From NCBI RefSeq assembly GCF_010093305.1, contig NZ_PDWS01000014.1:1-64000 (forward strand): a DNA stretch of 64,000 nucleotides. Direction: 5' to 3'. A program made the translations under genes and the position numbers. Shown here piece by piece: positions 1-64,000 of the stretch. How positions within the stretch are numbered: position 1 is the stretch's first letter; the number at the start of each line of letters is the position of its first letter. The notes beneath the pieces were generated by a model. It did no database searches. It was not told where the DNA came from and saw only the letters and a list, made by a program, of their open reading frames with translations. This DNA comes from Pseudoxanthomonas sacheonensis (GTDB taxonomy: Bacteria > Pseudomonadota > Gammaproteobacteria > Xanthomonadales > Xanthomonadaceae).

Positions 1-4
1 GTGT

Positions 5-68
5 AATGGTCCCCCGCAAGTCTACGCTATCCTCTTCGTAGGCAGCGTCAGATGGGTATAAGAGACAG
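5..68 (+). other. Residual Illumina/Nextera adapter (not genomic)
   Basis: Bases 36-68 match the Nextera read-1 transposon adapter with two mismatches, ending in the 19-bp mosaic end (one G for T) at 50-68. Immediately upstream, 28-35 read TATCCTCT, which I recall as the i5 index N503/S503, and 21-27 resemble the end of the P5 primer (CTACGC for CTACAC). Bases 5-20 are a poorer match to P5. The order P5, index, adapter is that of a library molecule, so these bases come from library construction and the true genomic sequence starts at about 69. The mismatches suggest a low-quality or untrimmed read end. Confidence 0.93.
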
Positions 69-70
69 GT

Positions 71-220
71 GATGAAGTGGTGCCGGTATGCAGAGAATGC
101 GGCGGCTCTGGCTGGGTGTACCTAGATTTGGGTCAGTGCGCCGATTACGAGTGCTGCGGTGGACCGGTCAAGGGCAAGTGTCGCCAATGCAAGAACGACT
201 GGACTGAGGATGACGAATGA
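71..220 (+). CDS. Cys-rich zinc-finger-like protein, 5' truncated by contig end
   Basis: An open frame runs from the adapter edge to TGA at 218-220 (49 residues). It has a CxxCxGxG repeat (CRECGGSG), then a CC pair and a CRQC knuckle, spaced like the zinc-binding part of DnaJ-type fingers. It ends in an acidic tail (TEDDE). Small proteins of this kind are common in phage early regions; no specific role can be given. The start is lost, because sequence left of 69 is adapter. Its stop overlaps the next ATG by 4 bp (ATGA at 217-220), supporting it as the first visible gene of the operon. Confidence 0.6.
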   Translation, partial: DEVVPVCRECGGSGWVYLDLGQCADYECCGGPVKGKCRQCKNDWTEDDE

Positions 221-429
221 AGCGCACAAAGCAACCCGAACCAATTACGGTGAATGAGTGCATGGACACTTTGCGAAAGTGCGGGAACGCCTTCGTAATG
301 TCCGGGTATCGCCCAAAACCGGATAGCGACAACCCATGCGAGGCCCTGCTGCACGAGACCATGAGCTTGATAGCGCGATGGGATAGCAGGTACGACTGGC
401 TTGGCCTGCCCGAGGGCTTCGAGCCATGA
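217..429 (+). CDS. Small phage-type hypothetical protein (70 aa)
   Basis: A 70-residue soluble protein with no signal peptide or membrane segment; I recognise no domain. It contains a VNECMDTLRKCGNAF segment that could form an amphipathic helix and a conserved-looking WDSRYDWLGLPEGFEP end. It starts at the ATG that overlaps the upstream stop by 4 bp and itself overlaps the next gene by 4 bp. This coupling is the main evidence that it is translated. Context suggests an accessory early gene of a phage or integrative element. Confidence 0.55.
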   Translation: MKRTKQPEPITVNECMDTLRKCGNAFVMSGYRPKPDSDNPCEALLHETMSLIARWDSRYDWLGLPEGFEP

Positions 430-599
430 TTCTTGAAGCGGCTGCAAGGCGAGTCGTCTGCGCGTTTAATGCGCTCGGCAAGGCGGATGGATTCATGGAT
501 AGCCATGCGGCACACCTGGAATGCGAGCGGGCAATGGTTGCCCTGAGTGACGCGCTTTACGAGATTGATGAGCGCCGCAAAGCCAAGGAACTGACATGA
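426..599 (+). CDS. Small phage-type hypothetical protein (57 aa)
   Basis: A 57-codon frame begins with the ATG at 426 and ends with TGA at 597-599. The product starts MILEAAARRVVCAF and is mostly helical, Ala/Glu-rich, with a charged C terminus (DERRKAKELT). No family is recognised. It is linked by 4-bp ATGA overlaps to both neighbours, which is why I call it despite its length. It is probably an accessory protein of the same early operon. Confidence 0.5.
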   Translation: MILEAAARRVVCAFNALGKADGFMDSHAAHLECERAMVALSDALYEIDERRKAKELT

Positions 600-796
600 C
601 CCCAACACCCCCACAGGCTGGCGAGAGGGCGGAGGCGTGGCCTTCAGGTGTGCTGAACCGTCAAAAGACCCTTGAAATCCTCCGCAGCCACAACGCATGG
701 CGGCGAGGAGCCGAAGGACCGCAGACTGATCCACGCATGCTGGGTCTCGCACTGGACGCAGCCATAGCCGCCCTGGACTCTGAGGAATCGAAATGA
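596..796 (+). CDS. Small phage-type hypothetical protein (66 aa)
   Basis: A 66-residue frame with a Pro-rich N terminus (MTPTPPQAGE) and a helical C-terminal half ending in LDAAIAALDSEESK. No domain is recognised. ATGA overlaps join it to the genes on both sides. Small early-region proteins of phages often have this disordered-then-helical pattern, but no function follows from that. Confidence 0.5.
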   Translation: MTPTPPQAGERAEAWPSGVLNRQKTLEILRSHNAWRRGAEGPQTDPRMLGLALDAAIAALDSEESK

Positions 797-1740
797 TGGA
801 CTTCAAGAATGTGATCGTTATCTACCACGGGAATTGCGCTGATGGCTTTACTGCTGCATGGGCGGCATGGAGATTCTTTGGCGATGATGCGGAGTATTAC
901 GCTGGCATCTATCAAGCCGACCCGCCAGACGTGAAGGGCCGCGACGTTGTGCTGGTGGACTTCTGCTACAAGCCGGAGACGATGCGGCAGATGCAGCTTT
1001 CCGCGAGGTCGATTCTGGTGCTGGATCACCACAAAAGCGCATCGGAGGACTTGCCGGACCTTTCGTTTACCAATGAAGAACACTTGACCGTGATCCGCAT
1101 GGATAGCGATAGATGGACCGCTCCCCGAACATGGAATTACGTGCAAGGGTGCGTGATTCAGGACCAGTGGGAGGGCATCCGCAAGGCAATCATCTACGCT
1201 TATTTCGACATGGATCGTAGCGGAGCAGGCATTGCGTGGGACTTCTTCCATCCTTGCGTGCCTCGCCCTGCGCTGGTGAATCACGTAGAGGATCGCGACT
1301 TGTGGCGGTTCGCATTGCCCGGCACTCGCGAAGTTCAAGCTACGGTTTTCAGCTACGAATACAGCTTCACGCTATGGGATCGCCTAGCGGCTATAGACCC
1401 GGCAGAACTTCGCAAGGAAGGCGAGGCAATCGAGCGCAAGCACCATAAAGACGTGGCAGAACTGGTGAGGGTGTGCCAGCGGCGCATGACTATCGCCGGG
1501 CATGACGTGCCAGTGGCGAGTCTGCCGTACACGCTGGTAAGCGATGCGGGCCACCTGATGGCGCAAGGCGAGGACTTCGCCGCGTGCTATTGGGATTTGC
1601 CAGACGGTCGCCAGTTCGGATTGCGGTCAGTGGATGGCGGGACCGACGTTAGCCAGATTGCACGCCATTACGGCGGTGGCGGACATGCGAATGCTGCGGG
1701 CTTCAAGGTTCCGCGCACCCATGAGTTGGCCGCAGCATGA
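793..1740 (+). CDS. DHH/DHHA1-family phosphoesterase (phage-encoded)
   Basis: 315 residues with the DHH phosphoesterase core. Motif I is HGNCADGF (residues 12-19), motif II an Asp at about 56 (LVDF), motif III the Asp-His-His triad at 78-80 (LDHHKSA), and motif IV NHVEDRDLW. The C-terminal DHHA1 domain has GGGGHANAAGF at about 294-304, the element that holds the end of short nucleic acids or dinucleotides. Members are Mn-dependent and cleave phosphoester bonds in short oligonucleotides (NrnA/RecJ relatives) or polyphosphate-type substrates. All metal ligands look present, so an active enzyme is likely. The substrate cannot be read from sequence; in a phage operon, degradation of nanoRNA or of a nucleotide signal are both possible. 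Confidence 0.85.
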   Translation: MMDFKNVIVIYHGNCADGFTAAWAAWRFFGDDAEYYAGIYQADPPDVKGRDVVLVDFCYKPETMRQMQLSARSILVLDHHKSASEDLPDLSFTNEEHLTVIRMDSDRWTAPRTWNYVQGCVIQDQWEGIRKAIIYAYFDMDRSGAGIAWDFFHPCVPRPALVNHVEDRDLWRFALPGTREVQATVFSYEYSFTLWDRLAAIDPAELRKEGEAIERKHHKDVAELVRVCQRRMTIAGHDVPVASLPYTLVSDAGHLMAQGEDFAACYWDLPDGRQFGLRSVDGGTDVSQIARHYGGGGHANAAGFKVPRTHELAAA

Positions 1741-2021
1741 CCGCCCTATCCAACGCCAAAGCCTACCTGTCCACTCTGAAAGACGACGGACGCACGCGAT
1801 ACCCCGGGCACCCGGACGTGCTGCTGGCTGAGCTGGTGGCGGAGATTGAGGCGGCGCCGGCCGGAATAGTGGATCGAATGGGCGACGATGAGGACGGAAA
1901 TCCTCGCATCGTGATCGCCGGCATGACGTACATCGAGATTCGGGATATGCCGAACATCTTGTTCCGAAAAGTCCGCCTACTCGCCCTAGACTCGGGCGGC
2001 GCGGGGGAGGTGGGGTCGTGA
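1737..2021 (+). CDS. Hypothetical phage-type protein (94 aa)
   Basis: 94 residues, no signal or membrane segment. The N-terminal half is helical (ALSNAKAYLSTLKDDG); the C-terminal half has short beta-like stretches (IVIAGMTYIEIRDM). The family is not recognised. It overlaps the DHH gene by 4 bp and the methyltransferase gene by 4 bp (GTGA), so it is probably translated in the same operon. No function is proposed. Confidence 0.5.
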   Translation: MTALSNAKAYLSTLKDDGRTRYPGHPDVLLAELVAEIEAAPAGIVDRMGDDEDGNPRIVIAGMTYIEIRDMPNILFRKVRLLALDSGGAGEVGS

Positions 2022-2536
2022 GTGAGGCTGTCGTGCTCGATCCATGCTGCGGCACTCGCATGATGTGGCTGGACCCGACCGATCAGCGCGGCTTGTTCGG
2101 CGATCAGCGTGACGAGTCCATCACCGTCACGGACAGGTCTGAGCGCAACGTGTCCGGCGTGCGGGTTCTGTCCATCCATCCGGACATTCGCATGGACTTC
2201 CGCAACATGCCCTTCGCGGATTGCTCGTTTCCGCTGGTGGTGTTCGATCCGCCCCATCTCGTCCAGGCCGGTGCGCGTAGTTGGCTGGCCAGCAAGTACG
2301 GGCGACTCGGTGCGGACTGGCGCGAGGATCTTCGGGCCGGGTTCGCGGAGTGCTTCCGCGTCCTGCGTCCCGAGGGCGTGCTGATCTTCAAGTGGTCGGA
2401 GGTGCAGGTTCCGGTGCGCGAAGTGCTGGCATTGACTGACCGCAAGCCGCTATTCGGCCACCCTTCTGGCAAGAGGAGCGGAACACATTGGATCACCTTC
2501 ATGAAAGGAGGAGTCGGCGATGAGCGCGGCACTTAA
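2018..2536 (+). CDS. Class I SAM-dependent methyltransferase with DPPH motif
   Basis: 172 residues from a GTG start that overlaps the previous stop (GTGA). The N-terminal LDPCCGTRMMW is a variant of the SAM-binding motif I, and residues 77-80 are DPPH, the catalytic motif IV form seen in many small phage methyltransferases related to N6-adenine/N4-cytosine enzymes. The RVLRPEGVLIFKW strand follows, as expected of the Rossmann-like fold. No target-recognition domain is evident, so it would be an orphan, solitary methyltransferase. Likely substrates are DNA bases, perhaps to protect phage DNA from restriction, but a small-molecule or RNA target is not excluded. Confidence 0.75.
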   Translation: MSEAVVLDPCCGTRMMWLDPTDQRGLFGDQRDESITVTDRSERNVSGVRVLSIHPDIRMDFRNMPFADCSFPLVVFDPPHLVQAGARSWLASKYGRLGADWREDLRAGFAECFRVLRPEGVLIFKWSEVQVPVREVLALTDRKPLFGHPSGKRSGTHWITFMKGGVGDERGT

Positions 2537-2717
2537 GATCCCCGACCACGAACTACCGGCCAACACGGAGGACTGCGCCAAGCTGTGGGGCATGTCTCCG
2601 GACTACTGGCTGCGGACCATCGCCTGCAAGCCAACATTCCCCAAGCGGATCGCCCGCCGTCCGGCAACCTGGATTATCGGGGAAGTGCTCGAGTGGCGAC
2701 GGAACAACCGGGAGTGA
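2520..2717 (+). CDS. Excisionase/AlpA-like small DNA-binding protein
   Basis: 65 residues with an N-terminal segment AKLWGMSPDYWLRTIA that fits the recognition part of a winged-helix MerR/AlpA/Xis-type domain, followed by FPKRIARRPATWIIGEVLEWRR, the usual 'wing plus GEVLEW' pattern of AlpA and Xis proteins. Such proteins bend DNA at attachment sites or activate integrase genes. It overlaps the methyltransferase gene by 17 bp and lies only 53 bp from the 3' end of tRNA-Leu, where an excisionase would be expected. No integrase gene is visible between it and the tRNA. Confidence 0.6.
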   Translation: MSAALKIPDHELPANTEDCAKLWGMSPDYWLRTIACKPTFPKRIARRPATWIIGEVLEWRRNNRE

Positions 2718-2762
2718 TCCCGGTCCGATTACGCCACGAGCCTTGGCAGGCATTGACCTGCC
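2708..2762. other. Two short stem-loops between Xis-like gene and tRNA 3' end
   Basis: 2708-2723 forms a perfect 6-bp stem (CCGGGA/TCCCGG, loop GTGA) across the stop codon of the Xis-like gene. 2745-2762 forms another (GGCAGG/CCTGCC, loop CATTGA) nine bases before the encoded CCA of tRNA-Leu. Neither has a T-tract, so a standard terminator is doubtful. Their place between an excisionase-like gene and a tRNA end makes recombinase or Xis binding sites an option, but this is inference from position. Confidence 0.35.
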
Positions 2763-2770
2763 GTCTTGCT

Positions 2771-2855
2771 TGGTGCCCAAGAGGGGACTCGAACCCCTAC
2801 GACTTTCGCCGCTACCACCTCAAGGTAGTGCGTCTACCAATTCCGCCACCTGGGC
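2771..2855 (-). tRNA. tRNA-Leu (anticodon GAG)
   Basis: The reverse strand reads a class II tRNA of 85 nt including an encoded CCA. The acceptor is GCCCAGG paired with CTTGGGC (one wobble). The anticodon arm CTACC/GGTAG has loop TTGAGGT, giving GAG, which reads CUC/CUU. There is a long variable arm (GGC GAAA GTC) and a T-arm with GTTCGAG. It lies 50 bp downstream of secG on the same strand and is probably processed from the tpiA-secG transcript. Its 3' end faces the phage-like genes, the usual side of insertion for tRNA-targeting integrases. Confidence 0.97.
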
Positions 2856-2905
2856 AAACGTATGCGCTTGGGCAAGCCCGAGCGCGGAAACTATTGTAAC
2901 CGTCT

Positions 2906-3409
2906 TCAGCCGCCTTGCGGCGGTGCCACGGGCGCCTGCGCGGGCGTCGATGGCGCGGTTTCCTTTACTGCCGGAGCTTCCACCGGAACCGATTCGACCG
3001 GCACCGAAGAAGCGGGCGCCGACGGCACGGAAGAAGGCGTTGCGCCAGGCGCGGCGATCGGCGCGCTGGGCACCGTCGACGGCGACTGCGCCGGCTTCGA
3101 CAATTCGCCCGCAGCCGCGGGAGCGGCCGGCTGTTCGGCCATGACGCCGAGATTCTGCTGCGCCACCGGACGTGCGCTGTGCGAGGCCTGCCAGGCCATG
3201 AACAGGCTGATGCCGAAAAACACGATGGCCAGCCACTTGGTGCTCTTGGACAGGAAGTTGGACGCGCCGCGCGCACCGAACACGGTGCCGGAAGCGCCCG
3301 CGCCGAAGCCCGAACCCGCGGCCGCGCCGCTGCCGCGCTGCATCAGCACCATCGCGATGATCGCGATGGCCACCAGCACATAGATCACATTAAGGATCAA
3401 CATCAACAT
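2906..3409 (-). CDS. secG: Preprotein translocase subunit SecG
   Basis: 167 residues. Two membrane helices (about 5-21 and 58-73) flank the GSGAAAGSGFGAGASGTVFG loop that is diagnostic of SecG. SecG joins SecY and SecE in the inner-membrane translocon and eases SecA-driven export. The C-terminal 85 residues are a Pro/Ala/Ser-rich tail, longer than in E. coli SecG (110 aa) and probably disordered. Two in-frame ATGs (3409 and 3403) could both serve as start. It lies directly downstream of tpiA and upstream of tRNA-Leu, a common gammaproteobacterial arrangement. Confidence 0.95.
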   Translation of the reverse strand: MLMLILNVIYVLVAIAIIAMVLMQRGSGAAAGSGFGAGASGTVFGARGASNFLSKSTKWLAIVFFGISLFMAWQASHSARPVAQQNLGVMAEQPAAPAAAGELSKPAQSPSTVPSAPIAAPGATPSSVPSAPASSVPVESVPVEAPAVKETAPSTPAQAPVAPPQGG

Positions 3410-3466
3410 TTGTGGATCTCGATAAGTTCTTCAAAACAGGATGCGTGCGCCAGGCCCGGCGGTGGA

Positions 3467-4219
3467 TCAGCGGGCCGCGGCCCGCGCGATGGCCAGGAAG
3501 TCGGCGGCCACCAGGGAGGCGCCACCGACCAGTCCACCATCGACATCGGGCTGCGCGAACAGTTCCGCGGCATTGTCGGGCTTGACGCTTCCGCCATACA
3601 GCAGCGGCAGCGAATCGCCAATTCTAGCATCGCGGGCCTTGACCACGCCACGAATGAAGGCGTGCACGTCCTGCGCCTGCCGCGGGGTCGCGGTGCGGCC
3701 GGTACCGATGGCCCAGACCGGTTCGTAGGCCACCACGGCCTCCGCGAACGCCCCGATACCGGCCAGATCCAGTACCGGGGCCAGCTGCGCGGCGATCACG
3801 GCCTCGGTCCGGCCGGCTTCGCGCTGTTCCAGGGTTTCGCCCACGCAGAGAATGGGAACCAGCCCGGCATGCTTGGCGGCGACGAACTTGGCGGCCACCA
3901 GCTCGCTGCTCTCCGCATGGTATTGGCGGCGCTCGGAATGGCCGACCAGCCCGTAGCGGGCGCCCACGTCGACCAGCATCGCCGCCGAAACTTCGCCGGT
4001 ATAGGCCCCTTTTTCGTTGCTGCTGACGTCCTGGGCGCCGAAGAAGATGTCGTGGCGCTCGAAGTCCTCGATCAGGTCGCCCAGGTAAGGCATGGGCGGC
4101 AGCACCACCACCTCCACGCCCGGCAGCGGCAGGCCGGCGGCCAGCTCGGCGACCAGGCCCGTGGCGAAGGTGCGGGTGCCGTGGAGCTTCCAGTTTCCGG
4201 CTACGATCTTGCGGCGCAT
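3467..4219 (-). CDS. tpiA: Triosephosphate isomerase
   Basis: 250 residues, the normal length. It interconverts dihydroxyacetone phosphate and glyceraldehyde 3-phosphate in glycolysis and gluconeogenesis. Visible active-site parts are AGNWK (Asn9, Lys11), GLVGHSERR with the electrophilic His, VAYEPVWAIGTG with the catalytic Glu and mobile loop, and the phosphate-binding LYGGSV and GGLVGGASL turns. It is first in the tpiA-secG-tRNA-Leu unit, 57 bp from secG. A TATTCT hexamer lies about 40 bp upstream on the reverse strand (4257-4262), a possible -10 box. Confidence 0.98.
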   Translation of the reverse strand: MRRKIVAGNWKLHGTRTFATGLVAELAAGLPLPGVEVVVLPPMPYLGDLIEDFERHDIFFGAQDVSSNEKGAYTGEVSAAMLVDVGARYGLVGHSERRQYHAESSELVAAKFVAAKHAGLVPILCVGETLEQREAGRTEAVIAAQLAPVLDLAGIGAFAEAVVAYEPVWAIGTGRTATPRQAQDVHAFIRGVVKARDARIGDSLPLLYGGSVKPDNAAELFAQPDVDGGLVGGASLVAADFLAIARAAAR

Positions 4220-4300
4220 CGTGTGATTCCTGTCCAGCCCGACGGCAGGGGCGCAAAGAATAGCCGATGCCCTGCCCCGTCTTCATTCAGGATGCGACCG

Positions 4301-5107
4301 ATGCCTTCCAATGCTTCCGCCGGCTACGCGCTGGTCACCGGCGCTTCCAGCGGCATCGGCGCGGCCATCGCGCGGGAATACGCACGCCGGGGCGTGCCCT
4401 TGATCCTGACCGCGCGCCGCGTGGACAAACTGGAGCGACTGGCCGCCGAATTGCGCCGCGAAGTGGCGGTGGAAGTGATTCCCGCCGACCTCAGCGACCT
4501 CCAGGTACCCGAAGCCCTGGTTACCGAGATCCAGCGCCGCGGCTTGCCGGTCAGGATTCTGGTCAACAACGCCGGCTACGGCGTACCCGGCCGCTATCTG
4601 ACCAAGGACTGGCGGACGCATGCGCAGTTCCTGCAGGTCATGATCGGCGCGACCAGCGAACTGACCTGGCGGCTGTTGCCGGCGATCCGCGCGTCCGGCA
4701 ACGGCCGCATCCTCAACGTGGCTTCCTTCGCCGCCCTGGTGCCGGGCGCAGACGGACAGACGCTGTACGCAGCGGTCAAGGCCTACCTGGTGAGGTTCAG
4801 CGAATCGCTTTCGCTGGAAAACCTGGACCGCGGCGTGCATGTCACCGCGCTATGCCCGGGTTTCACCTGGTCCGAATTCCATGACGTCACCGGCACCCGG
4901 GAGATGATGTCCAAGCTTCCGAAATGGGCGTGGCTGGAAACCGATGCGGTGGCCAGGGCGGGTATCGACGGCGTCGAACGCGGACGCGTGGTCGTGGTGC
5001 CGGGGCGCGTCTACAAGCTGCTTCGTTTCGTCGCCAAACACCTGCCCGATGGGCTGGTGCTGGGATTGATGGGCAGGAATTCGGGGAAGATCCGCAAGGT
5101 GGATTGA
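4301..5107 (+). CDS. SDR-family NAD(P)-dependent oxidoreductase
   Basis: 268 residues from ATG 4301 (an in-frame ATG at 4292 would add three residues). It is a classical short-chain dehydrogenase: cofactor motif TGASSGIG near the N terminus, NNAGYG, a Ser in NVASFAA, and the catalytic YAAVK pair. An Arg/Lys-rich TARRVDKLERL after the second strand suggests NADP(H). The C-terminal PGRVYKLLRFVAKHLPDGL helix resembles the DltE/YqjQ-type SDRs that act on hydrophobic substrates at the membrane. The substrate is unknown. It is divergent from tpiA and convergent with the dioxygenase gene. Confidence 0.9.
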   Translation: MPSNASAGYALVTGASSGIGAAIAREYARRGVPLILTARRVDKLERLAAELRREVAVEVIPADLSDLQVPEALVTEIQRRGLPVRILVNNAGYGVPGRYLTKDWRTHAQFLQVMIGATSELTWRLLPAIRASGNGRILNVASFAALVPGADGQTLYAAVKAYLVRFSESLSLENLDRGVHVTALCPGFTWSEFHDVTGTREMMSKLPKWAWLETDAVARAGIDGVERGRVVVVPGRVYKLLRFVAKHLPDGLVLGLMGRNSGKIRKVD

Positions 5108-5153
5108 AGCCGGATCGAACTGCCGGTGTCGCAGCCTGGGTCACACCCGACAT

Positions 5154-5248
5154 CGTCATCCCAGCGAAAGCTGGGATCCATCTTGATTTTCGCGATCGGC
5201 GAGACAGAAGCAAGAGCAAAATGGATCCCAGCTTTCGCTGGGATGACG
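5154..5248. repeat. Inverted repeat with 28-nt arms (CCCAGCGAAAGCTGGG family)
   Basis: Perfect 28-nt arms at 5154-5181 and 5221-5248 are separated by 39 bases. Each arm contains its own hairpin, CCCAGC-GAAA-GCTGGG. The same arms occur at 51875-51902 and 51962-51989 with a different loop. It sits between convergent genes and could end both transcripts. The architecture resembles the dRS3-like repeats of other proteobacteria, but I cannot assign a named family. Confidence 0.9.
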
Positions 5249-5304
5249 GCTCATTTTTCCCGCGGCATACGGAAGGTTGCTGGCTTACTTCAGCTAGTTC
5301 TTGC

Positions 5305-5378
5305 GTAGGTCGGGGCTACGTCCCCGACTACCGACGAACCCGGAGATATCGCGCGTCGGCCACGTAGGGCCGACCTAC
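5305..5378. repeat. GTAG-headed REP pair, divergent arms
   Basis: Two inverted units, 5305-5328 and 5355-5378, each start with GTAG and then fold on themselves (GTCGGGG/CCCCGAC in one, GTCGGCC/GGCCGAC in the other). The layout matches GTAG-headed REP/SMAG-type elements. The same family occurs as a perfect 24-nt pair at 15600-15672. Confidence 0.85.
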
Positions 5379-5390
5379 CTCAGCTACAAC

Positions 5391-6329
5391 CTACTTCAGC
5401 TTGATCTCGCGCAACCGCTCTTCCAAATAACCCTGGGCGGTGATCGGCTCCGGATAGCGCTTGGGATTTCCTGCAGTGACGGTCGATGGCAACACGTCGA
5501 TCAGGAAATCCGGATTGGGGTGCAGGAAGAACGGTACCGAATAGCGCGGCTTGCGCGCCTGCTCGCCCGGCGGATTGACCACCCGATGCGTGGTGGACGG
5601 GTACACGTGGTTGGTCAGGCGCTGCAGCATGTCGCCGATGTTGACCACGATGGTGTCCGCATCCGAGGTGAAAGGCACCCATTCGCCCTGCTGGGATTTG
5701 ACTTCCAGACCGGCGGCGCTGGCGCCGACCAGCAGCGTGATCAGGTTGATGTCCTCGTGCGCGCCGGCGCGCACGTTGGGGATGTCGTCGGCGGTGATGG
5801 GCGGGTAATGGATGGGGCGCAGGATGGAGTTGCCGGAGTCGGTCTTGTCCGCGAAATAATTCTCCGCCAGCCCCAGATGCAGCGCCAGGGCGGACAGGAC
5901 CCGCGAGCCGAGCTTGTCCAGCGCCTCATAGAGTCCGTAGCCGTGCTCGCGGAAACCGGGCACTTCATCGGGCCACAGATTGGGCGGCATTACTTCCGCA
6001 TATTTCGAGTCGCGCGGGATCTCGCGACCGATATGCCAGAACTCCTTCAGATCGAAGTGCTTGGAATCCTTGGCCGTCTCCACACCGAACGGCGTGTAGC
6101 CGCGCGCGCCGCCGCTGCCGGGCACGTGGTACTTCAGCTTGGTTTCTTCGGGCAGAGCGAAGAAATTGCGGAACACCTCGTAGGCCGCATCGATCGCCGG
6201 CTGCGGGATGCCGTGGTTGCGGATACCGGCGAAACCCCATTGGCGATAGGCGGCGCCGAGTTCGGCGACGAAGGCTTCGCGGTCGGTGTCGAAACGGGTG
6301 ATGTCTAGGGTGGGAATTCTTGCTGTCAT
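5391..6329 (-). CDS. Isopenicillin N synthase-like Fe(II)/2-oxoglutarate dioxygenase
   Basis: 312 residues, starting at the ATG at 6329 (MTARIPTLD); the frame is open further upstream only through a repeat. The double-stranded beta-helix core carries the iron ligands in AGAHEDINLITLL (HxD) and a distal His in STTHRVVNP, then the RYSVPFFLHP motif whose Arg/Ser bind the 2-oxoglutarate carboxylate. The N-terminal DIOX_N domain includes WGFAGIRNHGIP. Bacterial members oxidise small molecules; the true substrate is unknown and beta-lactam synthesis is unlikely without partner genes. It follows glmM on the same strand but is separated by a 186-bp repeat-filled gap. Confidence 0.9.
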   Translation of the reverse strand: MTARIPTLDITRFDTDREAFVAELGAAYRQWGFAGIRNHGIPQPAIDAAYEVFRNFFALPEETKLKYHVPGSGGARGYTPFGVETAKDSKHFDLKEFWHIGREIPRDSKYAEVMPPNLWPDEVPGFREHGYGLYEALDKLGSRVLSALALHLGLAENYFADKTDSGNSILRPIHYPPITADDIPNVRAGAHEDINLITLLVGASAAGLEVKSQQGEWVPFTSDADTIVVNIGDMLQRLTNHVYPSTTHRVVNPPGEQARKPRYSVPFFLHPNPDFLIDVLPSTVTAGNPKRYPEPITAQGYLEERLREIKLK

Positions 6330-6347
6330 TTTTTTGCTCTGGCTTTT

Positions 6348-6512
6348 GTTCCCTTCTCCCACCGGGAGAAGGTGGCGCGCAGCGCCGGATGAGGGAGGGA
6401 GAATTGCAGCCCACGGGAACGGCATCGCAAGCGGAGAGTCCGCTCCCTCATCCGCCCCCGTATCAAGTACGGGGCAGGCTCTTCGGGCACCTTCTCCCGG
6501 AGGGAGAAGGGA
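6348..6512. repeat. Imperfect inverted repeat, TTCTCCC/GGGAGAA family
   Basis: Left end 6348-6373 and right end 6488-6511 are near-complementary (CCTTCTCCC and GGGAGAAGG cores), with inner blocks ATGAGGGAG and CTCCCTCAT also complementary. The element fills the space between glmM and the dioxygenase gene. Related sequence is found at 9797-9940 and 53971-54200. It is mobile-looking but codes for nothing. Confidence 0.8.
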
Positions 6513-6515
6513 AAG

Positions 6516-7871
6516 CTAAGCCGCCGAGCGCACCGCATCGGCCAGCTTCTCCAACGTGTTCTGCATCAAGACATCGTCATCGGCTTCGACGGTCACCCGC
6601 ACCACCGGCTCGGTGCCCGACGGACGCAGGAAAGCGCGCCCGCGCCCGGAAACCGCGGCCTGCGCTTCGGCCAGGGCGGCCTTGACGCTATCGGCTTCGG
6701 TCGGCCTGGCGCCGTTGGCCAGACGTACGTTGATGGTCTTCTGCGGCACCATCGTCAGACCTTCCAGCGCCTGCCGCAACGACCTGCCCGTGCGGCCCAG
6801 CACTTCCAGCACCTGCAGCGCGCTGACGATGCCGTCGCCGGTGCTGGTGCGGTCCAGGCACAGCAGATGCCCGGAGGCTTCGCCACCCAGGATGCCTTTG
6901 CCTTCGACCAGCGCCTGATGCACATAGCGGTCGCCGACTTTGGCGCGGACGAACTCGATACCGGATTGGCCGAAGGCTTTTTCCAGACCGTAGTTGGTCA
7001 TCAGCGTGCCGACCACGGGGCCGCGCAGGCGGCCACTCTTCTTCCAGTCGTTGGCCAGCACGTAGATCAGGCCGTCGCCGTCGACGATTTCGCCCTGCCC
7101 GTCGACGAACAGCACGCGGTCGCCGTCGCCGTCGAAAGCGATGCCCAGATCCGCGCCGGTTTCGCGTACGCGCGCGGCCAGCAGTTCGGGATGGGTGGAA
7201 CCCACGCCGTCGTTGATGTTGAGTCCGTTGGGTTCCACGCCGATCGCTTCGACGCGAGCGCCGAGTTCGCGCAACACGATCGGCCCGACCTGGTAGGTCG
7301 CGCCATTGGCGCAATCGACCACGATGCGCATGCCCTGCAGATCGAACTGCCGCGACACGGAATTCTTGCAGGCCTCCACATAGCGGCCGATGGCATCGCG
7401 CGTGCGTACCGCTTTACCCAGTTGTTCGGAAGGCACGGTGCGGAACGGATGCTCCAGCGCCGCCTCGATGGCCAGTTCGGTCGCATCGTCCAGCTTCTCG
7501 CCTTCGGCGGAGAAGAACTTGATGCCGTTGTCGTGGTGCGGATTGTGCGAAGCGGAAATCACGATACCGCCGTCCGCGCGCAGCGAGCGGGTCATGTGCG
7601 ACACCGCCGGCGTGGGCATCGGCCCCATCAGTTCCACGTCCACGCCCGCCGCCACCAGGCCGGCCTCAAGCGCTGCCTCGAACATGTAGTTGGAGATGCG
7701 CGTGTCCTTGCCGATGATCACTACCGGCTTGCGCCAGTCGCCGGCGCTCTTGACCGAAGCGCGCAGCGCGTGGCCGTAGGCGTTGCCCAGCCGCAGCATG
7801 AAATCGGCCGAAATGGGGCCCTCGCCCACCCGGCCGCGAATGCCGTCGGTACCGAAATATTTGCGGCTCAT
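6516..7871 (-). CDS. glmM: Phosphoglucosamine mutase
   Basis: 451 residues from the ATG at 7871 ([13 protein letters not shown]). It converts glucosamine 6-phosphate to glucosamine 1-phosphate for UDP-GlcNAc, peptidoglycan and LPS. The active-site phosphoserine is in [13 protein letters not shown], the Mg-binding loop is [10 protein letters not shown], and GGEASGH and [13 protein letters not shown] form the sugar- and phosphate-binding parts. A GGAG lies about 10 bases before the start. Upstream on the same strand is accD, with a heptad-repeat region between them. Confidence 0.97.
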
Positions 7872-7889
7872 GCGGTGGCTCCAGGAGCC

Positions 7890-7994
7890 GGGAATAGGGA
7901 ATAGGGAATGGGGAATGGAAAAAGCACGAGTCCTGACTGCGAGGAGCAATCGCTCTTGCTCTTCCGATTCCCCATTCCTCTTTCCCAATTCCCG
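7890..7994. repeat. Facing arrays of 7-bp GGGAAT(A/G) repeats
   Basis: Four heptads lie at 7890-7917 (GGGAATA twice, GGGAATG twice) and four degenerate complementary heptads at 7967-7994 (ATTCCCC, ATTCCTC, TTTCCCA, ATTCCCG). The two arrays face each other across 49 bases and would fold into a long stem between accD and glmM. A related direct array with GGGAATC lies upstream of trpF. Confidence 0.85.
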
Positions 7995-8004
7995 ACGTTT
8001 ATGT

Positions 8005-8904
8005 TCATGCGGCGTCCACCAGCGGGCCTTCCTGCGGCTTGGGTTGTTTCAGCATCAACGCCAGCAGATCGGCCAAGCGGTCACGCATCTCGCGGCGGTC
8101 GCAGATCTGGTCGATGGCGCCGTGTTCGACCAGGAACTCGGAGCGCTGGAAACCTTCGGGCAAGGTCTCGCGCACGGTCTGCTCGATCACCCGCGGCCCG
8201 GCGAAACCGATCAGCGCTTCGGGTTCGGCCATGTTGATGTCGCCCAGCATCGCGAACGAGGCGGACACGCCGCCGGTGGTGGGATGGGTCATCACCGAGA
8301 TGTAAGGCAAGCCGGCCTCGCGCAAACGGCCCAGCGCAGCCGAGGTCTTGGCCATCTGCATCAGCGAAAACAGGCCTTCCTGCATGCGCGCGCCGCCGCT
8401 GGCCGAAAAGCACACGAACGGCGACCCTATTTCCAGTGCGCGTTCGGCGCCCAGGGCGAAACGCTCGCCCACCACCGAACCCATCGAGCCGCCCATGAAG
8501 GCGAAATCGAACGCAGCGGCGACCAGCGGACGTCCCTTCAGCGGGCCCTGCAGCACGATCAGCGCGTCGCGCTCGCCGGTGGCTTTCTGCGATGCCTTGA
8601 TGCGGTCCGCGTATTTCTTCTGGTCCTTGAACTTCAGCGCGTCGACCGGACCCAGCACCGAACCGACCTCCTGCGTGGCGGCCCCGGCGTCGAACAGCGC
8701 GTTCAGGCGCGCGCGCGCGCGGATGGCCATATGGAAGCTGCACTTGGGGCAGACCTCCAGATTCTCTTCCAGCTCGGGGCGGTAAAGCACCGAACCGCAA
8801 CGCTCGCATTTTTCCCACAGCCCCTCGGGCACGCTGCGCTTGTTCTTGTTGGCGCCCGCCTGGGTGCGGATGCCCGACGGCATCAGTTTGCTCAGCCAGC
8901 TCAT
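8005..8904 (-). CDS. accD: Acetyl-CoA carboxylase carboxyltransferase subunit beta
   Basis: 299 residues, typical of AccD. It forms the carboxyltransferase half of acetyl-CoA carboxylase with AccA, making malonyl-CoA for fatty acids. The N-terminal zinc ribbon is visible as CERC and CPKC about 16 residues apart (residues 33-55). The crotonase-like body includes [16 protein letters not shown] and [11 protein letters not shown] oxyanion loops. ATG start at 8904. It lies about 75 bp downstream of trpA on the same strand, as in many gammaproteobacteria (trpBA-accD). Confidence 0.98.
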
Positions 8905-8978
8905 GCGTTTGAGATATCCCGTTCAGTTTCAGCGCTTGGATCAGCGCGCGAGTTTATCCCAGCCGCCGCTTTTTGAGT

Positions 8979-9779
8979 TCAGCCGTCCAAAGCCCGGCGC
9001 AGCGGAGCCAGGAATGCTGCAGCGCGGGAAACCGCTTCCTCGGGGCTTGCGGCGTCCGCCAGGCACGCCACCAATGCGCTGCCGACCACCACGCCATCGG
9101 CTTCCACCGCCATGGCCGCCGCGCTGGCTGCGTCCTTGATACCGAAACCGGCCACCACCGGCACCCGCGACTGCGCGCGCAACGCATGCAGCCGTCCGCC
9201 TGCGGCTTGCGCATCCAGATGGCCCGCACCGGTCACGCCGGCGAAGCTGACGTAGTACAGGTAGCCCTGCGCGGACTCGCACAGCATGGCCATACGCTCG
9301 GGCGTGGTGGTCGGCGCGGCGAGTGCGATCAGATCCAGGCCATGCCGGCTGAAAATTTGGCGCGTCTCGCCGGCTTCTTCCGGCGGCAGGTCGACCAGCA
9401 GTACGCCGTCGACGCCGGCCTGCGCCGCTTCTTCGGCGAAACGCTGGTCGCCATGGATCTCGACCGGATTCAGATAGCCCATCAGCACCACCGGTGTGTC
9501 GGCATCGCGCTGGCGGAATTCGGCGACCGCCTGCAACACATAACGCAGGCCCGCGCCGCGCCGCAAGGCCTGTTCGGAACTGCGCTGGATGACCGGACCG
9601 TCGGCCATGGGATCGGAGAACGGAACGCCCAGCTCGATCACATCGGCGCCAGCGGCGACCAGCGCGTGCATGACCGGCACGGTGGCTTCCAGCGAAGGAT
9701 CGCCGGCGGTGACGAAGGGGATCAGCGCTTTGCGTTGCGCGGATTTGAGCTGTGAAAAACGGCTGGCGATTCGACTCAC
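8979..9779 (-). CDS. trpA: Tryptophan synthase alpha chain
   Basis: 266 residues from a GTG start (MSRIASRFSQL). It cleaves indole-3-glycerol phosphate to indole and G3P, and indole tunnels to TrpB. Catalytic residues are seen in ADVIELGVPFSDPMADGP (Glu and Asp) and the phosphate-binding GFGIKDAASAAA. It is downstream of trpB but separated by 164 bp of repeat, whereas trpB and trpA usually touch or overlap. It may therefore rely on read-through of the repeat or a second promoter. Confidence 0.97.
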   Translation of the reverse strand: MSRIASRFSQLKSAQRKALIPFVTAGDPSLEATVPVMHALVAAGADVIELGVPFSDPMADGPVIQRSSEQALRRGAGLRYVLQAVAEFRQRDADTPVVLMGYLNPVEIHGDQRFAEEAAQAGVDGVLLVDLPPEEAGETRQIFSRHGLDLIALAAPTTTPERMAMLCESAQGYLYYVSFAGVTGAGHLDAQAAGGRLHALRAQSRVPVVAGFGIKDAASAAAMAVEADGVVVGSALVACLADAASPEEAVSRAAAFLAPLRRALDG

Positions 9780-9796
9780 GTTAGGAGGCTCGGTTG

Positions 9797-9940
9797 AGCC
9801 CCTCTCCCATCGGGAGAGGGGTTGGGGTGAGGGTGCGGCGAAGCCCGGATGTTGAAACGGCTTCAGCAGTTCGGCACTCGCTGCTCCGCCGTACCCTCAT
9901 CCGCCCTTCGGGCACCTTCTCCCGAGGGGAGAAGGGAAAA
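9797..9940. repeat. CCTCTCCCATCGGGAGAGG-headed repeat between trpB and trpA
   Basis: The 38 bases at 9797-9834 (a perfect 9-bp hairpin CCCTCTCCC/GGGAGAGGG followed by a G/T-rich tail) are identical to 53971-54008. The other end (9897-9940) holds CCTTCTCCC and GGGGAGAAGG. The whole separates trpB from trpA. Similar composite elements occur at 6348-6512 and 53971-54200. Confidence 0.85.
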
Positions 9941-9943
9941 TGC

Positions 9944-11161
<1,218 letters not shown>

Positions 11162-11264
11162 GGTTGATCGAACAGCATCAATACGGAGCCTGCACTTTAA
11201 CGCACACAAAATCCTCCATAAAGCTATAAGATCTCACTTAGTTGTCAGTAAAACTCACCTATTC
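11162..11264. promoter_or_regulatory. trpI-trpB divergent promoter/operator region
   Basis: A 103-bp AT-richer gap between the divergent trpB and trpI starts. It contains TATAAG at 11225-11230 on the forward strand and TATAGC nearly opposite on the reverse strand, with CTGACA further upstream for trpB. LysR regulators normally bind here to imperfect T-N11-A sites; I see several candidates but none that stands out. The assignment rests on gene arrangement more than on motifs. Confidence 0.55.
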
Positions 11265-12161
11265 ATGCCCCGGAAACTGCCCTCGCTCAATGCCCTGCAC
11301 GCTTTCGAGGCCGCCGCCCGCCTGGAAAGCGTGACCCGCGCGGCGAACGAGCTGCACGTCACCCATGGCGCCGTCAGCAGGCAGATAAAAGCGCTGGAAG
11401 GCGAGCTGGGCAAAGCGCTGTTCGCGCGGGAGGGCCGCGGCCTGGCTCTGACACCGGCTGGCGTGCGCTTGCGCGACGCCACCGGCACTGCCTTCCAGCA
11501 GTTGGAGGAGTCCTGGTCGGAGCTGCGTCGCGACAGCGCCCCTTCGGCACTGGTGCTGGGGTGCCCAGGCAGCGTGCTGGCCCGCTGGGTCATCCCCCGT
11601 CTGCCACGCCTCAGCCGGGAACTGCCGGACCTGAAACTGCATCTGGTGGTGCACGAAGGCGATTTCGATGCGCGTTTGGGCGGCCTGGATGCCGCGTTGC
11701 TGCTGGCGGAGCCGCCGTTCCATGAAAGTTGGCAGGTGCATGAACTGGCCGCCGAAAGGATCGGCCCGGTGGTGAGTCCGCGCTATGCCGGCTTCGACTC
11801 GCTGCGCGACCGGCCGCCTGCGGCGTTGCTGGACGAGGCATTGCTGCACACCAGCTCGCGGCCGCAGGCGTGGCCGGCGTGGGCGGCAAGCAATGGCCTG
11901 CAAGCGGATAGCCTGAATTTCGGCGCGGGTTTCGAACACCTCTATTACCTGCTGGAAGCGGCGGTGGCCGGACTAGGCGTGGCGATCGCGCCGCAACCGC
12001 TGGTCAGCGAGGAAATAGAGTCCGGACGTTTGGCGGCGCCATGGGGCTTCGTGGAAGCGCCGGGGCAGTGGGTGCTTTGCGCCCGCCGTAACGAGGCCGA
12101 TGCGCGCATCGGCCAACTGGCCGAATGGCTGCGGCGCGAGCTGGCCGGCGATGCGCCATGA
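11265..12161 (+). CDS. trpI: LysR-family regulator, probable TrpI
   Basis: 298 residues from the ATG at 11265. The N-terminal winged helix reads [41 protein letters not shown] when taken piecewise, close to my memory of Pseudomonas TrpI, including THGAVSRQ in the recognition helix. A PBP2-type effector domain follows (about 90-295). TrpI binds indole-glycerol phosphate and activates trpBA, and the divergent position beside trpB fits. A GcvA-type regulator is the main alternative on sequence alone. Its 3' end is only 9 bp from the convergent trpF end. Confidence 0.85.
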
Positions 12162-12170
12162 TGCGAACGC

Positions 12171-12806
12171 TCAATCGGGCTGCGCGTCGGCGCGCCGGGC
12201 CTCGTCCAGGAAAAAACGCATGCGGTCGGGATTCTTTATTCCCGGCGCCGATTCGATGCCGCTGGACACATCCACACCCCAGGGCCGTGCGGTGCGGATA
12301 GCGGTCGCCACGTTCTCGCTGGTCAGTCCACCGGCCAGAAAGACCGGTTTTTCGAGGTGCGGCACCCGTTTCCAGTCGAAGCGCTGACCGCTGCCGCCCT
12401 GCTCGCCCTTGGCGTGGCCGTCGAGCAGATAGCCGTAAGCGGACGGAAATTCGGCGGCCCGTGCGGATGCGTCTTCGTCTTCGCTGGCCATGGCGATGGC
12501 TTTGAGGAAAGGCAGGCCGAACCCGGCGCAGAAGGCGTCGGGTTCGCCGCCATGGAACTGCAGCAGATCCGGACGCACGTTTTCGATCAACGCTTCGATC
12601 TCCACCGGCGTGTTGTCCATCACCAGGGCGACCACCGCGATTTCTTCCGGCACCAGTTCGCGCAGCATCCGCGCTTGCCCCAACAGCAACCTGCGCGGAC
12701 TGCGCGACGCGAACACCAGACCAACGTAGTCCACGCCCAGCTCCACCGCCAGACGCACGTCTTCGGCGCGGGTCAGTCCGCAGAACTTGATACGGGTGTG
12801 GGTCAT
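12171..12806 (-). CDS. trpF: Phosphoribosylanthranilate isomerase
   Basis: 211 residues, a TIM barrel. It isomerises N-phosphoribosylanthranilate to the 1-deoxyribulose form in tryptophan synthesis. The general-base Cys is in IKFCGLTR (residue 9) and the general-acid Asp in the strand-5 region LLDGHAKG; LQFHGGEPD and VDVSSGIESAPG bind phosphate. It is read in the truA-to-trpF direction. The bases just before its ATG are a CCCGATT heptad array, so no Shine-Dalgarno sequence is present at normal spacing. Confidence 0.96.
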   Translation of the reverse strand: MTHTRIKFCGLTRAEDVRLAVELGVDYVGLVFASRSPRRLLLGQARMLRELVPEEIAVVALVMDNTPVEIEALIENVRPDLLQFHGGEPDAFCAGFGLPFLKAIAMASEDEDASARAAEFPSAYGYLLDGHAKGEQGGSGQRFDWKRVPHLEKPVFLAGGLTSENVATAIRTARPWGVDVSSGIESAPGIKNPDRMRFFLDEARRADAQPD

Positions 12807-12810
12807 GGCG

Positions 12811-12844
12811 GGGAATCGGGAATCGGGAATCGGGAATCGGGAAC
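12811..12844. repeat. GGGAATC heptad tandem repeat upstream of trpF
   Basis: Four exact copies of GGGAATC (12811-12838) and a partial fifth (GGGAAC). On the trpF strand the array reads CCCGATT and ends four bases from the start codon, inside the 5' leader. Copy number of such short arrays may vary between strains. Confidence 0.9.
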
Positions 12845-12869
12845 AGCGTAACCGCTTTGGCTTTGGCTT

Positions 12870-12985
12870 TGCCCCCTTTGGAAAAGGGGGCTACGGGGGA
12901 TTTGCTTTTGATCTTGCTCTTGATCTTGATTCAGAAGCGAAAGCAAGAGCAAATCCCCCTTGCCCCCCTTTTTCAAAGGGGGAGA
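12870..12985. repeat. Imperfect inverted repeat, CCCCCTTTG/CAAAGGGGG ends
   Basis: 35-base arms at 12872-12906 and 12948-12982 are complementary with a few mismatches; each arm is itself a hairpin (CCCCCTTT with AAAGGGGG). The centre is an alternating TTGATCTTGCTC stretch. It lies between truA and trpF and looks like a small non-coding mobile element. Confidence 0.8.
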
Positions 12986-12997
12986 AAAAGCAGGAGC

Positions 12998-13786
12998 TCA
13001 GTCCGGAAGGCTCACTTCCTCCGGAAGGCCCCATTTCCGCGGATACAGTGGACCCAGAAAGACCAAGCCATCGGCCGGTGCGGTGGGCCCGGCCAGTGTC
13101 CGGTCGCGCCCTGCGAGCAATTCCGCAATCCAGCTTTCTGGTTTCTCGCCTCGCCCCACCATCAACAGCGATCCGACGATGTTGCGGACCATGTGATGCA
13201 GGAATGCGTTGGCCTGTATGTCCACCCTCACCTGCTCGCCCTCGCGCACGATCGAGAGCTTCTGCAGGTCGCGCACCGCATGCGGCGCCTGGCAGTGCAC
13301 GGTACGGAAGGCGTTGAAGTCGTTCTCTCCCAGCAACGATTGCGCGGCGCGATGCATGGCTTCGGCATCCAGGGGCAAACGCTCCCAGCTCAGTTGCTGC
13401 CTGCCCAGGGCCGGCCGCACCGCACGGTTGAGGATGCGGTAGCGGTAGCGCCGCGCCCGCGCCGAAAAGCGCGCGTTGAAATCGTCCGCCATCGGTACGC
13501 ACCAGCGCACGCAGACCGAAGGCGGCAAGCGGGTGGTGGTGCCCAGGCTCCAGCTGCGCGGCGTGCGCGGGGCATCGCTGTCGAAATGCACGACCTGGCA
13601 CTCCGCATGCACGCCGGCATCGGTGCGCCCTGCGCAGATCACTTCGACCGGCGCGGCCGCCACCGAGGACAGTGCGTCTTCCAGTGTGGCCTGCACGGTC
13701 GGCTCGCCGGGCTGGCCATGCGGACTCAGCCGTTGCCAGCCACGGAATTCGCCACCATCGTATTCGACTCCCAACGCGTAACGCAT
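12998..13786 (-). CDS. truA: tRNA pseudouridine(38-40) synthase TruA
   Basis: 262 residues. It makes pseudouridine at positions 38-40 of the anticodon arm. The catalytic Asp lies in [16 protein letters not shown], the family signature. [15 protein letters not shown] and [15 protein letters not shown] are the other conserved blocks. ATG start at 13786. It is 21 bp downstream of fimV and upstream of trpF, the classic fimV-truA-trpF order. Confidence 0.97.
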
Positions 13787-13807
13787 CAGCGACCCATCGC
13801 TGGGCGG

Positions 13808-15532
13808 TCAGCCGATCTCGCGCAGCAGCTGCGTCGCTTCGTTGCGGGCGGCGGCATCGCCGCCGGCGACTACTTCGTTCAGCAGGTCGCGCGCGGTTTC
13901 CAGATCGCCCAGGTCCAGATAGGCGATCGCCAGCTCGAGGCGCTCGCGCCCGGCCGGTGCAGCGTTCAATGGCGCTACGTTCAGCCCCTCGCCCGTGTGC
14001 CAGGTGGGTTTGCTTGCAGCCGTTGTCCACGCCTGCGGCGCGGGCGCGCGGACGGGTTCCGCTTCGGGCAACGCGGACGGCGTCCCGTCCTGCGGCACAT
14101 CGAAACGGTCCGCCTTCGATTGCGCGGACGCCTGGGCTGCAGGCTCCGCAGCAGGCATGGCCGCGGCCATAGCCGCGCTGTCGTAACCCGGGCGGGCGGC
14201 CGCGATGACCGGCTTTTTACGGCGGCCGATCAGCCAGGCCACCACCAAACCGGCGACCAGCAGGCCCAAACCCGCCCATAGCCACAAGGGTTGCGAGGCA
14301 TCGCCCTGCGACTTCGCCAGGCGCTGTTGCGCGGCCGCCAGTTCGCTGTCCTTCATCGCTATCAGCTTGGCCTGCTGTTGCTTGAGGCTCTCCAGCTCGG
14401 CCACTTGCGCGCGCAGTTCCTGCACTTCCGATTCGCGTGCCGCCAGCTCTTCCTTGGTCAGCGTGAGTTGTTGGTTCGCCAGCATGTCGCCCTCGCCTTC
14501 GGCATCTATGCCGGATTGTGTTCCCGCCCGCGTCGCCGCGCCGGCATCGGGCGGCGCGATCTCCAGACGCGCCTCCGCCGTGCGCGGAGCTGCCGGCGCG
14601 GTGCGCGGCGGCGCCGGGGCAAGCGGGGACGCAGTGGTTTCGACAGGTTGCGGAATGGGTCGGCGCGCCTGCCGCCACTCGGCCATCTGGTCGCGCACCA
14701 GCGCCGCCGCTTCGGCTTCGCCCAGTTGCGCCAGTTCGGCCGATTGCGGGACGCGCAATACCGCGCCTTGTTTCAGGCGATTGATGTTGCCGTTGATGAA
14801 GGCTTCGGGATTGGCGCGCAGCAGCGCCAGCATGGTCTGGTCCAGGCTGTAGCCCTGTCCCAGATCGCGTGCGATCTGCGATAGGGTCTGGCCGCGCTGG
14901 ACTTCCAGTTCGCTGCCGCTCGCCAGCGCTGGCGAAGGCGCGGCTGCCGGCGCACGCGGCGCGGGAACGGCCGCGGCGGGAGCAGGCGTGGGAGCGACGG
15001 GCTCGGCAGCCGGAGCCGGCGCGGGTTCGGTCGCGGCGATGGGCTCCGGTTCGCGGATGATGGTGTCGGCGGGCGGCGGCAGCGGCGCGTCGATGATCGG
15101 CTGGCTTGCGGTAGCAAGAGCGTCGGGCGTGTCGACCAGCGCGGAGTACTCGCGCACCAGCCGGCCCTGGCCCCAATCGACTTCGATCAGGAAATTGACC
15201 GCGGCGACCTGCACGGGCTCGGTGCTGGTGACGCGGATGACCGGCTTGCCCTCGTCGCTGACCGCGACCGCGAAATTGAGCCCGCTGACCAGGCCTTCCG
15301 GCCGCGCCAGCCCCACTCGTTCGAAGGTTATCGGGGATGCCAACCGGGCCTGCAGTTGCTCCAGCTCGCCGGGTTCGGTGGAAATAACCGGAATTTCGGC
15401 CACCAGCGGCTGCCCGGGCTGGGACTTGACCCGGATTTCGCCCAGGCCCAAAGCCATGGCGCCGCTGCTGACCAGGATCAGCGCGACCCCGAGCAGCAAA
15501 CGCGGCGCTAGTTTCAGAAAACCATGTTTCAA
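13808..15532 (-). CDS. fimV: FimV-family LysM hub protein
   Basis: 574 residues. Signal peptide 1-28 ending SSGAMA; conserved N-terminal FimV domain (LGLGEIRVKSQPGQPLVAEI, split by beta strands); a Pro/Ala linker; a LysM segment at about 205-255 (QRGQTLSQIARDLGQ); coiled coil at about 345-395; one membrane helix at about 417-435; and a C-terminal TPR-like cap (AIAYLDLGDLETARDLLNEV). FimV binds peptidoglycan, assembles type IV pilus secretins and organises polar signalling. It is shorter than Pseudomonas FimV (about 900 aa), lacking most of the acidic cytoplasmic region. Confidence 0.9.
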   Translation of the reverse strand: MKHGFLKLAPRLLLGVALILVSSGAMALGLGEIRVKSQPGQPLVAEIPVISTEPGELEQLQARLASPITFERVGLARPEGLVSGLNFAVAVSDEGKPVIRVTSTEPVQVAAVNFLIEVDWGQGRLVREYSALVDTPDALATASQPIIDAPLPPPADTIIREPEPIAATEPAPAPAAEPVAPTPAPAAAVPAPRAPAAAPSPALASGSELEVQRGQTLSQIARDLGQGYSLDQTMLALLRANPEAFINGNINRLKQGAVLRVPQSAELAQLGEAEAAALVRDQMAEWRQARRPIPQPVETTASPLAPAPPRTAPAAPRTAEARLEIAPPDAGAATRAGTQSGIDAEGEGDMLANQQLTLTKEELAARESEVQELRAQVAELESLKQQQAKLIAMKDSELAAAQQRLAKSQGDASQPLWLWAGLGLLVAGLVVAWLIGRRKKPVIAAARPGYDSAAMAAAMPAAEPAAQASAQSKADRFDVPQDGTPSALPEAEPVRAPAPQAWTTAASKPTWHTGEGLNVAPLNAAPAGRERLELAIAYLDLGDLETARDLLNEVVAGGDAAARNEATQLLREIG

Positions 15533-15599
15533 GCACGTTCCCCGTTCATTCCCACCGGGGAATATAGCTTTTTCGGCCCCCGCAATGTGTCTTCACCCG

Positions 15600-15672
15600 G
15601 TAGGTCGGGGCTACGCCCCCGACGCGCGTGGATTCCGGATTCCCTGATGTCGGGGGCGTAGCCCCGACCTAC
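15600..15672. repeat. GTAG-headed REP pair, perfect 24-nt arms
   Basis: 15600-15623 and 15649-15672 are perfectly complementary, each beginning with GTAG at its outer end and folding by itself (GTCGGGG/CCCCGAC). It is of the same family as 5305-5378. It lies between asd and fimV, which are read in the same direction. Confidence 0.9.
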
Positions 15673-15676
15673 GGGC

Positions 15677-16696
15677 CTATTCGGCAGCTACCAGCTCGGC
15701 CACCTGCACCGCGTTCAGCGCAGCGCCCTTGCGGATGTTGTCCGAGACCACCCACAGATTGATGGCGCGCGGATGCGAGAAATCCTCGCGGATGCGGCCT
15801 ACGTAAACGGGATCGGTGCCGGAGGCGTGGGTGACCGGAGTCGGATAGCCGCCAGCGACGGTGTCGTCCACCACTTCCACGCCGGGCGCCGATTCCAGCA
15901 GCTTGCGCACGTCGGCGGCGCTGATCTTGGTTCTGGTTTCCACATTGACCGCTTCGGAGTGACCGTAGAACACCGGCACGCGCACCGCGGTGGGGTTCAC
16001 CTGGATGCTGTCGTCGGCCAGGATCTTGCGGGTTTCCCACACCAGTTTCATTTCTTCCTTGGTGTAGCCGTTGTCCTGGAAATCGTCGATATGCGGGATC
16101 AGGTTGAAGGCGATCTGCACCGGGAAGCGCTGCGGATCGATTTCCTGGAAATTGAGCAGCTGGCCGGTCTGCTTGCCCAGTTCTTCCAACGCCGAGCGAC
16201 CGCCACCGGAGACAGACTGGTAGGTGGCCACGTTGATGCGCTCGATGCCGACCGCGCGATGGATCGGCGCCAGCGCCACCAGCATCTGCATGGTCGAGCA
16301 GTTGGGGTTGGCGATGATGCCGCGCGGGCGGTTTTTGGCCGCCTCGGGGTTCACTTCGCTGATCACCAGCGGCACGTCGTCGTCGTAGCGGAAGGCCGAG
16401 GAGTTGTCGATCACCACCGCGCCGGCGGCGGCGAATTTGGGCGCGTATTCCTTGGAAATGCCGCCGCCCGCCGAAAACAGGGCGATATCGACGCCGGCCG
16501 GATCGAAGGTGGCCAGGTCCTGCACGGCGATCTTGCGGCCGCCGAAGTCGACGTCGGCGCCGGCCGAACGCTCGCTGGCCAGAGCGACCAGTTCGCTGAT
16601 CGGGAATTTGCGCTCCGCCAGGATCGACAGCATGACTTCGCCGACGGCACCGGTGGCGCCGACGACAGCGACTTTGAAGCTCTTCTTCTCGCTCAT
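15677..16696 (-). CDS. asd: Aspartate-semialdehyde dehydrogenase
   Basis: 339 residues. It makes aspartate semialdehyde from aspartyl phosphate with NADPH, for lysine, diaminopimelate, threonine and methionine. Visible are the NADP motif VVGATGAVGEVML, catalytic Cys in IANPNCSTMQML, and the substrate-binding SVSGGGRSALEELGKQ. It belongs to the archaeal/USG-1-like length class common in Xanthomonas and Pseudomonas. ATG at 16696. It is upstream of fimV in the same direction, separated by a REP pair. Confidence 0.97.
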   Translation of the reverse strand: MSEKKSFKVAVVGATGAVGEVMLSILAERKFPISELVALASERSAGADVDFGGRKIAVQDLATFDPAGVDIALFSAGGGISKEYAPKFAAAGAVVIDNSSAFRYDDDVPLVISEVNPEAAKNRPRGIIANPNCSTMQMLVALAPIHRAVGIERINVATYQSVSGGGRSALEELGKQTGQLLNFQEIDPQRFPVQIAFNLIPHIDDFQDNGYTKEEMKLVWETRKILADDSIQVNPTAVRVPVFYGHSEAVNVETRTKISAADVRKLLESAPGVEVVDDTVAGGYPTPVTHASGTDPVYVGRIREDFSHPRAINLWVVSDNIRKGAALNAVQVAELVAAE

Positions 16697-16730
16697 TTCT
16701 ACTCAGGTGGGTGGGGGGTGGGAGAGGGTC

Positions 16731-16805
16731 TGTAGGAGCGGGCCCTGCCCGCGACGCTCTGGGCTGGCGTACGCGAAAGCGTCGCGGGCAGGGCCCGCTC
16801 CTACA
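16731..16805. repeat. GTAG-headed REP pair, 28-nt perfect arms (GCGGGC type)
   Basis: 16731-16758 and 16778-16805 are perfectly complementary, with GTAG at each outer end and an internal hairpin GCGGGC-CCT-GCCCGC. The same sequence recurs at 33035-33117. It lies between asd and the upstream dehydrogenase gene. Confidence 0.9.
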
Positions 16806-16835
16806 ACGGCATTGGAGGATAGCGGAAACCGGGCT

Positions 16836-17819
16836 TTACGCGCGGATCGGATTGGGTGGAGCCCCTGCGTTCGGTCCGTATCCCAGCGCGGCGATCAGGT
16901 TGTCCACCGCCAGCGAGACCATGGCCCGCCGCGTGGCCAGGCTGCCGCTGGCGATGTGCGGGGTCAGCACCACGTTGCGCAACGCGAGCAGGCGCGGGTT
17001 GACCGTGGGCTCGTCCTCGAACACATCTAGCCCCGCCGCCGCCAGTCTTCCACCAGCCAGCGCATCGGCTAGCGCGTCCTCGTCGACGATTCCACCACGG
17101 GCGATGTTCACAAGCGTGGCGATCGGTTTCATCTGCAACAACGCGCGCGCATCGATAAGGTGATGGCTCTCTTTCGCATACGGCAGCGCCAGCAGCAAAT
17201 GGTCTGCACCTGCAAGCAACGCGTCGAAACCTACATAGGAAGCGCGCACCTCGCGCTCGACAGCTTCCGGCAACCGGCTGCGGTTGTGGTACAGCACCCG
17301 CATATCGAATCCCGAGGCGCGCCGGGCGATACCCTGCCCGATCCGGCCCATGCCCAGGATGCCCAGGGTGCTGCCGTGCAGATCGGCGCCGAGCATGGTC
17401 CGGAACGACCATTGCCGCCAATGGCCTTCGCGCAGCCAGCGTTCGGCTTCGGTGATGCGGCGCGCGGTGGCCATGAGCAGGGCGAAACCGAAATCGGCCG
17501 TGGTTTCGGTCAGCACATCCGGCGTGTTGGTGGCGATTATTCCTGCCCTGGAGAGCGCCGGGATATCCAGATTGTTGTAGCCCACCCCGACGTTGGCGAC
17601 CGCCCGCAGCTGCGGCGCCGCGGCGATCTGTTCGGCGCCGATGCGCTCGTTCAGGGTCACCAGCGCGCCACTGGCCTTGCTCAACGCGGCCGAGATCTGC
17701 TCCGGCGTGTATTCGGCGACACCCGATGTGGAAACGACCTCGAAGTGCTCCTCCAGCCGAGCGATCACATCATCGAACAGCGGCTGAGACACCCACACCC
17801 GTGGGCGCGGTTCAGTCAT
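16836..17819 (-). CDS. D-isomer-specific 2-hydroxyacid dehydrogenase (GhrB/TkrA-like)
   Basis: 327 residues. It is an NAD(P)-binding Rossmann protein with [16 protein letters not shown], then the [13 protein letters not shown]rg region, a Glu in VFEDEP and the catalytic His in [16 protein letters not shown] after the second strand lacks the acidic residue of NAD-users, so NADPH is likely. The likely reaction is reduction of glyoxylate, hydroxypyruvate or 2-ketogluconate. Its start overlaps the aroC stop by 8 bp, so the two are co-translated. The exact substrate is not known. Confidence 0.9.
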
Positions 17820-18915
17820 GGACCTGACCGGGAATCAGCGGCACGACCGGACCCACATCGCCGCACTGCGCACGATGGCGCAACGCCTGGTCCATCAGCA
17901 CCAGCGCCATCATCGCCTCGGCGATCGGCGTGGCGCGGATGCCCACGCAGGGGTCGTGCCGGCCGGTGGTGACCACTTCGGTCGCATTGCCTTGGATATC
18001 CACGGTGTTGCCCGGCAGGCGCAGACTGGAAGTGGGTTTCAGCACGATGGAAGCGACGACCTGCTGGCCGGTGGAAATGCCGCCGAGGATGCCGCCGGCA
18101 TGGTTGGACAGGAACCCTTGCGGGGAAATCTCGTCGCGATGCTCCGTGCCCTTCTGCGCGACCGCCGCGAAGCCGTCGCCGATCTCCACGCCCTTGACCG
18201 CATTGATGCTCATCAGCGCCGCGGCCAGTTCGCCATCGAGTTTCCCGTAGATGGGTTCGCCCCAGCCCGGCGGCACGCCGTCGGCGACCACGTTGACGCG
18301 CGCGCCGACCGAATCGCCGGATTTGCGCAGCGCGTCCATGTAGCTCTCCAGCACCGGCACCTGTTCGGCCGAAGGCCAGAAGAAAGGGTTGTCTTCCACC
18401 GCGTTCCAGTCGAACGCCTGCGGAGTGATCTCGCCCAGCTGCGACAAGTAGCCGCGCACGTGCACGCCATGGTGCAGCGCCAACCATTTCTTGGCGATTA
18501 CGGCCGCCGCCACGCGCATGGTGGTCTCGCGCGCCGAGGAGCGCCCGCCGCCGCGCGGATCGCGGATGCCGTATTTCTGCCAATAGGTGTAGTCGGCGTG
18601 GCCGGGGCGGAACTGTCCGGAAATCTTGCTGTAGTCCTTGCTGCGCGCATCGGTGTTGCGGATCAGCAAGGCGATGGGCGTGCCGGTGGTCTTGCCTTCG
18701 AAGACGCCGCTGAGGATTTCCACCTCGTCCGCTTCGTTCCGCGCCGAAGTGTGGCGCGATTTGCCGGTGGCGCGGCGGTCCAGGTCGGTGCGGAATTCCT
18801 CGACCGCGATCTCCAGGCCCGGCGGACAGCCATCGATCACGCAGCCGATGGCCGGCCCGTGTGATTCGCCGAAGGTGGTGACGGTGAACAATTTCCCGAA
18901 ACTGTTGCTGGACAC
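17812..18915 (-). CDS. aroC: Chorismate synthase
   Basis: 367 residues from a GTG start ([20 protein letters not shown] in part). It removes phosphate from EPSP to make chorismate, using reduced FMN. Signatures are GESHGPAIG, the basic [36 protein letters not shown] and [10 protein letters not shown]. All are intact. It is followed by the 2-hydroxyacid dehydrogenase with overlapping ends. Upstream is prmB, separated by a 237-bp repeat-bearing gap. Confidence 0.98.
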
Positions 18916-18975
18916 GCTGGGTTTACTCCGATCTGGCTTGCCTTACATTAATACCGCTGGTGTTGATCCTGGCGG

Positions 18976-19112
18976 AAATCCCGTTCGTGGTGAGCCTGTC
19001 CCAAAATCCCGTTCGTGGTGAGCCTGTCGAACCACGCTTTTGGCGGGAAAGCAAGTTGCCCATAGCCGGAACAACTCGCGAAGAGCGTGGTTCGACAGGC
19101 TCACCACGAACG
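18976..19112. repeat. CGTTCGTGGTGAGCCTGTC repeat: direct plus inverted copies
   Basis: A 25-base unit occurs twice in direct order (18976-19000 and 19004-19028, 3 bases apart). The second copy extends to a 29-base arm (19010-19038) perfectly complementary to 19084-19112. A sister element with one changed base lies at 20196-20302, on the other side of prmB. Confidence 0.92.
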
Positions 19113-19152
19113 GATTGAGTAAACCCACCTCGAACGGCGCATGGGTCCGGGC

Positions 19153-20082
19153 TCAAGGACGCGCATTGGCCAGTTCGCGGATCCGCGGATGGTGGACGAT
19201 GAGTTCGCTGCACTCCACCGCGAAGATGCCCATCTGCCCTACCTTGAACTCGATCCACGCGAATTCCACGTCCGGCAGCAGCTTGACCAGCGCCTGTTCC
19301 GCTTCGCCCACTTCGCAGATCAGCAGGCCGTCCTGGCTCAGGTGCAAGGGCGCATCGCGCAGGATCTTCAGCACCAGATCCAGGCCGTCGTCGCCGGCGC
19401 GCAGGCCCAGTTCGGGTTCGTAGGAATATTCTTTCGGCAACGCATCGGTTTCCGCATTGGTCACGTAGGGCGGATTGGTGACGATGAGCTGGTAGTGCTG
19501 GCCCGACAGGCCGGAGAACAGATCGGATTTGATGAAACGCACGTTGTCGGCATGCAGGCGCGCCTTGTTTTCGGCCGCCAGCGCCAGCGCGTCGTCGCTG
19601 ATGTCCACGCCGTCCACGTGCCATTCGGGGTTGTAGTGGGCCATGGCGATGGCGATGCAACCCGAACCGGTGCACAGGTCCAGCGCGCGCAGCACTTCGC
19701 GGCCGCCCAGCCAGGGCTCGAAGCCGCTTTCAATCAGTTCGGCGATCGGCGAACGCGGCACCAGCGCGCGGTTGTCGCTCTTGAAGTTCAGCCCGGCGAA
19801 CCAGGCCTCGCCGGTCAGGTAGGCGATCGGCACGCGCTCGTCGATGCGGCGCTGGAACAGGGCCAGGATCTCGGCTTTTTCCGGCGCCGTCACCCGGGCC
19901 ACGCCGTAGGCCGGGCCCAGATCGTTGGGCAGGTGCAAGGTGTGCAGGACCAGTTGCGTGGCTTCGTCCAGCGCGTTGTCGTAGCTGTGCCCGAAGGTCA
20001 GGTCCGAGGCGTTGAAACGGCTGGCGCCGTAGCGGATCAGGTCGATGATCGTATGCAGTTCGGCGGCCGGGTCGGCGGTCAT
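19153..20082 (-). CDS. prmB: Ribosomal protein uL3 glutamine N5-methyltransferase PrmB
   Basis: 309 residues from the ATG at 20082 (MTADPAAELH). It methylates a glutamine of ribosomal protein L3. SAM-binding LDLCTGSGCIAIAMA and the glutamine-specific IVTNPPYVT motif are clear, as is the N-terminal helical bundle with ASDLTFGHSYDNALDEA, which separates PrmB from PrmC. It is bracketed on both sides by the same 29-base inverted-repeat family. It is divergent from the sco gene. Confidence 0.95.
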   Translation of the reverse strand: MTADPAAELHTIIDLIRYGASRFNASDLTFGHSYDNALDEATQLVLHTLHLPNDLGPAYGVARVTAPEKAEILALFQRRIDERVPIAYLTGEAWFAGLNFKSDNRALVPRSPIAELIESGFEPWLGGREVLRALDLCTGSGCIAIAMAHYNPEWHVDGVDISDDALALAAENKARLHADNVRFIKSDLFSGLSGQHYQLIVTNPPYVTNAETDALPKEYSYEPELGLRAGDDGLDLVLKILRDAPLHLSQDGLLICEVGEAEQALVKLLPDVEFAWIEFKVGQMGIFAVECSELIVHHPRIRELANARP

Positions 20083-20195
20083 GGCAAGGCTTTTCTCGGG
20101 TCGGACGGAGATTATAGGGGTATGCAAACCGAAGCGCCGGTATCATTGCCGTCTTGATTGTCAGGCATTCCGGGACGATCGAACCGCTAGAACCC

Positions 20196-20302
20196 CGTTC
20201 GTGGCGAGCCTGTCGAACCACGCTTTTCGAGTAAAAAGAAAACCACCGCTGCGACCTGAAGGGTCACGCCAAGAGCGTGGTTCGACAGGCTCGCCACGAA
20301 CG
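20196..20302. repeat. 29-nt-arm inverted repeat, CGAG variant
   Basis: Arms 20196-20224 and 20274-20302 are perfectly complementary and differ from the element at 18976-19112 by one base (GTGGCGAG for GTGGTGAG), changed in both arms. It lies in the divergent prmB-sco gap, so the sco promoter must lie within or between the repeat arms or after 20302. Confidence 0.92.
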
Positions 20303-20344
20303 GTTTCCAGATTTATTCAAGCCATCACCTGTGAGCTCCCGTCC

Positions 20345-20998
20345 ATGTTCAACCGCAGAATCGGCGTCATCCTGATCATCGCCCTGGCCGCCGGCCTGGG
20401 GTTGCTGGCCGCGCAGAAATACTTCGGGACCAAGGCCGCTGGCCCGCAATGGCCTGAGACCCGAAGCATCACCATGTTCCCGCAGGCGCGCACCCTGCCC
20501 GCTTTTTCGCTGCGCCAGTCGGACGGCACCCAGCTGGCCCCGGGCGAACTGAACGGACATTGGACGCTGGTCTTCCTGGGCTTCACTTACTGCCCCGACA
20601 TCTGCCCCACCACCCTGGCCGAACTGGCCCAGGCGCAGAACCAATGGAAATCGCTGCCCGACAGCACCCGCCCGCGCGTGCTGTTCGTATCGGTGGACCC
20701 CGAACGCGATACCCCCACGCGCATCGGCGAATACGCGCACGCCTTCCATGCGGACACCCTGGCGGCCACCGCCGACGTGCCGGCGCTGGAGTCGTTCGCC
20801 AAGTCGCTGATGTTCGTGTTCCAGAAAATGCCGGGCAAGGACTTCGACAAGAACCCGCAGGACTACAGCATGGACCACTCGGCCAACATCGCCGTGCTGG
20901 ATCCGCAGGGGCGCATGGTCGGTTTCATCAAGCCTCCGTTCCACCCCAAGGCGATCGCCGAGGACATGGCCGCTCTGACCCTGGCAGCGCGGAAATGA
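20345..20998 (+). CDS. SCO1/SenC-family copper chaperone
   Basis: 217 residues from ATG 20345; the frame is open further upstream only through the repeat. N-terminal signal anchor ([19 protein letters not shown]), then a thioredoxin fold with the copper motif [11 protein letters not shown] (CxxxC) and a distal His in [13 protein letters not shown]. Sco proteins load Cu into the CuA site of cytochrome oxidase, or act as thiol reductases, on the periplasmic face. Its stop overlaps the psd start by 4 bp. Confidence 0.94.
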
Positions 20999-21837
20999 GC
21001 CTGGTCACCCGTCTCACCTATCTGTTGCCGCACCGGCTGATGTCTTCGCTGGCGCGGCGGTTGGCGTATTCGTCTTCGCCGCGCACCAAGCAGTGGCTGA
21101 TCGATACGGTGACGCGGAAATTCGGCGTGGATCTGAACGAGGCCGCACAGTCCGATCCCAAGGCCTACCCGACCTTCAACGCGTTTTTCACCCGTGCGCT
21201 CAAAACAGGCGCGCGCGTGCCCGATCCCGATCCGCGCGCCTTGTTGATGCCCGCCGACGGCCGCATCAGCCAGTGCGGCCCGATCCGCGACGGCCGCATC
21301 TTCCAGGCCAAGGGCCAGTCGTTCACCGCCGCCGAGTTGCTGGGCGATGCCGAAGCCGCGAAGCCTTTCGAGAACGGCCTGTTCGCCACCGTCTATCTAT
21401 CGCCCAAGGACTACCACCGCGTGCACATGCCGTGGACCGGCACCCTGCGCGAAACCGTGCATGTGCCCGGCCGCCTTTTCAGCGTGGGCACGGCTGCGGT
21501 GGCCACGGTGCCGCGCCTGTTCGCGCGCAACGAGCGGCTGGTCTGCCACTTCGACACCGATTTCGGGCCGATGGCCTCGGTGATGGTGGGCGCGCTGTTG
21601 GTATCGGGCGTGGAAACGGTGTGGAGCGGCGAGGAAATTCCGCGTTACGGCGATGCGGTCACACGCAAGGATTGGCGCGGGAAGGGAATTACCTTGGAAC
21701 GATTTGCGGAGATGGCACGCTTCAATTACGGATCCACGGTGATCGTGCTATTGCCTCCGGGCGTAGCAGAGCTTGCGCCTGAGTTGAGCGCCGAATCGCC
21801 AGTCAGGCTTGGACAAGTCCTGGCGCTGCGCATTTAG
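20995..21837 (+). CDS. psd: Phosphatidylserine decarboxylase
   Basis: 280 residues, the usual length. It decarboxylates phosphatidylserine to phosphatidylethanolamine at the inner membrane. The proenzyme self-cleaves at Gly-Ser in the motif FNYGST near residue 246, producing the pyruvoyl group; the usual L/FGST is here YGST. Other blocks are [32 protein letters not shown] and [16 protein letters not shown] overlaps the sco stop (ATGA), so translation is coupled. It is convergent with the transglycosylase gene. Confidence 0.97.
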
Positions 21838-21865
21838 AGCGCCACCGGCACCTGTTCACGGAAGC

Positions 21866-21928
21866 CGTAGGAGCGACGTAAGTCGCGAACATTTCGCCTA
21901 GGACTTCGCGACTTACGTCGCTCCTACG
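21866..21928. repeat. GTAG-headed REP pair, 24-nt perfect arms (GCGAC type)
   Basis: 21866-21889 and 21905-21928 are perfectly complementary with a 15-base loop. Each unit has the CGTAG head and its own hairpin GCGAC-GTAA-GTCGC. It lies between convergent psd and the lytic transglycosylase gene, and could serve as a two-way terminator. Confidence 0.9.
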
Positions 21929-21947
21929 ACGTCCGTGTCTGGCGCGG

Positions 21948-23516
21948 CTATTTTTTGCAACCCTGCAACTTGATTTCCTGCCCAGGCCTCACGCTGTAGC
22001 CCGGCGCGCGCAACCCATTGGCGCGCGCCAGCTCCTTCACCTCGCATCTGAATTTCTGCGCGATCTTGCCCAGCGTGTCGCCGCGCGCCACCCGGTAGTC
22101 GCGCACCTGCTCGGCCTTGGGTTTGGCCGGCTTGGGCTCTCCGGTGGCCACGGTGGTGGGAACGCCGGGAACCGGAGTGACGTCGCCCACCGCCACGCTG
22201 CCGACCAGCGGATTGCGGACGATCGCCGACTCCACATTCGCCGTGATCAGCGTGCGGGCCAGGTCCGCGCGCGGGCCGCTGATGCAGTTGCGGTTGTAGA
22301 GGGTGGCGATCTTGGCCGTGGCTTTCATCTGCGTGCCGGCGGGAATCCACTGGTCCGGTTCGTAGCGCGGGTTGAGGTTGCGCAGTGCGCGCATGTAGCC
22401 GTCGCGCGTGCCGCCATTGCCCAGGCAGATGGTCAGTTCGTAGATCGACGCGGATTTGGCCAGTTGGAAAGCCGCGGGCTGGGCGTCGACCTTGGGGAAT
22501 TCCAGCCCGTATTGCTTGGGATGCAGGAACAGCCATGCCGCCGCGATCACCATGGGCACGTAGTCCTTGGTTTCGCCCGGGAACTGGTTGTAGACCACTT
22601 CGTCCCAGAAATTGCGGTCGGCGAACTGGTTGTAGACCCGCTGGGCACGGCCTTCCCCGCCGTTGTAAGCGGCCAGCGAAAGCTCGATGCTCTTGTTGAG
22701 CGTGCCCATGCGCTCGTCCAGGTATTCGGCGCTGGCCATGCCCACGGCGGTGGGGTCGAAGCGCGTATCGAAGCCGGTGCCGTCCGGCCCCAGGCCGAAG
22801 CGGCGGCCGGTCGCCGGCATGAACTGCATCAGCCCGGCGGCGCCGGCGCGCGAACTGGCGTGCACGCGGCCGTTGGATTCCTTGGCCATGATGCCGAACA
22901 GCAGCGCTTCGGGCAGACCGTGCTTTTCCCACGACGGCCACATCAGAGGCCGCACGTATTGGTAGTTCTCGTAGCTGGTGATCAACGACACGCGCATATC
23001 GGTGAGCCAGCGCCGGATGCCGGCCTGCACGGCGGGGTTGTACTGCACCATCTTGTCGAAGGCGTGGCGCTGGTCGTTGAGCAGGCGCGCGGCGCGCGCG
23101 GCTTCGGGCATGGCGATGGTCGCCGCATGGTCGGTGCCGTCGTCCAGCAGATCCACTTCGCCTTCTTCGTCCGATGCGGAAGCTTCGGCATCCACGTTCT
23201 GCTTCAGCAGGCGCTTGTAGGCGGTGAGCATGGTGTGCACCTGGCAGCCCCGCTGCTTGAGGCAGGCGTCCATCACATCCTCCATGTCCTCCAGCGCGGC
23301 ATCGCCCTCGGCGGTGCCCTTGGGATCGCTGTTGGCGCTGAGCACCAGCGCGTCCCGGTAGCGCTTCTCGGCAGCTGCCATGCGCTGGTCGAGGACTTCC
23401 AGAGCTTCCTTGTCGCGAGCCGAAACGCGTTGGGCCAGGGCCGACGGAGCAACAGAAACGAGCGGCAGCATGACCAGCAGGGGCCAGGCGCGGAACAGGA
23501 ATTGTGGGCAGGGCAT
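21948..23516 (-). CDS. Lytic transglycosylase (SLT domain) with C-terminal LysM
   Basis: 522 residues. Signal peptide 1-28 (ends PSALA), a helical coiled region, and then an SLT lysozyme-like domain at about 195-330 with the catalytic Glu in GIMAKESNGRVHASSRAGAAG and the LMQFMPATGRRFG and LAAYNGGEGR signatures. The C terminus has one LysM (YRVARGDTLGKIAQKF) for peptidoglycan binding. It cleaves peptidoglycan to 1,6-anhydromuropeptides in the periplasm. It resembles MltD, but the long N-terminal helical region and single LysM make a firm name unsafe. Confidence 0.9.
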   Translation of the reverse strand: MPCPQFLFRAWPLLVMLPLVSVAPSALAQRVSARDKEALEVLDQRMAAAEKRYRDALVLSANSDPKGTAEGDAALEDMEDVMDACLKQRGCQVHTMLTAYKRLLKQNVDAEASASDEEGEVDLLDDGTDHAATIAMPEAARAARLLNDQRHAFDKMVQYNPAVQAGIRRWLTDMRVSLITSYENYQYVRPLMWPSWEKHGLPEALLFGIMAKESNGRVHASSRAGAAGLMQFMPATGRRFGLGPDGTGFDTRFDPTAVGMASAEYLDERMGTLNKSIELSLAAYNGGEGRAQRVYNQFADRNFWDEVVYNQFPGETKDYVPMVIAAAWLFLHPKQYGLEFPKVDAQPAAFQLAKSASIYELTICLGNGGTRDGYMRALRNLNPRYEPDQWIPAGTQMKATAKIATLYNRNCISGPRADLARTLITANVESAIVRNPLVGSVAVGDVTPVPGVPTTVATGEPKPAKPKAEQVRDYRVARGDTLGKIAQKFRCEVKELARANGLRAPGYSVRPGQEIKLQGCKK

Positions 23517-23652
23517 CAGCGAGGACGGCTACGGAAAAAAGGCAGGTTAGCTCCCGGGCGCTGCGCGGGGCAAGGTTGACAAGCGCCGCCGTTGCCCTGC
23601 GCGACAGGTTGAGCCGCTAGAATTCACGCTTCGACTCATCGCTAGGAATGAC

Positions 23653-25146
23653 ATGGACCCCATCCTGCTAGGTAAAGGCACCACCGACGATATCGCCGTC
23701 ACGCTTTTGCCCAAATTCGGCAACCGCCACGGGCTGGTCGCCGGCGCCACCGGTACCGGCAAGACCGTGACCCTGATGACTCTGGCCGAAGGTTTCTCGC
23801 GCATGGGCGTGCCGGTGTTCATGGCCGACGTGAAGGGCGACGTGGCGGGATTGGCGGTGCCGGGCGACGGCAACGAAAAGATCCTGCAGCGCGCCAAAGA
23901 CCTGGGCGTGGGCGATTACGCGCCCGGCGCCAGCCCGGTGATCTTCTGGGATCTGTACGGCAAGAAGGGCCATCCGGTGCGCACCACGGTCAGCGAGATC
24001 GGCTCGATCCTGCTGGCGCGCATCCTGGAGTTGAACGATACCCAGAGCGGCGTGCTGGACATCGTGTTCAAGCTGGCCGACGACCGCGGCCTGCTGTTGC
24101 TGGACCTGGACGACCTGCGTGCGTTGCTGGCGCTGGTGGCCGACGAGCGCAAGGACATCGCCACCGAATACGGACTGGTCAGCACCCAGTCGGTCGGCGC
24201 GATCCAGCGCGCGTTGTTGCGCCTGGCGCAGAACGGCGGCGAAGGTTTCTTCGGCGAACCGGCACTGGAGCTGGCCGACCTGATGCGCACCGGCACCGAC
24301 GGCCGCGGCGTGATCGGCATCCTGGCCGCCGAGCAACTGATCCTCAACCCGCGCCTCTATTCCAGCTTCCTGCTGTGGCTGTTGTCGGAATTGTTCGAGC
24401 AGTTGCCGGAAGTCGGCGACCTGGACAAACCCAAGCTGGTGTTCGTGTTCGACGAAGCCCACCTGCTGTTCGACGACTCCCCGCCGGCGCTGGTGCAGCG
24501 CGTGGAGCAGGTGGTGCGCCTGATCCGCTCCAAGGGCGTAGGCGTGTACTTCTGCTCGCAGTTCCCCGACGACGTGCCCGACAACATCCTGGGCCAGCTG
24601 GGCAACCGCGTGCAGCATGCGTTGCGCGCCTTCACCCCGCGCGACCAGAAAGCCGTGCGCGTGGCCGCGGAGACCTTCGTGCCCAACCCGAAGCTCGACG
24701 TGGCCGAGGCCATTTCCAAGCTGGGTACCGGCGAAGCGTTGGTATCGACGCTGCAGGACAAAGGCATTCCCATGCCGGTGCAGCAGACCCTGATCGCGCC
24801 GCCACGCTGCCGCATGGGTTCGATCAGCGATGCCGAGCGCACCCAGGCGCGCGCCGGCAGTCCGGTCGGAATGAAATACGACACTCCGGTCAATCGCGAA
24901 TCCGCATCGGAGATGCTGGCCAAGCGCGCCGAAACCGCCGCCCAGGCCGCCGATGCGCCCCCCGCCAAGGACGACCTGGAAGCGGGCGGCTTCGGCCAGT
25001 CGATCAAGGACGCCGTGTTCGGCACCAAGCGCCGCCAGGGCATGATGGAAACCATGGCCAAGCAGACCGCGCGCACCGTGGGCAGCCAGGTGGGCCGGCA
25101 GATACTGCGCGGCTTGCTGGGCGGCATCTTCGGCGGCAAGCGCTGA
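23653..25146 (+). CDS. HerA/FtsK-like ATPase, DUF853 (YjgR family)
   Basis: 497 residues. Walker [11 protein letters not shown] lies near residue 33 and Walker [16 protein letters not shown] in the middle, followed by [28 protein letters not shown], here quoted only as separate pieces of the sensor region. DUF853 proteins are hexameric RecA-fold ATPases related to HerA. The role of YjgR is not settled; DNA or protein translocation is assumed. The C terminus is Ala/Gly-rich and ends [13 protein letters not shown], which may be membrane-seeking. ATG at 23653 follows AGGAATGAC. It is divergent from the transglycosylase. Confidence 0.88.
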
Positions 25147-25178
25147 ACACTCTCCAATCTGGAAAAGGAAACTATCGG

Positions 25179-25634
25179 ATGAATATTTCTTTCCGCACTT
25201 TCTGCCTGCTCGCAATCACCGCCGCATTGGCCGTAGCCTGCAAACGCGAAGAACCCGCGGCCGCGCCCCAGCCCGCGACGGTGACGGCGCCGGCCGCCGC
25301 GCCCGAAGCCAACCCCGTGGACGCCACTTCCGTGGTCGACAACACGCCGGCCACCATCGAAACCGCTACGGTGGACAGCAAGGCGATCGCGGGCAGTTTC
25401 AGCGACGGCGAATCGGTCCTGGAACTGCGTGCCGATGGCAGCTACGTGCAGACGTTGAACGCCGCTGGCGTCGCCGTTTCCAGCGATGGCACCTGGAGCG
25501 GCCACGGCGGCAATGGCCTATTGCTGGATCCCAGCAGCAAATCGGCGGAAGACGTCAGCTTCGAAATCGTCTCCAACGACGAATTGCGCACCGACAAGGG
25601 CACGCGCGTTTTCAAACGCGTCGCTGGGCGGTAG
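25179..25634 (+). CDS. Hypothetical lipoprotein
   Basis: 151 residues. N-terminal lipoprotein signal with lipobox LAVAC (Cys about residue 21), then a Pro/Ala-rich tether to about residue 70, and a small beta-rich domain ([35 protein letters not shown]) of the kind that binds ligands in a small barrel. It should be attached to the inner leaflet of the outer membrane. No function is known. The AAGGAA Shine-Dalgarno precedes ATG 25179. Its stop shares one base with the GTG of greB. Confidence 0.75.
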
Positions 25635-26137
25635 TGAGCCGCTGGCGTCCGCCCGGAGAAAAAAGCACCGCCCTGATCACACGCGAGGGCCATGAACGCC
25701 TGAAGGCGGAATTGGACGATCTGTGGCGGGTACGGCGCCCTGAGGTTGTGAAAGCGCTCACCGCGGCGGCCGCCGAAGGGGACCGCTCGGAAAACGCCGA
25801 GTACCACTACCGGAAGAAGCAGCTGGGCGAGATCGACAGGCGCGTGCGCTACTTGAGCAAGCGCCTGGAGGAATTGCGCGTGGTCGATACCCCGCCCGCG
25901 GATCCGGAAGCGGTTTTCTTCGGCGCCAGCGTGGAGCTGGAGAACATCGCCAACGGCGCGTTGTCGCGTTACCGCATCGTGGGGCCGGACGAAACCGACG
26001 CCTCGCGCGGCTACATCAGCATCGATTCGCCACTGGCTAGGGCCATGCTGAAGAAGCGCATCGACGACGAGTTCGAAGCTTCCCTGCCCACCGGCATCGC
26101 CAGCTTCGCCATCATCGGCGTCGAGTACGAAAGCTGA
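25634..26137 (+). CDS. greB: Transcription elongation factor GreB
   Basis: 167 residues from a GTG start (TAGTG overlap with the lipoprotein). GreB stimulates RNA polymerase to cleave backtracked RNA. The N-terminal coiled coil includes [19 protein letters not shown] with the acidic tip Asp/Glu pair, and the C-terminal FKBP-like domain includes [23 protein letters not shown]. The longer first helix and C-terminal IIGVEYES favour GreB over GreA. It ends 18 bp from the convergent gene. Confidence 0.93.
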
Positions 26138-26155
26138 CGCTTGCGGTCGGCCTCG

Positions 26156-26836
26156 CTACTGATCCCAGCCCAGCGTGGTTTCCGGTGCGGGTGCGTCTTC
26201 GATGTACAACGGCGTGGTGGGCACCTTGCCGCGCGTCTCCGGTTTCTCAACGTAATCCCCCGCATCGCTCAGATCTGCCGAACGGCGGATCTGCAGGCCA
26301 GTCAGACGATTGGTGCTGATTTCCTGCCAGCCGTGCGCGTTGGTGCGGCTGTACAGCTTCACGTCGTCGCCGATCAGGCGCATGCGCTTGCTCTTGGCGT
26401 CGTAGCGGTAGCGGTAGGTCGATGAGATGGCCGTGGTGCCGCCGGTCAGCTCCTCCACCACCAGCACGCCCTTGGGCGCGCTGAGCGATGCCGGACCCAG
26501 CGCATCGACCGCCAGCGCGGTCTTGCCGGCAGGCGAATGGCCCATGTCCATTTCCTCCATGAAGCCGAACAGCACGCCGAGCACGCGCGACTCGTCATTG
26601 CGCGCGACGAAAGCGATATCGGTCAGACCGTCGGCATTCAAGTCCGCATCCAGCCGCTTTTCCAGTTCCATGCCCGGCGGTAGTTCCATGGCATTGAAGT
26701 AGTAGTCCGCCAGCAGCTTGTCATCTGGTATGAACAGTTCGGCGGCTGTCGCGCAAGTCGGAGCAGCCACGGCCCAACAAGCGCAGGCGGGCAGGAAAGC
26801 GGCACGAAAAAATATGCGGAGATATGTGCTGGCCAT
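26156..26836 (-). CDS. Secreted protein with FG-GAP/EF-hand-like calcium motif
   Basis: 226 residues from the ATG at 26836. Signal peptide (RIFFRAAFLPACACWAVAA region). The mature protein has LDADLNADGLTDIAFVARND, a DxNxDGxxD calcium loop typical of FG-GAP/VCBS repeats or dockerin-like loops, but only a single one is seen. The rest is beta-rich with no recognised domain. It is probably periplasmic or outer-membrane associated. Function is unknown. The 177-bp gap to the divergent dienelactone hydrolase gene presumably holds both promoters. Confidence 0.7.
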   Translation of the reverse strand: MASTYLRIFFRAAFLPACACWAVAAPTCATAAELFIPDDKLLADYYFNAMELPPGMELEKRLDADLNADGLTDIAFVARNDESRVLGVLFGFMEEMDMGHSPAGKTALAVDALGPASLSAPKGVLVVEELTGGTTAISSTYRYRYDAKSKRMRLIGDDVKLYSRTNAHGWQEISTNRLTGLQIRRSADLSDAGDYVEKPETRGKVPTTPLYIEDAPAPETTLGWDQ

Positions 26837-27013
26837 GGTTCCCCCTATCCAAGCGGCACCCCTGCCGCGTTGGTTAAAGGTAACGCAGATGGGCGACGGC
26901 GAGGGACATGCTGCCGGCGCGTTGGTCGCAGCAAGACGAGCCAACCGCGATACACACACGGGAGCGGACTACCGCCCTAAACTGTGGCCCTCTGCTTTTG
27001 CCTTGGAGGCCCC

Positions 27014-27673
27014 ATGGGCGCCTGGATAGAAATCGACACGCCTCACGGACCGATCTCCGCCTGGAAAGCGTTCCCCACCGCTGCTCCGCGCGGCGCGCTG
27101 GTGGTCATCCAGGAAATCTTCGGCGTCAACGCCCATATCCGCAGCGTGGCCGACGATTTCGCCGGCCAAGGCTACGCGGTGCTGGCGCCGGCGCTGTTCG
27201 ACGTGCTTGAGCCTGGAGTGGAACTGGACTACGACGCAGAGGGCATAGCCAGGGGCCGCGACCTGATCACACGATTGGGTTTGGAGAAAGCGCTGGACAT
27301 GACCGCATCGGCCGCCGCCGCATTGGCCGGCCACGGCAAGGTGGGCACCGTCGGTTACTGCTGGGGCGGCACCGTCGCTCTGCTGGCCGCCTTGCGTCTG
27401 GGCCTGCCGTCGGCCAGTTACTACGGCGCGCGCAACGTGCCGTTCCTGGGCGAAACGCCGAAGGCGCCGGTGATTTTCCATTTCGGCGAACGCGATGCCT
27501 CGATACCGCCAGAAATGGTGGAAAAACACCGGCAACTGCTGCCGCAGATGCCGCTCTATGTCTACCCGGCTGGCCACGGCTTCAACTGCGATGCGCGCGC
27601 CGATTTCGAACCGCAAAGCGCCGCGCTGGCGCGCTCGCGCACACTGGCCTTCTTCGACGAGCAACTGCGATGA
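27014..27673 (+). CDS. Dienelactone hydrolase family protein
   Basis: 219 residues from the ATG at 27014, which follows TTGGAGG. Alpha/beta hydrolase of the DLH type: LVVIQEIFGVNAHIRSVADDFA near the N terminus carries the conserved Glu; the Cys nucleophile is in VGYCWGG; Asp is in GERDASIPPE; and His is in PAGHGFNCD. True DLHs open dienelactones from chlorocatechols; most homologues have unknown ester substrates. It is the first gene of the coupled run to pcp (ATGA overlap with the HIT gene), which suggests an accessory role in that pathway, though no step needs it. Confidence 0.92.
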   Translation: MGAWIEIDTPHGPISAWKAFPTAAPRGALVVIQEIFGVNAHIRSVADDFAGQGYAVLAPALFDVLEPGVELDYDAEGIARGRDLITRLGLEKALDMTASAAAALAGHGKVGTVGYCWGGTVALLAALRLGLPSASYYGARNVPFLGETPKAPVIFHFGERDASIPPEMVEKHRQLLPQMPLYVYPAGHGFNCDARADFEPQSAALARSRTLAFFDEQLR

Positions 27674-28077
27674 CCGGTTTCATCCTCGACCCGCGCCTGG
27701 CCGCCGACAGCGTTTTCGTCGCCGACGGCCCGCTGTCGCAGGTGCGGCTGATGGACGATGCCCGCTTTCCCTGGCTGGTGCTGGTGCCGCGCGTGCAGGA
27801 AGTGTCGGAGTGGCTGGAACTGGACGGCGCGCAGCAGCGCCTGCTGCTGGCAGAAATCAATCAGGCCGGCAACCTGATACGTACCGAACCGGGGACGGAA
27901 AAACTCAACATCGGCGCCCTGGGCAACATAGTGCGCCAACTGCATGTGCATCTGGTCGGCCGCCACGCGGGCGATGCGGCCTGGCCCGGGCCTGTCTGGG
28001 GCAGCGGTGCGGCGCAGCGCTATCCGCAAGCTTCGCTGGATAGCCGGATCGCCTATTGGCGGCATCGGCTGGGATGA
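27670..28077 (+). CDS. HIT-domain protein
   Basis: 135 residues. The histidine-triad region reads QLHVHLVGRH (Gln90, His92, His94). The usual first His of HxHxH is replaced by Gln, while the catalytic middle His and the last His remain. The KLNIGALGN strand precedes it as in other HIT folds. Such proteins hydrolyse AMP-conjugates or dinucleoside polyphosphates. It overlaps the genes before and after by 4 bp. The link to 5-oxoproline metabolism is only positional. Confidence 0.88.
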   Translation: MTGFILDPRLAADSVFVADGPLSQVRLMDDARFPWLVLVPRVQEVSEWLELDGAQQRLLLAEINQAGNLIRTEPGTEKLNIGALGNIVRQLHVHLVGRHAGDAAWPGPVWGSGAAQRYPQASLDSRIAYWRHRLG

Positions 28078-28772
28078 GCCAGCCGACGTTCGAGCCGTTG
28101 GCCGACAACGCACTGTTGGTGCGTTTCGGCAAGATCATCGACGCCGCGCACAATGCGCGTGCACTGGATGCCGCAAGACAGCTGCGCGAACGGAATCCAT
28201 CCTGGCTGCGCGATGCCGTGCCAGCCTACGCGAGTCTGGCGGTGTTCTTCGATAGCGGCAGAATCGACGCCGCCGATCCGCATGCTTTCGTCGCGGCCCA
28301 GCTACGCGCAACGCTGCGAAACCAGGAAACCGCAACCGCGCCTATCGCAAAGATCATCGATATCCCGGTCTGTTACGAACCGGAAATGGCGCCCGATCTG
28401 GCCGAGGCGGCGAGCGAACTCGGCATCGCCGCCGATGAACTCATCCAACGTCACAGCTCCGCCAGCTACGCCGTCGCGATGATCGGTTTCGCGCCGGGGT
28501 TCCCCTATCTGCTCGGCCTGCCGGATTCCCTGGCATTGCCGCGCCTGACTACCCCGCGCACCCGCGTGCCTGCAGGCTCGGTGGCGATCGGCGGCAACCA
28601 GACGGGCATCTATCCGCGCGAAAGCCCGGGCGGTTGGCGGCTGCTGGGGCGCACGCCGCTGGTGTTGTTCGATGCCGCCCGCGCAGCGCCCGCGCTGCTG
28701 ACGCCGGGCGATCAAGTGCGGTTCCAGCGCATCGATACCGCCGCTTTCGAACGCTGGTTGAAAGAACCATGA
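28074..28772 (+). CDS. pxpB: 5-oxoprolinase subunit PxpB
   Basis: 232 residues from ATG 28074 (MSQPTFEPL). PxpB (formerly KipI/YbgJ) has the cyclophilin-like fold with the signatures VAMIGFAPGFPYLLGLP and GSVAIGGNQTGIYP ... SPGGWRLLGRTPL, all clearly present. With PxpC and PxpA it forms the ATP-dependent 5-oxoprolinase that turns pyroglutamate into glutamate. ATGA overlaps on both sides show tight coupling. Confidence 0.95.
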   Translation: MSQPTFEPLADNALLVRFGKIIDAAHNARALDAARQLRERNPSWLRDAVPAYASLAVFFDSGRIDAADPHAFVAAQLRATLRNQETATAPIAKIIDIPVCYEPEMAPDLAEAASELGIAADELIQRHSSASYAVAMIGFAPGFPYLLGLPDSLALPRLTTPRTRVPAGSVAIGGNQTGIYPRESPGGWRLLGRTPLVLFDAARAAPALLTPGDQVRFQRIDTAAFERWLKEP

Positions 28773-29722
28773 AGCCCTGGCAAGTGATCGCGCCAGGCGC
28801 ACTGACTACCGTGCAGGATCGCGGCCGCGAGGGATGGCGGCATGTGGGCGTGTCGCGCGCCGGTGCGCTGGACCTCGACGCTGCGGCACTGGCCAACCGC
28901 CTGCTCGGCAACGACTCCGATGCGGCGGTGCTGGAGCTGACCCTGCAAGGCCCCACACTGAAATTGGCGCAACCCGCCAGGATCGCCATCGTCGGGGCCG
29001 CGGTCGCTGCGACATCCAATGGCCACCCCTTGCCCGGACAGCGCCCGCTTACGGTGCCTGCAGGCGAACTGAAACTGGGCGGCATCCGCGAAGGCGTCCG
29101 CGCGTGGCTGTCGGTTGCCGGCGGCTTCGACTTGCCGGTGATCCTGGGCAGCCGCAGTACCGACCTGCGTGGCGGCTTCGGAGGAAAAGAGGGACGCGCA
29201 TTGCGTGCGGGCGATCTACTGCCCTTGGGCAAATCTCCGCCGACCATTACCGCAGCCCCGCAAAAGACAGCATGGTGGATCGGCGCGGACGATTACGATT
29301 GCGGCATCGCCCACCCGCTCCGCTACGTATCCAGCGGACATCCGGCCGCCGCTGCATTGGCGGAGCGGGCGTGGTCCGTGAGTGCCGATGCCAATCGCCA
29401 GGGCATCCGGCTGCGGGGACAGCCTTTGCCGAACATCCCGCACCACAACGTTTCCGAACCCGTTGCGGTGGGCTGCATCCAGTTGCCGGCCGACGGCCAG
29501 CCCATCATCCTGTTGGCCGATGCGCAGACCGTGGGGGGATACGCCCGGCTGGGATATGTGATCGCCGCGGATCTGCCGCGCCTGGCGCAGGCCGGACCCG
29601 GCGCCGTGCTCGCCTTCGCCGCGGTCGGCATCGACGAAGCCCGGCGGATCAACCTGCAGCATCGGCATCGGCAAGCCCGCACCGCCTTGGCCATCGACCG
29701 GCAGCTCGCCCGTCATCCTTGA
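28769..29722 (+). CDS. pxpC: 5-oxoprolinase subunit PxpC
   Basis: 317 residues. PxpC (formerly KipA/YbgK) signatures: APGALTTVQDRGREGWRHVGVSRAG in pieces, LANRLLGNDSDAAVLELTLQGP, GGFGGKEGRAL and SEPVAVGCIQLPADGQPIIL. The protein forms a beta-rich heterodimer with PxpB and is thought to make or use the phosphorylated oxoproline intermediate. ATG overlaps the pxpB stop by 4 bp. Confidence 0.95.
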   Translation: MKPWQVIAPGALTTVQDRGREGWRHVGVSRAGALDLDAAALANRLLGNDSDAAVLELTLQGPTLKLAQPARIAIVGAAVAATSNGHPLPGQRPLTVPAGELKLGGIREGVRAWLSVAGGFDLPVILGSRSTDLRGGFGGKEGRALRAGDLLPLGKSPPTITAAPQKTAWWIGADDYDCGIAHPLRYVSSGHPAAAALAERAWSVSADANRQGIRLRGQPLPNIPHHNVSEPVAVGCIQLPADGQPIILLADAQTVGGYARLGYVIAADLPRLAQAGPGAVLAFAAVGIDEARRINLQHRHRQARTALAIDRQLARHP

Positions 29723-29772
29723 GCCGTGACAAGCTGCATAATCCAATCACTTTCCAGCAGCCGACCCCGCCC

Positions 29773-29946
29773 ATGAAAGCCAATCTCATTCCCGCTCTGG
29801 TTCTGATCGTGATCGGCGCGCTTTTCCTGCTCAACAATCTGGGAATCACCGACCTCAGCCTGGGTGCGGTGGTCAGAACCTGGTGGCCCGCGATCCTGAT
29901 CGTGGTCGGCATCAGCTTGTTGTTCAAGAATCGCAGCGGGAAGTAG
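29773..29946 (+). CDS. Small two-helix membrane protein (LiaI/LiaF-TM-like)
   Basis: 57 residues: helix 1 IPALVLIVIGALFLLNNLG, a short loop, then VVRTWWPAILIVVGISLLF, ending KNRSGK. The pattern (hydrophobic helix, LNNLG, W-P-A-I-L-I-V-V-G-I) matches the LiaF transmembrane/DUF5668 type. It lies inside the pxp operon between pxpC and pxpA, 50 bp and 22 bp from its neighbours. It might assist the DUF969/DUF979 membrane pair or sense envelope state; neither is shown. Confidence 0.75.
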   Translation: MKANLIPALVLIVIGALFLLNNLGITDLSLGAVVRTWWPAILIVVGISLLFKNRSGK

Positions 29947-29968
29947 ATTCCCCCGGTTCCGTATCGAG

Positions 29969-30724
29969 ATGAGGCCCGGCATCGATTTCAATTGCGATCT
30001 GGGAGAAGGCGTCGGCGACGACGCCTCCATCCTGCCTTTCATCAGCTCGGCCAGCATCGCCTGCGGCTTCCACGCCGGAAGCCCGGAACTGATGCGGAAG
30101 ACGGTGAACCTGTGCGGCGAACACGGCGTCGCCATCGGCGCGCATCCGTCTTTCGCCGACCGCGAGAATTTCGGCCGCACCGCGCAATCGATTTCGCCCG
30201 GCGACGCTTACGCCCTCACGCTGTACCAGATCGGCGCACTGGACGCTTTCGTGCGCGCAGCCGGCTTGCGCCTGAATCACGTCAAGCCGCACGGCGCCTT
30301 CTACAACCAGGCAGCGCGCGACCGCGAACTGGCCGACGCCGTCGCCAGCGCGGTGCGCGACCATGACCCGGGCCTGATTCTTTTTGGTCTGGCGGGAAGC
30401 GTCCTGACCGATGCCGGCACTGCGCTCGGCTTACAGGTCGTGCATGAAGCCTTCGCCGAACGCCGCTACGAAGCCGATGCCACGTTGACGCCGCGCAACC
30501 GCGCCGATGCCAGCATCGAGCATTCCGCCCAGGCGGCAATGCAGGTCATCGCCCTGTTGCGCGATGGCGCAATCACTGCGCGCACCGGCGAACTAATACC
30601 TTTACGTGCGGACAGCATCTGCCTGCACGGCGACCGGCCCGACGCGGCGCGCTTCGCCCGCGAACTGCGCACGGCCATAGAGAATGCGGGATTCGAAGTA
30701 CGGGCACCGGAGCGTCTGCGATGA
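29969..30724 (+). CDS. pxpA: 5-oxoprolinase subunit PxpA
   Basis: 251 residues, LamB/YcsF family. Signatures include IDFNCDLGEGVGDDASILP, SIACGFHAGSPELM, GVAIGAHPSFADRENFGR, HVKPHGAFYNQAARD and EAFAERRYEADATL. PxpA binds 5-oxoproline and completes ring opening to glutamate with PxpBC and ATP. Its stop overlaps the DUF969 start by 4 bp. Confidence 0.96.
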   Translation: MRPGIDFNCDLGEGVGDDASILPFISSASIACGFHAGSPELMRKTVNLCGEHGVAIGAHPSFADRENFGRTAQSISPGDAYALTLYQIGALDAFVRAAGLRLNHVKPHGAFYNQAARDRELADAVASAVRDHDPGLILFGLAGSVLTDAGTALGLQVVHEAFAERRYEADATLTPRNRADASIEHSAQAAMQVIALLRDGAITARTGELIPLRADSICLHGDRPDAARFARELRTAIENAGFEVRAPERLR

Positions 30725-31425
30725 ATTACTGGCCCCTGTTGGGAATCGCCGTGGTGGTGGCCGGCTTCGTGCTGCGCTTCAACCCGGTGCTGGTGGTGGT
30801 GGTCGCGGGACTGACCAGCGGCCTGCTGGCCGGCATCGCCCTGCCCGATCTGCTTGCCTTGCTGGGAACCAGCTTCGTGGAGAACCGTACCCTACTGATG
30901 TTCCTGCTGACGCTGCCCGTCATCGGCCTGCTGGAACATTACGGTCTGCGCGAACGCGCACGCGAGTGGATCGTCAGCTTCCGCGGATTGAACCTGTCGC
31001 GTTTCCAGATCGCCTATCTGGCGATGCGCCAATTGACCAGCATGATGGGCCTGACGCACGTAGCCGGTCCGGCGCAGACGGTGCGTCCCCTTTTTGCTCC
31101 GATGAGCGAAGCGGCAGCCGAACGCACCCTGGGAGCGCTGACCGATTCGGAACGCGATCAGGTGCGCGCCAGTGCGGCAGCTACCGACAACATCGGCCTG
31201 TTCTTCGGCGAAGACGTCTTCGTCGCCATTGGCGCGGTGCTGCTGATCCAGGGTTTCTACGCCCGCAACGGCATCGAACTGGAACCCATCGCCATCGCAT
31301 TGTGGGCGCTGCCGACCGCCATCGCCGCCTTCCTCATCCATGCGGTCCGCCTGAAACTGCTGCAGCGGCGGCTGGAGCGCGAACGCTCCCGATCCACGCC
31401 GGAATCGGCCGATGCTGCGGATTGA
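30721..31425 (+). CDS. DUF969 membrane protein, candidate 5-oxoproline permease part
   Basis: 234 residues with about five membrane helices, starting WPLLGIAVVVAGFVLRFNPV. It contains SFVENRTLLMFLLTLPVIGLLE and AYLAMRQLTSMMGLTHVAGP in pieces, the DUF969 hallmarks. DUF969 and DUF979 always occur as adjacent genes, often beside pcp, and together look like one split permease related to gluconate/anion transporters. Here they sit between pxpA and pcp with overlapping ends (4 bp and 14 bp). Transport of 5-oxoproline or pyroglutamyl peptides is inferred from context. Confidence 0.88.
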   Translation: MNYWPLLGIAVVVAGFVLRFNPVLVVVVAGLTSGLLAGIALPDLLALLGTSFVENRTLLMFLLTLPVIGLLEHYGLRERAREWIVSFRGLNLSRFQIAYLAMRQLTSMMGLTHVAGPAQTVRPLFAPMSEAAAERTLGALTDSERDQVRASAAATDNIGLFFGEDVFVAIGAVLLIQGFYARNGIELEPIAIALWALPTAIAAFLIHAVRLKLLQRRLERERSRSTPESADAAD

Positions 31426-32380
31426 CTACTTCTACTGGCTGATCGGCGCTTTCCTGCTGATCACGGCCTTGTACAACCTGCGTGAAGGGCGCTATTCCAC
31501 TGCCGCCTTCTGGGCGATATTGATCGGTCCCTTCGCTTTCGGCACGCAGATCCTGCAGGCCGCCAAATCGGGCGTGCAATGGCCTGCACAGGTCATGGGG
31601 GCAGGTGTGATCGCGCTCGGCGTACTGGCCGCCAGAGGTCGTCTTGGCACCGCACCCGACAGCGCCGAGGCGCGCGCACGACGCCAGTCGTTTGCGGACG
31701 TGCTGCGCAATCGCCTGTTCGTGCCCGCGCTGCTGATTCCAGCGCTCACGCTGGCGCTGTTCGTCGCCAGCAAATGGGTGCCGGGCATGGACCGGTTGAT
31801 GGACCCGAAGGCATTGACATTGAGTTCGCTGGCGATCGCCAGCCTGTTCGCGCTGATTGCCGGCTTGTGGGTGACGCGCGCCCGTGCGAACGAACCTTTG
31901 GCTCAGGGACGCCGCCTGCTGGACTCCCTTGGATGGGCGGTCCTGTTGCCGATGGTGCTGGCCACGCTGGGCGGCGTGTTCGCGGCCACGGGCGTGGGCG
32001 AAGTGATCGCTTCGCTGGTCGGCCACGTGATTCCGATCGAAAGCCGCACCGCCTGCCTGCTGGCGTTCGCGTTGGGCATGGTGCTGTTCACCATCATCAT
32101 GGGCAACGCGTTCGCCGCGTTCCCGGTGATGATGGCCGGCATCGGCCTGCCTCTGTTGATCCGCAAGCACGGCGCCGACCCGGCCAGCCTGGGCGCCATC
32201 GGCATGCTCACCGGCTATTGCGGCACATTGCTCACGCCGATGGCGGCCAACTTCAATATCGTGCCTGCGGTACTGCTGGAATTGAAAGACCCCTACGCGG
32301 TGATCCGTTCGCAAGCCATGACGGCATTCGCGCTCATGGCGGTCAATGTCGCGCTGATGCTGCTGTTGTGCTTCCGATGA
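31412..32380 (+). CDS. DUF979 membrane protein, candidate 5-oxoproline permease part
   Basis: 322 residues with about eight or nine membrane helices. The segment IIMGNAFAAFPVMMAGIGLP and the following MLTGYCGTLLTPMAANFNIV resemble re-entrant, substrate-binding loops of ion-coupled carboxylate carriers. It begins 14 bp before the DUF969 stop and ends in an ATGA overlap with pcp. Paired with DUF969, it probably forms one transporter at the inner membrane. The substrate is inferred from neighbours only. Confidence 0.88.
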   Translation: MLRIDYFYWLIGAFLLITALYNLREGRYSTAAFWAILIGPFAFGTQILQAAKSGVQWPAQVMGAGVIALGVLAARGRLGTAPDSAEARARRQSFADVLRNRLFVPALLIPALTLALFVASKWVPGMDRLMDPKALTLSSLAIASLFALIAGLWVTRARANEPLAQGRRLLDSLGWAVLLPMVLATLGGVFAATGVGEVIASLVGHVIPIESRTACLLAFALGMVLFTIIMGNAFAAFPVMMAGIGLPLLIRKHGADPASLGAIGMLTGYCGTLLTPMAANFNIVPAVLLELKDPYAVIRSQAMTAFALMAVNVALMLLLCFR

Positions 32381-33030
32381 AAAGTATTCCCACTATTCTG
32401 CTGACCGGCTTCGAGCCTTTCGACGGACAATCGACCAATCCCAGCTGGGATGCGGCAATTACCCTGCACGGAAAGCGCATCGCCGGCCATCGCGTGGTCG
32501 CACGTCGTCTTCCGGTCGCCTTCGGCGCATCGCTGAAGGCTCTTCGCGCGGCGCTCCGCGAAACCTCTCCTGCCTTGGTCGTTTGCGTGGGACTGGCAGG
32601 CGGCAGGGAGCGGATCTCGCTGGAACGCGTGGCCATCAATGTGGACGATGCGCGCATTCCCGACAGCCAGGGCCGGCAGCCGGTGGACGAAGCCATCGTC
32701 CCGGGCGGTCCGGCGGCCTACTTCTCCACGCTGCCGATCAAGTCGATGCTGGCGGGCCTGCGCGACGCAGGATTCCCCGCGGAAGTCTCCCAGACGGCCG
32801 GCACCTACGTCTGCAACCACGTGTTCTACGGCCTGATGCATGCGCTTCGCAGGCGCCGCAACATCCGCGCCGGGTTCATCCACATTCCTTATTCGCCCGA
32901 ACAGGCCGCTGGTATTCCAGGGGCGTTCGGCCTTCCTGTGGAAACTGTCACCGAGGCGTTGCGTGTATGCCTGCGTATCGTCGTCACTACCACCGAAGAT
33001 CAGCGTCTGGCGGCTGGCGCGGAGCATTGA
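32377..33030 (+). CDS. pcp: Pyroglutamyl-peptidase I
   Basis: 217 residues, C15 family. It removes N-terminal pyroglutamate from peptides in the cytoplasm. The triad is visible: Glu in RISLERVAIN, Cys in TYVCNHVFYG, and His in GFIHIPYSPEQ. LLTGFEPFDGQSTNPSW is the substrate-binding loop. It ends the operon; a 34-nt-arm GTAG REP pair follows and separates it from convergent dcd. Confidence 0.96.
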   Translation: MKSIPTILLTGFEPFDGQSTNPSWDAAITLHGKRIAGHRVVARRLPVAFGASLKALRAALRETSPALVVCVGLAGGRERISLERVAINVDDARIPDSQGRQPVDEAIVPGGPAAYFSTLPIKSMLAGLRDAGFPAEVSQTAGTYVCNHVFYGLMHALRRRRNIRAGFIHIPYSPEQAAGIPGAFGLPVETVTEALRVCLRIVVTTTEDQRLAAGAEH

Positions 33031-33034
33031 ATAC

Positions 33035-33117
33035 CCTGTGTAGGAGCGGGCCCTGCCCGCGACGCTCTTGGCGGCGCACGTAGAGAGCGTCGCGGGCAGG
33101 GCCCGCTCCTACACAGG
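33035..33117. repeat. GTAG-headed REP pair, 34-nt perfect arms (GCGGGC type)
   Basis: 33035-33068 and 33084-33117 are perfectly complementary. The core is the same as at 16731-16805 (inner hairpin GCGGGC-CCT-GCCCGC, GTAG heads outward). It lies between convergent pcp and dcd and is long enough to end transcription from both sides. Confidence 0.9.
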
Positions 33118-33123
33118 ATTGGG

Positions 33124-33690
33124 TCAGGTACGCGGCAGGGTGACGCCGGTCTGGCCCTGGTATTTTCCGCCACGGTCCTTGTAACTGGTTTCGCAGACTT
33201 CGTCCGATTCGAAGAACAGCATCTGCGCCACGCCCTCGTTGGCGTAGATGCGCGCGGGCAGCGGCGTGGTATTGCTGAATTCCAGGGTCACATGCCCTTC
33301 CCACTCCGGCTCCAGCGGCGTCACGTTGACGATGATGCCGCAGCGCGCGTAGGTGCTCTTGCCCAGGCAGACCACCAGGGTGCTGCGCGGGATGCGGAAG
33401 TATTCCACCGTACGCGCCAGCGCGAAGCTGTTGGGCGGTATCACGCAGGAATCGGCGTTGACGTCGACGAAGCTGCCGCTGTCGAAATGCTTCGGATCGA
33501 CGATGGTCGAGTTGATGTTGGTGAAGATCTTGAACTCGCGCGAGCAGCGCACGTCGTAGCCGTAGCTGGAAGTGCCGTAGCTGACGATGCGTTCGCCGTT
33601 GACCTGCTTCACCTGTCCGGGCTCGTACGGCTCGATCATGCCGTGCTGCTCAGACATGCGGCGGATCCAGCGGTCGCTCTTGATGCTCAT
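33124..33690 (-). CDS. dcd: dCTP deaminase
   Basis: 188 residues. It deaminates dCTP to dUTP for dTTP synthesis. Signatures include [36 protein letters not shown] with the catalytic Glu, [10 protein letters not shown] and GGKYQGQTG. The length fits the monofunctional enzyme, which also needs a dUTPase. ATG at 33690; it is 78 bp downstream of mrp on the same strand. The Gln/Thr tail ([11 protein letters not shown]) is the part that closes over the nucleotide. Confidence 0.97.
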
Positions 33691-33768
33691 TCGTTGTTTC
33701 CTGTGGCCGGTCGGCCGGGCGTTATGGATTCGAAGCCGCCAATTCTAGCCGAGGCGCCGCGGCCGGTC

Positions 33769-34623
33769 TCAGACCAGCGACGAGGCGATGGGGATCGACG
33801 CGCGCGGACGCAAGGCCAGTTGCGCGGCCATGGCGCGGGCGGTCTGCCGGTACGCCTGGGCCACCGCCGATTCCGGCGCGGCGATCACCACTGGCTGGCC
33901 GGCGTCGCCCTGTTCGCGGATGGCGATATCCAGCGGCAGCGAACCCAGCAGGGGGACGCCGTACTGCGCGGCCATGCGCTGGCCGCCGCCTTCGCCGAAC
34001 AGATGTTCTTCGTGCCCGCAGTTCGAGCAGACATGCAGGGCCATGTTTTCGACGATCCCCAGCACCGGCACTTCCACTTTCTGGAACATCTTCAGCGCTT
34101 TTTTCGCATCCAGCGTGGCGATGTCCTGCGGGGTGGTGACGATGACCGCCCCCGCCACCGGGATCTTCTGCGCCAGCGTCAGCTGGATGTCGCCCGTGCC
34201 GGGCGGCAGATCGATCAACAGGTAGTCCAGATCCCCCCACAGGGTGTCGGTGAACAGCTGGGTCAGCGCCGACGTCGCCATCGGCCCCCGCCAGATCATC
34301 GGCGTGTCGGCATCGACCAGAAACCCGATCGACATGGTTTCGATCCCGAACGCCCGCATCGGCTCGATGGACTTGTTGTCCGGGCTGTCCGGCTTGCCGC
34401 TCAGGCCAAGCATGGTGGGGATGCTGGGGCCGTAGACGTCGGCGTCGAGAATCCCGACTTTTGCACCATCGGCGTGCAAAGCTAGAGCCAGATTTACGGC
34501 GGTAGTGGATTTGCCTACCCCCCCTTTACCCGAGCCCACCGCAATCACATTACGTACCCGAGCGATGGGAGCCAGGCCGGGCTGGACCGCGTGAGACTGT
34601 ATCCGCAGCTTATTTTCGTCCAA
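33769..34623 (-). CDS. apbC: Iron-sulfur carrier protein ApbC/Mrp
   Basis: 284 residues from a TTG start with GGAGAT about 11 bases upstream; no ATG is suitably placed. It is a deviant Walker-A P-loop ATPase (GSGKGGVGKSTTAVNLA) with the CxxC pair HVCSNCGHEEHLFG that bridges a [4Fe-4S] cluster between subunits. DLPPGTGDIQLTLAQ is the switch region. It lacks the N-terminal DUF59 domain found in some homologues. It is usually next to metG; here the TonB receptor block separates them. Confidence 0.95.
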   Translation of the reverse strand: MDENKLRIQSHAVQPGLAPIARVRNVIAVGSGKGGVGKSTTAVNLALALHADGAKVGILDADVYGPSIPTMLGLSGKPDSPDNKSIEPMRAFGIETMSIGFLVDADTPMIWRGPMATSALTQLFTDTLWGDLDYLLIDLPPGTGDIQLTLAQKIPVAGAVIVTTPQDIATLDAKKALKMFQKVEVPVLGIVENMALHVCSNCGHEEHLFGEGGGQRMAAQYGVPLLGSLPLDIAIREQGDAGQPVVIAAPESAVAQAYRQTARAMAAQLALRPRASIPIASSLV

Positions 34624-34876
34624 TTTGCTGTTATCTCCAGCTAAAAATCAATCAGATCTCATTTTCTCAGTTTCTCTAACATTTTGCTTTTACCTAAATA
34701 ATCGACGCAGCGTATTTGCTGATTCACAAGTGTCATTTGATGTTATTTCACAAAATTTACACATAGCGTTAATCACGTGTTAATTTTCAGCCGTAAGGGG
34801 ACGGACATTGCGACTAAGGGCGAGGGACTGCCGCAGGGTTAGTCGTTTACTTTTGATCAGACTAGGGGATTCAAGC
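34624..34876 (+). promoter_or_regulatory. AT-rich upstream region of the TonB receptor gene
   Basis: This gap is much richer in A/T than its surroundings, especially 34640-34790. It holds TTGATG at 34737-34742, the imperfect palindrome TTAATCACGTGTTAAT at 34769-34784 and an AGGGG just before ATG 34877. It should contain promoters for both the receptor gene and apbC. I cannot pick a convincing -10/-35 pair. The palindrome is a candidate operator. Confidence 0.4.
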
Positions 34877-37732
34877 ATGTCACGAGGTATCCAAGTGTCA
34901 CCCAAGCGGTGCCGTTTGAGCGCAGCGCTGCTTACCGCGATTCTATTGCCTGCTGCCGGGTCAGCATTTGCGCAGCAAGCTGACGCGAAACAAGAGGACA
35001 AGTCCCAATCGAGCAGCTCCGACAGCGCCGTCGACCTCGACAAAGTGGTCGTGACCGGCTCCCGCATCTCCCGCTCGCAGCTCGAAGGGCCTTCTCCGGT
35101 AACGGTGATCTCCACGGCGCAGATCGAAAAAGAAGGCTTCGTGTCCGTCAACGACGCACTGAAGACCATCACCCAGAACTTCGGCGCGGTGCAGAACGAG
35201 CTGAATTCAGCCGGCGGCTTCACCCCGAACGGCAGCGTGGTCAACCTGCGCGGACTTGGCCCGGGACGTACGCTACTGTTGATCAACGGTCGTCGCGCCG
35301 CCGACTACCCGTTCCCCTACAACGGACAGAGCAACTTCCAGAACTTCGGCAATATCCCAACCGCAGCGGTGGACCGGATCGAAATCCTTTCCGGCGGCGC
35401 TTCTGCGATCTATGGCTCCGACGCGGTCGCCGGCGTGGTCAACGTCATCCTGAAGACCAACTACGAAGGCGACGTACTGAAGCTGCGCACCGGCACCCTC
35501 ACCACCGGCGGCGGCGACTTCGCCGATTTTCAATGGGTCGGCGGCAAGACCGGAGAAAATTGGTCCATCACCTACGCTCTCGAAAAATTCAATGACGAGA
35601 CGGTGTATGCCTACCAACGCGATTTCATGGATTCACGCGCCGACAATCCGTTACCGGACGTCACCAACACCCTGCCGGCACAACCCGTGGGCACCTTGCG
35701 CATCGCGCGCAGCGCTGGCGGCACCAATTCCATTTTCACCCCTCCTGCAGGCACCTGCGAACGTTTCAACGACGAATACGTCACGCACACGTTCCGTACC
35801 GTCAACGCCACCACTGGCGTAGTGACGACCACAGGCACCACCTGCGGTTACTGGAACGATGTAGGCTATCAGTCGATCGCCAACGGCAACGACGATTGGT
35901 CGGGTTACCTCTACGGCACTTACAACTTCGACAACGGCATCGAAGCCTGGGCCAGCCTGCAGGGCTACCATTCCAAGTCGGATCTCACCGGCGGCCTGGA
36001 AACCTTCCTCGGCGCCCACATCGACGGCACCGGCACCGTCGGCACCATATTCGCGACCAATCCCGGCATCAACGCCAACGTAACCCTGCAGCGCATCTTC
36101 ACCCCGCAGGAACTCGGCGGCGTGGAAGCTACGTTGCAGAAGTTCACCGAGAAATCGCTGGACGCGGCGTTCGGCCTGCGCGGCACGATCTTCGACCGAT
36201 TCGATTGGGATTTCACCATCGGCCGCGCCGAGTACCAGGCCGACCGCACCCGGCCGCGTTTCGACGGTTCGGCGGTCACCGAATGGTTTCTGGGCCCACG
36301 CCTGAACACCACTGGCACCCCGCGTTACCTCATCAATCTGGACCGCTGGTATTCGCCTCTGACTCCCGAGCAATACCGCAGCCTGTCGACCATTCTCAAG
36401 TACGAAGCCAAGTCCTGGGTCAACCAGGGTAGCTTTGTGATATCCGGCGACCTGTTCAACCTGCCTGCAGGTCCGGTAGGTTTCGCCGCGACTCTGGAAG
36501 GCACGCAGCAGGGCTACAAGCTACGCTCGCCCGAAGGCATCCTGCCGACCAACCGTACCGTCTACAACCTGACCGGCACCAACGGCGGCGGCGATCGCGA
36601 TCGTTATGCCATCGGTGCGGAATTCCGAGTTCCAGTCTTCAGCATGCTCGACCTGAGCCTGTCGGGACGCCTGGACAAGTACGACGACATCACCCAGGTC
36701 GATGACGCCAAGACCTGGGGCGCCGGCCTGGAATTCAGGCCTTTGGATAGTCTGTTGTTCCGCGGCAACTACTCCACCAGCTTCAAAGCGCCCGACATGC
36801 ACTTCATCTACAACGAAGGCAGCGGCTCGTTCACCAATACGCTGGATACCTATCGTTGCCTCAACGCCGGCCTGACGCCCGGCACGCCTGCCTGTGCTGC
36901 GACCACCTATACCTACTCCATGTTCGCCACCAGCAGGGGCGAACCGAGCCTGGAAGAGGAAACCGGAAAATCCTGGTCGGCGGGCGTGGTCTGGGACATC
37001 ATCGATGGCATGTCCGTGTCCGTGGACTACTACGATATCCGCCTGAAAGGCGCGGTCACCACGCTCAGCAGCACGTACATCATCGACGCTGAAGGCGGCT
37101 GCCGCACCGGCTTGACCCGCACGCGCCAGCCTTACCCTTATGCGCTGGATTCGGGCTTCTGCCAGGAAATCCTGAGCCGTGTGACCCGCGAAGTCGCGCC
37201 GGGCGAGCCCACCGATCGAGTGACCAATATCCGCAGCGGCCCGGTCAACCAGGCCTATCAGCGGGTAACGGGCATCGACGCCGCGTTCAAGTATCGGCTG
37301 GATACGGATCGCTTCGGCGATTTCGGCTTCGATCTGGCCTGGACCCACACGCTCAAGAGCCAGCGGCAGCCGTTCGCCACCGATGCGCTCGAAGAAGACT
37401 GGCGCGACGATCTCAGCAACTTCGACTTCCGCAGCCGCGTCCGTGGCTCGGTGGCCTGGAGCCTGGACGACTGGAGCGCCAATGTGTTCGCCACCCGTTA
37501 CGGAAGCCTTCCGAACTGGCAAGAAACCGGCCGCATCGCCCCATACGTGCTGTGGAACCTCAACGTCAGCAAGCAGATCACCGAGAAGATGGAGGTTTCG
37601 TTGTTCGTGAACAACGTCTTCAACAAGTTCCACCCGAAGGACAGCGGTTTCAATACCTATCCGTACTTCTGGAGGGCCTACAGCCCGTTGGGCCGCGAGA
37701 TCTCCGCACAGGTCGAATACAAGTTCAACTGA
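34877..37732 (+). CDS. TonB-dependent outer-membrane receptor
   Basis: 951 residues from ATG 34877. Signal peptide 1-34 (ends GSAFA), then a linker with DLDKVVVTGSRI acting as TonB box, a plug domain to about 200 (VNLRGLGPGRTLLLINGRR, then SGGASAIYGSDAVAGVVNV) and a 22-strand barrel ending QVEYKFN. It lacks the usual terminal Phe. It belongs to the large Xanthomonadaceae/Sphingomonad receptors with the GRTLLLINGRR plug and often sits beside S9 peptidases. The likely substrate is a peptide or other nutrient rather than a classical siderophore, but the sequence does not tell. Confidence 0.93.
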   Translation: MSRGIQVSPKRCRLSAALLTAILLPAAGSAFAQQADAKQEDKSQSSSSDSAVDLDKVVVTGSRISRSQLEGPSPVTVISTAQIEKEGFVSVNDALKTITQNFGAVQNELNSAGGFTPNGSVVNLRGLGPGRTLLLINGRRAADYPFPYNGQSNFQNFGNIPTAAVDRIEILSGGASAIYGSDAVAGVVNVILKTNYEGDVLKLRTGTLTTGGGDFADFQWVGGKTGENWSITYALEKFNDETVYAYQRDFMDSRADNPLPDVTNTLPAQPVGTLRIARSAGGTNSIFTPPAGTCERFNDEYVTHTFRTVNATTGVVTTTGTTCGYWNDVGYQSIANGNDDWSGYLYGTYNFDNGIEAWASLQGYHSKSDLTGGLETFLGAHIDGTGTVGTIFATNPGINANVTLQRIFTPQELGGVEATLQKFTEKSLDAAFGLRGTIFDRFDWDFTIGRAEYQADRTRPRFDGSAVTEWFLGPRLNTTGTPRYLINLDRWYSPLTPEQYRSLSTILKYEAKSWVNQGSFVISGDLFNLPAGPVGFAATLEGTQQGYKLRSPEGILPTNRTVYNLTGTNGGGDRDRYAIGAEFRVPVFSMLDLSLSGRLDKYDDITQVDDAKTWGAGLEFRPLDSLLFRGNYSTSFKAPDMHFIYNEGSGSFTNTLDTYRCLNAGLTPGTPACAATTYTYSMFATSRGEPSLEEETGKSWSAGVVWDIIDGMSVSVDYYDIRLKGAVTTLSSTYIIDAEGGCRTGLTRTRQPYPYALDSGFCQEILSRVTREVAPGEPTDRVTNIRSGPVNQAYQRVTGIDAAFKYRLDTDRFGDFGFDLAWTHTLKSQRQPFATDALEEDWRDDLSNFDFRSRVRGSVAWSLDDWSANVFATRYGSLPNWQETGRIAPYVLWNLNVSKQITEKMEVSLFVNNVFNKFHPKDSGFNTYPYFWRAYSPLGREISAQVEYKFN

Positions 37733-37752
37733 ATACGTTCGATGCGTTTCCC

Positions 37753-37781
37753 AGAGCCCGGCGTGAGCCGGGCTCTTTTTT
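37753..37781 (+). terminator. Intrinsic terminator after the TonB receptor gene
   Basis: A perfect 10-bp stem AGAGCCCGGC/GCCGGGCTCT with loop GTGA is followed by six T residues (37776-37781). It lies 20 bp past the receptor stop and before the S9 peptidase start. Much of the S9 gene's transcription must therefore be read-through or start downstream. Confidence 0.92.
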
Positions 37782-37849
37782 GGCGAGTTGAAAGCCATCC
37801 GGTGCCATAAGTCATCGGGAGCCAATTCTTTAGTTAAAGGGAGATATTC

Positions 37850-39847
37850 ATGAAATGCATTCGAGCCATAGTATTGGCCGCGATGGCATCGGCTTCATGC
37901 GGCGCTTACGCCGCACCCGATTTGATCCCCATCCAGGATTTCGTCAAGCATCCGACCTACAGCAGCGCGAAGATTTCGCCCACGGGCGAATACCTCGCCA
38001 TGACGGTGGACCGTGGCGATCAGGATATCTTGACCGTACTGCGCACCAAAGATCTCAGCGTAGTCAAGCTCAACCAGCTCCCGGATGAAAAAAGCGTCGG
38101 TAGTTTTTATTGGACCAGCGCCGATCGCCTGATGTTCAATGCGGTGCGCAAACTCGGAAAATACGAACAACCCTTTGGCACCGGCGAGTGGTTCGCGGTC
38201 AATGCCGACGGCACCAAGCCGCAGCCGTTGATTTTCCGCGGCACGCGCGACGCCACCCAACGGGGAAAAACCGTTGGAAACGAGCGCTTCTCCCTACTCG
38301 ATACGTTAATTGATGACGACCTGAACGTGGTTATGGAGGTCTATTACCCTCGCTCTTCGGAGGGTTCCGGGACAGAAGTAGTGTTGATGGACACCATCAG
38401 CGGTCGGCGCAAATCGCTGGCGCGTGCGCCCAAAGAAAACTGCGGGATCGCCCTGGATGCCGCCAAACAGCCCCGCTTCGCAGTATGTTCGTCCAGCAAG
38501 AACGAGGACGGAGAGTATGACGAACGCTCCGAGCTGTACCGTCGCGACGATTCCGGAAAATGGACCCTGATCAGCGCTTCGAAAACCGACGGAAAGCACT
38601 TGTCGGTAGTGCGCACGGCGCCGGACGGCACGGTTTACGCCCGGCAGAGCGACGACAAGAGCCCGGCGGCCATCGGCACGCTCGACACCACGACGGGCGA
38701 ATTCAAGCCGTTGTTCCAAGACAAAGTAGCCGACATTTCCAACATGGTGTGGTCCACGGATCAACAACGTCTGATCGCCGTCGCCACGGAAGCAGGCGCG
38801 CCCAACGTAAAATTGATCGATGAATCGCACCCGGATTCGGAGCTATACGCGTCGCTGGCTGCCGCCTTCCCCGGACAGATGGTCGATTTCTCCAGCTTTA
38901 CGCAAGACGGCAAACAGATCGTCGTCTCCGTGTACAGCGACAGCAATCCAGGCGAACTGTACTTGTACGACCGCAATACCGGCCAGGCGCGCTTCCTGAT
39001 GCAGGGCCGACAGTGGCTGGACAAGAAAAAGATGGCATCGGTCAAGCCATTCTCGTTCACCTCGCGCGACGGCAAGCAGATCTACGGCTACCTGACCATT
39101 CCGCACGGTTCTAACGGCAAGAATCTGCCCATGATCGTGAATCCCCACGGCGGCCCGATCGGCCCGCGCGACGACTGGGGCTTCAACTCTGAAACCCAGA
39201 TGTTCGCCAACCGCGGCTACCTGGTGCTGCAGGTCAATTTCCGCGGATCCGGCGGGTACGGCAAGGCGTTCCAGGATGCCGGCCATAGGCAATGGGGACA
39301 GGGCATCCAGAACGACATTCTGGACGCGACGCATTGGGCCATTAAGCAGGGCTACGCCGACAAGGATCGTATCTGCATCTACGGCGGCAGTTTCGGCGGT
39401 TATTCGTCGCTGATGGCGCCGGCGCGCGAACCGGACCTGTTCAAGTGCGCATTCGGCTACGTAGGCGTCTACGACATGGAGATGATGTTCGACAAGGGCG
39501 ATATCCCGCAGCGCGAGTCCGGATTGCGCTATCTGCGCCGTACGTTGGGTACCGACAAAACGGAGCTGCGCGCCACTTCCCCGACCAGTCTGGTCAAGGA
39601 TATAAAGATTCCGGTCTATCTAGCGGCCGGCGCACGCGATGCACGTGCAGTACCCGAACAAACCGAAGCGATGAACAAGGCACTGATCGCAGCCGGTAAT
39701 CCGCCGGAGGGCATGATCATCCAGTCCGGAGAAATGCACGGCTTCTATAAAGAAGAAAACAATCTCAAGCTGTATACCGAAATGTTGAACTTCTTCGCGC
39801 GGCATATCGGCGGGGCTGGCGCGACTGGGACCGCCACGGCCAAATAA
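37850..39847 (+). CDS. S9-family prolyl oligopeptidase-like peptidase
   Basis: 665 residues with a signal peptide (ends SCGAYA). Beta-propeller in the N-terminal half (to about 390) and an alpha/beta hydrolase C-terminal half. The triad is clear: Ser in YGGSFGGYSS, Asp in AAGARDARAVPEQ, His in SGEMHGFYKEEN. PHGGPIGPRDDWG and NFRGSGGYG shape the oxyanion site. S9 enzymes cut short peptides, often after Pro, here in the periplasm. It follows the TonB receptor, so it may process the imported peptide. ATG 37850 is preceded by AAGGGAGA. Confidence 0.95.
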   Translation: MKCIRAIVLAAMASASCGAYAAPDLIPIQDFVKHPTYSSAKISPTGEYLAMTVDRGDQDILTVLRTKDLSVVKLNQLPDEKSVGSFYWTSADRLMFNAVRKLGKYEQPFGTGEWFAVNADGTKPQPLIFRGTRDATQRGKTVGNERFSLLDTLIDDDLNVVMEVYYPRSSEGSGTEVVLMDTISGRRKSLARAPKENCGIALDAAKQPRFAVCSSSKNEDGEYDERSELYRRDDSGKWTLISASKTDGKHLSVVRTAPDGTVYARQSDDKSPAAIGTLDTTTGEFKPLFQDKVADISNMVWSTDQQRLIAVATEAGAPNVKLIDESHPDSELYASLAAAFPGQMVDFSSFTQDGKQIVVSVYSDSNPGELYLYDRNTGQARFLMQGRQWLDKKKMASVKPFSFTSRDGKQIYGYLTIPHGSNGKNLPMIVNPHGGPIGPRDDWGFNSETQMFANRGYLVLQVNFRGSGGYGKAFQDAGHRQWGQGIQNDILDATHWAIKQGYADKDRICIYGGSFGGYSSLMAPAREPDLFKCAFGYVGVYDMEMMFDKGDIPQRESGLRYLRRTLGTDKTELRATSPTSLVKDIKIPVYLAAGARDARAVPEQTEAMNKALIAAGNPPEGMIIQSGEMHGFYKEENNLKLYTEMLNFFARHIGGAGATGTATAK

Positions 39848-39885
39848 ACGCGCCGGCCGCTTGATCGCATGCCCTGATATTTTCG

Positions 39886-39910
39886 GGCCCGGCCAATGGC
39901 CAGGCCTTTT
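39886..39910 (+). terminator. Probable terminator after S9 peptidase
   Basis: GGCCCGGCC and GGCCAGGCC pair with one central mismatch around an AAT loop, followed by TTTT. It lies 38 bp past the peptidase stop. The T-run is short and the stem imperfect, so confidence is moderate. Confidence 0.5.
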
Positions 39911-40033
39911 CTGGAAACTGAACAGGCGGGCGTCGCGGCTTCCATACTCACCCGAATGCGGTATAAAGAAGCCGTCTGGCCCTATGCGGTTTTCCGGGCC
40001 AATGGCCGACCAACTCATCCCTGGGAGGGGAAC

Positions 40034-40474
40034 ATGCGCAACAAATCGATCGCCACACTGCTTGCCCTGCCACTGCTGGCGTTCTCCATGTCGGCCATGG
40101 CCGCCGATGCCACCGGGCGCTGGAAGACCATCGACGACAAGACCGGCAAGGTGAAGTCGATCGTCGAGATCTCCAAGGCCGCCAACGGCAACTACAGCGG
40201 CAAGGTGGTCGAGGTCCTGTATTCCGAACGCGGCCCCAACCCGGTCTGCGACAAGTGCTCGGGCAGCAACAAGAACAAGCCGGTCAAGGGCATGACCATC
40301 CTCTGGAACCTGAAGGCCGACGGCGCCAACGAATGGTCCGGCGGCACCATCCTGGATCCGGCCAACGGCAAGACCTACAAATCCAAGGCCGAACTGCAGG
40401 CCGGCGGCAACAAGCTGGATGTCTCGGGCTGTATCGCCTTCATCTGCCGCGCGCAGACCTGGGTCCGCGAATAA
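40034..40474 (+). CDS. DUF2147 exported protein
   Basis: 146 residues. Signal peptide (ends SAMAA) then the DUF2147 domain: TGRWKTIDDKTGKVKSIVEI, GKVVEVL, and GMTILWNLK. Cysteine pairs VCDKC and GCIAFIC could form disulfides in the periplasm. Homologues are widespread in Xanthomonas and related genera; no function has been proven. ATG 40034 follows GGGAGGGG. An intrinsic terminator follows directly. Confidence 0.88.
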   Translation: MRNKSIATLLALPLLAFSMSAMAADATGRWKTIDDKTGKVKSIVEISKAANGNYSGKVVEVLYSERGPNPVCDKCSGSNKNKPVKGMTILWNLKADGANEWSGGTILDPANGKTYKSKAELQAGGNKLDVSGCIAFICRAQTWVRE

Positions 40475-40504
40475 CGCGACAGCCTCACCGCAACGACAGT
40501 CCCT

Positions 40505-40538
40505 TCCGGCCCGGCTCAAGTCGGGCCGGAGCTTTTTT
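40505..40538 (+). terminator. Intrinsic terminator after DUF2147 gene
   Basis: Stem TCCGGCCCG/CGGGCCGGA with a short loop, followed by GCTTTTTT. It lies 31 bp past the DUF2147 stop and before metG, so metG probably has its own promoter. Confidence 0.9.
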
Positions 40539-40596
40539 GCGGGAGGGCTTTTCGCGGCGCATGCGATAATCGCCGGATCGCCCCACGAACTCCGCC

Positions 40597-42678
40597 ATGA
40601 CCCGCACCGCCCTCGTCACCACCGCCCTGCCCTACGCCAACGGCCCCCTGCACCTGGGCCATCTGGTCGGCTATATCCAGGCCGATATCTGGGTGCGCGC
40701 CCGGCGCCTGCGCGGCGACACCGCCTGGTTCGTGTGCGCGGACGACACCCATGGCACGCCCATCATGCTGGCCGCCGAAAAGGCGGGAGTGACCCCGGAA
40801 ACCTTCATCGCCGGCATGCAGGCCTCGCACGAGCGCGACTTCGCGGCATTCGGCGTGGCTTTCGACCATTACGATTCGACCCACTCGGCCGCCAACCGCG
40901 AGCTCACCGAGACGTTCTACGCGCGGCTGGAAGCCGGCGGCCACATCGCGCGCCGCAGCGTGGCCCAATTCTTCGATCCGGAAAAAGGCATGTTCCTGCC
41001 GGACCGCTACATCAAGGGCATCTGTCCCAACTGCGGCACGCCCGACCAGTACGGCGACAACTGCGAGAACTGCGGCGCCACCTACGCGCCGACCGACCTG
41101 AAGGAACCCAAATCGGTCCTGTCCGGCGCGACCCCAGAGCTGCGCGATTCGGAGCACTATTTCTTCGAAGTGGGCCGCTTCCAATCGTTCCTGCGCGAGT
41201 GGATGGCCGGCGATGTGGCACTGTCCGGCGTCAAGGCGAAGCTGATGGAATGGCTGGACGCCGAGGGCGGCCTGCGCGCATGGGACATTTCCCGCGATGC
41301 ACCGTATTTCGGCTTCGAAATTCCCGGCGCGCCTGGGAAATATTTCTACGTCTGGCTGGATGCGCCCATCGGTTACCTGAGCAGTTTCCGCAATCTGTGC
41401 GCGCGCAACGGCATCGATTTCGAATCGCACCTGATCGCCGGCACCGAAACCGAACTGCACCACTTCATCGGCAAGGACATCGTCAACTTCCACGGCCTGT
41501 TCTGGCCGGCGGTGCTCAAGGGCGTGGGTTTCCGCGCACCGACGCGCCTGCACGTCAACGGCTACCTGACCGTGGACGGCGCCAAGATGTCCAAGTCGCG
41601 CGGCACTTTCGTCATGGCCCGTACTTTCCTCGACGTTGGTCTGGAGCCGGAAGCATTGCGCTACTACTACGCCGCCAAATCTTCCGGCGGTGTCGACGAC
41701 CTTGATCTCAACTTGGGCGATTTCATCGCGCGCGTCAACGCGGATCTGGTCGGCAAGTTCGTGAATCTGGCCAGCCGCTGCGCCGGCTTCATCGAAAAGC
41801 GATTCGACGGGCGACTGGCCGATACGCTGCCCGATGCTGCGATGTATGCGCGCTTCGTCGCAGCACTGGCGCCGATCCGCGAGGCTTACGAACGCAACGA
41901 CCCGGCCGGCGCGATCCGCCAGACCATGGCGCTGGCCGATGAAGCCAACCGCTATATCGACGACAACAAGCCGTGGGTCATCGCCAAGCAGGACGGCGCC
42001 GATGCGGAGCTGCAGGCAGTGTGCACGCAGGGCCTGAATCTGTTCCGTGTGCTGGCCGCCGCCCTGAAGCCGATCCTGCCGCATACCTCGACCCAGGCCG
42101 AAGCCTTCCTCGCCGCACCCGTCTATGCCTGGCAGGATCTGGACACGCCGCTATTGGCGCACGCGGTCAAGCCCTACTCGCCGCTGTTCACCCGTATCGA
42201 CCCGAAACAGATCGACGCCATGACCGAAGCCTCGAAAGACACCATGGGCGCACCGCCGGCCGCGTCACCGGAAACCAGACCGGCCGCACCCAAGGAAGAC
42301 GCCAAGAAAGCGACGGCCGCCACTCCAGATGGGACCAAGACGAACGCTTTCGTCTCGATGGAGGATTTCGCCAAACTCGACCTGCGCATTGGCAAGGTGG
42401 TCGCCTGCGAGTTCGTGGAAGGCTCCGACAAGCTGCTGCGCTTCGAGCTGGAGGCGGGTGAGTTGGGCAAACGCCAGATCTTTTCCGGCATCCGGGCGAG
42501 CTACGGCGAGCCCGGAAAGCTGGTGGGCCGCAGCGTGGTCTTCATCGCCAACCTGGCGCCGCGCAAGATGCGCTTCGGCACCAGCGAAGGCATGATCCTG
42601 TCGGCAGGCTTCGACGGCGGCGCGCTGGCCCTGCTGGACGCGGACGATACCGCCGAACCCGGGATGCCGGTTCGCTGA
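40597..42678 (+). CDS. metG: Methionyl-tRNA synthetase
   Basis: 693 residues, normal for the dimeric bacterial enzyme. HLGH (HIGH) in [16 protein letters not shown] in [10 protein letters not shown], four zinc Cys in [18 protein letters not shown] and a C-terminal EMAP/Trbp111 tRNA-binding domain (about 580-693, [12 protein letters not shown]). A Pro/Ala/Lys-rich linker near 555-585 joins the parts. It charges initiator and elongator tRNA-Met. It is followed 22 bp later by the ferredoxin gene. Confidence 0.98.
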
Positions 42679-42700
42679 TTCCGGCGCGGGTACGGACGTC

Positions 42701-43117
42701 GTGGACCTTGCCCTTGCCGACCGCCTCGACCGCATTCTGCCGCAGACCCAATGCGGGCAATGCGGCTTCGACGGCTGCCGCCCCTATGCCGAAGCGATGG
42801 CTCTGCATGAGGCGGGCGTGGACCGTTGTCCGCCCGGCGGCGATGCGGGCGCACGGGCGCTCGCGCATGTTCTATCGACGGCGGTCCTGCCCTACGACCG
42901 GACGCGCGGATCGCACAAACCTCCTGCCGTCGCGCTGATCGTCGAAGCCGATTGCATCGGCTGCACCAAATGCATCCAGGCATGTCCGGTGGACGCCATC
43001 ATCGGCGGCGCCAAACATATGCATGTGGTGATAGAACCACTGTGTACCGGCTGCGAATTGTGCCTGCCCGCCTGTCCGGTGGACTGCATCGAGATACACG
43101 TGCTCCGGCAGTCGTGA
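42701..43117 (+). CDS. RnfB-like 2[4Fe-4S] ferredoxin (soluble)
   Basis: 138 residues from a GTG start. An N-terminal Fe4-type cluster motif [18 protein letters not shown] precedes two ferredoxin clusters [12 protein letters not shown] and [12 protein letters not shown]. The match is with RnfB, but the N-terminal membrane helix of RnfB is missing and no other rnf genes are present, so it would be a soluble electron carrier. Similar orphan proteins follow metG in Xanthomonas. The electron partner is unknown. Confidence 0.88.
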
Positions 43118-43147
43118 CGGCCGTACCCGGCGAAGCTACGCAGTTTC

Positions 43148-43228
43148 CTTGTAGAGCCGAGCTTGCTCGGCTGCCTCTACCGTTGACGATCAAGCACTAG
43201 AGCAGCCGAGCAAGCTCGGCTCTACAAG
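43148..43228. repeat. GTAG-headed REP pair, 27-nt arms (AGCCGAGC type)
   Basis: 43148-43174 and 43202-43228 are perfectly complementary. Each unit has the TTGTAG head and an internal perfect 8-bp hairpin AGCCGAGC-TT-GCTCGGCT. It lies between convergent ferredoxin and TraB/GumN-like genes. Confidence 0.9.
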
Positions 43229-43249
43229 AACAGCGATCGGACACCGCGA

Positions 43250-44224
43250 TCAGCGCTGTTCCGGCAGGTTGCAGGGCGTGCAGATGCGCTCGACCTTGTA
43301 GCCCTTGGCGCGCAGCTTTTCGACCACGCCATCCGGCCCCAGCAAATGCAACGCGCCTACCACCACCAGAGTGTCGTCCTTGTCGGAGTCGGCCAGGCGT
43401 TTCTCGATTTTCGGCACCCATGCGTCATTACGCGCTATGTTGATGCGCTGATACAGCTTCGGATATTCCTTCTTCATCTGCACGGCCATGTCCTGCCACA
43501 GCACATCGGCCTTGCCGGCGCGCCATGCGGCGTGCAGCTTGGCGGTTTCTTCCTTCGCATCCTTGGATTCCGACAAGGCCTCGGCAAGGAACTGAAGCTG
43601 TTCTTCCTTGCTCATCCCGTCGAGGAACGCTATCTGCTGCGCGCCTGTTTCCAGTCCCGCAGTCGGCTTTCCCGCTTCCGTCGCCAACGCGGCCAGGTGC
43701 GAATCCAGCCCGAGTTTCGGATCCAGGCCCTGCTTGGTCATTTCGGTGATGGTGATGGTGAGGCCGACGAACCATGGTTCGAACAGCTGCACCACCTGCG
43801 GTGTCAGGCCCATTTTCTGCAGTTCCGGACCATTGGCGGCCAGCCATGCGCCCAGCAATGCGACGGTGGTGGCCGGAAGTTCGCTATCGAGTTGCGTGCC
43901 ATCGGTGCGCAGCGCCGCCTGCCCCATCTGCATGCCCAGCGCGGGAGAGGACATCTCCTCCGGCGCCATCTCGAACACCAGCGATTCGGCATCGGCGAAA
44001 GCCGCATCCACGTCTTTGGAAAGCGGGTAATCGTCGGGCTTGAGCAAATGGAACGAACCCAGCAGGTACACCGAATTGTCGGCGTCGGATACCTTCCATA
44101 ACAGCGGGACGGGCGGCGCAGCGACGGTCGGCGATTTGGCCGCGTCCGCATTGACGCCGAAAGCCAGGGTGACCAGCGCGGCCAGCAGTACCGGCTTGAA
44201 GCGGCGGGAGGGAAGTAGACGCAT
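43250..44224 (-). CDS. TraB/GumN-family protein
   Basis: 324 residues from the ATG at 44224 (MRLLPSRRFK), with a signal peptide (ends NADA). It carries the family GxxH motifs: LLGSFHLLKPDDYPL near the N terminus and VVGALHLLGPDGVV near the C terminus, plus CTPC at the end. Members (TraB, GumN, Tiki) are metal-dependent proteases or peptidase-like enzymes at the cell surface. There are no xanthan (gum) genes here, so GumN is only a family name. Overlapping neighbours: DUF1684 lies 12 bp upstream. Confidence 0.88.
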   Translation of the reverse strand: MRLLPSRRFKPVLLAALVTLAFGVNADAAKSPTVAAPPVPLLWKVSDADNSVYLLGSFHLLKPDDYPLSKDVDAAFADAESLVFEMAPEEMSSPALGMQMGQAALRTDGTQLDSELPATTVALLGAWLAANGPELQKMGLTPQVVQLFEPWFVGLTITITEMTKQGLDPKLGLDSHLAALATEAGKPTAGLETGAQQIAFLDGMSKEEQLQFLAEALSESKDAKEETAKLHAAWRAGKADVLWQDMAVQMKKEYPKLYQRINIARNDAWVPKIEKRLADSDKDDTLVVVGALHLLGPDGVVEKLRAKGYKVERICTPCNLPEQR

Positions 44225-44235
44225 GGGTGTCCTGG

Positions 44236-45189
44236 TCACAAGGTTGCGGGAGGGGAGGCGTAGGTCTTTTCGCCGGCGGTGATGGCCAGATCCAGACGGT
44301 TTTCGGGCGGCGGCAAAGGACAGGTCGCGAAGGTCGTAAAGGCGCAGGGCGGGTTGTAGGCGCGGTTGAAATCCAGCACCACCTTGCCCTGGGCATCGGG
44401 GCCTGGCGTGTCGATGAAGCGGCCCGCCGGATAGCTGCCGTGGCCGCTGGTGCGATCGGCGAAGACCAGGAAAAGTTCGTTGCCCGGTTCGCCCATCGCT
44501 TCGATGCGGTAGGTCTTGCCCTCGCGTACGAACTCCACCGCTCCCGGGTTGGGCGCATCGGTGGAAGTGCCGATGATGTCGACGATGGGCAGTGTCTTGC
44601 CGGGCGGGTGCGGGACGAACTTGCCGACGATTTTCCATTCCGGATCGGCAGGCCAGTAGTCGAGCCCGGTGAACTGCAGGCGGGTGGGAGCATCGGCGTA
44701 CTTGATGCGCAGGCCGAAGCGTTGGCCGCGTTTGATCACGCTCAACAGCCCCTTGCCCTCGTCGAAACCGACCAGACTGGGCGCCGGATCGTGATCGGTT
44801 TTCAGCTCGACCCTGCCCTTGCCGGTCAAGGGTTCGCCATTCAGGGTCAGAGCAACGCCGCTCTCCGGCGTGAGATAGATGTGTCCATCGCGCTGTTCCA
44901 CCATACCCAGCTTCGGCGGACCTACCGCCAGGCGGATTCCGCTACCGGCGCTGCTACCGACGTAATGGGCCTTGAGTTCCAGCCAATGCAGACCCACCAG
45001 ACTGGTCCAGCCATCGGGCTTCAGCAGATCCTGTTTGCGCTCATTGCGCCAGATGGCGTTGTCGGCGAGGAAATTCGGATCGGGGGCGGGCCCGGCCTTG
45101 CCCGTAGCGGAGTCGTCCGCACCACCGCTGCAGGCGGCGAGCGCCAGCAACATCGACCCGGCCATCGCGTATCGCGCGAGCTTCCCCAT
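44236..45189 (-). CDS. DUF1684 lipoprotein
   Basis: 317 residues with lipobox LALAACSGG, so it is membrane-anchored. DUF1684 features include WTSLVGLHWLELKAHYVGSS in pieces, GRFIDTP, DFNRAYNPPCAF and CPLPPPENRL near the C terminus. This family has a beta-rich fold; no role is established. It is 2 bp downstream of mutL and may be co-transcribed with it. Confidence 0.88.
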   Translation of the reverse strand: MGKLARYAMAGSMLLALAACSGGADDSATGKAGPAPDPNFLADNAIWRNERKQDLLKPDGWTSLVGLHWLELKAHYVGSSAGSGIRLAVGPPKLGMVEQRDGHIYLTPESGVALTLNGEPLTGKGRVELKTDHDPAPSLVGFDEGKGLLSVIKRGQRFGLRIKYADAPTRLQFTGLDYWPADPEWKIVGKFVPHPPGKTLPIVDIIGTSTDAPNPGAVEFVREGKTYRIEAMGEPGNELFLVFADRTSGHGSYPAGRFIDTPGPDAQGKVVLDFNRAYNPPCAFTTFATCPLPPPENRLDLAITAGEKTYASPPATL

Positions 45190-45190
45190 A

Positions 45191-47044
45191 TCAGCGTCCC
45201 CTCATGAACCAGCGATCGATTTCGGCCAGCGAAAAACGCGCCCAGGTAGGCCTGCCGTGATTGCACTGGCCCGAGCGTTCGGTGATCTCCATTTCGCGCA
45301 GCAGCGCGTTCATTTCCGGAATGGTCAGGCGGCGATTGGCGCGCACCGCGCCGTGGCAAGCCATGGTGGAAAGCAGCTCGTCGCGTGCGGCGGCTATGCG
45401 CCTGGTTTCGCCGTGCTCGCGCAGGTCCGTCAGCACATCGCGCAACAGGCCCTCCGGCTCGGCTTGCGCCAGCAATGCGGGCACGCTGCGCACGCTGAGC
45501 GATTGCGGACCGCTGCGGGTCACATCGAAACCCAGCGCGGCCAGCGTTTCCGCTTCGCGTTCGGCGACCTCCGCTTCGCGCTCGGCCACTACCAGATTGA
45601 ACGGCACCAGCAGCGGTTGCGAATGCAGACCTATGCCGTCGTGTGCGCTCTTCAATTTCTCGTAACCGATACGTTCGTGCGCGGCATGCATGTCCACGAC
45701 GATCAAGCCGTCCGCGTTCTCGGCCAGGATATAGATACCGTGCAGTTGCGCGATGGCGTAGCCCAGCGGAGGAATAGCGGCATCGCTGCTGACGGGCAAA
45801 CGCTGCTCGGGAGACTGCGAGGCGAACGCCTGCGGAGAGACCGCATCCGAAGAGAACGTTTCCGGGAAGAACGCCTGCGAGGCGCCCGATTGAGAGTAGA
45901 GCGCCGCATAGGCTGCAGGAGCTTCGCCGACGCTCAGGCCCAGTGGCGACTGTTGCGTCGGCGACCACGGCTGCGGCGAACCGAACCCAACCGCAGCGCC
46001 CGGATACTGCGCCCTGTCCGCAGCCCCTTGAGTGGCTGCCGCGATCGCACCGGCGCGCGTTTCGGCCAGCGCGTCCTGCAAGGCGCGATAGACGAAATCG
46101 TGCACCAGCCGCGTGTCGCGGAAACGGACTTCGTGTTTGGCCGGATGCACGTTGACGTCGACGCGCAGCGGGTCGATTTCCAGAAACAGCACGTAGGCCG
46201 GTTGGCGGCCGTGGAACAGCACATCCTGGTAAGCCATCTTCACCGCATGGGCGATGTTGCGGTCGCGCACCGCGCGGCCGTTTACATAGAGGTATTGCTG
46301 GTCTGCGCTGGCACGCGAGTAACTCGGCAATGCTATCCAGCCGTGCAGGCGCAGCCCGGCCGCCGCATGCTCGACGCGCAAGGCCTGACGCGCGAAATCT
46401 TCGCCCAAGGTTTCGTTCAAACGCAGCGAGGCGTCCAGCAGGTCGGGTTTGTAGCGGCGCGATGGACGGCCGTTGTGGCTGACGCGCAATTCCACATCCG
46501 GGCGCGCAAGCGCCAGCGAACGCAACCATTCCTCGATGTGGCTGAGTTCGGTACGCTCGGCGCGCAGGAACTTGCGCCGTGCCGGCACGTTGTAGAACAG
46601 TTCGCGCACTTCCACCGTGGTGCCGGGCGCCTGCGCTTTGGGGGCTATCTCGCCCAGCTTGCCGCCTTCGACCCGCAGCGACGAGCCATGCTCGTCGCCG
46701 GCGCGGCGCGAGGACAGCGAGAAACGGCTGACCGAGGCGATCGAAGGCAAGGCCTCGCCGCGGAAACCGAGCGTGGCCACCGCTTCCAGATCGTCCAGCG
46801 AGGCGATCTTGCTGGTGGCGTGGCGGGCGACCGCCAGCGGCAATTCCTCCGGGGCTATGCCGCCGCCGTCGTCGCGGATGCGGATAAGGCGAATGCCGCC
46901 TTCCTCAAGGTCTATGTCGATGCGCAGCGCGCCCGCATCCAGCGCGTTTTCGACCAGTTCCTTGACCACGGACGCAGGACGTTCGACCACCTCGCCTGCG
47001 GCGATCTGGTTGATTAGGGTGTCGGGGAGTTGGCGGATCTGCAC
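45191..47044 (-). CDS. mutL: DNA mismatch repair protein MutL
   Basis: 617 residues from a GTG start ([12 protein letters not shown]). N-terminal GHKL ATPase: [46 protein letters not shown] in pieces. The C-terminal domain has [12 protein letters not shown], a DxHAxxExxxxE pattern like the endonuclease site of MutL proteins in MutH-lacking bacteria (about residues 449-460). It is between amiC and the DUF1684 gene, the usual amiC-mutL order. Confidence 0.97.
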
Positions 47045-47109
47045 GGTCGGATGGCGACGCGCGGGCGCCGTCGGGAGAACAGACGTGATGATAGCCGAAG
47101 GGGTGGAGC

Positions 47110-48708
47110 TTACGGTGCGCCCGCGCTGCCGATGCTCGCGGTGGTGCGGGATGCCGCGTCGGCGGCGGCGGCGCGCGCCGCGAACAACGTGCCCGGCGGC
47201 GGCTGGCGGGGGAAATAGGTCTGCACGCCGTCCAGCACCGCGCCCGCCACCTTGCGCTGGTAGGCCGGGTCGGTCAGGCGCCGCTCTTCGTCGGCGTTGG
47301 AGATGAAGGCGGTCTCCACCAGCATTGCCGGCATGTCGGAAGTGCGCAGCACGGCGAAGTTGGCGCGTTCGATGTTCGGCTTGTGGTTGTTGCCCACGCG
47401 CTTCAGGCCGTCCAGCACGTGGCTGGCGGCGTCCTCCGACGCTTTCATGTGCCCGCTCTGGGCCAGGTCCAGCAGGACCGAGGACAGGGTGTTGTCCACC
47501 TGCTGCAGACGCACGCCACCAACCAGGTCGGAGGAGTTTTCCTTGTCCGCCAACCAGCGCGCCCGCTGCGAGGAAGCGCCCTTGAGCGAAAGCACGTACA
47601 CCGACGAACCGCGCGCGCTGCGGTTTTCGGCGGCGTCGGCATGGATGGAGACGAACATGTCCGCCTTGTTGGCGCGCGCCTTCTGCGCACGCTGGGGCAG
47701 CGGGATGAAATAGTCGCCATCGCGCACCAGATAGGCCTTCATGCCCGGAGTGGCGTTGATCTGCCGCGCCAGTTCGCGCGCCATCGCCAGGGTGACGTCT
47801 TTTTCACGCTTGCCGGTGGGGCCTTGCGCGCCAGGGTCCTGACCGCCGTGTCCGGCGTCGATGGCTATCACCAGCGGACGCATGCCGGCGCGCATCGGTA
47901 CCTGCGGCATCGGCTTGTAGGCGGGCTCGGTGCTAGCGGAAGCGGTTTCGGTTGGCGTGGAGGCCGCAGTTGTAGCGGGTGCGGGCACGCCGGTCGCGAT
48001 GGTGTATTGGACAGGCGCCGGTTGTGTCGGCGCCGGCGCCGGCCCGGTACGAGGCTCGCTTGTGCCGGCAGGGACCACCGCCTGCGTACTTTGCCCGTTG
48101 AGAATCGCTTGCGGGGAGAGTTGCGGCAAAACCGCCGGCGGTTTGGCCGCAGCCTGTTGCACGGCGGCGGAGGTCAAAGCCGCGGTCGCTTGTGCCGCTG
48201 CTTGGGTGCTGGTTTGTTGCGCGGGGGTTTGCGGCGTGCCAGCTTGTTGCGTAGCAGGCGAAGAATCGGCCGCCGTCGCTTTCGCTACCGTCGCTACGGA
48301 CGCAGGACCGTCGCCGGGCCATTCCAACACCAGCCGCGCGCCGCTGGCGGTGGGTTCCAGACGCGGCTTCATGGCCACGACCGAAGACGAAAGATCGAAC
48401 ACGATGCGCAAGGTATCCGGCGTCGGTTGGCCGGTGCGCACCGACTTGACTATGCCGGCGCCCGCCGGAAGCTTCAGGCCGCGCACGGCTGTGGAAGCAG
48501 GCAGATCGACGACCAGTCGATCCGGACCGGCCAGGGACAGGGTTCTGTACTCGCCCTTGCCTTCCAGCTGGATCTCGGCGCGGGTGCCGGTGGCGCCCGT
48601 ATCGACGCTGACACTGCGGACTTCGCCGGCCAAAACGGGGCACGCGACACCCAAGGCGAGCGCGATGCCCACCGTGGTGCTGCCGAAACGGGTGATCCCC
48701 TTATGCAT
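47110..48708 (-). CDS. amiC: N-acetylmuramoyl-L-alanine amidase (AmiC-type)
   Basis: 532 residues. Signal peptide (ends VLAGE), AMIN domain at about 30-130 ([20 protein letters not shown]), a long Ala/Thr/Gln/Pro-rich linker to about 270, then the Amidase_3 domain with zinc ligands in [15 protein letters not shown] and [13 protein letters not shown] and the Glu in [13 protein letters not shown]. It cleaves the amide bond between MurNAc and the stem peptide to separate daughter cells, probably activated by an EnvC/NlpD factor. It lies upstream of mutL and downstream of tsaE. Confidence 0.96.
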
Positions 48709-48744
48709 GCGGCGGATTCAAGCACCATCCGCCAAGGAATGCAA

Positions 48745-49266
48745 CTACTTTTCCCTTAATAATCCGTAACCTGCCGGAACTTCCTGTTGTGCCCGGGAAG
48801 ATAGCGCTGCAACTTCGGCCGCAGCGGCCAGCTGTTCCAGCCAGCGCTCGCCTGTCGCCGTGCCAGCCAGCAGCCGGGCCTCCCGGCCCATGCCCTGAGT
48901 AGCCAACTCCACGCGCAGATCGGCTTTGGGCAACGCAGCGCCCGCACGCTCCGGCCACTCCACCAGCCACAGGGTGGCCATCGCGTCGTCAAGGCCCAGG
49001 AAATCCAGTTCTCCCGCATCACCGATGCGGTAAAGATCCAGGTGCCAGGCCTCGCCTTCGGGAATGGGATACCGCTCCACCAGAGTGTAGGTCGGGCTGC
49101 GGATCGCACCTTCTACGCCCAGCGCCCGCAGCAACGCGCGCGCAAGCGTCGACTTGCCAGCGCCCAGATCGCCTTGCAGATGCACGACCGCATGCGCCGG
49201 GCGCGTGGACGCCAGCGCGCGGCCCAGTGCCTCGGTCGCTTCGCTTGCGGGAAGCTGCAGATGCAT
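48745..49266 (-). CDS. tsaE: tRNA threonylcarbamoyladenosine biosynthesis protein TsaE
   Basis: 173 residues from the ATG at 49266; one upstream TTG codon is also in frame. P-loop ATPase with GDLGAGKSTLARALL, SPTYTLVERY and HLDLYRIGDAGELDFLGLDD, the TsaE hallmarks. It supports TsaB/TsaD in forming t6A37 on ANN-decoding tRNAs. Its ATG shares a base with the nnr stop (TGATG), so the two are coupled. The C-terminal 30 residues are less conserved. Confidence 0.95.
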   Translation of the reverse strand: MHLQLPASEATEALGRALASTRPAHAVVHLQGDLGAGKSTLARALLRALGVEGAIRSPTYTLVERYPIPEGEAWHLDLYRIGDAGELDFLGLDDAMATLWLVEWPERAGAALPKADLRVELATQGMGREARLLAGTATGERWLEQLAAAAEVAALSSRAQQEVPAGYGLLREK

Positions 49267-50750
49267 CAATCGATCCCCTCCGGATTGGCAAGACGTCGCA
49301 GGTGGGGGAAGAGATCCGAAGGCAAAAGCCCGCGCTCGCCCTCTTCCGCGGCGGCGTCGCCGGCGAGCGAATGCAGCAGCGCACCTGCACTGGCCGCATC
49401 GAAAGCGGACAGGCCGCTCGCCCGCAAAGCCACGATCACGCCGGTCAACACATCGCCCATGCCGCCGACCGCCATGCCTGGGTTGCCGGCATCCAGCACG
49501 CGCGGCGTCTGCCCGGGCGCAGCGATGATCGTGCCCGCGCCCTTGAGCACGGCGACCGCCTGGTAACGCTCTGCAATAGCTTGCGCCGCGGCGAATCGAT
49601 CACGCTGCACCTCGGCCGTTTCGATGCCGAGCAGGCGTGCCGCTTCGCCTGGATGCGGGGTCAGAATCGCATCGGCAAGCGCATGGGGCTCGGCGGCGAT
49701 CAGGTTCAGCGCATCGGCATCCAGCACCAGCGGCTTGCCGGCCGCCAGCGCCAGCTTGAGCATGGCGCGACCCCAATCGTCCTTGCCGAGGCCGGGGCCG
49801 ATAGCTATCGCACCGACGCCTGAAAACAGCGGTTTCAGCTCGTCTCCCGACTCCACGCCGCGGGCCATCGCTTCCGGACGCCGCGCCAGCATCGCCGGCA
49901 CGTGCGATTCGCGAGTCGCCACGCTCAACAGACCCGCGCCGCTGCGCAGGGCCGCCTCGGCGCACAACAGGATGGCCCCGCCATGCCCATGATCGCCGCC
50001 GATGCACAGCGCCCTGCCCGACTCGCCCTTGTGCGTGTTGCGGCGACGCGGCAGCAACCAATACGACAGCGCTTCGGGGGTAAGCAGCGACGCACTGGAT
50101 TCGACGGTGGAAAAAGTCTCGCCCGGAACCTCCAATCCCTCCAATGCGAGCTCGCCCGTGTGTTCGAGCGCTTCACCCGTCCACAACCCCGCATGCCGCG
50201 CGATGAACTGCAAGGTGCGCGAAGCAAAGACGGCCTTGCCGGGCGCCGCCCCCTTGTCGGCGTCCAATCCGCTGGGCACATCCAGCGCCAGCACCGGCGC
50301 CGATTGCCCGTTGATGGCGTCGATCAGTGCCGTGGCGAACGCATCGGGCGGACGCGACAGGCCGATACCGAACAGAGCATCCACCACCACATCGCCTTGC
50401 GGTATGGCATCGGGGAAAATCGCGATCTCTCCGCCGACCGCCACATAGTCGGTGCATGCGCGCTGGGACAGTGCCGTGCCGGGCACGTGTTCGGCCAGAT
50501 GCAGCACTTTCACGGCGCGGCCAGAGCGGTGCGCCAGGCGCGCCAGCACGTAGCCATCGCCGCCGTTGTTGCCGGGCCCGCAGACCACGGTGATGCGCTG
50601 CGCGGCGGGCCAGTTCTGCAGCAGATGCTGCCAGGCGGCCTGTCCGGCCCGCTGCATCAGCACATAACCGTCGCCTCCCAGCAACGCCGTCGCGCGGGCA
50701 TCGAGCAAGCGGGCGGCGTGGGTGTCGAACAGGGGCAGCAATCCGTACAT
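49266..50750 (-). CDS. nnr: Bifunctional NAD(P)H-hydrate epimerase/dehydratase
   Basis: 494 residues. N-terminal YjeF_N epimerase (VVCGPGNNGGDGYVLAR, VDALFGIGLSRPP, LDVPSGLDADKG) and C-terminal YjeF_C dehydratase (AIAIGPGLGKDDWGRAML, LTPHPGEAARLLG, GNPGMAVGGMGDVLTG). It repairs damaged NADHX/NADPHX, using ADP or ATP for the dehydration. Start ATG at 50750 is only seven bases from a -10-like box shared with queG, so its mRNA may be leaderless. Confidence 0.97.
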   Translation of the reverse strand: MYGLLPLFDTHAARLLDARATALLGGDGYVLMQRAGQAAWQHLLQNWPAAQRITVVCGPGNNGGDGYVLARLAHRSGRAVKVLHLAEHVPGTALSQRACTDYVAVGGEIAIFPDAIPQGDVVVDALFGIGLSRPPDAFATALIDAINGQSAPVLALDVPSGLDADKGAAPGKAVFASRTLQFIARHAGLWTGEALEHTGELALEGLEVPGETFSTVESSASLLTPEALSYWLLPRRRNTHKGESGRALCIGGDHGHGGAILLCAEAALRSGAGLLSVATRESHVPAMLARRPEAMARGVESGDELKPLFSGVGAIAIGPGLGKDDWGRAMLKLALAAGKPLVLDADALNLIAAEPHALADAILTPHPGEAARLLGIETAEVQRDRFAAAQAIAERYQAVAVLKGAGTIIAAPGQTPRVLDAGNPGMAVGGMGDVLTGVIVALRASGLSAFDAASAGALLHSLAGDAAAEEGERGLLPSDLFPHLRRLANPEGID

Positions 50751-50757
50751 GGCGTGG

Positions 50758-50767
50758 ATTCTATACT
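50758..50767. promoter_or_regulatory. Overlapping bidirectional -10 box for nnr and queG
   Basis: The 23-bp nnr-queG gap contains ATTCTATACT. On the forward strand TATACT (50762-50767) lies 6 bases before the queG ATG; on the reverse strand TAGAAT (50763-50758) lies 7 bases before the nnr ATG. Both hexamers differ from TATAAT by one base. Start sites 7 bases past each box would fall on or next to the start codons. No good -35 is visible for either gene. Confidence 0.5.
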
Positions 50768-50773
50768 TGACCC

Positions 50774-51841
50774 ATGTCCTTGCCCTTCGCCGCCGCACCG
50801 GATCCAGCCGCACTCGCCCAGCGCGTGCGTGCGCTGTCGCGGGAACTCGGCTTCCAGCGCTGCGGGATCGCCGGCATCGAACTGGGCGAGGACGAAACCC
50901 ATCTGCGCGACTGGCTGGCCAAGGGCCTGTATGGCTCGATGGACTGGATGGCGCGCCATGGCGACAAGCGCGCACGGCCGGACGAGCTGATTCCGGGCAC
51001 CTTGCGGGTGATCTCGGTCGGCCTGGACTACGGCCGCAACGATGGCGAAGAAGCCTGGACCACGCTGGAAAACGGCGAACGCGCCTATGTCGCCCGCTAC
51101 GCGCTGGGCCGCGATTACCACAAGCTGATGCGGCAGCGCCTGCAGAAACTGGCGGAACGGATCCAGCAGGAAGTCGGCCCGTTCGGCCATCGCGTATTCG
51201 TGGACTCGGCGCCGGTGCTGGAACGTGCTTTGGCAAGAAATGCAGGCCTGGGCTGGATCGGCAAGCACACCTGCCTGATCGACAAGGACGGCGGCTCATG
51301 GTTTTTCCTGGGCGAGATCTATGTCGACCTGCCGCTACCGGTCGATGTACCCGCCAGCGCGCATTGCGGCACCTGCACGCGCTGCATCGACATCTGCCCC
51401 ACCCAGGCCATCGTCGCACCCTACCGGCTGGATGCGCGCCGCTGCATTTCCTACCTGACCATCGAGCACGAAGGCTCGATTCCCGAAGAACTTCGCCCTG
51501 CCATCGGCAACCGCATCTTCGGCTGCGACGACTGCCAGCTGGTGTGCCCATGGAACAAGTTCGCCAAACGCACGGACGAGCCCGATTTCCGCGCGCGGAA
51601 CGATCTCGATACGGCGACCCTGCCGCAGCTTTTCGCATGGTCGGAAGCCGAGTTCCTCAGCCGCACCGAGGGGTCGGCGATCCGCCGCAGCGGGTACGAG
51701 CGCTGGTTGCGCAATATCGCGGTGGGATTGGGGAATGCGCCGGCTACGCCAGCGGTGACGGCGGCGCTTGCTTCACGCCGGGACCATGATTCCGAAGTGG
51801 TGCGGGAGCATGTGGGGTGGGCTTTGGCGCGGCATGGGTGA
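50774..51841 (+). CDS. queG: Epoxyqueuosine reductase
   Basis: 355 residues. It reduces epoxyqueuosine in tRNA to queuosine with cobalamin and iron-sulfur clusters. The N-terminal cobalamin domain has LGFQRCGIAG, DELIPGTLRVISVGLDYGR in pieces; VDSAPVLERALA holds the conserved Asp/Ser; clusters are bound by CGTCTRCIDICPTQA and CDDCQLVCPWN. ATG at 50774 has no Shine-Dalgarno and a -10-like hexamer is 6 bases before it. It is convergent with pgi. Confidence 0.96.
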   Translation: MSLPFAAAPDPAALAQRVRALSRELGFQRCGIAGIELGEDETHLRDWLAKGLYGSMDWMARHGDKRARPDELIPGTLRVISVGLDYGRNDGEEAWTTLENGERAYVARYALGRDYHKLMRQRLQKLAERIQQEVGPFGHRVFVDSAPVLERALARNAGLGWIGKHTCLIDKDGGSWFFLGEIYVDLPLPVDVPASAHCGTCTRCIDICPTQAIVAPYRLDARRCISYLTIEHEGSIPEELRPAIGNRIFGCDDCQLVCPWNKFAKRTDEPDFRARNDLDTATLPQLFAWSEAEFLSRTEGSAIRRSGYERWLRNIAVGLGNAPATPAVTAALASRRDHDSEVVREHVGWALARHG

Positions 51842-51874
51842 CGGACCTACAGAAACCAAGAAAAACCCCGAAGT

Positions 51875-51989
51875 CGTCATCCCAGCGAAAGCTGGGATCC
51901 ATTTTGATCTTGATTCTGCTTCTGTTTGCGTTTGTGTCTGATACATCCTGCGAAAATCAAGATGGATCCCAGCTTTCGCTGGGATGACG
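51875..51989. repeat. Inverted repeat with 28-nt arms (CCCAGCGAAAGCTGGG family)
   Basis: Arms 51875-51902 and 51962-51989 are perfectly complementary and identical to those at 5154-5248, but the central 59 bases differ. The right arm is followed by a TTTTTTT run (51994-52001), so it can act as a terminator for queG. Confidence 0.92.
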
Positions 51990-52023
51990 ACTGGTTTTTT
52001 TGGGCTGATGACGGCTGGTTTTT

Positions 52024-53541
52024 TTAGGCCCGCGCCTTCAGCTCCGCCAACAGCACCTTGGTCACCGGATCGCTCGCCTCGACCTCGCCACGCAACGCCG
52101 GCAACAACCCATTGGCCAACTGCTTGCCCAGCTCCACACCGAACTGATCGAAGGCGTTGATGCCCCACAACACGGACTGCGCGTAAACGCTGTGTTCGTA
52201 CATGGCGATCAGTCCACCCAGCGACTGCGGCGTCAGTGCGTCCAGCAGTATCAGCGTACTGGGCCGGCCGCCTGCGTAGGCGCGATGCGGATCGTCGCTG
52301 GACTGGCCGTTGGCCAGCGCTTCGGCCTGGGCGAAAAGATTGGACATCAACGCCAGATGGTTTTCCGCATACGGATCGTCGTTGCGGAGGGTGCCGACGA
52401 AATCCAGCGGCACGATTTGCGTGCCCTGATGCAAGGCCTGGAAGAAACTGTGCTGCACATCGGTGCCCGCCCCGCCCCACCATACCGGCACCGTGTCCAC
52501 TTCCACCGCGCCGCCGTCCAGCTTCACCGACTTGCCCAGGCTTTCCATCACCAGCTGCTGCAGATAGGCGGGCAGCAAGGCCAGGCGCTGGTCGTAGGTC
52601 ATCACGCCGTGCGCCGCGTGGCCCAGAACGTTGCGGTTCCACACGGCCGTCAATGCATGGCGAACCGAGATGTTGGCTTCCAGCGGCGAATCCAATACAT
52701 GCGCGTCGAACTCCGACGCCCCCCCCAGCAGCTCTTCGAACCGATCGAAACCGATCGCCAGCGCGATCGGCAACCCAACCGCCGACCACAGCGAATAGCG
52801 GCCGCCCACCCAATCCCACATCGGCAACACGCGCTCGGAAGCGATGTCGAAAGCGCTGGCGGCGCGTTCCGGATTGGCGCTGACCGCATACAGGCGCTCG
52901 CTGCCGCCCAACCAGTCGCGCAGGATGCCGCCGTTGAGCAGCGTTTCCTGCGTGCCGAAGGTCTTGGAGATCAGGATGGCGGCGGTGCGCGCCGGATCCA
53001 GCGGCGCCAGCGTGCGTTGCGCGGCGGCGCCGTCCACGTTGGAAAGAAAATGCACGCGGAAACGGCCGCCCGTCGGCGCGCGCAGCGCGTCGGCCACCAG
53101 TCGCGGCCCCAGGTCGGAACCGCCGATGCCGACGCTGACGATATCGGTGATGCCGCTGGCCTCCAGCTCCGCGACCACCGCTCCCATGCGTTGGCGGGTC
53201 GCACTGGCGGTCGCATAGGCTTCGCGCGCCATCGCCGCGCCCGAATGGTTGCCGCGCAGAGCCGTATGCAGCGCGGCGCGGCCTTCGGTGACGTTGACTT
53301 TCTCTCCGTCGAACAAGCGCCGGAACGCGCCAGCCATGTCGCGCGATTGCGCCAGGCCGAGCAGCGCGGCAAGCGCATCGCGGTCGTAGGACTGCCGCGC
53401 GAAATTGAAGTACAGCGGTCCCTGGCGCAACGCGAAATCGCGCGCGCGCATCGGATCCTTCGCCAACAACGACGGCGGTTTTTCGCCCAGCAGGCGGGAA
53501 GCGTGGGATTGCAGCGTGTCGAAGCCCGGCTTCATGCTCAT
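52024..53541 (-). CDS. pgi: Glucose-6-phosphate isomerase
   Basis: 505 residues from the ATG at 53541 ([10 protein letters not shown]). It interconverts glucose 6-phosphate and fructose 6-phosphate. [33 protein letters not shown] and the catalytic motif [21 protein letters not shown], here in pieces, are intact; the family length is about 500-550. The panD stop overlaps its start by 4 bp (ATGA), so it is coupled to the pantothenate cluster. Confidence 0.97.
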
Positions 53542-53918
53542 GCCGCCTGCTTGGGAATGGAATGGTTGGTGTGGGTCATGCGGTTGTCGGCATCGACATA
53601 GACCAGGTTCGGCTTGAACACGGACGCTTCCTGTTCGCTCATGGAGGCGAAGGCGGCGATGATCACCAGGTCGCCGACCTGCACATGCCGTGCGGCGCCG
53701 CCGTTCAAGGAGATGATGCCGCTGCCCTCGTCGGCGCGTAGCGCATAGGTGCTGAAGCGGCTGCCGTTGGTCACGTCCCAGACATGCACCTGCTCGAACT
53801 CGCGGATGCCGCTGGCTTCCAGCAGCAGCGCGTCGATGGCGACGGAGCCTTCGTAGTTGAGTTCGGAGTGGGTGACGGTGGCGCGGTGGATCTTGGCTTT
53901 CAGGAGGCTGAGCTGCAT
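53538..53918 (-). CDS. panD: Aspartate 1-decarboxylase
   Basis: 126 residues from the ATG at 53918 ([11 protein letters not shown]). It makes beta-alanine for pantothenate. The self-cleavage site Gly24-Ser25 (NYEGSVAID) that creates the pyruvoyl cofactor is present, as are [10 protein letters not shown] and [10 protein letters not shown]. It is separated from panC by a 285-bp gap filled with a repeat. Confidence 0.97.
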
Positions 53919-53970
53919 GGCTGCGCAAACTTTTCGAGGGGGAATGGAGTTTAGCAATTGAATGCTTAAA

Positions 53971-54200
53971 AGCCCCTCTCCCATCGGGAGAGGGGTTGGG
54001 GTGAGGGTACGGCGGAGAGACGGAGTCACAGATCACGGCAATCCAGCTGCATCCGCAAAGCCGCTCATTGCCGGACTCCACAAAGCGGCAGGTCGTCGCT
54101 TAGCCATACCCTCACGCCCCAAGAGTGCTTGCTGCGCGGCGTCCGCCCTCCGGGCACCCCGCATCAAGTACGGGGCAGGCTCTTCCCCCGAGGGGAGAAG
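53971..54200. repeat. Composite repeat between panC and panD
   Basis: The first 38 bases (53971-54008) are identical to 9797-9834 and form a hairpin CCCTCTCCC/GGGAGAGGG. The other end (about 54105-54200) carries CCCTCACG, GGGCACC, a CAAGTACGGGGCAGGCTC block shared with the 6348-6512 element, and GGGGAGAAG next to the panC stop. Nothing else is seen in this stretch. Confidence 0.85.
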
Positions 54201-54203
54201 AAA

Positions 54204-55046
54204 CTAGAACTCCAGATTGTCGATCAGCCTGGTCCTGCCCAGCTTGGCCGCGATCAGCGCGACCCTGGCCGATTTTTCGCCGTCTTCCGGCTCGCTCAGG
54301 TCTGGACGCCTGACCGCCGCGTAATCCACGGCGAAACCGGCCGCGGCCAGTCTGCGGGAAGCTTCCGCCTCCACCTCCAGACGGGGTTGTCCGGACGCTA
54401 CGGCGGCGCGCATCGCCAGCAGCGTCCTGCGTATCTCGGCCGCGATCGGACGCTCCTCCGCCGACAGGTACTGGTTGCGCGAACTCATCGCCAGCCCGTC
54501 GCTTTCGCGCACGATGCTGCCGCCCAGGATCTCGATGGGGAAAGCCAGGTCGGTCACCATCTGCCGGATCACGGCCAGCTGCTGGAAATCCTTCTTGCCG
54601 AACGCGGCCACATCGGGCTGCACCTGGTTGAACAGGCGTGTGACCACCGTGCAGACGCCGTCGAAGTGGCCGGGGCGGTGCGCGCCTTCCAACACGCTGC
54701 TGACGCCAGGCACGTTGATCCTGGCGGCCAGTTCGACGCCGAAGGGATACATGGATTCCACCGTCGGCAACCACAGCACATCGCAGCCCGCGCCTTCCAG
54801 CCCGGTGGTGTCGGCTTCGGGCGTGCGCGGATAACGGGTGAAGTCTTCGTTGGGACCGAACTGGGTCGGATTGACGAACACGCTGGACACCACGCGGTCG
54901 GCGTACTGCCGCGCCAGCATCACCAGCGAGTAATGGCCGGCGTGCAGATTGCCCATGGTCGGCACGAAGCCGACCCGCAGCCCCTCGCGCTTCCAGCCAT
55001 TGACCCGCGCGCGCAGCGCATCGAGTTCGGTGATGGTTTCGATCAT
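54204..55046 (-). CDS. panC: Pantothenate synthetase
   Basis: 280 residues. It joins pantoate and beta-alanine with ATP. VPTMGNLHAGHYSLVMLA carries the HxGH motif, and SVFVNPTQFGPNEDFTRYPR, KDFQQLAVIRQMV and SSRNQYL are the remaining signatures (in pieces). ATG at 55046. It is 40 bp downstream of panB. The trailing residues end TRLIDNLEF. Confidence 0.97.
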   Translation of the reverse strand: MIETITELDALRARVNGWKREGLRVGFVPTMGNLHAGHYSLVMLARQYADRVVSSVFVNPTQFGPNEDFTRYPRTPEADTTGLEGAGCDVLWLPTVESMYPFGVELAARINVPGVSSVLEGAHRPGHFDGVCTVVTRLFNQVQPDVAAFGKKDFQQLAVIRQMVTDLAFPIEILGGSIVRESDGLAMSSRNQYLSAEERPIAAEIRRTLLAMRAAVASGQPRLEVEAEASRRLAAAGFAVDYAAVRRPDLSEPEDGEKSARVALIAAKLGRTRLIDNLEF

Positions 55047-55086
55047 TGCGCTTCCTTATGCGGGCGCCGGCTTTTTTTAGGAGCGT

Positions 55087-55899
55087 TCAGTAGGAATGTT
55101 CCGCATCGGGGAACGAGCCATCGCGCACCGCAGTGGCATAGGCAGCTATGGCGCCCGCGATGGAACCGCCTTCGGCCAGGAAATCCTTGACGAATTTCGG
55201 CTTGCGGTGGCCTGTATCGATGCCCAGGAAATCGTGCAGCACCAGCACCTGGCCATCGCAGTCCGGGCCGGCGCCGATGCCGATGGTGGGAATGGCGCTG
55301 GCCGCGGTGATGGCCGCCGCCAGCGGCGACGGCACGCATTCCAGCACCATCATGGAGGCGCCGGCATCGGCCACAGCCTGCGCGTCGGAACGAAGTTTGG
55401 CGGCGGCCTGCTCGTCGCGGCCCTGCACCTTGTAACCACCGAACTTCAGCACCGACTGCGGGGTCAGGCCAAGATGCGCGCAGACAGGAATATCGCGTTC
55501 GACCAGAAAGCGGATGACTTCCAGTTTGTGGCCTGCGCCCTCCAGCTTCACCATTTCCGCGCCTGCCTGCAGCAGCGCGATGGAGGCCTGCAGCGCGCGT
55601 TCGGGAGTGGCGTCGGACTGGAAAGGAAGATCGGAGATCAGCATCGCCCGGCTCAACCCGCGCGCGACCGCCGTGGTGTGGTAGGCGATGTGTTCCACCG
55701 TGACCGGCAAAGTCGAATCCCGGCCCTGCACCACCATGCCCAGCGAATCGCCGATCAGCACCAGGTCCACACCATTGGCGTCGGCCACTCGCGCGAAGCT
55801 GTAGTCGTAGGCGGTCAGCATCACCAGCTTGCGCTGTTCGCGCTTGGCCGCGGCCAGTGCCGGCAGGGTCCACTTCTTGATTTCGGCGTGTGTGCTCAT
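55087..55899 (-). CDS. panB: 3-methyl-2-oxobutanoate hydroxymethyltransferase
   Basis: 270 residues. It transfers a hydroxymethyl group from methylene-THF to ketoisovalerate, the first step to pantoate. [29 protein letters not shown] (in pieces) contains the Asp ligands of Mg, and [12 protein letters not shown] and LECVPSPLA with the catalytic Glu follow. It lies between folK and panC, all on the reverse strand. Confidence 0.97.
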
Positions 55900-55909
55900 C
55901 GGTTGATTA

Positions 55910-56404
55910 TCACCCTAACGACTCTATGGCCGAGATATCCAGCCTGGACAGAGCGTCCCGCGCGCGGCCTTGTCCCGGGATGAGGATATCCGGGGCGATC
56001 TCGAGCAAAGGCACCAGGGCGAAGGCGCGCTCGTGCAGATGCGGATGCGGCACCTGCAGGCCGGGCTCAGCGATCACCGCATCGCCGTACAGCAGCAGGT
56101 CCAGATCCAGGGTGCGCGGGCCCCAGCGCGACGCAGCCTCGCGCTGGCGGCCAAAATCGCGCTCCACCGCAAGCAAAGCCTCCAGCAACGGGCGCGCCGG
56201 CAGCCGCGTTTCCAGCATGGCCGCGCCATTGATGAAATCGGCCTGCCGCTCCAGCCCCCACGCCGGCGTGCGGTACAGGCTGGAGGCCTGCAGCAGGCGG
56301 GTTTCGGGCAAAACGGCCAACGCCAGGACAGCCGAGCGCAGAGTCGCGGCGGCATCTCCCAGGTTGCCGCCCAGGCCCACGAAGGCGATGACGGGGTGGG
56401 TCAT
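55910..56404 (-). CDS. folK: Hydroxymethyl-dihydropterin pyrophosphokinase
   Basis: 164 residues from the ATG at 56404 ([17 protein letters not shown]). It transfers pyrophosphate from ATP to 6-hydroxymethyl-dihydropterin in folate synthesis. [36 protein letters not shown] (Asp pair for Mg) and [16 protein letters not shown] are intact. It overlaps the pcnB stop by 4 bp (ATGA). Confidence 0.97.
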
Positions 56405-57831
56405 TCCGCGGCGGGCGCAGCGCTGCCGGAGCGGCGGCGGCGGCGACGGCGCTTGGGCGGCGCCGCGTCGTCTTCGGCATAGACATCGCGCGGAACGGCC
56501 ACGCCCAATGCAGCGGACAGCTCCTCGCCCGACTGGGTCTGGGCTTCGCGCCAGAACGCCACGTCTTCCGCGTGCTCGCTGGAAGCGGTCAGCCGCAGCA
56601 GCAGGAAATCGTAGGCGGCGCGGAAACGCGGATGCGCCAGCAGACGCATCACCCGCTTGCGCTGCCTGGAGCTGAAGCGCGATTGCAGCAGCCAGATTTC
56701 CTGCATGGGCAGCGAGAAACGGCGCGGCAAGGCGACCGTGCCGAGCTGGTGCAGGGTCACCCGGTCGGCCGCGCGGCGCTGGGCCTCTTCGGCGTTCACG
56801 CCCTGCGCCTGCAGACCGATCAGGGCGCGGCAATATGCCGGCCACAGCAGCAGCGCGAACAGGAACGCCGGCGAAACCGGTTCGTCGTTGGCCACGCGCG
56901 CATCGGTGCCGCGCAGGCCTTCCAGCAGCATGCTGCGCAGGGCGCCGCTGCGGTTGGAAGCCAGCGCCGCTGCGGTTTCGGGCAGGATCGCCGGCAACAG
57001 GCCGAAGCGCTCGAGGCCTTCGAAACTGGCCACGGCATTGCCGGACAGGAACAGCTTCAGCAGTTCCTCGAACAATCTCGCCGGCGCGGCTTCGGAAAGC
57101 AGCGTCGCCAGCCGCGGTATCGGTTCGGCCGAGGCCGGATCTATCTCGAAGCCCAGCTTGCCGGCCAGCCGAATCGCGCGCAGCATCCGCACGGGGTCCT
57201 CGCGGTAGCGCTGCTCGGGATCGCCGATCAGCTTCATCTTGCGCGCCTGCACATCCTCGAAGCCGCCCACGTAGTCGCGCACCGAGAAATCCTCGATGGC
57301 GTAATACAGCGCGTTGGCGGTGAAATCGCGGCGTACCGCATCGTCCTCGATGGTTCCGTAGACGTTGTCGCGCAGCAGGCGGCCGCCTTCGTGCTGTTCG
57401 CGGTCTCCACTGCCGTCGTCGACATTGGCGCGGAAGGTGGCGACCTCGATGATCTCGCGGCCGAACACCACGTGCGCCAGACGGAAGCGCCGGCCGATCA
57501 GGCGGCTGTTGCGGAACAGCGCTTTGACCTGTTCCGGAGTGGCGTCGGTGGCGATGTCGAAATCCTTCGGATGCCCCCCGACCAGAAGGTCGCGGACCGC
57601 GCCGCCGACCAGATAGCCGGAGAAGCCCGAATCCCGCAACCGGTACAGCACGCGCAATGCATTGGGGCTTATGTCCCTGCGCGAAATGTTGTGCTGATCG
57701 CGCGGGATGACGCGCAGAGTGACGGCGGCGGTTGGGAGGGCTTGCGACGTAATGATGGCGGGTCCGTCTGTGGGAATGTTTCGGGTCGGTTCTGGGCTGG
57801 TTCGGGCCTGACGGGCATTTGCCGCAGGCAC
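56401..57831 (-). CDS. pcnB: Poly(A) polymerase I
   Basis: 476 residues as annotated from the ATG at 57831. The conserved part begins at TLRVIPRDQHNISRRDIS. The nucleotidyltransferase core has YLVGGAVRDLLVGGHPKDFDIATDA with the DxD metal ligands, followed by RRFRLAHVVFG and RRDFTANALYY; the C terminus ends in a basic tract KRRRRRRRSG. It adds 3' poly(A) to RNA. The start is uncertain: the first 40 residues are not conserved, and the tRNA-Glu -35 lies inside them, so a start further in is possible. Confidence 0.93.
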   Translation of the reverse strand: MPAANARQARTSPEPTRNIPTDGPAIITSQALPTAAVTLRVIPRDQHNISRRDISPNALRVLYRLRDSGFSGYLVGGAVRDLLVGGHPKDFDIATDATPEQVKALFRNSRLIGRRFRLAHVVFGREIIEVATFRANVDDGSGDREQHEGGRLLRDNVYGTIEDDAVRRDFTANALYYAIEDFSVRDYVGGFEDVQARKMKLIGDPEQRYREDPVRMLRAIRLAGKLGFEIDPASAEPIPRLATLLSEAAPARLFEELLKLFLSGNAVASFEGLERFGLLPAILPETAAALASNRSGALRSMLLEGLRGTDARVANDEPVSPAFLFALLLWPAYCRALIGLQAQGVNAEEAQRRAADRVTLHQLGTVALPRRFSLPMQEIWLLQSRFSSRQRKRVMRLLAHPRFRAAYDFLLLRLTASSEHAEDVAFWREAQTQSGEELSAALGVAVPRDVYAEDDAAPPKRRRRRRRSGSAAPAAE

Positions 57832-57848
57832 GGACTGGCGAATATACT
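57819..57848 (+). promoter_or_regulatory. Promoter for tRNA-Glu
   Basis: TTGCCG at 57819-57824, 18 bases, then TATACT at 57843-57848. The expected transcript start near 57855 is about 20 bases before the tRNA 5' end at 57876. The -35 box overlaps the annotated pcnB start codon region. Confidence 0.6.
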
Positions 57849-57875
57849 AGTCCGTCGCAGCGCTGCTTACCAAAA

Positions 57876-57950
57876 GCTCCCTTCGTCTAACGGTTAGGAC
57901 GTGGCCCTCTCAAGGCTAAAATAGGGATTCGAATTCCCTAGGGAGCACCA
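57876..57950 (+). tRNA. tRNA-Glu (anticodon CTC)
   Basis: 75 nt with encoded CCA. Acceptor GCTCCCT/AGGGAGC, anticodon loop CTCTCAA giving CTC (reads GAG), T-arm AGGGA-TTCGAAT-TCCCT. U11-A24 and lack of base 47 in the variable loop, which are glutamate identity features in E. coli, are present. The anticodon stem contains U-A and G-U pairs and is weaker than in the usual TTC species. Confidence 0.95.
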
Positions 57951-58003
57951 TATTCCCTGTTCCGCGCCGGGAGCGACCGCTCCGGCCCGGGCAATCGCTG
58001 GCC

Positions 58004-58032
58004 AAGCCCGGTCTTCAAGGCCGGGCTTTTTT
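58004..58032 (+). terminator. Intrinsic terminator after tRNA-Glu
   Basis: AAGCCCGG and CCGGGCTT form an 8-bp stem with a nine-base loop, followed by a T-run (TTTTTTA). It lies 53 bp past the tRNA. Confidence 0.9.
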
Positions 58033-58134
58033 ATGCGGGCCGCGCGATATCGGCGATGCCGCGCTACAGCGCTCTTGCGGCGTTCCAGACTTGCGATGCT
58101 CTAAACTTGCCGCACCTCCCATCGGACCGGACCC

Positions 58135-58458
58135 ATGCCCTTCGTCGTCACCGAGAACTGCATCAAGTGCAAGTACACCGATTGCGTGGAGGTGTGCCCG
58201 GTGGACTGTTTCCATGAAGGGCCCAACTTCCTGGTGATCGACCCGGACGAATGCATCGACTGCACCCTGTGCGAGCCGGAATGCCCCATCAACGCCATCT
58301 ACCCCGAAGACGACGTGCCCGCCGGACAGGAAGGCTACGTGGCCCTGAACAAGGAACTGGCGATGGCCTGGCCGGTCATCACCGTGCGCAAGGAGCCTCT
58401 GCCCGATGCGAAGGAATGGGAAGGGAAACCGGACAAGCTACCATTGCTGGAGCGCTGA
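58135..58458 (+). CDS. fdxA: Seven-iron ferredoxin FdxA
   Basis: 107 residues. [14 protein letters not shown] and [12 protein letters not shown] match the [3Fe-4S][4Fe-4S] ferredoxin I type of Azotobacter, including the [20 protein letters not shown] linker in pieces. It is a low-potential electron carrier in the cytoplasm; partners are unknown. ATG 58135 starts MPFVVTEN. An A/T-flanked terminator follows. Confidence 0.96.
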
Positions 58459-58489
58459 GCGAGGAGCTGCGGCGACAGGCGGCACAATG

Positions 58490-58518
58490 AAAAAGGGCGC
58501 CCAGGGCGCCCTTTTTTT
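58490..58518. terminator. Bidirectional terminator between fdxA and the bamC-like gene
   Basis: GGGCGCC/GGCGCCC stem with a 3-base loop, preceded by AAAAA and followed by eight T residues, so it can end transcripts from both strands. It lies in the convergent fdxA/bamC-like gap. Confidence 0.92.
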
Positions 58519-58540
58519 TCGCGATCCATGAGGCGGCCGA

Positions 58541-59038
58541 TCAGCCGCCCAGCTTCGCCTTCAACGCCGCAATCAGCTTGGGCGCCGAACCGGCCGCCGG
58601 CAGGCCGCGGGGATCGACTGCCGACACGTACGCGCCGGCCTCAACCGCCACCACCCGCACCAGGAAGTTGCTGCCTTCGTAGTTGACGTCGTAGCTGCCC
58701 AGCAATTGCGCGCGGCTGGCGATGGTGAGGCCGTCCACGCCCGCCAGCGCCTCGCCGACCTTGGCGAACACCTCGTCGCGCGGGCCGGCCACGTTGAAAC
58801 CGGTCGCCGACGTCGCCACGCCCTGGGTCGCAGCCTGGGCGCCCGTCGGCGGCAGCTTCATGGCGCCGGCGGTGTTTGGCAGATTCAAGTCCGGCGGCAC
58901 TTCCAGCGGCCTGGTTTCGGCGCTCATCGCATAGTCCGGGTTGCCCTTGCGGAACCACTTGCAACCGGTGACGCCAAGCACGGCGATGGCCAGTGCCGCG
59001 AAGGCGAGCGGGCGCAGGAACGGGGAGTAGGAACGCAT
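58541..59038 (-). CDS. bamC: BamC-like outer-membrane lipoprotein (short)
   Basis: 165 residues from the ATG at 59038. Lipoprotein signal with Cys in GVTGCKWF, then ETRPLEVPPDLNLP, similar to the BamC N-terminal segment that touches BamD, and a single domain (FAKVGEALAGVDGLTIAS, GSNFLVRVVAVE). BamC in E. coli is 344 aa with two helix-grip domains; here only one fits. It is read 59 bp downstream of dapA, the dapA-bamC order known from E. coli. Assignment as BamC rests on position and the N-terminal motif. Confidence 0.7.
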   Translation of the reverse strand: MRSYSPFLRPLAFAALAIAVLGVTGCKWFRKGNPDYAMSAETRPLEVPPDLNLPNTAGAMKLPPTGAQAATQGVATSATGFNVAGPRDEVFAKVGEALAGVDGLTIASRAQLLGSYDVNYEGSNFLVRVVAVEAGAYVSAVDPRGLPAAGSAPKLIAALKAKLGG

Positions 59039-59097
59039 TGGGTAATCTCCTGGGAGTTCTGGTATTAAGCCGCGACTACGTCGCGACCGGCTTTGGA

Positions 59098-60006
59098 TCA
59101 GGCCGCGATGGCTTCGCGGCTGGACTGTTCTTCTAGGGCGCTGGCGGCCGCATGCAGACGGTCGGCCTCGGCCGCGTGGGCCTCGGAAAGCGGCAACAGC
59201 GGCAGGCGCAGGCCCGCACCGTAACCCAAACGCTGCAATAGCGCCTTCACCGGGATGGGGTTGGATTCGACCCCGAAGAAGGAATAGAACGCCTGCATTT
59301 GCACGTCCTGATGCTCCGCCCGCGTGCGCTCGCCGCGGCGGGCAAGATCGCAGAGCGTACGGAAGGAGCGCGGCAACGCATTGGAGCCCACCGATATCAG
59401 GCCATCGGCGCCAGCCAGCATCGCGCGGCACGCGGTGGGGTCGTCGCCGCTGAGCACGGCGAAGCTGTCGCCGCGCAACGCCAGCAGAGCGGCCATGCGC
59501 TCAGGCTCGGAACGCGCTTCCTTGATGCCGACGATGTTCGGGTGCGAAACCAGCTCGGCCACCGTCTCGGGCAGAAGATCGCAACCGGTACGGCCGGGCA
59601 CGTTGTACAGCACCACCGGCAGACCGCCCTGATCGGCCACGGCGCGGTAATGGGCGATCAGCCCGGCCTGGGTCGGGCGCACGTACGGAGGGGTCACCAC
59701 CAGCGCCAGATTGGCGCCGCCGGCAGCGGCGCGGCGGGTCTGGGCGATGGTCTTGGCGGTGTTCATCTGGCCGGTGCCCGCCAGGATGGGGATCCGTCCA
59801 GCCACGGCTTCGACCGCGGTTTTCAGCAGCAGGTCGTATTCGTCATCGGTCAGGGCCGCGGCTTCTCCGGTCGAACCGGCCACCACCAGACCCTGGGTGC
59901 CGCCATCGAGCTGCTGCTGCAGCAGACGGCGCCAGCCATCGAGATCCAGCTCGCCGGCAACCGTGAACGGTGTCGCAAGTGCGGTGATACTGCCGGAAAG
60001 GGACAA
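59098..60006 (-). CDS. dapA: 4-hydroxy-tetrahydrodipicolinate synthase
   Basis: 302 residues from a TTG start at 60006 ([14 protein letters not shown]); no ATG or GTG fits. It condenses pyruvate and aspartate semialdehyde toward lysine and diaminopimelate. The Schiff-base Lys is in [14 protein letters not shown], catalytic Tyr in [16 protein letters not shown], and [12 protein letters not shown] the substrate loop. The C-terminal residues are Ala/Glu-rich and variable. It is divergent from gcvR. Confidence 0.95.
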
Positions 60007-60060
60007 GCGGCTGCCTTCGAAATGGGGTCGCGCGGATCGCCGCGCACCCTGCGATGTTAC

Positions 60061-60090
60061 TTGCGGCTGGAAAGCGTGGGCAAGTATGCT
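60061..60090 (+). promoter_or_regulatory. Possible promoter for gcvR-bcp
   Basis: TTGCGG at 60061-60066, 18 bases, TATGCT at 60085-60090. It would start transcripts near 60097, about 40 bases before the gcvR ATG. Spacing is standard but each box is imperfect. Confidence 0.45.
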
Positions 60091-60137
60091 GGGCCATGCA
60101 CCGGGCACCTGCCCGGTCGCCATTCAGACTAGAAGTG

Positions 60138-60713
60138 ATGCCTGAAGCCCCACAGACTGATTCGAACGCCCGGCCTTCGCCGAACGAAAACCACCTCCTG
60201 ATCAACGCCTATACGACGCATCCGGAGTCGCCGCTCTTGTCGGTGACGCGCCGGATCGCCGATAGCGGCTGCAATCTGGTCGACGCACGCCTTTCCACCG
60301 TGGGCCGGGATGTGTCGGTGACCGCGCTGGCGACCGGCTCATGGGACGCGGTAGCCAAGCTGGAAGCCATGCTGACCCGGCTGGAACGCGAGGAAAGCAT
60401 GAAGCTGGTCTGGTACCGCACCGGCGCCAAGGTGGTGCAGTCCAACCTGCTGCCGTACATCGTGGAAGTGGTGGCGGCCGACAAGCCCGGCATCCTGTTC
60501 CAGCTGGCCGATTTCTTCGACCGCCAGGGCATCACCATAGAGAATCTGCAAAGCACGCGTTACCGCGCCATGCAGACCGGCGCGGAGATGTTTTCGGCGC
60601 AGGTGACCATTGGCGTACCCGCCAACATGCACATCGCCGCCCTGCGCGACGATTTCCTGGAATTCTGCGACCACTTGAACCTGGACGCGATCATGGACCC
60701 GATGAAGTTCTGA
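60138..60713 (+). CDS. gcvR: Glycine cleavage system regulator-like protein (two ACT domains)
   Basis: 191 residues. Two ACT domains: residues about 20-95 (NAYTTHPESPLLSVTRRIAD) and 105-185 (VEVVAADKPGILFQLADFF). GcvR binds glycine and controls GcvA in E. coli. The gene order dapA-(gcvR)-bcp matches E. coli, which is why I use the name. No GcvA gene is in this window. The bcp start is 4 bp after its stop. Confidence 0.8.
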   Translation: MPEAPQTDSNARPSPNENHLLINAYTTHPESPLLSVTRRIADSGCNLVDARLSTVGRDVSVTALATGSWDAVAKLEAMLTRLEREESMKLVWYRTGAKVVQSNLLPYIVEVVAADKPGILFQLADFFDRQGITIENLQSTRYRAMQTGAEMFSAQVTIGVPANMHIAALRDDFLEFCDHLNLDAIMDPMKF

Positions 60714-60717
60714 CCTG

Positions 60718-61200
60718 ATGACCGCAACCGGCACGGCCCTGAGCAAAACCACGCTGAAGCTTCCGCTGGCGCTGTCCGGCGGGCAAACCGCGAAACTCTC
60801 CGACTACGCCGGCCAGTGGCTGGTGCTGTACTTCTATCCGAAGGACAGCACGCCGGGCTGCACCACCGAAGGCATCGATTTCAACGCCTTGCTGCCGAAA
60901 TTCAGGAAGCTCAACGCGACGGTGCTGGGCGTGTCCCGCGACTCGGTCAAATCCCACGATAATTTCTGCGCCAAGCAGGGTTTCAGGTTTCCACTGGTCA
61001 GCGACGCCGACGAGGCGTTGTGCAAAGCCTTCGATGTGATCCATGAGAAGAACATGTACGGCCGCAAGGTACTGGGCGTGGTCCGCAGCACTTTCCTGAT
61101 CTCGCCCGAGGGGCGCATCGCGCAGGAATGGCGCGGGGTGAAGGTCGCCGGCCATGCCGAGGCCGTGCTGGAAGCCCTGAAGGTCGCAAGCAAGCAGTGA
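60718..61200 (+). CDS. bcp: Thioredoxin-dependent peroxiredoxin Bcp/PrxQ
   Basis: 160 residues. The peroxidatic Cys is residue 48 in STPGCTTEG, and the second Cys is residue 84 in DNFCAKQG. E. coli Bcp resolves through a Cys five residues later, which is absent (GIDF here). The 48/84 pair is the arrangement of Xanthomonas PrxQ, where the two form a disulfide. It reduces peroxides with thioredoxin. It is co-transcribed with gcvR. Confidence 0.96.
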   Translation: MTATGTALSKTTLKLPLALSGGQTAKLSDYAGQWLVLYFYPKDSTPGCTTEGIDFNALLPKFRKLNATVLGVSRDSVKSHDNFCAKQGFRFPLVSDADEALCKAFDVIHEKNMYGRKVLGVVRSTFLISPEGRIAQEWRGVKVAGHAEAVLEALKVASKQ

Positions 61201-61325
61201 CCTTTCGCCTGTCCTCATCGCGCCACTGCCCCGCCTTGCGGGCCGCGGTGGTCGGCCGTCGTTTTCGTTTCCACGTTTCATCCGCAGCAACCCATCCACA
61301 CCCCACCCTCCATGAGGCTGTCTAG

Positions 61326-62729
61326 ATGACCCGAAGCAAGCGCATCTACGTGTTGGATACCAATGTGCTGATGCACGATCCGACCGCGCTGTTCAAGTTC
61401 GAGGAACACGATGTCTTCCTGCCCATGCAGGTCATCGAGGAATTGGACAACGCCAAGAAAGGCATGACCGAAGTCAGCCGCAACGCGCGCCAGGTAAGCC
61501 GTTTCCTCAACGAGCTGATCGAAGGCGCCGGCGCCGAACAGATCGACGCGGGCATCGTACTCAGCCATCCGCAGGGCCTGCAGCTCAAATCGCAGAGCGC
61601 GATCGGCAAGCTTTATTTCCAGACCAGGCCGGTGGCGCTGGACCGCACCTTCGGCACCGTCGCTCCCGACAACAAGATCCTCGCCGCGGTATTGGAACTG
61701 CGCGAACAGCATCCCGAGGTGCCGGTCATCCTGGTGTCCAAGGACATCAACCTGCGCATCAAGGCCGCGATCAGCGGACTGGTGGCCGAGGACTACGAAA
61801 ACGACCGGGCGCTGGACGATTTCAGCCTGTTGTTCACCGGCGCCACCGAGCTTCCCACCGATTTCTGGGACCGCCACGAGAAGGACCTGCGCTCATGGAG
61901 CGACAAGGCCGGCCGCACCAGCTACGAAGTCAGCATCACCGACGACGAAGACTGGTACCCCAACCAGTTCCTGTACCTGCCGGGCGAGGACGAAGTCGAA
62001 TTCCGCGTCGCCAAGATCGGAGCGGACAAGAAAGCGACGCTGGCGCTGGCCGACGATTTCCGCAACACCCAGCACGCCGTCTGGGGCATCACCGCGCGCA
62101 ACCGCGAGCAGAATTTCGCCCTCAACGCGTTGATGGATCCGGAAATCGACTTCGTCAGCCTGCTCGGCACCGCCGGCACCGGCAAGACCCTGCTCGCGCT
62201 GGCCGCAGGCCTGGCCCAGACCATGGACCAGCAGCGTTACCGCGAGATCATCATGACCCGCGCCACCGTCAGCGTGGGCGAGGACATCGGCTTCCTGCCC
62301 GGTACCGAGGAAGAGAAGATGACCCCTTGGATGGGCGCACTGACCGACAACCTGGAAGTGCTGACCCACAACCAGGACGGCGGCGCCTGGGGCCGTGCGG
62401 CGACCAACGACCTGCTCGCCTCGCGCATCAAGATCCGTTCGATGAACTTCATGCGCGGCCGCACCTTCCTCAGCCGCTATCTGATCCTGGACGAAGCGCA
62501 GAACCTCACCCCCAAGCAGATGAAGACGCTGATCACCCGCGCCGGCCCCGGCACCAAGATCGTCTGCCTGGGCAATGTGGAGCAGATCGACACCCCGTAC
62601 CTCACCGAAACCACCTCGGGCCTGACCTACGCCGTCGACCGCTTCAAGAATTGGGCGCACAGCGCGCACATCACCCTGCGCCGTGGAGAGCGTTCGAGGT
62701 TGGCCGACTACGCGTCCGAAGTGCTGTAA
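61326..62729 (+). CDS. PIN-PhoH fusion ATPase (PhoH2-like)
   Basis: 467 residues. N-terminal PIN domain (YVLDTNVLMHDP, VIEELDNAKKG, Asp ligands in VAPDNKILAAV and VLVSKDINLRIKA) to about 150, and C-terminal PhoH ATPase with Walker A LGTAGTGKTLLAL and Walker B YLILDEAQNLTPKQMK. PhoH2 proteins are RNA helicases/RNases in mycobacteria; the PIN acidic residues look complete, so RNase activity is plausible. No antitoxin-like gene is adjacent. The upstream 125 bp contain no clear element. Confidence 0.92.
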   Translation: MTRSKRIYVLDTNVLMHDPTALFKFEEHDVFLPMQVIEELDNAKKGMTEVSRNARQVSRFLNELIEGAGAEQIDAGIVLSHPQGLQLKSQSAIGKLYFQTRPVALDRTFGTVAPDNKILAAVLELREQHPEVPVILVSKDINLRIKAAISGLVAEDYENDRALDDFSLLFTGATELPTDFWDRHEKDLRSWSDKAGRTSYEVSITDDEDWYPNQFLYLPGEDEVEFRVAKIGADKKATLALADDFRNTQHAVWGITARNREQNFALNALMDPEIDFVSLLGTAGTGKTLLALAAGLAQTMDQQRYREIIMTRATVSVGEDIGFLPGTEEEKMTPWMGALTDNLEVLTHNQDGGAWGRAATNDLLASRIKIRSMNFMRGRTFLSRYLILDEAQNLTPKQMKTLITRAGPGTKIVCLGNVEQIDTPYLTETTSGLTYAVDRFKNWAHSAHITLRRGERSRLADYASEVL

Positions 62730-62734
62730 GCGGC

Positions 62735-63415
62735 ATGGGCGTGCGGCTACCCCGCTGGGTCTGGATCGGGGCAGGTGCGCTCGCGTCGGTCGCCGGGATG
62801 GTGAACGTGGTGGGTTTCCTCGGTTTCGAGCATCAGGCCGTGACTCACCTTACCGGCACCACATCGTTGCTGGGGGCTGCGATAACCCATGGCGACGCGC
62901 GTGCGGTCTGGCACCTGCTGGGCATCACGGCGGCCTTCATGATCGGCGCGGCGCTGAGCGGGGTGATCGTGCAGGACAGCGCGTTGCGGCTGGGCCGCCG
63001 TTATGGCGTGACGCTGGCGCTGGAATCCCTGTTGCTATTCGCCGCCATCCCTCTGTTCAAGCAACAGCAGATTTTCGGAGCTCTTCTGGCCGCGATGGCG
63101 TGCGGACTGCAGAACGCCATGGCGACGACCTACAGTGGGGCAGTGGTGCGCACGACGCACTTGAGCGGCATGTTCACCGACCTGGGCATCGGCCTGGGGC
63201 ATGCATTGCGCGGAATGCCGCTACCCAAACGACGCCTGATGCTAAGCGCGCTGATCATCGCCGGCTTCCTGGCCGGCGGCGTGGCGGGTGCCTGGCTATT
63301 CCGACGCCTGGGCTATGATGCGTTGCTGGTGCCAGCGACGCTGACCGGCCTGGTTGGTTTCGGTTATGCCGGTTATCGCCAATGGCGATCGATGCGGCAG
63401 GATATCGGCGCCTAG
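62735..63415 (+). CDS. DUF1275/YoaK-family membrane protein
   Basis: 226 residues with six predicted membrane helices. It has the family pattern AGMVNVVGFLGFEHQAVTHLTGTTSLLG (in pieces) and GLQNAMATTYSGAVVRTTHLSGMFTDLG. Function is unknown; members look like small transporters. It starts 5 bp after the phoH2-like stop. Confidence 0.88.
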   Translation: MGVRLPRWVWIGAGALASVAGMVNVVGFLGFEHQAVTHLTGTTSLLGAAITHGDARAVWHLLGITAAFMIGAALSGVIVQDSALRLGRRYGVTLALESLLLFAAIPLFKQQQIFGALLAAMACGLQNAMATTYSGAVVRTTHLSGMFTDLGIGLGHALRGMPLPKRRLMLSALIIAGFLAGGVAGAWLFRRLGYDALLVPATLTGLVGFGYAGYRQWRSMRQDIGA

Positions 63416-63556
63416 GCCAATCCGCTCACGGCATGTATCGCCGACGCGGATTTGCCGGGGCGATATCCGAATGCCCGCAGGTCTTCCGCGCACGACCATT
63501 CGCGCGCGCTGGCCGAACGGCCCGGGAGGCGCGCCGGCACACGGGGAGATGCGAAC

Positions 63557-64000
63557 ATGCAACCGATCACGCCGAAACAGTACGCGCAGCTGTTCGTTCC
63601 CAAGCTCTACACGGTGCTGCGCGGCGGTTACGGGTGGACCGAACTGCGTGCCGACGCCATTGCCGGGCTCACGGTCGCCATCGTCGCGCTGCCACTGGCC
63701 ATGGCGCTGGCCATCGCCAGCGGCACCACGCCCGAGAAAGGCCTGTATACCGCGATCATCTCCGGCTTCCTGATCTCCGCGCTGGGCGGATCGCGGGTGC
63801 AGATCGGCGGGCCGACGGCGGCGTTCATTCCGGTCGTGTTCGTGGTGATCCAGAAGTTCGGTTTCGGCGGCCTGATCCTGTGCACGCTGCTGGCCGGACT
63901 GATGCTGATCGGCGCCGGCCTGCTGCGCTTGGGCACGCTGATGAAATACATGCCGCAGCCGGTGATCACCGGCTTCACCGCCGGCATCGCGGTCAGCATC
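63557..64000 (+). CDS. SulP-family inorganic anion transporter (3' truncated by window)
   Basis: The first 148 residues are present. Membrane helices begin at about 30 (DAIAGLTVAIVALPLAMALAIASG in pieces), with TPEKGLYTAIISGFLISALGGSRVQIGGPTAAF (in pieces), the SulP substrate-binding loop. SulP proteins carry sulfate, bicarbonate or C4-dicarboxylates. A STAS domain would lie beyond the edge. ATG 63557 follows GGGGAGA. The 141-bp gap upstream shows no clear element. Confidence 0.93.
   Translation, partial: MQPITPKQYAQLFVPKLYTVLRGGYGWTELRADAIAGLTVAIVALPLAMALAIASGTTPEKGLYTAIISGFLISALGGSRVQIGGPTAAFIPVVFVVIQKFGFGGLILCTLLAGLMLIGAGLLRLGTLMKYMPQPVITGFTAGIAVSI

Follow-up and report, generated by a model that had tools for sequence, protein, structure and literature searches.

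The first 68 bases of contig C5 are almost certainly read-through into the i5 side of a Nextera adapter, and genomic DNA begins at about base 69. The window, by which we mean the whole stretch of 64,000 bases that was analysed, begins where the contig begins, at its base 1, and the contig is one of 44 in an assembly of 4,036,284 bases (genome G000). In the ungapped register, and all on the + strand, the foreign bases comprise a degraded P5 tail (1-27), the i5 index TATCCTCT (28-35), the 14-base Nextera linker (36-49) and the 19-base mosaic end (50-68), lying at the very end of the contig and pointing inward. The references for this alignment were the Nextera i5-side adapter, S503 and a set of 18 i5 indices. 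Against them the index, which we take to be S503, matches at 8/8 positions, with 4/8 for the runner-up among the 18, while the linker matches at 13/14 and the mosaic end at 18/19; together the three parts give 39/41, in order, across bases 28-68. Alignment to an adapter and index list was the check suggested by an earlier note on this DNA, and the outcome bears out its reading of a Nextera adapter with an i5 index at the contig start, both in position and in the order of parts, as well as its naming of the index as N503/S503. The note had also placed two mismatches in the mosaic end. Their number was right but not their location, as one falls in the mosaic end (T to G at base 55) and the other in the linker (C to A at base 40); reading outward, the substitutions nearest the insert are thus A>C, then G>T.

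The P5 tail is the weakest part of the match and consists mostly of read noise. Its 13/27 identities were equalled or bettered by 237 of 20,000 random 27-mers of the window, and taken by itself it is unconvincing, unlike the other three parts. A P5-like tail starting at base 5 had been proposed. The tail stands, weak as it is, but a start at base 5 is not required, because the ungapped register begins at base 1 (bases 1-27 correspond to P5 positions 3-29) and the AATG at 5-8 meets the P5 start only if gaps are allowed. The remainder of the adapter is highly specific to its place: both the mosaic end, at up to three mismatches, and the string from index to mosaic end occur once in the window and in 0/100 dinucleotide shuffles. 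In local alignment the whole adapter scores 39 at the contig start and elsewhere at most 12 on the + strand (covered to about base 62,900) and at most 11 on the - strand.

The mosaic end is derived from the ends of Tn5, of which it is an engineered version, and the site could in principle be the end of a natural or laboratory Tn5/IS50-type transposon residing in the genome. We regard this as so improbable as to be negligible. Over 19 bases the site differs from the mosaic end at one position and from the natural IS50 ends at four and five, and it has the linker and an i5 index attached. The genome has no second mosaic end within two mismatches, and its sole match at three mismatches is itself an adapter remnant, at the start of contig C18. 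The neighbours of the site are a tRNA-Leu gene and phage-like genes, with no transposase among them. Neither a natural outside end nor a natural inside end was found at the site, and a mate-pair junction adapter was ruled out, from knowledge of the kits, by the attached linker and index.

Adapter remnants also occupy two further contig ends in this assembly. Contig C18 starts with 168 foreign bases containing a damaged adapter copy: the outermost ~98 bases are noise (38 A, 30 G, 19 T and 11 C in read orientation), followed by a P5-like stretch, the index TATCCCCT (7/8 to S503) and a linker and mosaic end matching at 28/33. The last ~83 bases of contig C16 carry a more damaged copy (linker and mosaic end 26/33), with an index matching S503 at 6/8 and S502, just one match behind, at 5/8. 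S503 is therefore the best index at all three ends, and this agreement between three ends of a single assembly is the best evidence that the assembly itself offers for the adapter. With the adapter parts and their place at the contig end, these S503-type remnants uphold the view that the first 68 bases are not biological.

All 88 contig ends of the assembly were fetched, of which 24 (from 12 small contigs) consist only of N, leaving 64 readable. The adapter is present at 3/64 of these; at the remaining 61 the best match is 18/33, and the best outward-facing match at any contig end is 19/33. No P7-side remnant was found in the genome, where the P7 query matched nothing but the mosaic end common to both adapter sides, at C5:50-68. 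Weak mid-contig matches in C39 and C22 were rejected as adapters after their sequences were inspected. Two pairs of contig ends (C2/C44 and C10/C12) share overlaps of 127 bases, the length that de Bruijn assembly at k=127 would leave, and none of the other fetched contig ends shares C5:70-129. At the end of C41, G+C is 0.49 in the last 120 bases against 0.70 farther in, and the best adapter match there is 17/33, which is no match.

The DNA inside the junction reads as one arm of a phage-like element (69-2768, + strand), and bases 69-2770 match only themselves in G000. The arm encodes a DHH phosphoesterase (793-1740; PHROG E 1.8e-108) and a DNA methyltransferase (2018-2536; PHROG E 3.3e-68). 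Closest to the junction is a small cysteine-rich open reading frame (71-220, + strand), called from its reading frame and with no Pfam or PHROG match, whose start is cut off. This bears on the warning that genes called in the first 68 bases would be false, which finds little to apply to, as no open reading frame of at least 20 amino acids with an ATG, GTG or TTG start overlaps 1-68. The artefact has the opposite effect, namely the loss of a start. At the far side of the arm, a putative 18-base attachment core (2769-2786, no strand assigned) is identical to C14:41288-41305 (blastn at E 1e-4, comparing 400 by 4,001 bases) and lies at the 3' end of the gene for tRNA-Leu (gag; 2771-2855, - strand, by ARAGORN), beyond which lie secG and tpiA. 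On contig C14 the same 18 bases lie between a phage-type integrase (40189-40656) and nuoA (41489-41779). It is likely that a single element has inserted at tRNA-Leu, between secG and nuoA, so that C5 carries one arm, C14 the other, and the assembly gap falls within the element.

The start of C14 has features of its own. C14:1-150 is poor in G+C (0.36 over the first 120 bases, 0.63 deeper in the contig) and contains a long T tract; its best adapter match, at 14/33, is no match. This is possibly another tail of read noise, at the end that would face the C5 start inside the element. Among viral contigs, eight translated queries from the first kilobases of C5 found relatives of the DHH protein alone (80/80 of the best 80 of 152 matches), so the sequence lost to the left of base 69 was not identified in this way.

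Remnants of the same kind are found across the genus. A scan of 38 genomes with the intact 70-base adapter (E<=1e-3) gave 20 hits in 8/38 genomes, of which 19 were aligned (G001:C79 was left out). All 19 sites lie at a contig end and point inward, with 45-190 foreign bases; at each, linker plus mosaic end (33 bases) contain two to seven errors. The 18 sites other than that on C5 resemble it in parts, order, orientation and contig-end position. Among the weaker matches listed, some begin at contig base 1 or 13 (G043:C105, G001:C18 and G019:C2) and may be further remnants. Where a genome has several sites, one index is best throughout (16 sites in five genomes): S503 at the three sites of G000 and the five of G002, S502 at the three of G043, S517 at the three of G001 (one of them tied with S516) and S507 at the two of G041. 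Five of these 16 indices match at only 4 or 5 of 8 positions or are tied, counting G001:C69 once; the weak ones are G002:C20 (4/8), G002:C33 (5/8), G001:C69 (5/8) and G041:C9 (4/8), and at G000:C16 the runner-up trails by a single match. The genomes with a single site have S503 (G021 and G053) or S517 at 5/8 (G019) as their best index.

Three relatives (G002, G021 and G053) also have S503 as their best index, so a sample cannot be told from its i5 index by itself, and G000 shows no i7 index. One might therefore suppose that the molecule was chimeric, or foreign through index hopping, in which case the DNA from base 69 onwards would be foreign too. We consider this very improbable, given that this DNA is single copy up to base 2770 and continuous with tRNA-Leu, secG and tpiA, that the C14 integrase next to nuoA, with the 18-base identity, would suit the element's second arm, and that one i5 index is common to three contig ends.

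The read-through of an adapter from the genome's own library is consistent with what is published about such a library. The draft of P. sacheonensis DSM 19373 is described as a Nextera XT library with dual indexing, sequenced on a MiSeq (2x250) and assembled with SPAdes 3.10, with 4,036,514 bases in 44 contigs and an N50 of 165,077 (PMC9065704). G000, with 44 contigs and an N50 of 165,077, is 230 bases shorter than that total, and its contig number, N50 and near-equal length fit its being this draft; the shortfall of 230 bases could reflect trimming at submission. A Stenotrophomonas paper by the same group states that adapters flagged by NCBI were taken out by hand (PMC4785145). Although this source concerns another series of genomes, such removal of flagged copies offers a reason for the survival of error-rich ones.

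We propose that a fragment from the Nextera XT library was too short for the read, and that read 2 would have continued past the insert into mosaic end, linker, i5 index (S503) and P5, all in reverse complement, with accuracy largely gone by P5. The order of insert, mosaic end, linker, index and P5 is as expected for the tail of a reverse-complemented read 2 on the contig, and the largest foreign tail, at 190 bases, is below 250 and so compatible with 250-base reads. Left untrimmed, the adapter may then have overhung an assembly gap inside the integrated element, presumably one of coverage, where the assembler would have kept the overhang as the first bases of the contig. Copies of this kind would persist by being error-rich enough to escape adapter screens.

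Over the 19 pooled sites, errors amount to 49/361 in the mosaic end, 29/266 in the linker, 29/152 in the index and 243/487 in P5. The sharp increase at P5 is in keeping with a read tail that was failing, though the choice of sites on linker and mosaic end and the ungapped counting both inflate it. A steady outward rise in errors had been expected, but none was seen within the first 33 bases (linker and mosaic end) of the pooled sites. The 107 pooled substitutions are a broad mix (A>C 22, T>C 18, C>A 15, T>G 11 and G>T 6), and hence give no clean Illumina signature, though one was expected.

The adapter at the start of C5 is an ordinary artefact, of an already well-known kind of assembly contamination. 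Contamination of public drafts with Nextera or Nextera XT adapters resembles it in parts, order, orientation and position at the contig end. A nearly exact pattern, built from the linker and mosaic end and leaving one position free, occurs in at least 119 genome-contig stretches and at least 120 viral-contig stretches in a public scan from which G000 was possibly excluded. These hold at least 248 sites, and in all 248 listed the position left free is the unaltered T. Among the matches listed, the outer side of the adapter extends for at most 70 bases at 237/248 sites and for 74 to 2,158 at the other 11; 181 of the listed sites are long enough to include an index, which is exact to one of the 18 indices at 172, with 21 being S503. 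As the pattern was nearly exact, these sites are uninformative on the frequency of damaged copies. In a draw from the class, 8/369 genomes (G000 included) match at up to three mismatches of 28, with 0 for the reversed control. One genome of the class survey, G410, has 168 adapter sites (89 forward and 79 reverse) and is apparently almost untrimmed.

The significance of the finding is one of data hygiene only: bases 1-68 of C5, the 168 bases at the start of C18 and the ~83 bases at the end of C16 should be trimmed, and nothing should be inferred from them. With hits in 8/38 genomes of the genus and 8/369 of the class, it seems worth inspecting contig ends with some tolerance for errors, and an exact search with the intact mosaic end would overlook the C5 site. 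We are evenly divided on a broader proposition, namely that adapter screening at submission removes clean adapters but leaves a hidden class of error-rich read-through tails where the contigs of type-strain drafts end, some of them extended by roughly 100 more bases of pure read noise, and that the decayed index in these tails still hints at which genomes share a library series.

Phage records also bear on the window. Their DNA matches to bases 1-2770 fall in the methyltransferase stretch only in 17/19 cases, and in the other 2/19 on the adapter itself. A Nextera adapter lies near the start of the phage record MT836720.1 (46-93), and another, with the index TTTCCTCT, lies at the end of the record of Vibrio phage JSF17 (KY883640.1, 125125-125173), which is titled a complete genome.
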